Shown in pieces: positions 1-40,425 of a stretch of 40,425 nt of DNA. The stretch comes from Rhodospirillales bacterium (GTDB lineage: Bacteria > Pseudomonadota > Alphaproteobacteria > Rhodospirillales > Magnetospirillaceae). Every line of letters begins with the position of its first letter. Positions within the stretch are counted from its first letter, which is position 1. The notes beneath the pieces are model-generated. The model had not been told where the DNA came from. It was given only the letters and a program-made list of their open reading frames with translations, and made no database searches. The stretch spans positions 1 to 40,425 of the forward strand of contig JAATGN010000115.1 in assembly GCA_015654615.1 (NCBI GenBank), in the 5' to 3' direction. A program made the translations under genes and the position numbers.

Positions 1-507
1 GACGGTCCTGATCTCGACGTTGCTGACCTTGATCCCCCAGGTTTCGGTCTGGGCGTCCAGGATGCTTTGCACGTCGGTGCTGAGCTTTTTGCGTTCGGAC
101 AGCATCTCGTCGAGTTCGTGCTGTCCCAGCACGGCGCGCAGGGTCGTCTGGGCGAGCATGTTGGTGGCGGGGAGGTAATGCTGAACCTGGATGATGGCCC
201 GTTCGGGATTGACGACGTTGAAGTAGAGCACCGCGTCGACCTTCATCGAGACATTGTCGCGGGAGATCACGTCCTGGCTCGGTATTTCGATGACCTGGAT
301 GCGCAGGTCGACGCGCACCATTTCCTGGAAGAAAGGGATCAACAGCACGAGGCCGGGCCCTTTGACCTGCTGAAACCGTCCCAAGGTGAAGACCACGGCG
401 CGCTCGTATTCGCGCAGGATCTTCACGGTCTTGGTGATCAGCGGGACCAGGATCAGGACCAGGACGAACAGGACGATCGGGACGGTATACAGCGTCGACA
501 AAAACAT
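1..507 (-). CDS. Slipin/stomatin-like SPFH protein (3' part missing)
   Basis: Absent from the ORF track because the gene runs off the left edge; I translated it from the reverse complement. The visible 169 residues start MFLSTLYTVPIVLFVLVLIL, an N-terminal hydrophobic anchor, followed by the SPFH core: YERAVVFTLGRF at about 34-45, GPGLVLLIPF, then RVDLRIQVIEIP and VISRDNVSMKVDAVLYF, ending in WGIKVSNVEIRTV. These are hallmark segments of prokaryotic slipins, membrane scaffold proteins often partnered with an NfeD protease-like protein, which would lie outside the window. Most family members are about 250-260 aa, so roughly a third is missing. No strong SD precedes the chosen ATG. Family call is secure; cellular role is not. 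Confidence 0.9.
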   Translation of the reverse strand, partial: MFLSTLYTVPIVLFVLVLILVPLITKTVKILREYERAVVFTLGRFQQVKGPGLVLLIPFFQEMVRVDLRIQVIEIPSQDVISRDNVSMKVDAVLYFNVVNPERAIIQVQHYLPATNMLAQTTLRAVLGQHELDEMLSERKKLSTDVQSILDAQTETWGIKVSNVEIRTV

Positions 508-960
508 GGCGTTGCTCGTTTCAGCGCGAGAGGGGCGACGCAGAATAGCGAGCGGCGAAGAAAGCGCGACAGGAGCGGAAACTACTTAGGGCCCGTTTGG
601 AAACAATTTCGTCATAATCAGCGAGGCGAGGCAATCCGGCATGAGCGACGCGATCGTGGATTGCTTGGCCGATCGCTCGTCGTGATGAAGAAGAAAGCGA
701 AACGATTATTTTGCAACAATCCCTTACCGGCGATGACGACACGGTCCGGCCCGCCGAATACGGCGGCGCGTTTGGCCGATGCGTAGTTTCCGATCCTTAT
801 TCGGGGCGCCTGTCCGGTTCTAGGGTGCGGCACTTCGTTGGAGGCGGGGGGCCCTCGTTGGTTGCCTCGGCCCGGTCGTCGTCCTTGCCGCGAATCGCCA
901 GGGCCGGCCGGACAATTTTTGTCCTCGAACGAAGACGCCGCAACATGAAGGACAAATGTC
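508..960. other. Intergenic region without a convincing gene
   Basis: The slipin gene leaves to the left and the small ORF at 961 leaves to the right, so this is a divergent spacer. Track ORFs crossing it (67-786, 618-1013, 711-968) have no recognisable domain and look like GC-driven shadows. It holds a decayed copy of the GTCATTGCGAGC palindrome near 610-687, preceded by the 15-mer GGGCCCGTTTGGAAA (589-603), which recurs in the two large repeat elements at 17.1 and 21.8 kb. Confidence 0.6.
610..687. repeat. Degenerate REP-like palindrome (GTCATTGCGAGC family)
   Basis: GTCATAATCAGCGAGGCGAG then GCAATCC ... GGATTGCTTGGCCGATCGCTCGTCGTGATG can be aligned with the intact copies (GTCATTGCGAGCGNAGCGAAGCAATCC and its inverse), but with several substitutions in both arms. 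The preceding GGGCCCGTTTGGAAA and the following GAAGAAGAAAGCGAAACG resemble sequence flanking the copy at 21.8 kb, which supports a common origin. Confidence 0.45.
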
Positions 961-1158
961 ATGCCTGAGACCAGCCATACGAAGGCCGCGGACGCCCACG
1001 AGGCGGCCAGCAAAATTCATCGGACGGCCGCGGAAGATCACAAGAAGGGCGACCATCTGGCCGGCCTTGCAAAGGCGGAGAAGGCTGTGAAGCTTTCGAT
1101 GGAAGCGCACGGGTGTTGCACCGATGCGCACGACAAGAGCAAGAAAGCCGCGCACTGA
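961..1158 (+). CDS. Small His/Lys/Ala-rich hypothetical protein
   Basis: 65 residues, strongly hydrophilic, with repeated Ala/His/Lys spacing (HTKAADAHEAASKIHRTAAE) and one Cys pair (HGCCTDAH). It looks like the small, probably helical, stress- or metal-associated proteins common in alphaproteobacteria, but no function is known to me. The start is supported by GAAGGA at 947-952, eight bases upstream of the ATG. A 10 bp stem-loop follows the stop directly and a T-tailed terminator lies further on. The gene stands alone, divergent from slipin. It is most likely real because of the clean SD and terminators; the His and vicinal Cys residues could bind metal (inference). Confidence 0.7.
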   Translation: MPETSHTKAADAHEAASKIHRTAAEDHKKGDHLAGLAKAEKAVKLSMEAHGCCTDAHDKSKKAAH

Positions 1159-1166
1159 TACCAGCC

Positions 1167-1192
1167 GGCGCTGATCGAAACGGATCAGCGCC
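1167..1192 (+). terminator. Stem-loop after the small ORF
   Basis: GGCGCTGATC and GATCAGCGCC form a perfect 10 bp stem around GAAACG, beginning eight bases after the stop. There is no T-run, so termination would be weak; it may act as a 3' stabilising hairpin. Confidence 0.45.
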
Positions 1193-1265
1193 CCTCAGGC
1201 GCCGGGCGGGTTTCTCCGAAACCCTCGGCTTCGCTCGCATAAGCTCGCGGGCCCTCAACGGGCCA

Positions 1266-1302
1266 GCCGATCTGCAATGAGTCCAGCTCATTGCAGATCG
1301 GC
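1266..1302. repeat. Perfect 16 bp inverted repeat
   Basis: GCCGATCTGCAATGAG and CTCATTGCAGATCGGC are exact reverse complements separated by TCCAG. It lies between the convergent small ORF and acyl-CoA dehydrogenase gene. No T-run follows on either strand. It could be a bidirectional roadblock or a REP-type unit; no second copy was seen in this window. Confidence 0.7.
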
Positions 1303-1335
1303 ATGACCGGCTTTTCCTGCCGGTCGTGACCCGTC

Positions 1336-1368
1336 ACTCCTCCGGAGAAGCCGCCGGGGGAGTTTTTT
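1336..1368 (+). terminator. Rho-independent terminator, plus strand
   Basis: ACTCCTCCGG pairs with CCGGGGGAGT (one G-T pair) around an 8-base loop and runs straight into TTTTTT at 1363-1368. It would stop plus-strand transcription before the convergent acyl-CoA dehydrogenase gene. Confidence 0.7.
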
Positions 1369-1389
1369 GCCGGACCCGTCCGAAGCCGG

Positions 1390-3096
1390 TCAGGCGGCCA
1401 GCTGGTCGGCCGCGGCGATGCTCACCGTCAGGCTCCGCCAGCGGCTGAGCAGGCGAATGGCGAAGATCCTGGCCAGTTGGGACTTGTCGCGGCCGGCCGG
1501 GTCTCGGCTCGCCGCCGCGACGCGGAGCATCAGCGCCCACATATGGCCATGCGCGACCAGCGCGAAGAGCTGCAGATAGTCGCCGGCGATGGCCGCCACC
1601 CGCGCTGGCGGCGCCCCGGCGATCCAGGCGGTGGCCGTTTCCAGGGCGGCCAGGGCGGCGAGCAGTTCGTCCCGCAAGGGATGTTGCGGTGGTTCGCCCG
1701 GCAGATCGGCGGCGGCGCTCCGCACCTGGGCGAAATAGGCGCGGGGCAGGCGTCCGCCGTCCTGGCGCAGCTTGCGGCCCGTCAGGTCCAGCGCCTGGAT
1801 GCCGTTGGTGCCTTCATAGATCGAGGTGATGCGGACGTCGCGCACCAGCTGTTCGATGCCCCAATCGTTGATATAGCCGTGGCCGCCGAACACCTGCTGA
1901 CTGACGATGGCCGACTCCAGGCCGAAATCGGTTCCCGACGCCTTGACCACCGGGGTCAGCAAAGCCACGAAATCCTCGGCCTGCCGGCGGCGGCTTTCGT
2001 CGGGATGATGCCGGCTGCGGTCGAGCTCGACCGACACCCAGGCGGCCAGGGCGCGCGACCCTTCGGTCAGGACGCGGGCGGTCAGCAGCATGCGCCGCAC
2101 ATCGGGATGTTCGGCGATCGCCACCCGCCGCTCCGACCCGTCGGCGCCCCGCCCCTGTATCCTTTGCTCGGCGTAGCGCGACGCCGCCTGGAAAGCGGCT
2201 TCCCCGACCGCCTGGCCCTGCACGCCGACGAACAGGCGCTCGGCGTTCATCATGGTGAAGATGGCGCTCATGCCGGCATTCGGTGCTCCGACCAGCCAGC
2301 CTTGCGCGTTTTCGAAGCTCAACACGCAGGTCGGGGCGCCGTGGATTCCCATCTTCCGCTCGATCGACGGGCAGACGACGCCGTTGACTTGCCCGTCGGG
2401 CAGGATCTTCGGCACCAGGAACAGGCTGATCCCCTTGATTCCCGGGGGAGCGTCGGGCAGACGGGCGAGGACGAGATGCACGATGTTGTCGGTGAGATCG
2501 TGGTCGCCGCCGGTGATGAAGATTTTCGTCCCGTCGAGGCGGTAGCCGCCGTCCTCGGCCGGCCGGGCCCGCGTCGTCAGCAATCCGACGTCGCTGCCCG
2601 CCTGCGGCTCGGTCAGGCACATGGTGCCGGCCCATTCGCCGCTGACCAGCCGCGGCAGATAGGCGGCCTTCAGGTCGTCGGAACCGTGGGCCAGCAGCGT
2701 CTCGGCGGCGCTGCGCACCAGGCCGGCGTAAAGGGCGAAGGACAGATTGGCCGAGGCGACGATCTCGTCGACGAAGCTTTGCAGGACCTGCGGAAGGGCC
2801 AGCCCGCCCCATTCGGCGGGCGCCGACAAGCGCGTCCAGCCGCCGTCGCGGAACTGCCGGTAGGCTTCGACGAAACCGTCGGGCGCCCTGACCCGGCCGT
2901 TCGCATGGCGGCAGCCCTGTTGGTCGCCCGGTCCGTTCAAGGCAAGCAGTTCGCCGCGGGCGAAGTCGTCGATGGCGAGCAGGGCCGCGGTCCAGGCATC
3001 GAGATCCGCCGCGCCGCCGGCGCCGATGCCGTCGAGGACCAGAACCCGGCGCAGCAGGAACTGCATGTCCTCGATCGCCGTACGAGGGGTCGGCAT
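1390..3096 (-). CDS. Acyl-CoA dehydrogenase, long DmdC-like type
   Basis: 568 aa FAD enzyme that oxidises an acyl-CoA to the 2,3-enoyl-CoA. The N-terminal IEDMQFLLRRVL segment and overall length match the long subgroup (3-methylmercaptopropionyl-CoA dehydrogenase DmdC and relatives, usually about 590 aa) rather than 380 aa short-chain types. Visible motifs: LTEPQAGSDVG at about 161-171 (flavin/substrate contact), GGHGYINDWGIEQLVRD, and IYEGTNGIQ with the expected catalytic base Glu428. The track starts 8 codons upstream; I chose MPTPRT because AAGGAG lies eight bases before it. It is divergent from the PaaK-like ligase across a palindrome-rich promoter region. A DmdC role in methylthio-propionate metabolism is attractive next to a sulfhydrylase, but substrate cannot be read from sequence. 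Confidence 0.9.
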   Translation of the reverse strand: MPTPRTAIEDMQFLLRRVLVLDGIGAGGAADLDAWTAALLAIDDFARGELLALNGPGDQQGCRHANGRVRAPDGFVEAYRQFRDGGWTRLSAPAEWGGLALPQVLQSFVDEIVASANLSFALYAGLVRSAAETLLAHGSDDLKAAYLPRLVSGEWAGTMCLTEPQAGSDVGLLTTRARPAEDGGYRLDGTKIFITGGDHDLTDNIVHLVLARLPDAPPGIKGISLFLVPKILPDGQVNGVVCPSIERKMGIHGAPTCVLSFENAQGWLVGAPNAGMSAIFTMMNAERLFVGVQGQAVGEAAFQAASRYAEQRIQGRGADGSERRVAIAEHPDVRRMLLTARVLTEGSRALAAWVSVELDRSRHHPDESRRRQAEDFVALLTPVVKASGTDFGLESAIVSQQVFGGHGYINDWGIEQLVRDVRITSIYEGTNGIQALDLTGRKLRQDGGRLPRAYFAQVRSAAADLPGEPPQHPLRDELLAALAALETATAWIAGAPPARVAAIAGDYLQLFALVAHGHMWALMLRVAAASRDPAGRDKSQLARIFAIRLLSRWRSLTVSIAAADQLAA

Positions 3097-3249
3097 CACC
3101 CGTTCTCCTTTTATACACATAAATAAGTGTTGTAACGATTGGTATCTACAAAGTTACTCTAGATGACGCGCGGAATGTACGCTACATTTGCCGATGAGTT
3201 ATATGAGTTTTGTTATACAACGTTAAAATTTTGTTCAATAGGATGTGCC
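3097..3249. promoter_or_regulatory. Divergent AT-rich promoter/operator region
   Basis: Separates acyl-CoA dehydrogenase (minus) from the ligase (plus). It is much more AT-rich than its surroundings and holds several small palindromes: AATGTA-CGC-TACATT (3174-3188), TTGT-TAT-ACAA (3210-3220), AACGTT, plus CTCTAGA near 3158. SD for the minus gene is AAGGAG; for the plus gene AGGA at 3240-3243. The palindromes are candidate operators; the cognate regulator is unknown, though the Crp/Fnr and Rrf2 proteins in the window are possibilities. Confidence 0.5.
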
Positions 3250-4602
3250 ATGGCCTTTGCCCGCCGCTCCCCGTCCGACGCCGATCCGATCTATTGGGAC
3301 GGAGCCCTCGAAACCCAGAGTCGCGCCGATTGGGACGGTTTGAAACTTGCCTTGCTGCAGTCGCATCTGCGTCATGCCCATGCGGGTTCGCCCTATTACC
3401 GGGCGAGCTTCGCCGCCGCCGGCGTGCACCCCGATCAGGTGAAGTCCCTGGACGACATCCGCCGCTTCCCCTTCATCGACAAGACCGTCGTGCGCGACCG
3501 GCAACTGGCCGTGCCGCCCTTCGGCGACCTCTGCGCCGTGCCGGAACGCGACATCGTCTATATCTCGGCCTCCAGCGGTTCGACCGGGGTTCCCACCGCA
3601 TCGCCCTTTACCGCCGGGGATTTCGACGACTGGATCGATTATGAGGCGCGGCAATTCTGGTCCTCGGGCCTGCGCCCGACCGATCGCTACTGTCATTCGC
3701 TGAATTTCTCGCTGTTCGTCGGGGGACCTTGCGTGCTCGGCGCCCAGAAGCTGGGGGCCCTGTCCATCCATGCCGGGACGGTGCCCTCGGAGAAGCTGCT
3801 GGCCATCCTCTCGCAATTCCAGGCCACCGCCATCTGGACCACCCCGTCCTACGCCTGGTATCTGGGCGAAACGGCGATCAAGGAGGGGTTGGACATCGGC
3901 CGGGACTTGGCGATCCGGCGCATCTTCGTCGCCGGCGAGCCGGGCGGCTCGATCCCCGAGACCCGCAACCGGATCGAGGCCTTGTGGGGCGCCTCGGTCT
4001 ACGATTATTACGGCCTGTCGGACATCTTCGGCTCCTGTGCCGGCATGTGCGAGGAAAAGCACGGCCTGCACTGGGCCGAGGACCATATCCTGGTCGAGGT
4101 GCTCGACACCAGGACCGGCGAAGCCGTGGCCGAGGGCGAGCGCGGCGAACTGGTGCTGACCACCCTGAAAAAGACGGCGCGGCCGATGATCCGCTTCCGC
4201 ACCGGCGATATCGTCTCCTTCACCGCCGAGCCCTGCGCCTGCGGCCGCACGTCGATTCGCATGCAGGGCGTGCACGGGCGCCTCGACGACATGCTGATCA
4301 TCAAGGGGGTCAATCTTTTCCCCAGCGACGTCGAGGCGGTGGTGCGCAAGGATCACGACCTGACCGGCGAATACCGCCTGGTGGTCGAGAGGATCGACCA
4401 TCTCGACCATGTCACCATCGAAATCGAGCGGGTGCACGGGTTCAACGGGACCGACGAGGAGTTGGCGCGGCGCTTCGGCCATCATCTGAAAGCGGTGACC
4501 GGCGTCGGCGCCCAGGTGAAGGTCCTCGCCGCGGACAGCCTGCCACGGGCCACCCACAAGGCCAAGCGCGTCCTCGACCGGCGTTCCGGCGTCTGGTCCT
4601 GA
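3250..4602 (+). CDS. PaaK-like adenylate-forming acyl-CoA ligase
   Basis: 450 aa, close to phenylacetate-CoA ligase (PaaK) length. It would activate a carboxylic acid with ATP and CoA. Seen: AMP/phosphate-binding loop ISASSGSTGVPT at about 105-116, YDYYGLSD for the A5 region, RFRTGDI (A7-like), a CACG Cys pair, and the PaaK C-terminal signature RLDDMLIIKGVNLFPSDVE, with a final Lys in PRATHKAKR as the adenylation lysine candidate. The track ORF begins 29 codons upstream inside the AT-rich promoter; MAFARR is preferred because AGGA sits six bases before it and homology starts there. It heads a plus-strand run with the sulfhydrylase and hydrolase. Substrate unknown: aryl, arylacetic or small aliphatic acids are possible. 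Confidence 0.85.
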   Translation: MAFARRSPSDADPIYWDGALETQSRADWDGLKLALLQSHLRHAHAGSPYYRASFAAAGVHPDQVKSLDDIRRFPFIDKTVVRDRQLAVPPFGDLCAVPERDIVYISASSGSTGVPTASPFTAGDFDDWIDYEARQFWSSGLRPTDRYCHSLNFSLFVGGPCVLGAQKLGALSIHAGTVPSEKLLAILSQFQATAIWTTPSYAWYLGETAIKEGLDIGRDLAIRRIFVAGEPGGSIPETRNRIEALWGASVYDYYGLSDIFGSCAGMCEEKHGLHWAEDHILVEVLDTRTGEAVAEGERGELVLTTLKKTARPMIRFRTGDIVSFTAEPCACGRTSIRMQGVHGRLDDMLIIKGVNLFPSDVEAVVRKDHDLTGEYRLVVERIDHLDHVTIEIERVHGFNGTDEELARRFGHHLKAVTGVGAQVKVLAADSLPRATHKAKRVLDRRSGVWS

Positions 4603-4669
4603 ATTGATATTGTGGCCAAAGTGAACAGTATCGCCTTTGAGCCCGTCACCCCATTTTTCGAGAGATGTC

Positions 4670-5965
4670 ATGGCCGTCCCCCGTTCCCCCGCCTTCGAGA
4701 CGCTGAGCCTGCATGCCGGGCAACATCCCGACCCGGCGACCGGCGCCCGCGCCGTTCCCGTCTTTGAAACGACCTCCTACGTCTTCAGCGATACCGAGCA
4801 GGCCGCCGCCCTGTTCAATCTGGAGCGGGCGGGCCATCTCTACAGCCGCATCTCGAACCCCACCGTCGCGGTGCTGGAAGAGCGGCTGGCGGCGCTCGAA
4901 GGCGGCGTCGGGGCGGTCTGCACGGCCAGCGGCATGGCGGCGATCCATCTGGCCATCGCCACCCTGCTGGGGGCCGGCGATCATATCGTCGCCTCGGCCT
5001 CGCTCTACGGCGGCACGATCAATCTGCTGGCCCATACGCTGCCCCGTTTCGGCATCCGCACCACCTTCGTCAAGCCGCGCGACCTGGACGGCCTGGCGGC
5101 GGCGATTCGGCCCGAAACCCGGCTGGTGATCGGCGAGACCATCGGCAATCCCGGCCTCGAAGTCCTCGACATTCCCCAGGTCGCCGAGATCGCCCATGCC
5201 GCCGGGGTGCCGCTGTTCATCGACAACACCTTCGCCACCCCCTATCTGTGCCGGCCCTTCGAACTGGGGGCCGATCTGGTCATGCATTCCCTGACCAAAT
5301 GGATCGGCGGGCACGGCGTGGCCCTCGGCGGCGCGGTCATCGACGGCGGCCGCTTCGACTGGCAGGCCGCCGGCAAATTCCCGACCTTGAGCGAACCCTA
5401 CGCCGGCTATCACGGGCTGGTCTTCGCCGAGCAGTTCGGTCCCGCCGCCTTCATCATGCGGGCCCGCACCGAGGGCCTGCGGGATTTCGGCGCCTGTCTG
5501 TCGCCGGCCAACGCCGCCCGGCTTCTGCAGGGCGTCGAGACGCTGGGCCTGCGCATGCAGCGCCATATCGAGAACACCCAGGCGGTGCTGGCCGCGCTGG
5601 CCGGCAACGAAGCGGTGTCCTGGCTGGTCCATCCCTCGCTGGCCGATCATCCCGACCACGCCCTGGCCGCCCGACTGCTGCCCAGGGGCGCCGGCTCGAT
5701 CATCAGCTTCGGCGTCAGGGGCGGCCGCGCCGCCGGGCGAAAATTCATCGAATCGCTGCGTCTGGCCAGCCATCTGGCCAATGTCGGCGACGCCAAGACC
5801 CTGGTCATCCACCCGGCCAGCACGACCCATCAGCAAATGGATGCCGAGCAGCTTGCCGTCGCCGGAATCGGCGAGGACATGGTGCGGCTTTCGGTGGGGC
5901 TGGAGGCGGCGTCCGACATCGCCGCCGATATTCTCCAGGCGCTCCGCGCCTCGCAGAGGGCTTGA
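4670..5965 (+). CDS. metY: O-acetylhomoserine sulfhydrylase-like PLP enzyme (MetY type)
   Basis: 431 aa, the usual length of O-acetylhomoserine aminocarboxypropyltransferase. The family is PLP-dependent and cytoplasmic, replacing the acetyl group of O-acetylhomoserine with sulfide or methanethiol to give homocysteine or methionine. Seen: the N-terminal FETLSLHAGQHPDPATGARAVP, YSRISNPT (phosphate contact), ASGMAAIHLAI, FIDNTFATPYLCRP with the cofactor Asp, and SLTKWIGGHG with the Schiff-base Lys. ASTTHQQM and VRLSVGLE close the C-terminal domain. MAVPRS was chosen over the track start 11 codons upstream because conservation begins there; the SD is weak. The stop is three bases before the next gene. 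It is the clearest sulfur-assimilation enzyme here and would capture sulfide or methanethiol released by neighbouring functions (inference). Confidence 0.88.
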   Translation: MAVPRSPAFETLSLHAGQHPDPATGARAVPVFETTSYVFSDTEQAAALFNLERAGHLYSRISNPTVAVLEERLAALEGGVGAVCTASGMAAIHLAIATLLGAGDHIVASASLYGGTINLLAHTLPRFGIRTTFVKPRDLDGLAAAIRPETRLVIGETIGNPGLEVLDIPQVAEIAHAAGVPLFIDNTFATPYLCRPFELGADLVMHSLTKWIGGHGVALGGAVIDGGRFDWQAAGKFPTLSEPYAGYHGLVFAEQFGPAAFIMRARTEGLRDFGACLSPANAARLLQGVETLGLRMQRHIENTQAVLAALAGNEAVSWLVHPSLADHPDHALAARLLPRGAGSIISFGVRGGRAAGRKFIESLRLASHLANVGDAKTLVIHPASTTHQQMDAEQLAVAGIGEDMVRLSVGLEAASDIAADILQALRASQRA

Positions 5966-5968
5966 GCG

Positions 5969-6757
5969 ATGTTCGTCACCGTCGACCGCCATGAGGTTTT
6001 CGCCGCCACCGGCGGCCGGACTTTCGATCCGGCGCTGCCCCTGGTTCTGTTCCTGCATGGGGCGGGACTCGACCACAGCGTCTGGGCGCTGCACAGCCGC
6101 TGGTTCGCCCATCACGGCCAGGCCGTGCTGGCCGTCGACCTGCCGGGCCACGGGCGCTCGGCCGGTCCGCCGCTGTCCGGCATCGCCGCCTTGGCCGACT
6201 GGACGGCGCGGCTGATCGAGGCCGCGGGGTCGACACGCGCCATCCTGATCGGACACAGCATGGGCGCGCTGATCGCCCTCGAAGCCGCCGCCCGGCATCC
6301 CGAACGGGTGGCCGGCCTGGGGCTGATCGGCGCGGCGCCCGCCATGCCGGTGCATGCCGACCTGCTGTCCGCCGCCGCCGCCAACGATCCTGCGGCGATC
6401 GACATGCTGTCCCTGTGGGGGCACGGCGCCCACGCCACCCAGGGCGGCAGCCGGGCGCCGGGGCTATGGATGCTGGGAACCGCCGTGCGGCTTCTCGAGC
6501 GGGCGGCTCCCGGTCTGCTGCACACCGACCTCGCCGCCTGCCATGCCTATCAGGACGGCCCGGCGGCGGCGGCCAAGGTGACCTGTCCGTCGATCCTCGT
6601 CCTGGGCGAACGCGACGTCATGACTCCGCTCAAGGCCGGCCGGGGGCTGGCCGCGGCGATCGGCCGATCGCGCACCGTCGTCCTGCCGGGGGCCGGCCAT
6701 ATGCTGATGGCCGAATGCCCCGACGCGGTGCTCGATGCGCTGCGGGGCCTGGTCTGA
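5969..6757 (+). CDS. Alpha/beta hydrolase
   Basis: 262 aa alpha/beta-hydrolase fold protein. Seen: LFLHGAGLDHSVW (oxyanion-hole HG), nucleophile elbow GHSMG at about 93-97, the acid in LGERDVMTP, and the catalytic His in GAGHMLMAE. It starts three bases after the sulfhydrylase stop, so co-translation is likely. Esterase, lactonase, thioesterase or C-C hydrolase activity are all possible. Its place between a sulfhydrylase and a beta-oxidation gene suggests hydrolysis of an intermediate of the same pathway. Confidence 0.88.
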   Translation: MFVTVDRHEVFAATGGRTFDPALPLVLFLHGAGLDHSVWALHSRWFAHHGQAVLAVDLPGHGRSAGPPLSGIAALADWTARLIEAAGSTRAILIGHSMGALIALEAAARHPERVAGLGLIGAAPAMPVHADLLSAAAANDPAAIDMLSLWGHGAHATQGGSRAPGLWMLGTAVRLLERAAPGLLHTDLAACHAYQDGPAAAAKVTCPSILVLGERDVMTPLKAGRGLAAAIGRSRTVVLPGAGHMLMAECPDAVLDALRGLV

Positions 6758-6794
6758 GGGGACGAAAGGGGAACTCCGGTTCGTTTGTTGCCAG

Positions 6795-6869
6795 CGTCAT
6801 TGCGAGCGGAGCGAAGCAATCCAGTTATCCACCCCGATTCTGGATTGCTTCGCTCCGCTCGCAATGACG
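6795..6869. repeat. REP-like palindrome copy 1 (GTCATTGCGAGC family)
   Basis: CGTCATTGCGAGCGGAGCGAAGCAATCCAG and its inverse CTGGATTGCTTCGCTCCGCTCGCAATGACG form a nearly perfect ~30 bp stem around a 15-base loop. It lies between convergent genes and may terminate both transcripts. Other copies lie at 12.4, 21.8, 22.9 and 34.8 kb. Confidence 0.92.
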
Positions 6870-6887
6870 ACTAAAACCGTTTCGGCC

Positions 6888-8198
6888 CTATTCGGCGGGA
6901 ACGGGATGGTATTCGCCGTCGGTCCCGAGATAGGTCCCTGCCTGGTAGAAGCTCTCGGCGCCCGTCGCCTTCAGCGTGGCGAGCATTCGCGGCAGCGGCT
7001 GGCCGACGGCTTCCAGCCGGGCGATGATGCGGCTCGGTCCCAGATGGTCGAGAAGCTCGAAGGGACCCCGCTGCCAGGCGAAGCCCCAGCGCATGGCCCG
7101 GTCGACATTGACCAGGTCGTCGGCGATCTCGGGGATCAGGTCGGCGGCGTAGAGCAGGGTCCCCACCAGCAGGTCCCAGGTGAAGCGTCCCTCGATGTCG
7201 TCGCCGAAGACCAGGCTCGGCGCCTCGGCGTGATGGGCGGCCAGCGAGACGGAGGTGGCCGGACGCCAGGCCTGGTTGAAAAGATCGAAGACCTCCTTCG
7301 ATTTCGAGCCGTCCTCCTGTTTCAGGATCCGGTAGAAGCCGCCGCCGCTCTTGCGCCCCAGCTGGCCGCGCTCCAGCAGCGCCTGCTCGGTTTCGGGAAA
7401 GCGCGCGAAGCTGCGTCCCGGATCGTCGTCCGGCAGATTGAGGGCGAGGTTCCGTCCCACATGATCCATCACGTCGAGGCCGATCAGGTCGATCAGTCCG
7501 TACAGGCCGGTCGACGGCAAGCCGACCGGAGTCCCCATCAGGGCGTCGATCCGTTCCTGCGACAGGCCCTCGGTCAGATAGGGCTTGGCTTTGTGCAGGC
7601 CCGAGAGCATCCAGAAACATCCGATGCGGTTGCCGATGAAATTGACCGTGTCCTTGGCGTGCACGATGCCCTTGCCGAGGACTTCGCGGCCGAAACGGAC
7701 GAAGCTGTCGAGCACCGCGGGCCTGGTTTCGCTGCCGGGGATCAGTTCGAGCAGCCGCATCATCCGGACCGGATTGAAGAAATGGGTGACCACGATGTCC
7801 TGGCGCAGACGCTCGGGCAGGCCGGCGGTAATGTCGCGCAGGGGAATGCCCGAGGTGTTGGTGCTGGCCACCGATCCCTCGCGCCGCAAAGGCTCGATGC
7901 GGGCGAACAATTGCCGCTTGGCGGCCAGGTCCTCGGTGATCGCCTCGCAGATCCAATCGGCTTCGGCGATCAGGGGTAGATCGTCGGCCGAGGTTCCGAT
8001 GGTGATCAGGCTCTCCAGGCGGGCCCGTTCCTCGGGCGTCGCCGCGGTGGCCAGGGCGCGCTGCCGGGCTTTTTCGGCGTTGACCTTGTCGATCTCCAGA
8101 ATCAGGACCTTGCGGCCCGCCGCCGCCGCCAGGGCGGCGATGCCGCTGCCCATGGTGCCTCCGCCAATGACGGCGATCGTCGCGATCTCCAATGCCAT
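6888..8198 (-). CDS. 3-hydroxyacyl-CoA dehydrogenase, NAD-binding
   Basis: 436 aa. Oxidises a 3-hydroxyacyl-CoA to the 3-oxoacyl-CoA. The N-terminal Rossmann motif IAVIGGGTMGSGIA is at about 7-20; then STNTSGIP, THFFNPVRMMRLLELIPG with the catalytic His, and NFIGNRIGCFWM, followed by the helical C-terminal domain with duplicated parts (GRKSGGGFY, then WGFAWQRGPFELLDHLG). The length fits two C-terminal HAD domains without a fused crotonase domain, so hydratase activity must come from elsewhere, for example the crotonases at 33-34.7 kb. The start is set by GGAGG and GGAAG upstream of MALEIA; the track start is 31 codons earlier. It has its own candidate sigma70 promoter. Confidence 0.9.
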   Translation of the reverse strand: MALEIATIAVIGGGTMGSGIAALAAAAGRKVLILEIDKVNAEKARQRALATAATPEERARLESLITIGTSADDLPLIAEADWICEAITEDLAAKRQLFARIEPLRREGSVASTNTSGIPLRDITAGLPERLRQDIVVTHFFNPVRMMRLLELIPGSETRPAVLDSFVRFGREVLGKGIVHAKDTVNFIGNRIGCFWMLSGLHKAKPYLTEGLSQERIDALMGTPVGLPSTGLYGLIDLIGLDVMDHVGRNLALNLPDDDPGRSFARFPETEQALLERGQLGRKSGGGFYRILKQEDGSKSKEVFDLFNQAWRPATSVSLAAHHAEAPSLVFGDDIEGRFTWDLLVGTLLYAADLIPEIADDLVNVDRAMRWGFAWQRGPFELLDHLGPSRIIARLEAVGQPLPRMLATLKATGAESFYQAGTYLGTDGEYHPVPAE

Positions 8199-8243
8199 CT
8201 TCCGATTTCCTCCGGTAGGGCCGAGGGGCCGGCGTTGAGCCTG

Positions 8244-8272
8244 ATTATGGGCAAAGACAGGACATGGAGCAA
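8244..8272 (-). promoter_or_regulatory. Candidate sigma70 promoter of the 3-hydroxyacyl-CoA dehydrogenase
   Basis: On the minus strand, TTGCTC and CATAAT are separated by exactly 17 bases, with about 45 bases from the -10 box to the start codon. The fit is good but found by eye. Confidence 0.4.
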
Positions 8273-8305
8273 TTGCCGAACCCGCAGGCATGAAAAGGGT
8301 TTGCC

Positions 8306-8337
8306 GCCGGCTCGACGGGCGGCGGCCGTCAGCCGGC
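8306..8337 (-). terminator. Stem-loop at the 3' end of the Crp/Fnr gene
   Basis: GCCGGCT-C-GACGG pairs with CCGTC-AGCCGGC (12 pairs, one bulge). It overlaps the stop codon, and a CCCTTTTC stretch follows on the minus strand. Possible weak intrinsic terminator separating the regulator from the downstream dehydrogenase. Confidence 0.35.
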
Positions 8338-9066
8338 GAAACGCCGCAGCGCGTCCTCGTCGCGGATCAGGATGCGGTTGGGAGAAATTTCGATCATGCC
8401 CTGCTCGCGGAAGCGGTCGAGGGTGGTGGTCACCCACTGGCGGGTCGAGCCGACCATCTTGGCCAGATCCTCCTGGCTGAGCGTGCGGCCGATGGCGACG
8501 CCCTCCGGCCCCCGGTGGCCGTCGAGACCGGCCATCAGCAGCAGCAATTGCGCCAGCCGCTCGGCGGCCGAACGGGTGCCCAGCATATGGACCAGGGCGG
8601 AATAGCATCTTCCCTTGTGGACCAGGGCCTCGACCAGGGCCACCGCCAGGCGCGGCAGACGTTCGATCAGGCGGCGCAACTCGCGGCCCCGCACGTGCAG
8701 GACCTGGGTCGGGCGGATCGCCTGGCCGGACCACATGTGCGGGCTGCCGCCGAAGATCTCGGGACCGCCGACGAAATTGCCCGGCGACCAATAGGCCAGC
8801 GTGATCTCGCGCCCCGAGGGTCCGGTGTAATAGGTCCGCACCTGTCCGGCCAGGATGATGAAGATGCCGTCATGATGGTCGCCCTGCAGGAACACCGTGC
8901 GTCCGGCGGCGAACTGCTGGACCGACGAGACGGCGCAGACCTCGGCGTATTCCTCGTCGGTCAGGCCGGACAGCAGGTTGGGGCTGTCGCCGTCGTGGCT
9001 TCCGTCCTCGTGCAGATGCAGCGAGGGCGAAGGCTGGGCGCGGGCGCCTTTGCCGGTGGTGGTCAT
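8329..9066 (-). CDS. Crp/Fnr-family transcriptional regulator
   Basis: 245 aa. An N-terminal cyclic-nucleotide-type beta-barrel (FLQGDHHDGIFIILAGQV, about 58-75), a dimer helix, and a C-terminal winged helix (LSQEDLAKMVGSTRQWVTTTLDRF) are visible. The first ~30 residues are a low-complexity His/Ser/Asp-rich extension (SLHLHEDGSHDGDSP). It lacks the N-terminal Cys cluster of true FNR, so it is not an obvious oxygen-sensing Fe-S protein; it may sense a nucleotide, redox or heme signal. MTTTGK was chosen over the track start because GAGGAGG sits just upstream. It lies 10 bases after the ABC ATPase gene on the same strand, so it may belong to the importer operon and control it. Confidence 0.87.
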   Translation of the reverse strand: MTTTGKGARAQPSPSLHLHEDGSHDGDSPNLLSGLTDEEYAEVCAVSSVQQFAAGRTVFLQGDHHDGIFIILAGQVRTYYTGPSGREITLAYWSPGNFVGGPEIFGGSPHMWSGQAIRPTQVLHVRGRELRRLIERLPRLAVALVEALVHKGRCYSALVHMLGTRSAAERLAQLLLLMAGLDGHRGPEGVAIGRTLSQEDLAKMVGSTRQWVTTTLDRFREQGMIEISPNRILIRDEDALRRFAG

Positions 9067-9076
9067 GGGGTCCTCC

Positions 9077-9898
9077 TCAGATTCCGGCGCCATCGGCGAA
9101 TTCGAAGGCGCGCCGGCTTTCCTGCCGGATCAGTTTCAGGCATTGGCGCTTGTGCTCGGCGAAGGCCGGGTCGGCGAAAACGTCGTCGGGGCGGGGGCGC
9201 GGCAGATCGACGGTCAAATCCAGCAGGACGCGGCCCGGCGCGGCGCTCATCACCACCACCCGGTCGGACAGGAACAGCGCCTCGTCGATGTCGTGGGTGA
9301 CGAACAGCACCGTATTGCCGATCCGGCTCCACAGGCGGAGCAGGCTTTCCTGCATGATGGCGCGGGTTTGGGCGTCCAAGGCGCCGAACGGCTCGTCCAT
9401 CAGCAGGACGCTGGGATGGTTGACCAGGGCGCGGGCGATGCCGACCCGCTGGGCCATGCCGCCCGACAGGGTGGCGGGATAGCGGTCGGCCGAGGATCCC
9501 AGGCCGACCAGATCGAGATAGCGGCGGGCCAGCGCGTCGGCCTCGGCCTTTGAACGGCCCTGCATGCGGGGTCCGAAGGCGACATTGTCCCGCACGGTCT
9601 TCCAGGGGAACAGGGAATGCTGCTGGAACACCATGCCGCGTTCGGGGCCCGGGCCGGTCACGACCGCGCCGTCCACCGCCACCTGTCCGCGGCTGGGCGG
9701 AATGAAGCCGGCGACGCTGTTGAGGACGGTGGATTTGCCGCAGCCCGACGGCCCCAGCAGGCAGACGAATTCTCCCGGTTCCACCCGCAGCGAAAAATCG
9801 GCCACGGCGGCCTGGCCGCCGAAGCGGATCTCCAGCCGTTCGATGGCGACGCGGCCCCGGGTGACGCGGAGGTTTCGTCGGGCGGCGACGGCGCTCAT
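9077..9898 (-). CDS. ABC importer ATPase, SsuB/TauB/NrtD type
   Basis: 273 aa cytoplasmic ATPase of a nitrate/sulfonate/taurine-family importer. Seen: Walker A GPSGCGKST at about 54-62, Q-loop MVFQQHSLFPW, ABC signature LSGGMAQRVGIARAL, Walker B VLLMDEPFGALD, and the switch His in FVTHDIDEA. ATGA overlap with the permease stop (9895-9898) fixes the start and indicates translational coupling. Gene order is binding protein, permease, ATPase, regulator. Confidence 0.92.
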   Translation of the reverse strand: MSAVAARRNLRVTRGRVAIERLEIRFGGQAAVADFSLRVEPGEFVCLLGPSGCGKSTVLNSVAGFIPPSRGQVAVDGAVVTGPGPERGMVFQQHSLFPWKTVRDNVAFGPRMQGRSKAEADALARRYLDLVGLGSSADRYPATLSGGMAQRVGIARALVNHPSVLLMDEPFGALDAQTRAIMQESLLRLWSRIGNTVLFVTHDIDEALFLSDRVVVMSAAPGRVLLDLTVDLPRPRPDDVFADPAFAEHKRQCLKLIRQESRRAFEFADGAGI

Positions 9899-10761
9899 CG
9901 GGCGGCCTCGCGTCTGGACGAATCGGTAAGGGGGCGCCAGGGCATGACGAGCCGTCCCGCCAGGCGGATCAGGCCGCTGGACAACAGCCCCAGAACGCCG
10001 ATCAGCAGCATGCCGAGCACGATGTCGGCGTATTGCACCAGGGAATAGGCCTCCCAGGTGAAATAGCCGATGCCGAACTGGCCGGAGATCATTTCGGCGG
10101 CGATCAGCGAGACCCAGGCCACCCCCATGCCCACCGTCAGGCCGGTGAAGATGTGGGGCAGGGCGCCCGGCAGATAGACATGGCGGAACAGGGCGGCCTC
10201 GCCGGCGCCCAGGCTGCGCGAGGCCCGGATCAGGACGGGGTCGATCGCCGCCACGCCGTGCAGGGTATTGATCAGAATCGGGAAGAACGACCCCAGGAAG
10301 GTGATGAAGACGATGCTTTCTTCCGAGGTCGGCCACAGCATGATGGACATCGGAACCCAGGCGATGGCCGGGATCGGGCGCAGCACCTCGACGATCGGAT
10401 AAGCCAGGGAGCGCAGCGCGCGATAGCGGCCCATGCCCAGGCCCAGCGGGACGGCGATCAGCCCGGCCAGGGCGAAACCGGCGCCGATGCGCTGCAGGCT
10501 GACGGCGATATGCTCCAGGAAGCGGGGATCGTGGAAGGCCAGGACGGCCCGGCGCAGCACCGCCTGGGGCGTCGGCACATTGACGAAGCGGATGTGCAGG
10601 TCCAGGCGGTAGGTGGTGGCGACATGCCAGCCGGCAACGAACAGCAGCAGCGAGGCGACGCCCAGGGCCCAGGTCAGGATGGTCCTGCCGCCGCGGAACG
10701 AAAAGTGCCGGTCGGCCGCTTCGTTCGGTTGCTCCCGTTTCACCGCCATGGCGCCCGTCAT
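9895..10761 (-). CDS. ABC importer permease, SsuC/TauC type
   Basis: 288 aa inner-membrane permease with about six hydrophobic segments, beginning with ILTWALGVASLLLFVAGWHV after a short cytoplasmic N-terminus. The EAA-type loop contacting the ATPase is visible as ASRSLGAGEAALFRHVYLPGALPHIFTG, with the EAA glutamate region replaced by SLGAGE as in SsuC-like proteins. The start at 10761 follows GGGAG by eight bases and lies four bases after the binding-protein stop; MAVKRE four codons later is an alternative. It works with the flanking ATPase and NosL-fused binding protein. Confidence 0.92.
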   Translation of the reverse strand: MTGAMAVKREQPNEAADRHFSFRGGRTILTWALGVASLLLFVAGWHVATTYRLDLHIRFVNVPTPQAVLRRAVLAFHDPRFLEHIAVSLQRIGAGFALAGLIAVPLGLGMGRYRALRSLAYPIVEVLRPIPAIAWVPMSIMLWPTSEESIVFITFLGSFFPILINTLHGVAAIDPVLIRASRSLGAGEAALFRHVYLPGALPHIFTGLTVGMGVAWVSLIAAEMISGQFGIGYFTWEAYSLVQYADIVLGMLLIGVLGLLSSGLIRLAGRLVMPWRPLTDSSRREAAR

Positions 10762-10765
10762 CGGA

Positions 10766-12169
10766 TCAACTCCCGGTGCCCACGGCGGCCAGGGCCTCGG
10801 CGAAGCCGGCCACCGTGCCGCCGTTCCGCGCGGCATAGGCCTCGGCATTCTTCTTGAGCAGGAAGGGAACGGCATCGCCGCCCTTGGCCGGAATGGCGTA
10901 GAAGGCCTGGTCGGCGAACAGCTTGATGCCGAGCGCGGTGTCGAACAGATAGGCCACCTTGGCGGTCCGGCCCTTGTTCTTCAGATCGTTGAAGGCCGCC
11001 AGGGTGCATTTGGTCGAGCTGTAGGCCACGATGTCGCCGCCGTCGACCCAGATTTCGCCGGCCTTGCGGGGTTCGGTGATCGGCTTCTTGCAGAAGGGAT
11101 CGGTGCCCTGCACCTCGTAATTGGCCAGGCTGGCCAGTTGGCCGTCGTAGTCCAGCTTCAAGTCCTTGAAGGCTTGCCGAAGGTAGGTGTCGTTCACCCA
11201 TTTGGCCAGGTCGAAGTCCTTGACGCGGTCGAGCTTGCGCAGCACCTCGGCATCGTCGCCGGCCGCGGCCACCAGGGCCGGCTTGATGGTGGGATCCAGG
11301 GTCATGATGCCGCCGGGACCTAAGAAGATATAGACCACTTCCTTGTCGATCCCGGTCCATTCGGCGATCTTTTCGGCGGCCCGCTTGGGGTCGGCCTTGA
11401 CCCATTGGTCGGCTTCGATCTCGGCTTTCAGATAGGCGACGACGATTTCGGGATATTTCTCGGCGAAATCGGTGCGGACCACCACGCCGTGCCAGGTGGG
11501 AGCGCCGCTTTCGACGCCGTCGTAGATCTTGCGGGCGTAGCCCCGGAACGGCAGCAATTCGGCGAAGGGCACGAAGTCGGCGTGGGCGTCGATCTTCTTT
11601 TCCTGCAGATTGGTGGCGCCGACCTCGGGGCTCTGGCTGACCAGCTTCCAGTAATCCTGGCCCCATCCCTGGTCCTGCATGGTTTTCAAAAGCAGGCCGT
11701 GGGCGGCCGAGCCGAAGGGCACGCTGACCACCTTGCCCTTCAGGTCGGACAGTTCGTAATAGGGGCTGTCCTTGTTGACCACCAGGCCGTTGCCCGATCC
11801 ATGGATATTGTAGGCCGCCACCGAGATCAGCTGGCTCCGGCTTTCGGGATTGCCCTGGAAGGTAGAACCGTTGACCACCAGCGGATAGTCGCCCATGGCG
11901 CCGAACTGCAGCTTGTCGGCCATCATGCCGTTGGTCACCGGCGGGCCGGAGGTGAAGTTCTGCCAATCCAGCCTGACCACCAGATCGGCATATTTTCCGC
12001 TTTTCGGAAAGTATTTCTCCAGCAGCCGCAGTTCGCGGATCACCGCGCCGGTCGTCACCGTGTTGGTGGTGGTGTCCTGGGTGCCGATGCCGATGGTGAG
12101 AGTCTCCGCCTGGGCCGGCGCGGCCAGCAAAAGGGCGGCGATGGCGACGATGCCGTTACGGATGCTCAT
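10766..12169 (-). CDS. ABC substrate-binding protein fused to a C-terminal NosL-like domain
   Basis: 467 aa, about 140 longer than usual SsuA/NrtA/TauA proteins. Residues 1-21 form a Sec signal (IVAIAALLLAAPAQA). Residues 22-345 are the periplasmic binding fold (KLQFGAMGDYPLVVNG, VVSVPFGSAAHGLLLK, WHGVVVRTDFAEKYPEIV). Residues ~350-462 look NosL-like: DPFCKKPITEPRKAGEIWVD with Cys360, VAYSSTKCTLAAF with Cys388, then FYAIPAKGGDAVPFLLKKNA and AYAARNGGTVAGFAEAL, which follow the NosL pattern (C..C.M/I, DG..., F....C, Y.(V/I), PF....A..F...GG.V..F.E). NosL is a copper(I) chaperone of N2O reductase; here the usual CGMM methionines are missing, so metal binding is uncertain. No nosZ is present. Three tandem CCAYTAG motifs lie upstream. 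Substrate unknown, probably an organosulfur or related anion. Confidence 0.85.
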   Translation of the reverse strand: MSIRNGIVAIAALLLAAPAQAETLTIGIGTQDTTTNTVTTGAVIRELRLLEKYFPKSGKYADLVVRLDWQNFTSGPPVTNGMMADKLQFGAMGDYPLVVNGSTFQGNPESRSQLISVAAYNIHGSGNGLVVNKDSPYYELSDLKGKVVSVPFGSAAHGLLLKTMQDQGWGQDYWKLVSQSPEVGATNLQEKKIDAHADFVPFAELLPFRGYARKIYDGVESGAPTWHGVVVRTDFAEKYPEIVVAYLKAEIEADQWVKADPKRAAEKIAEWTGIDKEVVYIFLGPGGIMTLDPTIKPALVAAAGDDAEVLRKLDRVKDFDLAKWVNDTYLRQAFKDLKLDYDGQLASLANYEVQGTDPFCKKPITEPRKAGEIWVDGGDIVAYSSTKCTLAAFNDLKNKGRTAKVAYLFDTALGIKLFADQAFYAIPAKGGDAVPFLLKKNAEAYAARNGGTVAGFAEALAAVGTGS

Positions 12170-12251
12170 GGAACGGGGACTCCTTGCTGCCGGACAGAGT
12201 GCCGTCGCCGTCAAGGCTGACGGCAACGGCGGAAGGGAGTCAATCTATATT

Positions 12252-12289
12252 CCACTAGAATTTGGTTTAAGCCACTAGTTGTCCATTAG
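12252..12289 (+). promoter_or_regulatory. Three tandem CCAYTAG motifs, helically phased
   Basis: CCACTAG at 12252-12258, CCACTAG at 12272-12278 and CCATTAG at 12283-12289 are spaced 20 and 11 bases, close to two turns and one turn of B-DNA. That phasing is typical of a cooperatively bound operator. Related TACTAG motifs occur near other units in the window. Confidence 0.5.
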
Positions 12290-12393
12290 AAAAATGTATT
12301 ATATGGGGCAATTAGTTGCTCAACGGCGGCCATGGCTCTCGGGCATGGTGGGGTCAAGGGTCAGGACGGCAAGATCCTCTCGTTTGCCAGTTC

Positions 12394-12462
12394 CGTCATT
12401 GCGAGCGAAGCGAAGCAATCCAGCAACACGTCGAACTCTGGATTGCTTCGACTTCGGCTCGG
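12394..12462. repeat. REP-like palindrome copy 2, right arm diverged
   Basis: CGTCATTGCGAGCGAAGCGAAGCAATCCAG pairs with CTGGATTGCTTCG; the outer right arm decays (ACTTCGGCTCGG) where it meets the next element. It lies in the putative leader of the AprA-like operon. Confidence 0.85.
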
Positions 12463-12470
12463 AAGAAAAG

Positions 12471-12565
12471 AGTCAGTGGCACCGGCCTCCCTGCCGGTGG
12501 AAAAGACTCCGCCGCGCCAGCGGCGGACACCGGCAGGGACGCGGTGCCACTTTCCTTATTCTTCC
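12471..12565. repeat. GTGGCACCGG palindromic element, copy A
   Basis: AGTGGCACCGGCCTCCCTGCCGGTG and CACCGGCAGGGACGCGGTGCCACT form long arms around CCGCCG...CGGCGG. An inverted copy lies at about 29989-30083, sharing the flanking TTTCC(C)TTATTC. Confidence 0.85.
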
Positions 12566-12660
12566 AGGGCGGGTCGGCCGCTGGCCGATGCCGAACGCGC
12601 AAGGACGGGAGAAAGGGAGACCTGCCGTCCCATCCCGATCTCGAACCCCGAGGATGCCCC

Positions 12661-14400
12661 ATGTCCCAGACCGCGAATGCCACCCGTCAGGTGGAAACCG
12701 ACATCCTGGTGATCGGCGGCGGCACCGCCGGGCCGTTGGCCGCCATCAAGGCCAAGGAAAAAGCCCCGGCCGTGACGGTGCTGCTGCTCGACAAGGCCAA
12801 TGTCAAGCGGGCCGGCGCCATCGCCGAAGGCATGGACAGCGTCAACAACGCCGTCATTCCCGGCCATGCGACGCCCGAGCAATATGTCAAGGAAATCACC
12901 ATCGCCAATGACGGCATCGTCAATCAGAAAGCCATCATGGCCTATGCGACGCGCAGCCATGCGATGATTCGCGAGCTGGATTCCTGGGGCGTCAAATTCG
13001 AAAAGGACGCGACCGGCGACTATGCGGTGAAGAAGGTCCACCACATGGGAGCCTATGTGCTGCCGATGCCCGAAGGCCATGCCATCAAGAAGTTCATCTA
13101 CAAGCAGATCCGCAAGCTGGGGGTCGAGGTCAGCAATCGCCTGATCGCCACCCGCCTGCTGGTGGCCGCCGACGGGCGCATCGCCGGCGCCATGGCGCTC
13201 GACAGCCGCAGCGGCGATTTCGTGGTGATCCGGGCCAAGGCGGTGGTGTTGTGCACCGGCGCGGCCGGACGGCTGGGGCTGCCGGCCTCGGGTTATCTGT
13301 TCGGCACCTATGAGAATCCCTGCAATGCCGGCGACGGCTATTCCATGGCCTATCACGCCGGGGCCGAGCTGTCGGGGCTCGAATGCTTCCAGATCAATCC
13401 GCTGATCAAGGACTACAACGGCCCGGCCTGCGCCTATGTCACCGGTCCCTTCGGCGGCTTCACCGTCAATGCCAGGGGCGAGCGCTTCATCAAGAGCGAC
13501 TATTGGAGCGGCCAGATGATGCTGGAGTTCTGGCGCGAACTGGAAAGCGGCAACGGACCGGTGTTTCTCAAGCTCGACCATCTGGCCGAGGAGACCGTCA
13601 CCAGGATCGAGAACGTCCTGCATGTCACCGAACGGCCGACCCGCGGCCTGTTCCACGAGGGCCGCCATACCGATTACCGGACCGATCTGGTCGAGATGCA
13701 TATCTCGGAGATCGGCCTGTGCGGCGGCCATTCCGCCTCGGGCGTCTGGGTCGACGAGAACGCGCGGACCACGGTTCCCGGCCTCTACGCGGCCGGCGAC
13801 CTCTGCAACGTCGCCCACAATTACATGATGGGGGCCATGGTGTTCGGCATGATCGCCGGCCAGGACGCGGTGGACTACATCGAAGGCCTCGACCTGCCGG
13901 CCTTCGATCCGGCCCAGGTGGAGAGCGAGCGGAAAAGGGTGTTCGCCCCCTTGGAGCGGGCCGAAGGCTTGGACCCGACCGCCGTCGAATACAAGCTGCG
14001 GCGCATGGTCAACGACTATCTGCAGCCGCCCAAGGTGACCCGCAAGATGGAGATCGGCCTCGATCGCTTCGCCGAGATCCGCCAGGATCTGGAAGGGGTC
14101 AAGGCCGGCAACCCTCACGAACTGATGCGGGCGCTGGAGATCCACGCCATCGTCGATTGCGCCGAACTGGCGGCCCGCGCCTCGCTGTTCCGCACCGAGA
14201 GCCGCTGGGGCCTCTATCATTACCGCAGCGATTTCGAAGCCAGGAACGATGCCGAGTGGTTCTGCTTCGTCGAGATCAGGAAGGGCGCCGACGGCCGGCC
14301 GGAACTGTTCAAGCGTCCGGTCGATCCCTACATCGTGCCGATCGGCGACGACGAACGGGACGCCTATGACCGCCTGCGCATAGAGGAGGCCGCGGAGTGA
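12661..14400 (+). CDS. AprA-like FAD flavoprotein (fumarate reductase/APS reductase alpha superfamily)
   Basis: 579 aa cytoplasmic flavoprotein. N-terminal dinucleotide fold ILVIGGGTAGPLAAIKA at about 15-31, then KRAGAIAEGMDSVNN, which parallels the AprA segment SGAVAQGLSAIN; VVLCTGAAGRLG; FGGFTVNARGERFIKS; and the C-terminal FAD contact TVPGLYAAGDL. The next gene encodes an AprB-like diferredoxin, so the pair resembles adenylylsulfate reductase. Genuine dissimilatory AprA is longer (about 620-660 aa), and no sat, dsr or qmo gene is nearby, so the substrate is probably not APS. The start is set by GAGGA six bases before MSQTAN; the track start is 115 codons upstream inside repeats. First gene of a five-gene operon. 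Proposed role: two-electron reduction or oxidation of a sulfur-containing substrate (inference). Confidence 0.85.
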   Translation: MSQTANATRQVETDILVIGGGTAGPLAAIKAKEKAPAVTVLLLDKANVKRAGAIAEGMDSVNNAVIPGHATPEQYVKEITIANDGIVNQKAIMAYATRSHAMIRELDSWGVKFEKDATGDYAVKKVHHMGAYVLPMPEGHAIKKFIYKQIRKLGVEVSNRLIATRLLVAADGRIAGAMALDSRSGDFVVIRAKAVVLCTGAAGRLGLPASGYLFGTYENPCNAGDGYSMAYHAGAELSGLECFQINPLIKDYNGPACAYVTGPFGGFTVNARGERFIKSDYWSGQMMLEFWRELESGNGPVFLKLDHLAEETVTRIENVLHVTERPTRGLFHEGRHTDYRTDLVEMHISEIGLCGGHSASGVWVDENARTTVPGLYAAGDLCNVAHNYMMGAMVFGMIAGQDAVDYIEGLDLPAFDPAQVESERKRVFAPLERAEGLDPTAVEYKLRRMVNDYLQPPKVTRKMEIGLDRFAEIRQDLEGVKAGNPHELMRALEIHAIVDCAELAARASLFRTESRWGLYHYRSDFEARNDAEWFCFVEIRKGADGRPELFKRPVDPYIVPIGDDERDAYDRLRIEEAAE

Positions 14401-14627
14401 CCGTCATGCCGAAACTGAACCAGCCCTCCGTCATCATCGATCACGACAAATGCATCGCGGCCAAGGGCTGCCGGACCTGCATCGACGTCTGCCCCACCGA
14501 CATCCTGGCCCTCGACGACTCCGGCAAGGTGCACATGGCCTACGACCAGTGCTGGTACTGCCTGCCGTGCCAGCACGATTGCCCGACCAAGGCGATCACC
14601 GTGACGATCCCCTACCTGTTGCGGTGA
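14397..14627 (+). CDS. AprB-like 2[4Fe-4S] ferredoxin subunit
   Basis: 76 aa with two cluster motifs: CIAAKGCRTCIDVCP (C-x5-C-x2-C-x3-CP) and CWYCLPCQHDCP (C-x2-C-x2-C-x3-CP). The YDQCWYCLPCQ segment resembles AprB (QCWECYSC). Full AprB is about 150 aa; this lacks the C-terminal tail that wraps around AprA. GTG start at 14397 overlaps the flavoprotein stop (GTGA) with AGGAGG seven bases upstream; an ATG at 14406 is an alternative. Likely the electron-transfer subunit of the flavoprotein. Confidence 0.88.
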   Translation: MTVMPKLNQPSVIIDHDKCIAAKGCRTCIDVCPTDILALDDSGKVHMAYDQCWYCLPCQHDCPTKAITVTIPYLLR

Positions 14628-14636
14628 GGCAAGGCC

Positions 14637-15572
14637 ATGGTCTGCCCCGAAATCGCCACCCTGATCGCCGCCCTCGACGATCCCGACGCGGCCATCCGCC
14701 GGCTCGGCGTGCTGCAGGCGGCCGACGCGGCCGAGGAGCATCCCGAACTGTTCGCCCGGGCCAGCCGCGACGCCGACGCCGGAGTCCGGCTGGAGGCCGT
14801 GCGGGCGCTGGAAGGCGACGCCTCGCCGGCCGGCGTGGAGGCCCTGCTGGACCGCCTGGACGACGAGGATGCGGAGATCCGCGCCGCCGCCGGCCAAGGT
14901 TTGAGCGAGATTCTGGACGAAGCCGCCGGACCGCAGCTGCTGCGCCGCTTGGAGTCCGCCCAAGGTCCGGCCAAGGCGGCGATCCTGGCCGGACTGCGCA
15001 AGCTGCGCCTGGCCGAGGCCTTCGGGCCGGCCATGGCCGGCCTGACCGACGCCCTGGCCGCGGTGCGGCGCGAGGCGGTGGGCGTGCTGGGCTATCTGCG
15101 CGATGCCCGCGCCTTGCCGGTCCTGGCCGAACGGGTGGGGCAGGATCCCGCTGCCGAAGTGCGGCGCGCCGCCGTCGGAGCCCTGGGCTTCGGGGCCGGC
15201 GCGACGGTGCTGCCGGCGCTGCTGCTGGGCCTGCTGGACGCCGATTGGCAGACCCGCGAGGAGGCGGCGGCGAGTCTGGGGCGGCTGCGGCCGGACGGCG
15301 CCGCCGCCGGTTTGATCGCCGCTTTGGACGACGACTATTGGCAGGTGCGCCTCAAGGCGGCCAATGCCCTGGGGCGATTGCGCGAGGAACGCGCCATCCC
15401 GGTCCTGATCAGGGCGCTGTCCCATCCCATCGGCAATCTGCGGAAGGAGGCGGCCGGCGCCCTCGGGGCGATCGGTCATCGGGATGCGATTTCCGCCCTG
15501 ACCGCCGCCCTGGCCGATTCCGACGTCGAGGTCCGCAAGGTGGCCGAACGGGCCCTGGTCGGGTTGTCATGA
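14637..15572 (+). CDS. HEAT-repeat (PBS-lyase-type) protein
   Basis: 311 aa built almost entirely of ~31-residue alpha-helical HEAT repeats, about nine or ten: RLEAVRALEG, EIRAAAGQGLSEI, VRREAVGVLGYL, VRRAAVGALGFG, TREEAAASLGRL, VRLKAANALGRL, LRKEAAGALGAIG, VRKVAERALVGL. Cytoplasmic, no signal peptide. Such repeats make scaffolds or help maturation of cofactor enzymes. It starts nine bases after the ferredoxin stop and overlaps the next start by ATGA, so it is tightly coupled to the AprAB-like and membrane Fe-S proteins and probably docks or matures them. Catalysis is not expected. Confidence 0.9.
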   Translation: MVCPEIATLIAALDDPDAAIRRLGVLQAADAAEEHPELFARASRDADAGVRLEAVRALEGDASPAGVEALLDRLDDEDAEIRAAAGQGLSEILDEAAGPQLLRRLESAQGPAKAAILAGLRKLRLAEAFGPAMAGLTDALAAVRREAVGVLGYLRDARALPVLAERVGQDPAAEVRRAAVGALGFGAGATVLPALLLGLLDADWQTREEAAASLGRLRPDGAAAGLIAALDDDYWQVRLKAANALGRLREERAIPVLIRALSHPIGNLRKEAAGALGAIGHRDAISALTAALADSDVEVRKVAERALVGLS

Positions 15573-16735
15573 TCAGGGACTTCGGCGATCGCCTTTATCG
15601 CCGCCAGGACGTGGTGCGGTGGCTCCAATGGGCCGTGGTTCTGCTCTACGGCCTGCTGCTGGTCGCCCCGGTGGTCTGGCCGCGGGCCGGCGTGGCGCGT
15701 CTTACCGAGATCCTGTTCTGGGGGATCTGGTGGCCCGGCGTGATCGGCTCGATGATGCTGGTCGGGCAGTTCTGGTGCGGCGTCTTCTGCCCCGATGGAA
15801 CGGTGACCGAATTCATCAGCCGGCGCGGCCGGGGAGGCAAAGCCCCGGAATGGCTGCGCTGGGCCTGGTGGCCGCTGGTGATCTATGCGGGGCTGACCCT
15901 GCTCAGCGACGGTTTCCAGGCGCATCGCTCGGCCTGGGGCACCTTGCTGGTGGTGGGCGGCATGTCGGTGGCGGGAATGGCGGCGGGCGCCGTCTACGGC
16001 CGGGGAAAGCGGGTGTGGTGCCGGTATCTCTGCCCGGTGGCCAGCCTCTTTTCGCTGCTGTCGCGCTGCTCGATGCTGCATTTCAAGGTCGATCGCCGCC
16101 GGTGGGAGGCGGCGCCCCGCCCGGTGCCCAAGCCGGTGGATTGCCCGCTGCTGCTCGACGTCCGCCGGCTGACCAGCAACGAAAAATGCAATATGTGCGG
16201 CCGCTGCAGCGGTCATCGCGACGCCGTGGAACTGGCCTGGCGCCGGCCGGGCTCGGAAATCGAGACAATGACCGATGACGAGGTCCGCCCCTGGGACGCC
16301 GTCGGCATCTGTTACGTCCTGATCGGCCTCTCGCAGGCCGGCATCCATTGGCATGCCAGCCTGACGCAGATCCTGGCGGTCACGCTGGCCCTGGGAAGCG
16401 CCGTGGCTTTGCTGCTGGTCGCGGCGGCGTCGGGGCGGCGGCTTTTGGCGATGCGTCTCGGCTACGGGCTGATTCCCCTGGCCGGATTGGGACTGATGCT
16501 GGGCGCCGCCGAGCATTCGCTGTCGCTGCTGGCGGCGGCGGGGTTCGACGCGGCGGCGGTCCTGCCCTGGTTGCGCGGGACCGGCGTGTTGCTGGGACTG
16601 GCCTGGAGCGGCCGGCTGGGCTGGGTCCTGACCGCCGATCTGCCGCTTTTGCGCCGTCTGGGCGCCATCGCCGGTTTCGCGGCGGCCTTGGCCCCGGTGG
16701 CCGCCTGCATCCAATTCGCTCCAAGCTCTTTTTGA
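15569..16735 (+). CDS. NapH/NosR-like membrane 4Fe-4S protein
   Basis: 388 aa integral membrane protein with about eight hydrophobic segments. Two Cys-Pro signatures of the NapH/NosR/CcoG family follow transmembrane helices: FWCGVFCPDG at about 68-77 and RVWCRYLCPV at about 148-157; a third Cys group, CNMCGRCSG, lies near 207-215, with C-terminal helices after it. The family passes electrons from quinol through Fe-S clusters to a partner. Start fixed by ATGA overlap with the HEAT gene; the track ORF (14450) carries an out-of-frame N-terminal part. In this operon it probably links the quinone pool to the AprAB-like pair or the ferredoxin. Sidedness is not decided. Confidence 0.85.
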   Translation: MIRDFGDRLYRRQDVVRWLQWAVVLLYGLLLVAPVVWPRAGVARLTEILFWGIWWPGVIGSMMLVGQFWCGVFCPDGTVTEFISRRGRGGKAPEWLRWAWWPLVIYAGLTLLSDGFQAHRSAWGTLLVVGGMSVAGMAAGAVYGRGKRVWCRYLCPVASLFSLLSRCSMLHFKVDRRRWEAAPRPVPKPVDCPLLLDVRRLTSNEKCNMCGRCSGHRDAVELAWRRPGSEIETMTDDEVRPWDAVGICYVLIGLSQAGIHWHASLTQILAVTLALGSAVALLLVAAASGRRLLAMRLGYGLIPLAGLGLMLGAAEHSLSLLAAAGFDAAAVLPWLRGTGVLLGLAWSGRLGWVLTADLPLLRRLGAIAGFAAALAPVAACIQFAPSSF

Positions 16736-17005
<270 letters not shown>

Positions 17006-17034
17006 ACTTTTGCGCCGTTGTCGAATTCGATGTT

Positions 17035-17372
17035 TCCCCTCTCCCACGAGGGGCTATCGTGTTCACATATTTTCTCTTTGCTGAAAAATACTTTGCGAAG
17101 AAGGCCGGGCTTCGGGATGACGATGGATTTTGGATAACACGGATGAACACGGACAGCCACGGATGCACGCGGATAAGGGCCCGTTTGGAAATGACGGCGA
17201 AGAAAACGAAGCCGCCCGCAGAAGATGCCTGCGCTTTTTTTTATCCGTGCGCATCCGTGGCTGTCCGTGTTCATCCGTGTTGCTCAAATATCCTGCCCGC
17301 GCCCCAGGCCATCGGGCAGGTTCCGAGAACGAAGCAATGGTAGCAGTGTGAATCCGATAGCCCACGAGGGGT
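17035..17372. repeat. Large nested inverted-repeat element E1 (no REP insert)
   Basis: About 338 bp filling the gap between convergent genes. Outer ends CCCCTCTCCCACGAGGGGCTATCG and GTGTGAATCCGATAGCCCACGAGGGG are inverted relatives. Inside, AACACGGATGAACACGGACAGCC (from 17136) pairs with GGCTGTCCGTGTTCATCCGTGTT (to 17282), giving arms of about 41 bp. The centre contains GGGCCCGTTTGGAAA (17177-17191). An inverted homologue, E2, lies at 21.7-22.1 kb with the same flanking words (GCTTCGTTCTCGG, CCTGCCC). No coding capacity is convincing. Confidence 0.82.
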
Positions 17373-17382
17373 GACGGAGGCC

Positions 17383-18783
17383 TTAAGCACCCGCCGCGAT
17401 GTCCTCGGCCAGCCAGCGGGCGAAACAGGCGCATTGTTTGCGGATGTCGGGGACCGCGGTGGTTTCCCACCACATTCCCCGGGTCGGCGGCCCCAGCGCG
17501 TAGACCCGGTTCGCCGGCCCTACCAGTTCGAATCTTTCCGTGAGGTCCAGTCCGAGCGAAAGCGGATCGAGCCGCGCCAAGCCCGTGGCCAGCAGGCTTT
17601 GGATCAGGGGATGGCCGATGCGGCGGTAATCGCATTCGGGTCCCGAGCAGTTGATCATCCAGTCGAAAGCCATCGGCTCGCCGCTTCCGCCGTCGCGCCG
17701 CCGGCGGATGACGCGGACCTGCCCGTCTTCGAACGTGGCGCCATCGATGCGGCCGGCGCCGACCACCAGCCGCCCCGCGGCGCGCCAGGCGTCGATCCGA
17801 TCGGCGATCGACGGCGCCAGACGATGACGATGCACCTCCCAATAAGGTCTCAGATGCCGCAGGAATCGCCGGCGCTCGACATTCGAAAGCCCGCGCCACA
17901 GCGCCGCCACGATCGGGCGGACCGCATCCATCACGCTGCGCCAGTCATAGCCCTGCGCCGCGCCGGCACGGACTTCCCGACGAATCAGGCGCATCAGTTG
18001 GACCAGGGAGGCGGGCGGCGCCTTCTCATCGAGGAAGGACGGATAGGGACGCGTCAATTCATGCCGATGCGGCAAAAGCCCACGGCGCGACAAGGCATGG
18101 ACCGGGCCCCGGTGGCCTTGGGCCGCCAGATCGAGCACCACGTCGACCATCGTCAGTCCGGTCCCGACGATCAGGACCGAATCGTCGGGACCGATGCGGT
18201 CGATGGCGCCGGCCTCCCACGGATCTCCGATATAGCGTCCGGACTCGGTCAGGGCCGGGTCCAGCGGGAAGGGCGGACTGGGCGGGAAATTGCCGACGCT
18301 CAATACCGCCCGGTCGGCGCCGACCGCTTGTCCGTCGGCCAGCCTCAGGACCAGGCCGTCGGCCGCCGCCGCCAGATCCACCACGTCGTCCTCGGCCCGG
18401 ATGACGGTCCCGCCCCGCGCCTCGGCCTCCCGGACGGCCGAATGGAAGACGTCTTCCACATAGGCGCCGTAGGTCGCCCGGGAGACGAAGGCATGTCCGG
18501 ACGGCGGGATGTCGGAGACCTTGCCGTCGGTCGCCTCGTTCCGCCACAGCCAGCGGATGAAATGCTGGGGATCGTCGTCGAACATGCTCATGTTGGAGAC
18601 GCGCACATTGAGAAGATGGTGAGGATTGCGCGCCGAATAGGCGAGGCCGCGCCCGAAGTTGCCGCACCGGTCGTAGAGGCGTATCTCGACCGGCCGGTCG
18701 ATGGCGCGCAAAAGATGGACGGCGAACACCGTGCCGGTAAAGCCGGCGCCGACGACGGCGATGCGCGTGGGATTTTCCGTCAT
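17383..18783 (-). CDS. FAD/NAD(P)-binding oxidoreductase (NAD_binding_9-like)
   Basis: 466 aa. N-terminal FAD fold RIAVVGAGFTGTVFAVHLL at about 7-25; ARNPHHLLNVRVSNMSMF is typical of the FAD-NAD(P)-binding family annotated as NAD_binding_9; a second dinucleotide motif VLIVGTGLTMVDVVLDL is near residue 200; and a C-terminal NCSGPECDY segment follows. Soluble, with no Fe-S motif. AAGG six bases before the ATG fixes the start; the track start 38 codons upstream is less likely. Divergent from the binding protein/rhodanese pair with a CTAGTA motif between. May supply electrons or oxidise a thiol in the same pathway (inference); specific substrate unknown. Confidence 0.82.
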   Translation of the reverse strand: MTENPTRIAVVGAGFTGTVFAVHLLRAIDRPVEIRLYDRCGNFGRGLAYSARNPHHLLNVRVSNMSMFDDDPQHFIRWLWRNEATDGKVSDIPPSGHAFVSRATYGAYVEDVFHSAVREAEARGGTVIRAEDDVVDLAAAADGLVLRLADGQAVGADRAVLSVGNFPPSPPFPLDPALTESGRYIGDPWEAGAIDRIGPDDSVLIVGTGLTMVDVVLDLAAQGHRGPVHALSRRGLLPHRHELTRPYPSFLDEKAPPASLVQLMRLIRREVRAGAAQGYDWRSVMDAVRPIVAALWRGLSNVERRRFLRHLRPYWEVHRHRLAPSIADRIDAWRAAGRLVVGAGRIDGATFEDGQVRVIRRRRDGGSGEPMAFDWMINCSGPECDYRRIGHPLIQSLLATGLARLDPLSLGLDLTERFELVGPANRVYALGPPTRGMWWETTAVPDIRKQCACFARWLAEDIAAGA

Positions 18784-18950
18784 GGCACCTTCATCGGATG
18801 TCGTCGCGCCGATTCCCCCGCCGCCGGCCCCGAGTCGGCGGGAATTCGGCATCGTCCCGTCGTTCTGGCAAATAGCCATGGGGGAACGGATTTGCAAGGG
18901 AGGAGGCCGTCCAGATAAAACACCGGATAATCGTATATTGAAACAATAAA

Positions 18951-18960
18951 TCTAGTAGTT
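18951..18960. promoter_or_regulatory. CTAGTA motif in the divergent 18.8-19.0 kb promoter region
   Basis: AATCTAGTAGTTT (reverse AAACTACTAGATT) sits in the AT-rich part of a 246-base divergent gap. It matches the sites at 29.94 and 36.71 kb over TACTAGAYT. The plus-strand gene has AAGGAG nine bases before its ATG. Confidence 0.45.
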
Positions 18961-19029
18961 TTTAAGATAGATCTTGACGCCGCCGCCCCGCCGTCGCCAG
19001 CATCGCCTTCGGACAAGGAGAGACTGGTC

Positions 19030-20022
19030 ATGACGTCAAGGATTCTGTGCGCCGTTCTGCTGATGATCGCCGCGATGACGGGGCCCGCCGCCGCCGAGGT
19101 GGCCGAGGCGCGGTTCGCCCGGATGACCGGATTGGGATATCTGCAGATCTATCTGCTGCAGGATCTGAAGCTGGTCGAGAAGAACGCCAAGGCGCAGGGG
19201 GTGGAGTTGACCGCCCGCTACACCACGCTCGGCCAGCCGACCGCGGTCAACGACGCCCTGCTGTCGGGCAGCGCCGATTTCGCCGCGGCCGGCATCACGC
19301 CCTTCATCACGCTGTGGGACAAGACGCGCGGCAATGTCGACGTCAGGGCGGTGGCGGCCTTGAACTCGCAGCCGGCCTTTCTCAATACGATCAATCCCAA
19401 TGTGAAATCCCTGAAGGACTTCAGCGAAAAGGACCGCATCGCCCTGCCGGCAGTGAAAGTGGCCTTTCAGGCGACGATCCTGCAGATGGCGGCCGAGCAG
19501 GCATTCGGCCAATATGACAAGCTCGACGTCCTGACGGTGGGATTGTCGCATGCCGACGCCACCAACGCGCTGCTGTCGGGCAAGAGCGAGATCACCGCCC
19601 ATTTCACCAGCCCGCCCTACCAGTATCAGCAATTGGAGGACCCCAAGGTCCATCGCGTGCTGTCGTCCTATGACGTGACCGGCGGGCCCGCCACCTTCAG
19701 CGGCCTGTGGGCGACCACCCGTTTCCACGACGACAATCCCAAGGTGTTCAAGGTGGTGCTGGCGGCCCTCGATGAAGCCAACGCCATCATCCGCAACGAG
19801 CCGGCCAAAGCGGCCGAAATCTTCGTGCGGCTGGAGAATTCCAAGCTGACGGCGGCCCAGGTCGAGACCCTGCTCAAGGACCCCGACATCCAATTCACCA
19901 TTGCGCCGCAGAACATTACCAAATACACCGCTTTCATGGCGCGCGTCGGCACCATCAAAAAGGCGCCGGACAGTTGGAAAGACCTGTTCTTTTCCGACAT
20001 CGACCACTTGCAGGGGAGCTGA
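19030..20022 (+). CDS. Orphan ABC substrate-binding protein, SsuA/TauA/THI5-like
   Basis: 330 aa. Sec signal peptide MTSRILCAVLLMIAAMTG ending near AAA at ~23. The binding fold begins FARMTGLGYLQIYLLQDLKLVE and contains DALLSGSADFAAAGITPF, typical of sulfonate/taurine-type binding proteins, and TFSGLWATTRFHDDNPKVFK. No permease or ATPase gene is adjacent, so it may feed one of the two importers in the window. It is followed four bases later by the rhodanese gene, pointing to a sulfur-containing ligand (inference). Confidence 0.88.
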   Translation: MTSRILCAVLLMIAAMTGPAAAEVAEARFARMTGLGYLQIYLLQDLKLVEKNAKAQGVELTARYTTLGQPTAVNDALLSGSADFAAAGITPFITLWDKTRGNVDVRAVAALNSQPAFLNTINPNVKSLKDFSEKDRIALPAVKVAFQATILQMAAEQAFGQYDKLDVLTVGLSHADATNALLSGKSEITAHFTSPPYQYQQLEDPKVHRVLSSYDVTGGPATFSGLWATTRFHDDNPKVFKVVLAALDEANAIIRNEPAKAAEIFVRLENSKLTAAQVETLLKDPDIQFTIAPQNITKYTAFMARVGTIKKAPDSWKDLFFSDIDHLQGS

Positions 20023-20026
20023 AGCG

Positions 20027-21628
20027 ATGGGCGCGGGATCGGGACGGATTGCCGCCGACGCGGTGCGGGCCCGTCTGAAGGCGGGCGACGAACTGGCCTT
20101 TCTCGATGTGCGCGAGGAGGGCCCCTACAGTCGCGCCCAGCCGCTGTTCGCCGTCAATCTGCCCTTGAGCCGGTTCGAGCAGGACGTCGCGCGGCTGCTT
20201 CCCAGGCCGACCGTTCCCATCCTGCTGTTCGACGGCGGCGAGGGCCTGGCCCTGCCGGCCAAGCGGCTGCTGGCCGCGTTGGGCTATCACGATGCGACGG
20301 AGGTCGCCGGCGGCCTGGAGGGATGGCAGGCGGCGGGCGGCGCGCTGTTTCGCGACGTCAACGTGCCCAGCAAGGCCTTCGGCGAATGGGTCGAGACCCA
20401 TCGCCGCACGCCGATGATCGAGGCCGAGGACCTGCACGACCTGCAGCGCCGGCGCGCCGACGTCGTCGTCCTCGATTGCCGGCCGTTTCACGAATATCAC
20501 CGCATGGCCGTGCCGGGGGCCGTCAATTGCCCGGGGGCCGAGCTGGTGCTGCGGGCCGGCGGGCAGATCCGCTCGCCCGACACGCTGGTGGTGGTCAGCT
20601 GCGCCGGCCGCACCCGCTCGATCATCGGCGCCCAGTCGCTGATCAACGCCGGCCTGCCCAATCCGGTGCGGGCCTTGCGCAACGGAACCATCGGCTGGCA
20701 TCTGGCCGGCCTGTCGCTGGAACTGGGGGCCGACCGCCGGGCCGGAATTCCCGCCGCCGACAGGCTGGCCTGGGCCCGCCAGGCGGCGGCGGACGTCGCT
20801 TCGCGGGCCGGCGTGCAGGTGATCACCGCCGACTCCCTGGCTCGTTTCGAGCGCGAGGCCGAGGCGCGGACCCTGTTCCGTTTCGACGTCCGCAGTCCCG
20901 AGGAGCATGCGGCCGGCCATGCCGGCGGATTCTTCAACGCTCCCGGCGGTCAACTGATCCAGGCCACCGACGAATATGTCGGCATCCGCGGGGCCCGCAT
21001 CGTGCTGGCCGACGACGACGGGGTCCGCGCCCTGATGACGGCGTCCTGGCTGCGGCAGATGGGCTGGCGCGACGTCTTCGTCCTGGCCGATTCCCTGGCG
21101 GATCGCCTCGACGGGACGGGCGCGTGGCGGCCGGCGCCGCCCGCCCCGGAGCCGGCGGCGCCGGAGGTTTCGGCCGAGGCGCTGTCCGTGCTGCTGCGGA
21201 ACGACCGGGCCGTGGTGGCCGACCTGGCGCCCAGTCCGGCGCATGCGGCCGGCCACATCCCGGGCGCCCGTTTCCTGTTGCGCTCGCGTCTCGAGAGCGA
21301 TCTGCGACGATGCGGCGCGGGCGATCGGACATTGGTCCTGACCTCGCCGGACGGCCGGCTGGCCCGCCATGTCCGGCCGGACGCGGCGGCGCTGGCCGAT
21401 CGGCGGCCGCTGGCGGTGCTGACCGGCGGCACCGCGGCCTGGCAGCAGGCCGGATTACCGCTCGAGACCGGCATCGAGGCGCCGCTGTCGCCGCCGGACG
21501 ACGTCTATAAGCGGCCCTATGAAGGAATCGACAACGCCGACGAATTCATGCGGGCCTATATCGATTGGGAATTGCAGCTGGTCGCGCAGATCCGCCAGGA
21601 CGGCACGGCGCGCTTCGCACCGATTTAG
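20027..21628 (+). CDS. Four-domain rhodanese-like sulfurtransferase, one active Cys
   Basis: 533 aa, cytoplasmic. Four rhodanese modules: residues ~5-108 (LAFLDVREEGPYSRA), ~128-235 (VVLDCRPFHEYHRMAVPGA), ~270-365 (FRFDVRSPEEHAAGHAGG) and ~385-480 (VVADLAPSPAHAAGHIPGA). Only module 2 has the active loop SCAGRTRS with Cys192; the others have FDGGEG, ADDDGV and TSPDGR where Cys is expected. It would carry persulfide sulfur from thiosulfate, mercaptopyruvate or a similar donor to an acceptor. The start follows GGGGAG by eight bases; the track ORF starts inside the upstream gene. This architecture is known in proteobacteria, often near sulfur genes. Coupling to a binding protein supports a sulfur-acquisition role. 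Confidence 0.92.
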   Translation: MGAGSGRIAADAVRARLKAGDELAFLDVREEGPYSRAQPLFAVNLPLSRFEQDVARLLPRPTVPILLFDGGEGLALPAKRLLAALGYHDATEVAGGLEGWQAAGGALFRDVNVPSKAFGEWVETHRRTPMIEAEDLHDLQRRRADVVVLDCRPFHEYHRMAVPGAVNCPGAELVLRAGGQIRSPDTLVVVSCAGRTRSIIGAQSLINAGLPNPVRALRNGTIGWHLAGLSLELGADRRAGIPAADRLAWARQAAADVASRAGVQVITADSLARFEREAEARTLFRFDVRSPEEHAAGHAGGFFNAPGGQLIQATDEYVGIRGARIVLADDDGVRALMTASWLRQMGWRDVFVLADSLADRLDGTGAWRPAPPAPEPAAPEVSAEALSVLLRNDRAVVADLAPSPAHAAGHIPGARFLLRSRLESDLRRCGAGDRTLVLTSPDGRLARHVRPDAAALADRRPLAVLTGGTAAWQQAGLPLETGIEAPLSPPDDVYKRPYEGIDNADEFMRAYIDWELQLVAQIRQDGTARFAPI

Positions 21629-21681
21629 GGCTCAGGCGGCGAGGTCGCGAATTTTTGCGCGAAGAGAGCCTTTTCGCCTTT

Positions 21682-22105
21682 ACCCCTCGCCCGCTTGCGG
21701 GCTATCGGATTCACACAACTGCTTCGTTCTCGGAACCTGCCCAACGGCCTGGGACGCGGGCAAGATATCGAGCAACACGGATGAACACGGACAACCACGG
21801 ATGCGCACGGATAAGGGCCCGTTTGGAAATAACGCCGTCATTGCGAGCGCCAGCGAAGCAATCCAGCAATAGCGGCGGGATCCTGGATTGCTTCGCTTAC
21901 GCTCGCAATGACGGCGAAGAAAACGAAGCTGCCCGCAGAAGATGCCTGCGGCGCTTTTTCTTATCCGCGCCAATCCGTGGTTGTCTGTGTTCATCCGTGT
22001 TACCCAAAATTCGTCGCCATCCCGAATCGCAGTTCTCTTCACACGGCATTTTTTAGCAAAGAGAATTAATGGGTGAATGCGATAGCCCGCTTGGCGGGAG
22101 AGGGG
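21682..22105. repeat. Large nested inverted-repeat element E2 (with REP insert)
   Basis: About 424 bp between convergent genes. Ends CCCCTCGCCCGCTTGCGGGC and GCCCGCTTGGCGGGAGAGGG are inverted. Inner arms AACACGGATGAACACGGACAACC (from 21774) and GGTTGTCTGTGTTCATCCGTGTT (to 22001) match E1. GGGCCCGTTTGGAAA is at 21815-21829. A ~78 bp REP palindrome sits in the middle where E1 has none, which explains nearly all of the 86-base length difference. Orientation is opposite to E1. Confidence 0.82.
21836..21913. repeat. REP-like palindrome copy 3, nested in E2
   Basis: CGTCATTGCGAGCGCCAGCGAAGCAATCCAG pairs with CTGGATTGCTTCGCTTACGCTCGCAATGACG. Sequence on its right (GCGAAGAAAACGAAGC) continues exactly as in E1. 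Confidence 0.9.
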
Positions 22106-22132
22106 CTCAATCTCACCCGCCTGCTCCGGTCT

Positions 22133-22831
22133 TTACCGTCCCAACCATTGGTTCAAGGCCGCGGTGACGGCCTCCGGCACTTCGACGCTCGCCATATGGC
22201 CGCAAGTCTCGAAGATCCGCAATTCGGCGCCGGGGATGGCGGCGGCGATCTCTTCATGGTCGGCCAGCGGGCTCCATTCGTCCTGACGGCCGCAACCGAC
22301 CAGCGTCGGGCAGGAGATCCGGCCGAGGATCGGCGTCGGATCCGGGCGGTTCAGCAAGGCCTTGATCTGGCCGGCGAAAATCTCCGGCGTGGCGCGGCGG
22401 ACCATGGCGCGCAGAGCGTCCATGAAGGCGGCCTGCCGCCGCCGGTCGGGATGGACCATCGGGGGCAGCCATTGGTCGGCCAGGGCGCCCATGCCCTCGG
22501 CGAAGGCCAGATCGACCAGCCGCTGCCGCTTTTCCACCTCTCCCGGCCCGCGCGGACGGATGCCGGTGTCGAAGACGGCCAGGCGGGTGACCCGCTCGGG
22601 GGCTGTCCGCACGACGTGGAAGGCAACGCGACCGCCCATCGAATGGCCGGCCAGGGCGAAGCGCTCCGGCGCGATCGCCAGGACGCGCTCGGCCATGGCT
22701 TCGATGGAATCGGCGCCGTAGAAAACGGGACTGAGAATCCGCGCGGTTCCCCGCAGGGCGGCCTGCTGAGCGGTCCACACCGTTTCGTCGCAGAGCAGGC
22801 CGGGCAAAAGGATCAACGTCTGGCCGGACAT
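22133..22831 (-). CDS. Alpha/beta hydrolase (MhpC/BioH-like)
   Basis: 232 aa. LILLPGLLCDETVW supplies the oxyanion segment, GHSMGG the nucleophile elbow at about 62-67, GRQDEWSP the acid and CGHMASVE the catalytic His, so the triad is complete. Carboxylesterase, C-C hydrolase or thioesterase is possible. It follows the transhydrogenase gene on the same strand, but a REP palindrome in the 144-base gap may separate the transcripts. Confidence 0.88.
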   Translation of the reverse strand: MSGQTLILLPGLLCDETVWTAQQAALRGTARILSPVFYGADSIEAMAERVLAIAPERFALAGHSMGGRVAFHVVRTAPERVTRLAVFDTGIRPRGPGEVEKRQRLVDLAFAEGMGALADQWLPPMVHPDRRRQAAFMDALRAMVRRATPEIFAGQIKALLNRPDPTPILGRISCPTLVGCGRQDEWSPLADHEEIAAAIPGAELRIFETCGHMASVEVPEAVTAALNQWLGR

Positions 22832-22868
22832 TCGAAGGGGCTTTCCTGGAAGACGGCGTTTTCTTCTT

Positions 22869-22944
22869 CGTCATTGCGAGCGCAGCGAAGCAATCCAGCA
22901 GCGGCGGCGGGATCCTGGATTGCTTCGCTGCGCTCGCAATGACG
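22869..22944. repeat. REP-like palindrome copy 4
   Basis: CGTCATTGCGAGCGCAGCGAAGCAATCCAGC and its inverse around GCGGCGGGATC. Lies between two minus-strand genes, so it could trim or attenuate the operon mRNA. Confidence 0.92.
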
Positions 22945-22975
22945 CGGTTATTTCCGAACGAACTTTAACCGGCTT

Positions 22976-24247
22976 TCAGAGGCCCTGGAACAGGCTTTCC
23001 CGAAAGATCGCCTCCATGTCGCCGCGCGAGAGTTCGCTCGGAAAATTGTCGATCAGCCGTTTCTGTTCGAGGGCGCCGCTCGCCAGGGCCGCGACGTCGC
23101 CTTCGCCGAAGCCGAGTTGCGTGAGATTGAAGGGAATGCCGGTCTGCCGCATCAGGCTCAGCAAGGCGGCGGCGATCGCATCCCCGGGATGGCGCTGCGG
23201 ATCGGCGATCCCGAGGGCGGCGGCGACGGGGCGGAAGCGGTCGGGCACGGCCCGGGCCAGCCAGCGCAGGGCGGCCGGCGCATTGACGGCCACCGCCATG
23301 CCATGCGGGACCAAGGCTTTGCCGCCGCCCCATTCTTCAGGACGGAAGGCCCGCACCAGCTTGGCCACCGGATAGGACATGGCATGCGGCAGGTGGCAGC
23401 CGGAATTGCCGAAGCCGACGCCGGCCAGCAGGCCGGCGAACATCAATTGGCGGCGCGCCTCGGGGTCGTTGTCGACGACGGCCGGCACGAGATGACGGAC
23501 GGTCAGCCGGATGGCTTCCAGGCAGGCGATGGCGCTGTAGGGATTGGCGCCCTGGGTCAGGGGCCGCAGGGCGGGGGAGGCCGGCCGAGGACGCGCCGTG
23601 AAGGGCCGCGCGCTGTGGCTTTCGATGGCATGGCTGAGAACGTCGAAGCCATTGGCCGCCACCACCCGGGCCGGCAGATGGGCCAGTGTCGTCGGGTCGA
23701 GGATGCCCAGGGTCGGTCGGATGCGGCGGGAGACGATGCCGGTCTTCACCTTCGCCGCCGTCACGTCGAAAATGGCGATGCCGGTGTTCTCGGCGCCGGT
23801 GCCGAAGGTGGTCGGGCAGGCGATATGCGGTTTCAGCGGTCCCGGCACCGGCCTGGCCTCGCCGAGCGGGGCGGCGACATAGGCGATGAAATCGGCCGGC
23901 CAGGTGGAAAACAGATTGGCCGCCTTGGCCGTATCCATCACCGAACCGCCGCCCAGCGAGATGAATCCGTCGACCTTCGCCTCGACGGCGGCCCGCGCCG
24001 CTTCCAGCATGGCGAGGTCGGTCGGCTCGACCGCCGTCTGCTCGAAGACGACCGCCTCGATGCCGGCCCGGCGCAACGAGGCCTGCACGGTGTCGAAGGG
24101 CGGCAGCCGGCGGACCTGCGGATCGGTGACCAGCAGCACGCGGGTCAGGGAAAGGGCCTTCGCCTCCTCGCCGACCTCTTCCAAGGCGCCGGGACCGAAG
24201 CGGATGGCGGCGTGTTCGATGGAAAAGATCGTTTCCGTCGTGTTCAT
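22976..24247 (-). CDS. Hydroxyacid-oxoacid transhydrogenase (ADHFE1/HOT-like)
   Basis: 423 aa group III (iron-type) alcohol dehydrogenase. The sequence follows the HOT family: FGPGALEEVG, GGGSVMDTAKAANLF at about 108-122, PTTFGTGAENTGIAIFD, FDVLSHAIES, the family insert SPALRPLTQGANPYS, GFGNSGCHLPHAMSYP and LVPHGMAVAV. Asp/His residues in the last segments are the metal ligands. HOT oxidises 4-hydroxybutyrate-type hydroxyacids while reducing 2-oxoglutarate to D-2-hydroxyglutarate with tightly bound nicotinamide cofactor. AAGGA five bases before ATG sets the start. It ends an operon of ABC importer and beta-propeller genes, suggesting that the imported compound or its product is a hydroxyacid or alcohol (inference). 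Confidence 0.87.
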   Translation of the reverse strand: MNTTETIFSIEHAAIRFGPGALEEVGEEAKALSLTRVLLVTDPQVRRLPPFDTVQASLRRAGIEAVVFEQTAVEPTDLAMLEAARAAVEAKVDGFISLGGGSVMDTAKAANLFSTWPADFIAYVAAPLGEARPVPGPLKPHIACPTTFGTGAENTGIAIFDVTAAKVKTGIVSRRIRPTLGILDPTTLAHLPARVVAANGFDVLSHAIESHSARPFTARPRPASPALRPLTQGANPYSAIACLEAIRLTVRHLVPAVVDNDPEARRQLMFAGLLAGVGFGNSGCHLPHAMSYPVAKLVRAFRPEEWGGGKALVPHGMAVAVNAPAALRWLARAVPDRFRPVAAALGIADPQRHPGDAIAAALLSLMRQTGIPFNLTQLGFGEGDVAALASGALEQKRLIDNFPSELSRGDMEAIFRESLFQGL

Positions 24248-24255
24248 GATGATCC

Positions 24256-25377
24256 TTAATGGCAGATGCCGTAGCCGCCGGCCATGACGGCGGCGACCGG
24301 AGGAAATCCCAGCGTGACGGTGGCGGACAGCCGGCGGGAGCGGGCGTCGATCACCGCCAGTTGCCCGGTTTCGGCGATCGGCAGAAACAATGTCGTCCCA
24401 TCCGGGCTGACGGCGCCGGGGCCCGGCGTCCCGCCGAGGGAGATCGGGCCGGCGGAGATGAGCTTTTCCAGGTCATAGACCAGAACCTCGCGGTCCGACG
24501 GGGCGAAAGCGACGGTGTCGAACCAGGCGCTGTAGACGGCGCCGATGGCCTGGCCGCCCTTGAGCGCCGTCGGCGGCGCCAGCGGCTGGGTCGCGGCGAA
24601 GGCCAAGGTCCGGCTGCGCCGGTCGGGCAGCATCAGATAGCGCCCGGTGCCGGTGAGGAACAGCCCGTTGCCCCCTGCGGTCGGCAGCCGGTCGAGGACG
24701 GCGGGCGTCTTGAGATCGAGATGGATGACGTCGCCCCGGGTGCCGGCGGCCAGCGCGAAGCCTTCGCGGCCGTTGGGGGCGCGGGCCAGGGCGACGGCGG
24801 CCGAGGTTTCCAGGTTCGCCGCCGGGCGGCCCGTCGCCATGTCGAGGACGCCGATGCCGGGCAAGCCGTCGGCGACGGCGAAGGCGAACCGGCTGTCGCC
24901 GCTGAAGATGACGTCGCGGATCCCGGCCGGCCCCTTGAGGCGGCTTTTCTCGCGGACCGGCAAGAGGTCGATCAGGGCGATGGTCCCGCTGTCGTCGTCG
25001 GCCACCAGCAGGGTCATGCCGTCCGGGCTGACCAGCAGGCGATGCGGCACGAAATCGAACGACAGGGTTTGGGTCCGGGCCGTCACCAGTTCGGTCACCG
25101 CCAGCCGCGCCGTTCGATCGTCGATGGCGACCAGCTTGGCCAGGCTTTCGGAGACCAGCATTCTGCGCGGCACCAGCCCCAGATCCAGCCGGCCGATCAC
25201 CCTGTCGGAGTCGATGGAAACGACCGCGACGACCGCGCTGTCCCGGCCGGTGACGAACAGATTGTGCTGGACGTCGGCGAACCCCTCGTCGGCCTGGGCA
25301 GGAGCGGCGAGGAAGGCCAGCAGCAATCCGCCCCAGGCCCGGCGCAACAGACGGCGCAGCGGTTCCCTCACCGCCAT
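24256..25377 (-). CDS. Exported YVTN/NHL-type beta-propeller protein
   Basis: 373 aa. N-terminal AWGGLLLAFLAAPAQA is a Sec signal cleaved near residue 29. The rest is a seven-bladed-propeller-like series: HNLFVTGRDSAVVAVVSID, RLLVSPDGMTLLVADDDSGTIALIDL, GDSRFAFAVADGLPGIGVLDM, AVSPDGTTLFLPIAETGQLAVID. Likely periplasmic. No heme or catalytic Cys is evident, so it may bind a ligand or partner rather than catalyse. It starts three bases after the binding-protein stop and ends nine bases before the transhydrogenase, so it is firmly in the importer operon. Confidence 0.85.
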   Translation of the reverse strand: MAVREPLRRLLRRAWGGLLLAFLAAPAQADEGFADVQHNLFVTGRDSAVVAVVSIDSDRVIGRLDLGLVPRRMLVSESLAKLVAIDDRTARLAVTELVTARTQTLSFDFVPHRLLVSPDGMTLLVADDDSGTIALIDLLPVREKSRLKGPAGIRDVIFSGDSRFAFAVADGLPGIGVLDMATGRPAANLETSAAVALARAPNGREGFALAAGTRGDVIHLDLKTPAVLDRLPTAGGNGLFLTGTGRYLMLPDRRSRTLAFAATQPLAPPTALKGGQAIGAVYSAWFDTVAFAPSDREVLVYDLEKLISAGPISLGGTPGPGAVSPDGTTLFLPIAETGQLAVIDARSRRLSATVTLGFPPVAAVMAGGYGICH

Positions 25378-25380
25378 CGT

Positions 25381-26337
25381 CTAATTCTTGGCGACGGCAT
25401 AAGGATTGAAGTCGTTGGTATAGACATCCTTGGCCTTGAGGACGCCGGCCGGCAGCTTGCCGTCCTTTTCCAGATAGTCGATCCACCACTGCACCGGCCC
25501 GTCGTTGGGCACCAGGCCGTTGGCATAATAATTCCAGCTGCCGGCATATTGCAGATCGAGGCCGCGGCGTTTGGCGAAGATCTCGCCGGCTTCCTTGTGG
25601 TGCTCGTTGGTCCAGTTGGAGGCGCGGACCAGGACCTTGACGAATTTCCTCACCACCTCGGGGTGTTCCTTGATGAAATCGTCCTGGGTGAAATAGGGCA
25701 GCATGCCGGCTTCGCCCTGGTCGACCACATAGTCGTTGAACACCTCGCGGGCGGCGCCGGAGCCGACGACCTTCTCGTAATAGGGCGAATGCAGCACGCC
25801 GACGTCGATCAGACCCTCGGCCAGCGCCTGTTCCTGATTGGCGTCGGGAACGACGACGAAATTGATGTCCTTGTCGAGGCCGTTGCGGCGCAGATATTCC
25901 TTCAGAACATATTCGGAGCAGGCGCCGAAGCTGTTGATGCCGACCTTCTTGCCCTTGAAGTCCTGGATGCCTTTGATCGGGCTGTCGGGCTTGACCAGAT
26001 ATTTCATATGCGGCAGCTCAGGAGTGGTCTGGGCGCCGGCGGCGACGATCTTCAGGCGGGCGCCGCCCTGGTTGGCGGTGAGGATCAGCGGCGTCATGCG
26101 GTTGGCGAAATCGATGGTGCGGGACGCCACGGCCGGAACCAGTTGCGCGGCCGAAACCTCGCCCACCCATTCGATCTTGAGGCCTTCCTCGGCGAACCAT
26201 CCCTTTTCGTCGGCGATATAGACCGGGTCGAACCAGGGGATGTTGGCATAGCGGATCTTGAAGGGCTCGTCGGCATGGGCGGCCATGGCGCCCATCAGGG
26301 GAAGGGCGAGCGCCGCGAGCGCGGCAAGCTTGGTCAT
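25381..26337 (-). CDS. ABC substrate-binding protein, SsuA/TauA-like
   Basis: 318 aa. Signal peptide MTKLAALAALALPLMGAMAAHA. Binding fold: IRYANIPWFDPVYIADEKGW, VPAVASRTIDFANRMTPLI, GKKVGINSFGACSEYVLKEY, DANQEQALAEGLIDVGVLHS. Length is standard. The track's 631-residue ORF extends it into the permease gene, which is a different frame; MTKLAA with the signal peptide is the real start. It lies 47 bases after the permease in an ATPase-permease-binding protein-propeller-HOT operon. Ligand unknown; it differs clearly from the NosL-fused protein. Confidence 0.9.
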   Translation of the reverse strand: MTKLAALAALALPLMGAMAAHADEPFKIRYANIPWFDPVYIADEKGWFAEEGLKIEWVGEVSAAQLVPAVASRTIDFANRMTPLILTANQGGARLKIVAAGAQTTPELPHMKYLVKPDSPIKGIQDFKGKKVGINSFGACSEYVLKEYLRRNGLDKDINFVVVPDANQEQALAEGLIDVGVLHSPYYEKVVGSGAAREVFNDYVVDQGEAGMLPYFTQDDFIKEHPEVVRKFVKVLVRASNWTNEHHKEAGEIFAKRRGLDLQYAGSWNYYANGLVPNDGPVQWWIDYLEKDGKLPAGVLKAKDVYTNDFNPYAVAKN

Positions 26338-26384
26338 TTTCAAAGGGGCTCTCCTCTTTATCTTCGGCTTCGTTCGTCGGGCGG

Positions 26385-27140
26385 TCAGGAACCCGCCGCG
26401 CCGCGCCAGGCGGTGGCGCTGCGCTCCAGGGCCAGCAACGCCTTGTTGAGGGCCAGGCCGAAGGCGGCCAGGGCGATGATGGCGGCATACATGTCGGGAA
26501 TGCGGAAGACCTCCTGCGAATAGAGCACCAGGAAGCCCAATCCGGAGTTGGCGCCGATCATCTCGGCCGCCACCAGCACCATGAAGGCGTAGGCGGCGCC
26601 CAGGCGGACGCCGGTGAAGATCGACGGCGCCGCCGCCGGCAGGATGACCTTGCGGAACAGCACCAGGCCGGTCGCGCCCATCGAACGGGCCGAGCGCAGG
26701 AGAACCGGATCGATGCCCTTGACGCCGGTGGTGGTGTTGAGCAGCACCGGCCATACCGAGGCCCAGAAAATGATCACCACCTTGGACAGCTCGCCGATGC
26801 CGAACAGCAGGATGAAGACGGGAAACAGGGCGATGGCCGAAATCTGGCGGCCGAACTGCAGCGGTCCGTCGGTGATGCGCTCGAAGCTCTTGTACCAGCC
26901 GGTCAAAAGGCCGAGCGGCACGCCGATGAGGATCGAGACGCCAAGCCCCTGGGCGATGCGCTGCAGGCTGATCAGGATGTGGCGTTCCAGTTCGCCCGAG
27001 GTGACCAGGAACCACAGGGTGGCGGCCACCTTGGAGACCGGGGTGAGGAAGTTGGGATTGACCAGCCCCAGCCGTGGGGCCGCCTCCCAGACCGCGAGGA
27101 TGGCGAAGATGAGCAAGAGGCGAAAGGCGAGCGTGCGCAT
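26385..27140 (-). CDS. ABC importer permease, SsuC/TauC type
   Basis: 251 aa, six predicted transmembrane helices starting LAFRLLLIFAILAVWEAA. The cytoplasmic coupling loop is SARSMGATGLVLFRKVILPAAAPSIFTG. It begins three bases after the ATPase stop and serves the adjacent ATPase and binding protein. Confidence 0.92.
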   Translation of the reverse strand: MRTLAFRLLLIFAILAVWEAAPRLGLVNPNFLTPVSKVAATLWFLVTSGELERHILISLQRIAQGLGVSILIGVPLGLLTGWYKSFERITDGPLQFGRQISAIALFPVFILLFGIGELSKVVIIFWASVWPVLLNTTTGVKGIDPVLLRSARSMGATGLVLFRKVILPAAAPSIFTGVRLGAAYAFMVLVAAEMIGANSGLGFLVLYSQEVFRIPDMYAAIIALAAFGLALNKALLALERSATAWRGAAGS

Positions 27141-27143
27141 GCG

Positions 27144-28022
27144 TCAGGCTGCTCCACGGGCGTTGAACAGCGAGCCCAGGAAGCCGCGCCGGCGGCGGGG
27201 CTCGGATGGCGCGTCGGCCCGATTGGCGAAAGCCTCGGCGGTGGTCTTGTCGACCTCCTCGGCCAGCAGTTCCCACAGGGTATGGCGAAGATGGGCGAAT
27301 TCCGGCGTCGAACGGACGTCGCGCCCGTGACGGGGGGCCGGCAGGTCGATGTCGACGATCTGTTTGACGCGGCCGGGACGTGCGGTGATCACCGCCACCC
27401 TTTGGGCCAGGAAGACCGCCTCGTCGATGGCGTGGGTGACGAAGACGACGGTCTTGCCGGTTTCCTCCCAGATGCGGAGCAGTTCGCCCTGAAGGATTTC
27501 CCGGGTTTGCGCGTCGAGCGCGGCGAAGGGCTCGTCCATCAGCAGGACATCGGGGTCGTAGGCCAGGGCGCGGGCGATGGCGACGCGCTGCTTCATGCCA
27601 CCGGACAGCTGCGACGGGTAACGGTGCTCGAAACCGGCCAGTCCGACCGCGGCGATGTGGCGCCGGGCGATGTCCAGGCGCTCGTCGGCGGGGATTTTCT
27701 TGATCTCCAGGCCGAACGACACATTGTCCAGCACCGTGCGCCAGGGAAACAGCGCGTAATCCTGGAACACCACGCCGCGATCGAGGCCGGGGCCGGTGAT
27801 GTCCCTGCCCAGGACCTGAACGCCGCCTTGCGCCGGAATCAGTCCGCCGACCACATGGAGAAGCGTGGATTTTCCACAGCCGCTGGGGCCCAGCACGGCG
27901 AGGAATTCACCGCGTTTGACCTCCAGGCTGACGTTGTCGAGGGCGACGAAGGCCGGGGTTTCGCCCTGGGGCGGATAGGTCTTGGTCAGGTTTGAAATAC
28001 GGATCGAATGCTCTTGGCTCAT
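27144..28022 (-). CDS. ABC importer ATPase, SsuB/TauB type
   Basis: 292 aa. Walker A GPSGCGKST, Q-loop VVFQDYALFPW, signature LSGGMKQRVAIARAL, Walker B VLLMDEPFAALD and FVTHAIDEA are all present. A C-terminal tail rich in Arg (EPRRRRGFLGSLF) goes beyond the usual length. MSQEHS is the start: GGAG lies seven bases upstream; the track start is in the AT-rich promoter. First gene of the second importer operon, divergent from the PadR regulator. Confidence 0.92.
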   Translation of the reverse strand: MSQEHSIRISNLTKTYPPQGETPAFVALDNVSLEVKRGEFLAVLGPSGCGKSTLLHVVGGLIPAQGGVQVLGRDITGPGLDRGVVFQDYALFPWRTVLDNVSFGLEIKKIPADERLDIARRHIAAVGLAGFEHRYPSQLSGGMKQRVAIARALAYDPDVLLMDEPFAALDAQTREILQGELLRIWEETGKTVVFVTHAIDEAVFLAQRVAVITARPGRVKQIVDIDLPAPRHGRDVRSTPEFAHLRHTLWELLAEEVDKTTAEAFANRADAPSEPRRRRGFLGSLFNARGAA

Positions 28023-28259
28023 GCGACGGCTCCATAAGCAAACAGTCCTGTAGAAATATAGAATTGTCAACTATCTATGTATTTTTTTATATATTAAACA
28101 ATTAAATTTTGTACAATTTAAAATTCGAAGCGGCGCCGACCTCCCCGCCGATGGCCTGCCCGGGCCGTATTTTTTCTCTTGCATCTCCGTGAATTCGATA
28201 TATCTTAAATTTCGATATAACGAATTAATCGATATATCTTAACAAGAGCGAGAAAAATT
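28023..28259. promoter_or_regulatory. Divergent AT-rich promoter region between importer operon and padR-like gene
   Basis: 237 bases with strongly AT-rich tracts. Near the importer: AGTCCTGTAGAAATATAGA (about 28034-28052), similar to AGTCTAGTAGAAAATAGA at 29.94 kb; TTGTACAA palindrome at 28109-28116 within AAATTTTGTACAATTTAAAA. Near the regulator: the TCGATATA repeats. Both operons are probably controlled here. Confidence 0.55.
28195..28242 (+). promoter_or_regulatory. TCGATATATCTTAA repeats, probable PadR/YqjI-type operator
   Basis: TCGATATATCTTAA occurs at 28195-28208 and 28229-28242, with the related TTCGATATAACGAATTAA between them. Each contains or approximates the palindrome GATATATC. 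The array ends 17 bases before the PadR start, so autoregulation by the adjacent PadR protein is the simplest reading. Confidence 0.65.
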
Positions 28260-28865
28260 ATGCGACACGGAAATAGTGAAGAGTCAGGCCCGTTCCGGCA
28301 TTGGGAGCGACGTTTCGCCCGCGGCAGGTTCGGCCATGGTCCGCATCCCGGCGACACGGACGACGGCGGCCATCGGCATGGCGGCCACGGCGGAGGCTCC
28401 CGGCTGGGCCGGTTCTTCGAACATGGCGATCTGAGATTGGTCGTCCTGCAACTGATCGCCGAAAAGCCGCGTCACGGCTATGAGATCATCAAGGCGATCG
28501 AGGAGAAGGCCGGCGGCGCTTATACGCCCAGTCCCGGCGCGATCTACCCCACCTTGACCCTGCTGGAGGAGTTGGGGCATCTCACCGTCACCGACGGGGC
28601 GGACGGGCGCAAGCTGCATGCCATCACCGAGGAGGGTGCGGCGTCCCTGGTCGCCAATCGCAAGGCGGTCGAGGCCGTTTTCGCCCGCATCGCGCAGGCG
28701 GGGGCCAGCGCCGGCGCCGGACCGGCGCCGCTGATCCGGCAGGCGCTGGACAATCTCAGACAGACGCTCCGGCTGCGCCTGTCGCGGGGCCCGCTCGACG
28801 AAGCGGCGGTGCAACGCGTCGCCGCCGCGCTCGACGAGGCGCGCCGGGTCATCGAGCAAGGCTGA
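28260..28865 (+). CDS. PadR-family regulator with His-rich N-terminus (YqjI-like)
   Basis: 201 aa. Residues 1-50 are Gly/His/Asp-rich (HGPHPGDTDDGGHRHGGHGGG), followed by RFFEHGDLRLVVLQLIAEKPRHGYEIIKAIEEKAGGAYTPSPGAIYPTL, the PadR winged helix, nearly collinear with E. coli YqjI, and a C-terminal dimer helix region. YqjI is a metal-responsive (Ni/Fe) repressor of an iron-reductase gene; the His-rich tail binds metal. By homology this is a metal-sensing repressor, most likely acting on its own promoter and perhaps the divergent importer operon. The SD is weak (AAGAGCGAG). It is convergent with the next gene, only 10 bases apart. Confidence 0.9.
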   Translation: MRHGNSEESGPFRHWERRFARGRFGHGPHPGDTDDGGHRHGGHGGGSRLGRFFEHGDLRLVVLQLIAEKPRHGYEIIKAIEEKAGGAYTPSPGAIYPTLTLLEELGHLTVTDGADGRKLHAITEEGAASLVANRKAVEAVFARIAQAGASAGAGPAPLIRQALDNLRQTLRLRLSRGPLDEAAVQRVAAALDEARRVIEQG

Positions 28866-28875
28866 TCGAGCGAGG

Positions 28876-29883
28876 TCAGGACAGGACGTCGGCATAGATC
28901 CGGTCGACATATCTGACCGGATCGGTGGTCGCTTTCAGGACGTTCACCAGCTTCAGATCCTCGGCGTAAAGCCGCAGTTCCCGCTTGAAGGGCTCTCCCA
29001 CCGGGCTGTGGCCGTGGGTGTGGCTCTTCAGCATGTCGACCAGGTCGTCGATATTGACCTTCGGCGAATAGGGATAGAAGGCCTCGGCGGTCTTGCGATA
29101 GTCGAGCGAGGTCAGGTGATGCGACTCCAGCAGGGCGAGGGTCAGCGCGGTGGCGGCGGATTTGTCGTCGCGCAGCAGGCCGCCGCGGACGCCGATGACG
29201 CAGCAGACGCGTTCGGCATATTCGTCCGAGAGATTGGTGGCGATTTCGACCAGATCGGGATTCTTGCGGAAGATCCAGGTCAGGGGATCGGAATGGCTGA
29301 GCGCCTGCGCCTCGCCCTTTTCGACGGCCAGCGGCAGCAGGTCGGCCGGATATTGCCGCCAGGTGACGTCCTGGTCGGGATCGAGGCCGTGCTTCTTGAA
29401 AAGGATCGAGAAGAAATTGCGGTCCGGCCCGCCAAGATCGGGCGTGGCGATGGTTTTGCCCTTGAAGGTCGAGAGGTCGGTGGTGATCCCGGCGTTTTTC
29501 GCGGCCAGCAGGCGCAGGCAGCCGCCGTGGGTGCCGCCGGTCAGCTTGACGTCGAAGCCCTGTTCCAGCGGCTTCAGCCAGCGCAGCGCCATGCCGACGC
29601 CGGCATCGGCCTTGCCGGTGGCGATCGCTTCCAGCAACTGGTCGGTGGACCCCACGTAATTGATCAATTCGACGTCGAGGCCGTGCTTGATGAACAGGCC
29701 GCTGCTGATGGCCAGCGGAATGGGGGCCAGGCAGGCGGCGTTGGCATTCCACGCCAGTTTGAGCGGCGTCAGTTTGGCCTGGGCGCGAGCCTTGCCGCCA
29801 AGCAGGGACAAGGGCGACGCCACGCTTGCGGCAGCGGCGGTCCGCAGCAGGGTCCGCCGCGAAAGGCGGGGCGAGTCGACCAT
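28876..29883 (-). CDS. Tat-exported orphan ABC substrate-binding protein
   Basis: 335 aa. N-terminal RLSRRTLLRTAAAASVA with twin Arg and Ala-rich stretch ending KARA-Q is a Tat signal, unlike the Sec signals of the other three binding proteins in the window. Mature fold: LKLAWNANAACLAPIPLAIS, LLEAIATGKADAGVGMALRW, GKTIATPDLGGPDRNFFSI. CCVIGVRGGLLR carries a vicinal Cys pair, and SHTHGHSPVGEPF is His-rich. NitT/TauT family. AGGAG lies six bases before the ATG. No permease or ATPase is adjacent on this strand. Tat export may mean cofactor or metal loading in the cytoplasm (inference). Confidence 0.87.
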   Translation of the reverse strand: MVDSPRLSRRTLLRTAAAASVASPLSLLGGKARAQAKLTPLKLAWNANAACLAPIPLAISSGLFIKHGLDVELINYVGSTDQLLEAIATGKADAGVGMALRWLKPLEQGFDVKLTGGTHGGCLRLLAAKNAGITTDLSTFKGKTIATPDLGGPDRNFFSILFKKHGLDPDQDVTWRQYPADLLPLAVEKGEAQALSHSDPLTWIFRKNPDLVEIATNLSDEYAERVCCVIGVRGGLLRDDKSAATALTLALLESHHLTSLDYRKTAEAFYPYSPKVNIDDLVDMLKSHTHGHSPVGEPFKRELRLYAEDLKLVNVLKATTDPVRYVDRIYADVLS

Positions 29884-29935
29884 CGTTTTCTCCTGTCATC
29901 GGATGGATGTCACAGTTAAAAGTGCAATTCAAAAA

Positions 29936-29950
29936 TAGTCTAGTAGAAAA
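29936..29950 (-). promoter_or_regulatory. TACTAGACT motif upstream of the Tat binding-protein gene
   Basis: Minus-strand TTTTCTACTAGACTATTTT, about 55 bases upstream of the start codon. Shares TACTAGACT with 36.71 kb and TACTAGAYT with 18.95 kb. Confidence 0.45.
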
Positions 29951-29988
29951 TAGATTTATCTATCTCGTTCCGGTGGCCGCCCCGTCCT

Positions 29989-30083
29989 GGATGAATAAGG
30001 GAAAGTGGCACCGGCGTCCCTGCCAGTGTCCGCCGCTCTGCGGCGGAGTCTTTTCCACCGGCAGGGACGCCGGTGCCACTGAC
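29989..30083. repeat. GTGGCACCGG palindromic element, copy B (inverted to copy A)
   Basis: AGTGGCACCGGCGTCCCTGCCAGTG, CCGCCGCTCTGCGGCGG and CACCGGCAGGGACGCCGGTGCCACT. Its reverse complement aligns with 12471-12565 over the whole length including GACT-side and TTATTC-side flanks. Confidence 0.85.
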
Positions 30084-30155
30084 GTTTTTTAACGAAGCAA
30101 AACAACCAGCAACATGAGGTGGCCCCTGGATTTCCGCGCCTTTTAATGGACCTAA

Positions 30156-30263
30156 GGAACCACCAAGGCACCAACGGCCGGCAGAGGGGCGAAGTCCTGC
30201 GGCGCAAAGGTAAGACCGCGATATTCGATAAGCGCCTTGGTGCCTTGGTGTCTTGGTGGTTCA
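30156..30263. repeat. CCACCAAGGCACCAA inverted-repeat element
   Basis: GGAACCACCAAGGCACCAA and TTGGTGCCTTGGTGTCTTGGTGGTTC bound about 64 bases of spacer. A third class of dispersed palindrome; only one copy in this window. Confidence 0.75.
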
Positions 30264-30304
30264 AAATATCCGGCCCACCTAAATCGCTTCCCGCAGGTGA
30301 CAAT

Positions 30305-31669
30305 TTATTCCGCCGTGGCGATTTCGATCAGCTTGGTTTTCTGGTCCGACCGGGGCAGCGAACCGAAGGGGACCACGGTGACGGCGGGGCGGATCGCCAG
30401 GATTTCGCGGGTCCGTTGCTCGATGCGCCGGGCGACGTCGTCCCACTGCGATTGCGGCGTGGCCTCGCCGGCCTCGACCACCACGCGGAGCGGCGGCTCC
30501 ACCCGGGGGGGCGGCCCGCTCAGGCGGATGCGGATCTGTCCCGAGACGGCGGGCTGAAAGCCGGCCACCACTTCCTGGATGGCGGCAGGATAGACCTTGG
30601 CGCCTTTGACGTTGAGCATGTCGTCGGCCCGGCCGACGATCTCCATGCGGGTCCCGAAATGGCCGCAGTGGGGGCATTCGCCGACATGGATTTTCAGAAT
30701 GTCGCCGGTGGCGTTGCGAAAGGCCGGCGCCGCTTCATAGTCGAGGGCGGTATGGATGGCCTCGCCCACGGCGCCGTCCCTGATCTCGATCGGCGCCTTG
30801 GTTTCGGGGTCGACCAGGTCGTAGCGGAAGCAGTGATCCTCGGCCAGATAGTGCATGCCGTGATAGGCCGCGCCGCCGCAGGAGATGGTGGCATTGTGCC
30901 AGGCGCCGCCGGTGACGTCATAGATCCTGGCGCCGAAGGCGGCGGTGATCTTCTCGCGGAACGGCGCCATGCTGACCCCCGGTTCGCCGGTGCAGACCAG
31001 GATCTCGAGTCCCAGGGCGGCCACCGGCTTGCCGATCTCGCCGGGCGCCCGCTCGATCAATTGATGGAGCAGCGACGGAGTGGCGAACAGCGCCCTGGGG
31101 CGGGTGTATTCGATATAGCGGAGGATTTTCGGGATGCCGCCTTCGGCCCCGACGGCGATGGGCCGCGCCCCATAGGCTTCCAGGGCCTGCACATAGGTGA
31201 CGCCGGCCAGCCACAGGCTCAGCCCGAAGGCGTGAAAGGTGGTGTCGCCCGGGGCGATGCCGGCCGCCTGGAACAGCCTTCCCAGCATCCGGTGGGTGAT
31301 GTCGAGATCCTTGCGGGTGAAGGCGTAGAAGGTCGGCTGGCCGGTGGTGCCGGAGGTGGCGGCGACATGCACCACCTGTTCGAGCGGCGCCGTCAGATGC
31401 AGGCCGAACGGGTGGCCGTAACGCTCCAGCGATTGCTCCTGCGACTGCCGGTGCCGCGTTTTGTCGAGGAAGGCCGGCAGGCGGCGGAAGTCCTCGAGGC
31501 TGCGGATATCCTCCGGCGCGGTGACGCCGGCCTCGCGGAAGCGCAGCCGGTAATAGTCGTCATTGCCGAAGACATAGGCGATCTGCCGCCGCAACTTGGC
31601 GAACCGAAGATCATTGAGGGCGGCGATATAGTCGCCGGGATCACGGGTATCGATACCGAAACTATGCAT
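30305..31669 (-). CDS. PaaK-like adenylate-forming acyl-CoA ligase
   Basis: 454 aa. Phosphate-binding loop VAATSGTTGQPT at about 110-121, LVCTGEPG, FRNATGDI, Cys motif CPHCGHFGTRM, the signature RADDMLNVKGAKVYPAAI, and a late Lys in SDQKTKLIEI. It would form an acyl-CoA via acyl-AMP. Only modestly like the ligase at 3.2 kb, so a second acid is activated. Start overlaps the upstream CoA-transferase-like stop by eight bases. Last gene of the seven-gene minus-strand CoA cluster. Substrate unknown. Confidence 0.85.
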   Translation of the reverse strand: MHSFGIDTRDPGDYIAALNDLRFAKLRRQIAYVFGNDDYYRLRFREAGVTAPEDIRSLEDFRRLPAFLDKTRHRQSQEQSLERYGHPFGLHLTAPLEQVVHVAATSGTTGQPTFYAFTRKDLDITHRMLGRLFQAAGIAPGDTTFHAFGLSLWLAGVTYVQALEAYGARPIAVGAEGGIPKILRYIEYTRPRALFATPSLLHQLIERAPGEIGKPVAALGLEILVCTGEPGVSMAPFREKITAAFGARIYDVTGGAWHNATISCGGAAYHGMHYLAEDHCFRYDLVDPETKAPIEIRDGAVGEAIHTALDYEAAPAFRNATGDILKIHVGECPHCGHFGTRMEIVGRADDMLNVKGAKVYPAAIQEVVAGFQPAVSGQIRIRLSGPPPRVEPPLRVVVEAGEATPQSQWDDVARRIEQRTREILAIRPAVTVVPFGSLPRSDQKTKLIEIATAE

Positions 31670-32384
31670 GGGGTCCTCGCAACAGGCGGGCGGCGAAACG
31701 GGGATAAAGCGGAGCGAGTTCGTCGGCGATCGGACCCCGCAACAGGCGCAGGTCCTCGGCCGACGGCCCCGGGGTGACGGGAACGCCGGTGGGGGCGGCG
31801 AAATCGAAGCCGGTGTGGGCGCGGACGGTCTCGACGGTTTCGCCCGGGTGAACCGAGGCCAGGACGAAGCGTCCCCGCGCAAAGCGGAAAACCGCCCGCC
31901 CGGTCACCAGGCTTCGCGGCCCGCCGGTCCGATAGGCGCCGTCCGGTCCGCTGCCGCGGGCGCTGATGAAATCGACCGCGGGGACCAGCACGCGGCGGCT
32001 GTGTTCTTCCCGGAACAGCACGACATTGGGCACCAGCGCCAGCAGATAGGCCGAGCCGTAGCTGCCGGGAAAGCGCTGGTCGCCGGCCCGGACCAGATTG
32101 ACATTGCCATGGCCGTCGATCTGTCCGCCTCCCAGGAAAAAGCTGTCGAGGCGTCCTTGCGCGGCGAAATCGAACAGTTCGCGGCCGCCGTCGGTGAAGG
32201 GGTTGTGGCGGGGCGACCCGAGGATGGAGACGGTCATTCGGCCGGACGCCCGCCGTTCGGCCAGCAGGGCGGCGGCGGCCGGAATCGGCGAATTGCTGCC
32301 GACCGCGACGGTGCGCGAATCCGCCACCAGGCCGGCCAGCACGGCGGCGAGGAAAGCGGCCCGGTCGGGATCAGGTCCGCTCAT
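31662..32384 (-). CDS. CoA-transferase-family beta subunit lacking the catalytic Glu
   Basis: 240 aa class I CoA-transferase B-type fold. TVAVGSNSPIPAAAALLAERR aligns with IFGVGLSMLAGFFAQAHH of the second beta subunit in this cluster. After it, the position where that subunit has TEGGVYG (Glu53) reads SILGSPRHN here, so the Glu that forms the acyl-glutamyl thioester seems absent. FFLGGGQIDGHGNVN is the glycine-rich acyl-CoA loop. Members without the Glu, such as steroid-ring IpdAB, act as CoA-dependent hydrolases instead. The gene overlaps both neighbours (14 and 8 bases). Product may open a ring or cleave a dione rather than transfer CoA (inference). Confidence 0.78.
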   Translation of the reverse strand: MSGPDPDRAAFLAAVLAGLVADSRTVAVGSNSPIPAAAALLAERRASGRMTVSILGSPRHNPFTDGGRELFDFAAQGRLDSFFLGGGQIDGHGNVNLVRAGDQRFPGSYGSAYLLALVPNVVLFREEHSRRVLVPAVDFISARGSGPDGAYRTGGPRSLVTGRAVFRFARGRFVLASVHPGETVETVRAHTGFDFAAPTGVPVTPGPSAEDLRLLRGPIADELAPLYPRFAARLLRGPHA

Positions 32385-33201
32385 CGAGCCAGTCCGCGAG
32401 GAGGGCGGCGAAGCCGTCGGCGGTTTTGGCGGCGGCGGCGTAGCGGAAAAGCGCCGCCTCGTCGGCCGGCACGCTCCCGGCAAAACCGAGCGGCCAGGTT
32501 CCTTGCGGCGCCACCGCGACCCGGGTGACGTAAAGATGCGGCAAGGTGCCGGCGGCCAGGAGCGGATCGTCCAGCAAATTGCCGGGATGCAGGGCCTCGA
32601 CCGTCACCAGGGTCCGGCGGGCGGCATGGGCCAGGGTGACGAGCTCGCGGCGCACGCCGATCCAGACATTGCCGGCGGCATCGGCCAGCCCGGCATGGAA
32701 CAGCGCCACATCGGGCCGAATGGCCGGAACCAGCACGATGGGATCTTCGCTTTCGGCCAGGGGATTTTGGATCACCCGCCAGTCCGGGTGCCCGGCCAGC
32801 AGGTCGGTCCCCAGAATTCCGCGGAGCGGCATGAAGGGAATTCCCTTCTCGGCGGCCTGCAGGGCGGCGTGCTGGGCCGGGCAGGTGGAGTCGGTAAGTG
32901 CGAGCGTTCCGGCCGCCAGGGCGGCGCGGAATCGCGGCGCCGCGCCGTATTCCCCAAGGGTGATGCCGGCGGTTTCCAGGCTGGCGACGCAGCCGGCGCC
33001 GATCAGCAGGTCGGCCTGAAGGCCCGAGGTCGGCGCGGTCACCAGATGGAGGCGGCGAACGCCGCGACGGACCAGCGCCAGGGTGGCGGCCATGGCGACG
33101 CCGCTGTAGTCGGCCGGGATGGCCAGGCTGGCGCCGTCGCCGATGGCCGCCGCCAGCCCGGACAGATCGACCGGCGTGCCCGGCGCTTCCATCCCCGTCA
33201 T
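32371..33201 (-). CDS. CoA-transferase-family alpha subunit
   Basis: 276 aa. Seen: DGASLAIPADYSGVAMAATLALVRRG (CoA-binding loop region of A subunits), TAPTSGLQADLLIGAGCVAS, PFMPLRGILGTDL, and RPDVALFHAGLADAAGNVWIGV (family DPLGN-like segment). Pairs with the overlapping beta subunit. Start at 33201 is fixed by ATGA overlap with the crotonase gene; MEAPG three codons on is an alternative. The partner lacks the catalytic Glu, so see that entry for function. Confidence 0.8.
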   Translation of the reverse strand: MTGMEAPGTPVDLSGLAAAIGDGASLAIPADYSGVAMAATLALVRRGVRRLHLVTAPTSGLQADLLIGAGCVASLETAGITLGEYGAAPRFRAALAAGTLALTDSTCPAQHAALQAAEKGIPFMPLRGILGTDLLAGHPDWRVIQNPLAESEDPIVLVPAIRPDVALFHAGLADAAGNVWIGVRRELVTLAHAARRTLVTVEALHPGNLLDDPLLAAGTLPHLYVTRVAVAPQGTWPLGFAGSVPADEAALFRYAAAAKTADGFAALLADWLDERT

Positions 33202-33950
33202 TTGCCCAGGAAAACCGGGGCGCGTTTCTGCTTGAAGGCGGCCAGTCCTTCGGCGCAGTCGTCGCTGACGGTGACCTGATCGACCTCGCGCCGGGCGATG
33301 CCGGCCAGTTCGGACGGTCCCTTGGGCAGGGTGCGCCCGACGAAGCGCTTCAGTTGCGCCAGCACCAGCGGCGCGTTGGCGACCAGCTTGCCGGCATAGT
33401 CGAGCGCCGCCTCCAATTGCCGGCCGGTGGGCACCACCTTGTTGACCAGCCCGATCTCATAGGCGCGCTGGGCCGACAGCGGTTCGCCGATCAGCAGCAG
33501 CTCCATGGCGATCTTGTGGGGGATGCGGGCGGCCAGGGAGGCGATCAGGCCGCCGCTGAAGCCGACCTTGGCTTCCGGATAGACGAATTTGCTGTTCTCG
33601 GCGGCGACCAGGAGATCGCTGTATTGGGCGAACAGCAGGCCGCCGCCGACCACCCAGCCCGACACCGCGGCGATCACCGGCTTGTCCACCTCGACCCCGA
33701 TGCCGGGAATGGCCCGCCACAGATCGTGCGGGATGTCGTCGAGGTCGGCCCCGGCGGTGAAGGCCGCGTCGCCCGCCGCGGCGATCACCGCCACCCGGTC
33801 GTCCGAGGCATTGAAGCGCCGCCAGGCGGCGTTGAGGCGTTCCACCACCTCCTTGGTCAGCGCATTGCGTTTGCCGGGACGATCGATGGTGATGATCGCC
33901 ACCCGGTCTTGCGACCGATAGGTGACGACCTCGGCCGCGCTCTCGCCCAT
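33198..33950 (-). CDS. Enoyl-CoA hydratase/isomerase family protein
   Basis: 250 aa crotonase fold. IITIDRPGKRNALTKEVVE, AFTAGADLDDIP (oxyanion region), SGWVVGGGLLFAQYSDLLVA, FVYPEAKVGFSGG and GLVNKVVP are visible. Of the two Glu residues of classical hydratase, the first (GGGCEL in rat enzyme) is replaced by Leu here and the second (FGQPE) is kept as YPEAKVG. One Glu fits an isomerase, hydrolase or C-C lyase as well as hydratase. Start MGESAA; it begins two bases after the upstream crotonase stop. Confidence 0.83.
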   Translation of the reverse strand: MGESAAEVVTYRSQDRVAIITIDRPGKRNALTKEVVERLNAAWRRFNASDDRVAVIAAAGDAAFTAGADLDDIPHDLWRAIPGIGVEVDKPVIAAVSGWVVGGGLLFAQYSDLLVAAENSKFVYPEAKVGFSGGLIASLAARIPHKIAMELLLIGEPLSAQRAYEIGLVNKVVPTGRQLEAALDYAGKLVANAPLVLAQLKRFVGRTLPKGPSELAGIARREVDQVTVSDDCAEGLAAFKQKRAPVFLGK

Positions 33951-33952
33951 GA

Positions 33953-34738
33953 TCAGCGTCCGCACCAGACGGGATCGCGCTTGTCGAGGAAGGCCCCGAT
34001 GCCTTCCCGGGCGTCCTGAGCTTCGAGATTGGTCACCATCACCTGGGCGGTGTAGGCATAGGCCTCGGCCAGCGGCAGTTCGGCCTGGCGGTAGAAGGCC
34101 TCCTTGCCGACGGCCAGGGTCAGCGGCGATTTCGAGGCCAGTTTCAGGGCCAGGGCGCGGGTCCGCTCCGCCAGGGCGGCGGCCGGCACGATCTCGTTGA
34201 TCAGGCCGAAGCGCAGGGCGGTCGCCGCGTCGATCAGATCGCCGGTCAGCAGCATCTGCATGGCCGCCTTGTGGCCGACGTTGCGCGACAGCGCCACCAT
34301 CGGGGTCGAACAGAACAGTCCGATATTGACCCCCGGCGTGGCGAAGCGGGCCTCCTCGGCGGCCACCGCCAGATCGCAGCTGGCGACCAATTGGCAGCCG
34401 GCGGCGGTGGCGACGCCGTGCACCTGGGCGATCACCGGCTTGGGCAGGCGGACGATGGCCTGCATGACCTGGGCGCAATCGGCGAACAGCGCCTCGGTAT
34501 AGGCCCGCGCGTAACCGGCCGCCCGCAGTTCCTTGAGGTCGTGGCCGGCGCAGAAGGCCGGCCCGGCCCCGGCCAGGATGACGACGCGGACGCCTTCGTC
34601 GGCGGCCAGGGAGTCCAGTTCGTCCAGCAGGGCCCGCAGCATGCCTTGCGACAGGCTGTTGCGGGCCTGCGGGCGGTTCAGCGTCAGGGTGGCGATGCCG
34701 GCGTCGGTCTCGCGCAGAAGCAGGGGGGTGTCGGTCAT
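33953..34738 (-). CDS. ECHDC3-like crotonase without the catalytic glutamates
   Basis: 261 aa. LTLNRPQARNSLSQGMLRALLDEL, AFCAGHDLKEL, VATAAGCQLVASCDLAVA, ARFATPGVNIGLFCSTPMVAL and GLINEIVP follow the ECHDC3 subgroup closely. Gln and Gly stand where hydratases have their two Glu, as in other ECHDC3 proteins, so hydration of enoyl-CoA is doubtful; function of the subgroup is not settled. Weak SD; MTDTPL was chosen because homology starts there. A REP palindrome separates it from the CoA-transferase pair upstream. Confidence 0.85.
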   Translation of the reverse strand: MTDTPLLLRETDAGIATLTLNRPQARNSLSQGMLRALLDELDSLAADEGVRVVILAGAGPAFCAGHDLKELRAAGYARAYTEALFADCAQVMQAIVRLPKPVIAQVHGVATAAGCQLVASCDLAVAAEEARFATPGVNIGLFCSTPMVALSRNVGHKAAMQMLLTGDLIDAATALRFGLINEIVPAAALAERTRALALKLASKSPLTLAVGKEAFYRQAELPLAEAYAYTAQVMVTNLEAQDAREGIGAFLDKRDPVWCGR

Positions 34739-34783
34739 GATGGTTTTCTCCTCGGGAAGCGGGGAATGACTGTTAATTTTTGC

Positions 34784-34862
34784 CGTCATTGCGAGCCCTT
34801 GGGCGAAGCAATCCAGAGGTTGGAGCACAATGCTGGATTGCTTCGCTTCGCTCGCAATGACG
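34784..34862. repeat. REP-like palindrome copy 5
   Basis: CGTCATTGCGAGCCCTTGGGCGAAGCAATCCAG and CTGGATTGCTTCGCTTCGCTCGCAATGACG; the left arm has a small expansion. Lies inside the minus-strand CoA cluster between the beta subunit and the crotonase genes. Confidence 0.9.
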
Positions 34863-34888
34863 CTAAAAGAACGAAGCCTTTCGTCTCT

Positions 34889-35683
34889 TCAGCCTTTCTT
34901 GCGCAGGGCGCCGGTCTCGTCGACGCGGCGCAGGGCGGCCAGTTCGTCTTCGCTCGGTTCGGGAACGACCCGCGCCTGGGCCGACACCTTGAGGTCCCAG
35001 CCGGTGTTGGCCCTGATCTCCTCGATGCTGGAAAAGGCGAACCAGGACTCCAGTTCGAATTCCCTGGTCCGCGGATCGGGGCGCAGGATGCCGAGCGTGG
35101 TGATGATGGCGGCCGGGCCGCCGCCGACGAAGCCGTAGCGGGCCCGGGCGTCGCCGCCTTCGAGATAACCGGGCGAGCTGATGTAGCCGACCTTTTCGGC
35201 GAAGCGCTTGCGCTCGTGGGTCACCATGATCACCGTCCGCTTGGCGCCGCAGGCGATGTCGTTGGCGCCGCCGGCGCCGGTCAGGCGCGTCTTCGGCGGA
35301 CGGTAATGGTGGCCGATCTCGCCCTCCCAGATGCCGGTGGTGTTGACATTGCCGAATTTGTCGACCTCGGCCGCCCCGATGATGCCGACGTCGCAGCGCC
35401 CCGAGGCGACCAGGAAACCCAGGGCGTCGATGGCGTTGGTGAAGCTGGTGGCGTTGGTGGAAATCCGGTTGCACTCGATGCCCCAGGGCAGGCCGCCGAC
35501 CGGCGTGGCGCCATAGACGCCGCCCTCGGTCATGGTGCGCACGTTCGGGGCGTGGTGGGCCTGGGCGAAGAAGCCGGCCAGCATCGACAGTCCGACGCCG
35601 AAGATGGCCAGTTCGCCGTCCTGGATTTCGCGGCCGGTGGCGATCGCCATCATCTCCTGGCGGGTGTAATCCAGCCGGCTCAC
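34889..35683 (-). CDS. CoA-transferase beta subunit (GctB-like), catalytic Glu present
   Basis: 264 aa. GVGLSMLAGFFAQAHH then RTMTEGGVYGATP, where Glu53 lies at the place of the acyl-glutamyl residue (Glu54 in glutaconate CoA-transferase B); DVGIIGAAEVDKFGNVNTTG is the acyl-CoA loop; TGAGGANDIACGAKRTVIMV and KVGYISSPGYLEGG complete the family pattern. So this pair should be a working CoA transferase. A GTG start at 35683 overlaps the alpha stop (GTGA) with GGAGG seven bases upstream; the track's ATG is 10 codons further up in the alpha gene. Confidence 0.88.
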   Translation of the reverse strand: MSRLDYTRQEMMAIATGREIQDGELAIFGVGLSMLAGFFAQAHHAPNVRTMTEGGVYGATPVGGLPWGIECNRISTNATSFTNAIDALGFLVASGRCDVGIIGAAEVDKFGNVNTTGIWEGEIGHHYRPPKTRLTGAGGANDIACGAKRTVIMVTHERKRFAEKVGYISSPGYLEGGDARARYGFVGGGPAAIITTLGILRPDPRTREFELESWFAFSSIEEIRANTGWDLKVSAQARVVPEPSEDELAALRRVDETGALRKKG

Positions 35684-36651
35684 GGCACCGCCTCCGCGGT
35701 CGGCAGCAGCCATTGCCGATAGGGATCGAGCAGGAAACGGGTGGTGCCGTGGCTCAATCGCTCGATTTTTTCGCGGCCGATCCGGTCGAGATAGGCGGAG
35801 AGACCGTCATAACCCTCGACATAGTCGCGCAGATAGGCGGTCGTGCCCTCCTCGGTGGCCAGCGCCTTGTTCATCAGCACCATATGCTCCTCATCGACAT
35901 CGTACATGCCGGGCGAGCCTTGCGGCCAGGCGGCGAAGGGCCAGTGGACGACCGCCTCGACGACGATGTCGGGGATGCGGACCAGATTGGGAAACTGGCG
36001 CATGCAGCCGGGCTCCACGATGGCGTCGGCGATCAGCACCACTTTCCTGGCAGCGCGCGACAGCTCGAAGCGGCTCCATTCGGTGCCCAGCATGATGGCA
36101 TTGCCCAGCGGGTCGGCCAGGGTGACGTGGATGGCCGCCAGATCCGGCTGCAGGGGCTTGAAGGCGCCGATCTCCCGGCCGCTGAAGGGATCGATGACGG
36201 TGGGAATCTTCGTCTTGCTCGGATATTCGTCGGGGGCGAAGGCGCTGCGGAACTGGATGTCCGAACCGATATTGACGGTGGCCGGAACGAACGGCCAGTT
36301 CAAGGCCCCGCCCAGCAGGCGCAGGGGAATGGCCAGGTTGGAATAGTCCTCGAGGGCCAGCCGGCCGCTTTCCACCGCCCGGCGCAGGCCGTTGGCGAAA
36401 CCGAACACCTCCAATCCCGAGAAGCCGCATTCCGCCTTGCCGACGGCGCCGGCCGCCGCCAGCAGATTCAGCTGCTGGGTGTTGCAATGGAAGATGGCGT
36501 GAAGGTCGCGGCGTTTCTGGCGCAGCAGTTCGCGCCCGAAAACGATGGCGTCCGAGCCGACGGGCAGGGCGGCGCCGCTGGCGTATTGCATGCCGTCCCA
36601 GCTGTAGCGGCGCACCGCCTCGGGCAGGGAAATCAGTTTGCTGGCTGGCAT
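35680..36651 (-). CDS. CoA-transferase alpha subunit (GctA-like)
   Basis: 323 aa, the length of glutaconate CoA-transferase alpha. SLPEAVRRYSWDGMQYASGA, CNTQQLNLLAAAGAVGKAECG, DPFSGREIGAFKPLQPDLAAIHVTLADPLGNAI and GCMRQFPNLVRIPDIVVEAV are typical. First gene of the CoA cluster; TACTAGACT lies about 55 bases upstream. Start MPASKL follows AAGG by six bases; MPMPASK two codons earlier is possible. With its beta subunit it would move CoA between carboxylic acids, or act like IpdA in ring cleavage. Confidence 0.88.
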   Translation of the reverse strand: MPASKLISLPEAVRRYSWDGMQYASGAALPVGSDAIVFGRELLRQKRRDLHAIFHCNTQQLNLLAAAGAVGKAECGFSGLEVFGFANGLRRAVESGRLALEDYSNLAIPLRLLGGALNWPFVPATVNIGSDIQFRSAFAPDEYPSKTKIPTVIDPFSGREIGAFKPLQPDLAAIHVTLADPLGNAIMLGTEWSRFELSRAARKVVLIADAIVEPGCMRQFPNLVRIPDIVVEAVVHWPFAAWPQGSPGMYDVDEEHMVLMNKALATEEGTTAYLRDYVEGYDGLSAYLDRIGREKIERLSHGTTRFLLDPYRQWLLPTAEAVP

Positions 36652-36703
36652 CGGCATCCTTGTTCTCGGTATCTTGCGGCGAGGCGCCAAAAGCTAATAC
36701 ATC

Positions 36704-36715
36704 AGTCTAGTAAAG
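36704..36715 (-). promoter_or_regulatory. TACTAGACT motif upstream of the CoA cluster
   Basis: Minus-strand CTTTACTAGACTGATG, in the 207-base gap between the divergent CoA-transferase and UppP genes. Same 9-mer as at 29.94 kb. Confidence 0.45.
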
Positions 36716-36858
36716 TGTAGGTGTTTTCTGCGGGCCGGGCCATTTTGGCCTCTTCCCGCCGAAGCGGAGGATACCCCGTCCGCCGGCTTGCGCGGCGCCG
36801 AGGGAACCGACATCCTGGACGAAACGTTGTAGTCGGTGACATTGCCGCCAGGGGCTTC

Positions 36859-37659
36859 ATGGAAATATTTTTCACCGCGCTGCTGTTGGGCCTGATCGAG
36901 GGCCTGACCGAATTCCTGCCGGTCTCCTCGACCGGCCATCTGATCCTGGCGGGCGACCTGCTCGGTTTCAAGGGACCGGCCGACAAGACCTTCGAGATCG
37001 TCATCCAGCTCGGGGCCATTCTGGCGGTTTGCGTGGTCTATTGGCGAAAGCTGCGGGATGCCGCCCTGGGGTTGCCGTCCGACGCCGCTTCGCGGGCCTT
37101 CGTCCGCAATGTGCTGCTGGCCTTCCTGCCGGCCGCGGTGATCGGCGCCGCCGCCTACAAATACATCAAGGCCCTGCTGGAAAGTCCGATGACGGTGGCG
37201 GTCGCCCTGGTGGCCGGCGGCGTGGCGATCCTGGTCATCGAGCGCATCGTGAAAAAGCCCCGGGTCGACACGATCGAGGGCATGACCGCCGGCTTGGCGC
37301 TGCAGATCGGCCTGTGCCAGGTGCTGGCCATGGTTCCCGGCGTGTCGCGGGCCGGCGCCACCATCATGGGCTCGATGCTGCTGGGGGTGGATCGCCGCAC
37401 CGCCGCCGAGTTTTCCTTTTTCCTGGCCATCCCGACCATGGTCGGCGCCACCGCGCTGTCGCTCTACAAGGCCCGCCACGACCTTTCCTTCGACGGCGCC
37501 ACGCTGATCGCCGGCGGCTTCGTCATGGCCTTCCTGTCGGCCCTGGTGGTGGTGCGGAGCTTCATCGGCTTCATCGGCCGGCATGGCTTCGCGCCCTTCG
37601 CCTGGTATCGCATCGTGGTGGGACTGGTCGCCATCGGCGTCCTGATGGTCCGGGGCTGA
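36859..37659 (+). CDS. uppP: Undecaprenyl-diphosphatase UppP (BacA)
   Basis: 266 aa inner-membrane enzyme that dephosphorylates undecaprenyl diphosphate to recycle the cell-wall lipid carrier. Signatures: LIEGLTEFLPVSSTGHLIL at about 12-30 with the E-x3-E/PVSSTGH motif, and VPGVSRAGATIMGSMLLG with the second catalytic PGxSRSG-type motif. About eight hydrophobic helices. The start is MEIFFT with AGGGG four bases upstream; the track ORF starts 46 codons earlier without homology. Housekeeping gene at the edge of the catabolic region, convergent with the exporter. Confidence 0.95.
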   Translation: MEIFFTALLLGLIEGLTEFLPVSSTGHLILAGDLLGFKGPADKTFEIVIQLGAILAVCVVYWRKLRDAALGLPSDAASRAFVRNVLLAFLPAAVIGAAAYKYIKALLESPMTVAVALVAGGVAILVIERIVKKPRVDTIEGMTAGLALQIGLCQVLAMVPGVSRAGATIMGSMLLGVDRRTAAEFSFFLAIPTMVGATALSLYKARHDLSFDGATLIAGGFVMAFLSALVVVRSFIGFIGRHGFAPFAWYRIVVGLVAIGVLMVRG

Positions 37660-37683
37660 GCGGCCGGCGATCGACGGGCCTTT

Positions 37684-39069
37684 TCAGCGTCGGGTTTGGC
37701 GCCGGAGCGGCGCCAGCCGGAGAAAGCTCGCCACGCTGCCCAGCGCGGAAAAGCCGCTGCCCATCCACAGCGCGACCTCCGGTCCCTTGTCGCGCGAAAG
37801 ATGAAAGCAGAAGGCGACCAGGGCGGCTCCCGTCGCCTGCCCGAGCAAGCGGGCCGTGGCGACGATGCCGCTGGCCCCGCCGCTGCGTCCGGGCGGGGCG
37901 CTGCCCATCAGCGCCCTCAGATTGGGCGACTGGAAGAATCCGAAGCCGGCGCCGCACAGCATCATCCGCCAGGCGATCGTCATCGTGGCCGGATGGGGCG
38001 GCAGGCGGGCCAGGGCCGCCATGCCGAGACAAAGGATGACCAGTCCGAGACCGCCCAGGATCCCCGGTGGATAGCGGTCGGACAGGCGTCCGGCGATCGG
38101 CGCCATGATGGCGACGACGGCCGGCCACGGCGTCATCAGCAAGCCGGTGGCGACCGCGCTGTGCCCCAGGACCACCTGGAGGAGAAAGGGCAGCGACACG
38201 AAGGCCAGGCCTTGCGTGGCGAAGGAGCAGATCGCCGTCAGGGCCGACAGGGAGAAGACCGGCTGCCGGAACAGATCGACGGCCAGCATCGGCGCCGGAT
38301 GACCGGCCTGGCGCCGCAGCAGCGTGGAACCGCAGACGGCGGCGCCGGCCCACTCGGCCGCCACCGGGACCCAGGCCTGCCCCTGCGCGGCGGAGCCGAT
38401 CCCCAGGATGAGCAGGGCGAAGAAACCGGCGCAGAGCGCCGCGGCGACGCCGTCGAAGCCGTGGCGGGCCTGCTCGGTGGCCGGCAGCGTGCGCAGGGAC
38501 AGCAGGGCGGCGACGAGGCCGGCCGGCACATTGATCAGGAACAGCCAGTGCCAGGATCCCACCGACAGGATGCCCGAGGCGACGGTCGGTCCGACCGTGA
38601 AGGCGAGCCCCACCACCAGCGCGTTGAGGCCGAGGCCGAAGCCGAGCTTTCCGGCCGGATAGATGAAGCGGATCAGCGCCGTATTGACGCTCATGATCGC
38701 CGCCGCTCCCAGGCCCTGCAAGGCGCGGGCCCCGACCAGGGTCGGCAGGGACCAGGCCAGGCCGCAGCCCAGCGACGTCGCGGTGAACAGGACCAGCCCG
38801 GCGACATAGACGCGCCGGTGGCCGAGAATTTCGCCCAGCGAGGCGAGCGGCAGCAGCGCCGCGACCATGGCCAGCTGATAGGCGTTGACCACCCAGATCG
38901 ACGAGGCGGGATCGGCGCCGATGTCGGCGGCGATCGTCGGCAGCGCCGTATTGGTGATCGCCGTGTCGAGCGTCGCCATGGCGACCGCCACCGAAATGGC
39001 GATCAGTGCCTGGATCCGCTGGCGGTGGGGCAAACCATCGGTAGAATATATCGCGGAAATTTGCTGCAT
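37684..39069 (-). CDS. MFS transporter, DHA2 (14-TMS) drug:H+ antiporter type
   Basis: 461 aa with 13-14 hydrophobic segments. MATLDTAITNTALPTIAADI is the DHA2 motif (LDxTIVNVALP), SLGEILGHRRVYVAGLVLF is motif A, and ARALQGLGAAAIMSVNTALI is motif B. QacA/SmvA-like exporter of lipophilic cations or metabolites. No clear SD in front of the chosen ATG. A 24-base gap separates it from convergent uppP. It is not obviously tied to the sulfur or CoA genes. Confidence 0.9.
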   Translation of the reverse strand: MQQISAIYSTDGLPHRQRIQALIAISVAVAMATLDTAITNTALPTIAADIGADPASSIWVVNAYQLAMVAALLPLASLGEILGHRRVYVAGLVLFTATSLGCGLAWSLPTLVGARALQGLGAAAIMSVNTALIRFIYPAGKLGFGLGLNALVVGLAFTVGPTVASGILSVGSWHWLFLINVPAGLVAALLSLRTLPATEQARHGFDGVAAALCAGFFALLILGIGSAAQGQAWVPVAAEWAGAAVCGSTLLRRQAGHPAPMLAVDLFRQPVFSLSALTAICSFATQGLAFVSLPFLLQVVLGHSAVATGLLMTPWPAVVAIMAPIAGRLSDRYPPGILGGLGLVILCLGMAALARLPPHPATMTIAWRMMLCGAGFGFFQSPNLRALMGSAPPGRSGGASGIVATARLLGQATGAALVAFCFHLSRDKGPEVALWMGSGFSALGSVASFLRLAPLRRQTRR

Positions 39070-39384
39070 GGGGCGATCCGGGGCGGTCGTTTCGACTTGT
39101 TATGTCCCACCAAATCCATTTTTATTCTAATAGATGTTTGTGATATCTATAATCTATTTTATGAATAATTGCTGGAACTTGCCATGGTTCCGCATCCTGG
39201 ATGGCGCAGGCCGACACCGTTCCGGTCTTCGGAGTACGCAGAATGGCAGCGACGTTGTCGAATTGCCTTCATCGAAATTCGACAATGGATCAATCGAAGA
39301 GCAGCGTTATCAGACACAGTCAGTACAAATTTACGATGCCAATTTCCGGTGCCTCTAAGGTCTGCATAATAACGGTTACATTTT
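39070..39384. other. Intergenic stretch without recognisable gene
   Basis: AT-rich promoter side of the MFS gene (TTCTAATAGATGTTTGTGATATCTATAATC region, ~39127-39156) followed by sequence without clear coding signs. Overlapping short plus-strand ORFs (39134, 39169, 39201) have no SD or homology that I recognise. It may contain decayed parts of the toxin gene next to it. Confidence 0.5.
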
Positions 39385-39432
39385 TCAGCAGCACTGCGAC
39401 GACATCCTGATTGCTACAATCAACAATTTCAT
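39385..39432 (-). pseudogene. Possible toxin remnant after the DUF433 gene
   Basis: An ATG overlapping the DUF433 stop (ATGA) opens MKLLIVAIRMSSQCC and stops after 15 codons. DUF433 antitoxins are commonly followed with ATGA overlap by DUF5615 toxins beginning MKLLI or similar. NQDVVAVLLKN in another frame resembles the GHDVVAV segment of such toxins, suggesting deletion plus frameshift. Tentative. Confidence 0.3.
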
Positions 39433-39661
39433 GCGGCAACATGCATCGTAGCACCGCGCCGCTCGCGATCGGCCGCGTAGGCAAGGCACGCCAGAACGTC
39501 ATCACGGGACAACTCGGGATAATCCGCAAGGATTTCGTCAATCGTCATGCCGGTTGCCAGCCATTCCAGGATATCCTGGACGGTAATGCGCAATCCGCGA
39601 TGCAAGGCTTGCCGCTACGCTTGCCGGGTTCGAGCGTGATGACATCACGGTAATCGACCAT
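39429..39661 (-). pseudogene. Frameshifted DUF433 antitoxin gene
   Basis: Starts MVDYRDVITLEPGKRSGKPCIA, then the DUF433 continuation GLRITVQDILEWLATGMTID and EILADYPELSRDDVLACLAY is found in the +1 frame, ending in ADRERRGATMHVAA. Restoring one base near TGCATCGCGGATT (normal genes read CIRGLRIT) would give a 77 aa protein of normal length. AAGGA lies six bases before the ATG. A sequencing error cannot be excluded, but the neighbouring toxin also looks broken. Confidence 0.8.
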
Positions 39662-39755
39662 GATATGTCCTTGTCGGTAAGATCAATGAACGACTTTACC
39701 ATAACCAATCTGTATCGCCGATCCGGTAAGCGCAATGCCCCGTTCGAATGGGGCC

Positions 39756-40217
39756 TCAGATGTCGTAGACCAGCACCTTTTCGGCCTGCGGGGTGCGGGC
39801 GCACATGTCGGCCAGCGTGGTGTTGTCGAGGATCTGCGCGATGGCTTCGCGCACGTCCTGCATGACGGCCCGGACGGCGCAGGCGTTTTCGTCGTCGCAA
39901 TCGCCGCAGGGGCGGTAGGCGGTGCGGGAGACGCAAGCCACCGGCGCCAGCGGGCCGTCCAGCACCCGGACCAGGTCGCCGACGCGAATGTGCGAGGCCG
40001 GACGGGCCAGGGCGTAGCCGCCGCCCTTGCCCTTCTTGCTGGACAGAAACCCCTTGTTCTTCAATTCCAGCAAGATGGCGTCGAGGAACTTCTTGGGGAT
40101 GTGTTCCTTGGCCGCGATGTCGGCGATCAACAACGAGCCTTGCCCGCCGAAACGGGCCAGATGGGTCATGGCCTTCAGGCCGTATTTTGCTTTGCTCGAC
40201 AGCATTTCATGAGTCAT
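39756..40217 (-). CDS. Rrf2-family transcriptional regulator with Cys cluster
   Basis: 153 aa. MLSSKAKYGLKAMTHLARF opens the winged helix; IPKKFLDAILLELKNKGFLSSKKGKGGGYALARP is the recognition-helix/wing core. Cys95, Cys104, Cys107 and Cys113 (ACVSRTAYRPCGDCDDENAC) lie where IscR, RirA and NsrR bind an Fe-S cluster, with different spacing. Rrf2 proteins control Fe-S, iron, NO or cysteine/sulfur genes, so it is a plausible regulator of the sulfur region. Two ATGs (40217 MTHEM, 40205 MLSSK) lack clear SDs; family homology starts at MLSSK. A hairpin lies upstream. Confidence 0.9.
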   Translation of the reverse strand: MTHEMLSSKAKYGLKAMTHLARFGGQGSLLIADIAAKEHIPKKFLDAILLELKNKGFLSSKKGKGGGYALARPASHIRVGDLVRVLDGPLAPVACVSRTAYRPCGDCDDENACAVRAVMQDVREAIAQILDNTTLADMCARTPQAEKVLVYDI

Positions 40218-40240
40218 TTGGTAGATTATTCATGGTCAAT

Positions 40241-40261
40241 AGATCGGCAGAAGGCCGATCT
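40241..40261. repeat. 8 bp inverted repeat upstream of the Rrf2 gene
   Basis: AGATCGGC-AGAAG-GCCGATCT, 24 bases beyond the upper start codon of the Rrf2 gene. May be a regulator site or short hairpin. Confidence 0.45.
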
Positions 40262-40288
40262 TGTCAAGCCTGTGCTGTCGTATGCAGG

Positions 40289-40319
40289 GCTCCGAACTCA
40301 GGTTAACGGAGTTTGGAGC
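40289..40319 (+). repeat. 11 bp inverted repeat before the right-edge ORF
   Basis: GCTCCGAACTC and GAGTTTGGAGC pair with one G-T around AGGTTAACG. Possible leader hairpin or mobile-element end. Confidence 0.4.
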
Positions 40320-40366
40320 TTGCATTGGTCGAGATTCTCTGAATCCGTTGGGTTCGGAGGTGCCCC

Positions 40367-40425
40367 ATGCCGTTGACCGCCTTTGCTTTTGGAGAGAAGC
40401 CGCGCCTGCGTGCGCTGCTTGAGCA
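40367..40425 (+). CDS. Start of an unidentified ORF cut by the right edge
   Basis: GGAGG six bases before ATG, then MPLTAFAFGEKPRLRALLE to the window end. The SD is good but 19 residues do not allow a family call. Too short for the ORF track. Confidence 0.45.
   Translation, partial: MPLTAFAFGEKPRLRALLE

What the first reader, a model, noticed from the sequence alone, without database searches (positions are those of the whole stretch)
10766..12169. ABC binding protein carrying a NosL-like domain
The 467 aa SsuA/NrtA-type binding protein has about 115 extra C-terminal residues that match the order of NosL features: Cys360 in DPFCKKPITEP, DGGDIVAYSSTKC with Cys388, FYAIPAKGG, PFLLKKNAEAYAA and GGTVAGF. 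NosL is known as a copper chaperone of N2O reductase; here there is no nosZ. A binding protein that also presents a NosL-like module to the periplasm suggests metal-assisted capture of a sulfur or other soft ligand. I do not recall such a fusion being described.
Basis: partly seen in the sequence, partly recalled or inferred. Interest (0 to 1): 0.8.

Follow-up and report, generated by a model that had tools for sequence, protein, structure and literature searches.

The report
Sulfonate importer protein with NosL domain
A periplasmic protein that probably captures sulfur-containing organic acids carries an extra domain with the fold of NosL, a copper chaperone from nitrous-oxide respiration; this unnoticed fusion is widespread in bacteria, but the copper-binding residues of NosL are mostly gone, so the domain has probably taken on another job.

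Summary
The ORF at 10766-12169 (- strand, 467 aa) is an SsuA/TauA-type binding protein whose last ~110 residues are a NosL domain. Evidence: Pfam NosL above its cut-off for the domain alone, hhalign to stand-alone NosL E 6.5e-13, and a confident AlphaFold model whose best PDB match is NosL 7og7 (TM 0.70). The fusion is fixed in a subfamily found in Proteobacteria, Cyanobacteria and Actinobacteria, which databases name only "ABC transporter substrate-binding protein". It travels with a permease, an ATPase, an AprA-like flavoprotein, a two-cluster ferredoxin and a HEAT-repeat protein, resembling the arylsulfonate-desulfurization asf cluster.

The metal-capture idea is not supported. The three Met residues invariant in stand-alone NosL are absent. 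Only the CXM Cys (Cys360) remains, joined by a new Cys388. The two are present together (93 of 136) or absent together (43), never singly; a whole sister clade lacks both. The pocket keeps sulfonate-contacting residues of TauA/SsuA. Best reading: a sulfonate importer's binding protein with a repurposed NosL-fold docking or stabilising domain, whose Cys pair most likely forms a disulfide. A Cu(I) or thiol role in the Cys-bearing clade is untested and not excluded.

The parts
10766..12169 (-). Binding protein, 467 aa: signal peptide (about residues 1-21), SsuA/TauA-type binding domain (about 22-340), C-terminal NosL-fold domain (about 355-463)
10766..11131 (-). Codons 347-467: NosL-fold domain with the invariant pair Cys360 and Cys388
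9895..10761 (-). ABC permease (PF00528); start at ATG about 10761 inferred, directly after the binding-protein stop
   Evidence: 56 of 56 large related loci
9077..9898 (-). ABC ATPase (PF00005); start inferred
   Evidence: 56 of 56
8329..9093 (-). Crp/Fnr-type regulator; found in 24 of 56 large related loci, GntR/UTRA types in most others
12661..14400 (+). AprA-like FAD protein (NCBIfam NF006131, 1059.6 bits vs cut-off 587), divergently transcribed; the position of AprA Arg265 is Leu, invariant in 68 homologues
14397..14627 (+). Ferredoxin with two [4Fe-4S] motifs (CIAAKGCRTCIDVC / CWYCLPCQHDC)
14637..15572 (+). HEAT-repeat protein; matches the C-terminal part of the flavoprotein-HEAT fusion family PRK13800

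Best explanation
The protein is the periplasmic binding component of an ABC importer for a sulfonate-type organosulfur anion. Its operon also encodes an AprA-like flavoprotein, a two-cluster ferredoxin and a HEAT protein that probably release the sulfur inside the cell. The SsuA-type cleft binds the ligand: sulfonate head held by Gln31 and main-chain NH groups, with His227 replacing the taurine-amine ligand. The C-terminal NosL-fold domain packs on the binding protein and acts as a structural or docking module, for example for lobe closure or contact with the permease. It is not a copper chaperone. In the window's clade Cys360 and Cys388 most likely form a disulfide in the periplasm. Shown: fold, fusion, conservation, gene company, loss of the Met residues conserved in stand-alone NosL, joint gain or loss of the Cys pair. 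Inferred: substrate, docking role, disulfide.
For: Domain identity. Fixed fusion: in 199 genomes of one family, all 59 close binding-protein matches (E <= 7.3e-128) carry the domain, and the next matches, ordinary SsuA-like proteins (E 1.5e-33 and weaker, nearly all in 328-386 aa frames), lie in a clearly separate score range. SBP fold nearest TauA/SsuA. TauA sulfonate contacts Gly61 and Gly79 align with G75 and G93; Gln30 corresponds to the invariant Q31 by motif. TauA Asp205 and Glu106 become His227 and Asn127. H157 and D94 are shared with E. coli SsuA. Operon conserved: permease and ATPase 56/56, flavoprotein, ferredoxin and HEAT 50/56 each, ferredoxin-NADP reductase and DUF971 43/56 each. 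Sulfur genes (an FMN-dependent monooxygenase, SsuA proteins, an arylsulfatase) lie beside it in Cupriavidus, Methylobacterium and Gordonia. Met residues of NosL lost. Cys pair 93 both, 43 neither, 0 single, at least 3 joint changes on the tree. Full-length pTM 0.88 suggests a defined packing of the two parts.
Against: No ligand, metal or redox state was measured. The distance between Cys360 and Cys388 could not be read from the model, so disulfide and two-thiolate metal sites are not distinguished. Retention of the CXM Cys is what a residual Cu(I) site would also show. The substrate is inferred from homology and neighbours only. The SsuA_fam score is below the NCBI cut-off, so the exact substrate class is open.
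Confidence: 0.55

Rival explanations
1. The Cys-bearing NosL domain binds Cu(I) or another soft metal through Cys360 and Cys388 and uses it to gate uptake or to bring a metal along, so that sulfur import responds to metal status.
For: Cys360 sits on the Cys of the NosL CXM motif, the residue thought to bind Cu(I) in NosL (PMC6530538). Both Cys invariant in 81 of 81 aligned close relatives, the window included.
Against: The CXM Met and the two other Met invariant in the stand-alone NosL set are lost. The sister clade works without the Cys. No copper genes recur among the neighbours.
Confidence: 0.2
2. The Cys pair is a redox or covalent thiol site that reacts with the sulfur compound itself (for example a thiosulfonate or disulfide) before or during uptake.
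For: Paired gain and loss of the two Cys; sulfur-related gene company.
Against: No thiol-disulfide partner gene is conserved in the operon; the cleft looks like an ordinary sulfonate site.
Confidence: 0.1
3. The importer serves a substrate other than sulfonates, such as a metal complex or an organometal, as in the selenocysteine-assisted organometal (SAO) systems that pair an ABC importer with a MerB-like protein.
For: NosL resembles MerB in fold (MerB2 is the sixth hit). A weak SaoX match (20 bits).
Against: SaoX is far below its cut-off (20 vs 300 bits); TauA/SsuA are much closer; no other SAO component was seen among the recurrent neighbours.
Confidence: 0.08

Closest known systems
NosL copper chaperone (PF05573; PDB 7og7, 2hpu, NosDFYL)
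   Same: Same double beta-beta-alpha-beta fold, profile match over most of the domain, the CXM Cys kept at Cys360
   Different: Fused to a binding protein instead of being a lipoprotein; the three Met invariant in the stand-alone set are missing; no NosZ in the genome
SsuA / TauA sulfonate-binding proteins
   Same: Same two-lobed fold, sulfonate-contacting Gln and Gly positions, His and Asp shared with E. coli SsuA
   Different: About 115 extra C-terminal residues; His227 in place of TauA Asp205; below the NCBI cut-off for SsuA_fam
asfRABC aromatic desulfonation cluster of Pseudomonas putida S-313 (reviewed in PMC4267179)
   Same: Binding protein, ABC transporter, reductase and ferredoxin in one cluster; overlapping host genera (Variovorax, Polaromonas, Hydrogenophaga, Cupriavidus)
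AprBA / PAPS reductase (8a8o) for the neighbouring flavoprotein and ferredoxin
   Same: Flavoprotein closest in the PDB to the archaeal PAPS reductase alpha subunit, plus a two-cluster ferredoxin
   Different: Arg265 of AprA replaced by invariant Leu; far below the AprA cut-off

Membership tests
NosL (PF05573) | Profile match above the curated cut-off | tested here: met
   Domain alone 24.7 bits vs 24, only just above; homologues up to 34.4. Within the full-length protein it scores 19.4, below the cut-off.
NosL (PF05573) | NosL fold | tested here: met
   Best PDB matches are NosL, 7og7 E 1.5e-5, TM 0.70
NosL (PF05573) | CXM motif and other conserved Met residues (Cu(I) site) | tested here: not met
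   Cys kept, Met residues absent
NosL (PF05573) | Lipoprotein serving nitrous oxide reductase | tested here: not met
   Fused to a binding protein; no NosZ in the assembly
NosL (PF05573) | High-affinity Cu(I) binding | not testable with these tools
   Needs purified protein
SsuA/TauA sulfonate-binding proteins | Fold and sequence similarity | tested here: met
   TauA and SsuA are the best matches by sequence and fold
SsuA/TauA sulfonate-binding proteins | NCBI SsuA_fam curated cut-off | tested here: not met
   122.5 vs 163.5 bits
SsuA/TauA sulfonate-binding proteins | Sulfonate-contact residues | tested here: met
   G75 and G93 align with TauA Gly61 and Gly79; Q31 with Gln30 by motif only
SsuA/TauA sulfonate-binding proteins | Binds a sulfonate | not testable with these tools
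   Needs a binding assay
asfRABC cluster | Reductase, ferredoxin, binding protein and ABC transporter together | tested here: met
   Window and 50 of 56 large loci; definition from PMC4267179
asfRABC cluster | LysR regulator AsfR | tested here: not met
   Crp-type here, GntR elsewhere
asfRABC cluster | Sequence identity with S-313 AsfA/AsfC | not tested
   Reference sequences not held
SAO system (SaoX) | SaoX profile cut-off | tested here: not met
   20 vs 300 bits
APS reductase AprA (neighbouring flavoprotein) | AprA cut-off and Arg265 | tested here: not met
   176 vs 641.75 bits; Leu at Arg265 in 68 of 68

The most novel reading that the evidence does not exclude
In the Cys-bearing clade the NosL-fold domain is a working Cu(I) or redox-thiol module on an ABC binding protein, so that uptake of organic sulfur is coupled to copper or redox state in the periplasm: a new kind of binding-protein control.
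Probability: 0.15. Interest if true: 0.75.

Novelty: new variant of a known kind. Interest (0 to 1): 0.5.

Why it matters
It identifies a binding-protein subfamily across at least three phyla whose C-terminal domain had gone unnamed in the annotated records seen here. It shows the NosL fold outside nitrous-oxide respiration and largely stripped of its metal ligands, which opens the question of what the fold does when it is not carrying copper. It also outlines a conserved gene set for organic sulfur use (importer, AprA-like flavoprotein, ferredoxin, HEAT protein, often a ferredoxin reductase and DUF971) whose chemistry could be tested directly. Release of sulfur from soil sulfonates matters for plant sulfur supply.

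Tried and rejected
A chance or artefactual motif match was rejected: many independent profile and fold tests agree.

A domain present only in this genome, or a mis-assembly, was rejected: 80 relatives with near full-length coverage and the fusion in 59 of 59 close matches of another family.

A His-rich metal pocket in the binding lobe (H157, H196, H227) was considered. It was dropped because H157 and D94 are shared with E. coli SsuA and H227 sits at TauA Asp205.

An SAO system was rejected on the SaoX cut-off.

Literature searches for NosL fusions, NosL domains and AsfC found no description. The Haft and Gwadz paper on SAO is not held.

The whole-genome Pfam NosL search found nothing, not even this fused domain, so it is weak evidence for the absence of a separate NosL.

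The class-wide search with the long profile scored only four candidates per genome and undercounts.

Full report
What is there. The N-terminal 340 residues are an SsuA/TauA-type binding protein (TIGR01728 E 1.9e-35; TauA E 4e-15; full-length model pLDDT 88, pTM 0.88, best PDB matches TauA and SsuA).

The C-terminal domain is NosL. Alone it scores 24.7 bits against Pfam NosL (cut-off 24); relatives score up to 34.4 bits. A profile of 40 relatives hits NosL 7og7 (E 3.7e-4), stand-alone nosL genes, and aligns to them at probability 97.9, E 6.5e-13. The AlphaFold domain model (pLDDT 89, pTM 0.84) is closest to NosL structures, then to MerB2.

How widespread. Eighty relatives with near full-length coverage at 60-75% identity were returned from genome contigs of mainly Alpha- and Betaproteobacteria, with some labelled Gammaproteobacteria. 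A second clade at about 45% identity occurs in Cupriavidus, Paraburkholderia, rhizobia, Acinetobacter and cyanobacteria, and more distant members in Actinobacteria. Annotated records call it only an ABC transporter (in one, nitrate ABC transporter) substrate-binding protein. In 199 genomes of one family, 59 have a binding-protein match at E 7.3e-128 or better and the same 59 have the NosL domain; the next matches start at E 1.5e-33, nearly all in 328-386 aa frames too short for the fusion. The fusion is therefore a fixed trait of this subfamily.

Is the metal site there? Literature places Cu(I) in NosL on the Cys of a CXM motif, probably with its Met, and notes one further absolutely conserved Met (PMC6530538). 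In six stand-alone NosL proteins fetched here three Met are invariant. In the fusion the Cys aligns with Cys360, but position 362 is mostly Lys, Thr, Val or Arg, never commonly Met, and the other two Met are missing together with shortened loops. Cys388 lies at a position that varies in NosL. Across 136 family members 93 have both Cys, 43 neither and none only one. On a tree of the binding part that excludes these columns the pair changed at least three times, two of which strongly supported branches require. Such behaviour fits a disulfide or a two-thiolate site; it does not tell them apart. Since a whole clade with the same operon lacks the pair, the domain must have a role that does not need it.

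The ligand. TauA holds the sulfonate with Gln30 and main-chain NH of Gly61, Gly79 and Thr132, and the amine with Glu106, Thr132 and Asp205 (PMC6906117). Using the alignment, Gly61 and Gly79 correspond to G75 and G93, Glu106 to N127 and Asp205 to the invariant H227; Gln30 lies before that alignment and is matched to invariant Q31 by motif. D94 and H157 are shared with E. coli SsuA. This points to a sulfonate-like anion without a taurine amine.

The company. Permease and ATPase are next to it in 56 of 56 large loci, an AprA-like flavoprotein, a ferredoxin with two [4Fe-4S] motifs and a HEAT protein in 50 of 56 each, ferredoxin-NADP reductase in 43 and DUF971 in 43. The flavoprotein is closest in the PDB to archaeal PAPS reductase, but the AprA Arg265 position is Leu in 68 of 68, so it should act on another substrate. 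The composition resembles asfRABC, needed for aromatic desulfonation in P. putida S-313 (PMC4267179), and several host genera coincide. The regulator differs (Crp or GntR, not LysR), and I could not compare sequences. No SsuD was found in the window's genome, so sulfur release may rest on the flavoprotein; this is inference.

Judgement. Observation confirmed; metal-assisted capture not supported. The most likely reading is a sulfonate importer's binding protein with a repurposed NosL-fold domain. The domain's job (docking or stabilising) is the weakest step and rests on elimination plus the confident full-length model.

Noticed in passing
window 15569-16735 (+): A NapH/NosR-like membrane polyferredoxin (Fer4_5) follows the HEAT gene; none of the 80 related loci has it. 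The window lacks the ferredoxin-NADP reductase found in most of them, so electrons may enter from quinol instead.
   Followed up: partly
window 19030-20022 (+) and about 20029-21628 (+): A second SsuA-type binding protein is followed by a protein with four rhodanese domains: more sulfur genes in the same island.
   Followed up: no
window 4637-5965 (+): A Cys/Met-metabolism PLP enzyme of O-acetylhomoserine sulfhydrylase type lies near an AMP-ligase and a 3-hydroxyacyl-CoA dehydrogenase.
   Followed up: no
L124:8797-11478: In Tsukamurella the neighbouring flavoprotein is 893 aa, fitting the flavoprotein-HEAT fusion family PRK13800, which links the separate HEAT gene of the window to the flavoprotein.
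   Followed up: partly
window 12661-14400 (+): AprA-like flavoprotein family (PRK08275) with a strictly conserved ECxQxNPLIKDYNGPxCAYV segment (x varies) and no Arg265: probably a distinct, uncharacterised activity.
   Followed up: partly
plasmid collection hits H32, H33, H36, H38: Three Acinetobacter baumannii 'plasmid' records of 3.7-4.1 Mb and an 11.9 Mb Nonomuraea 'plasmid' are probably chromosomes filed as plasmids.
   Followed up: no
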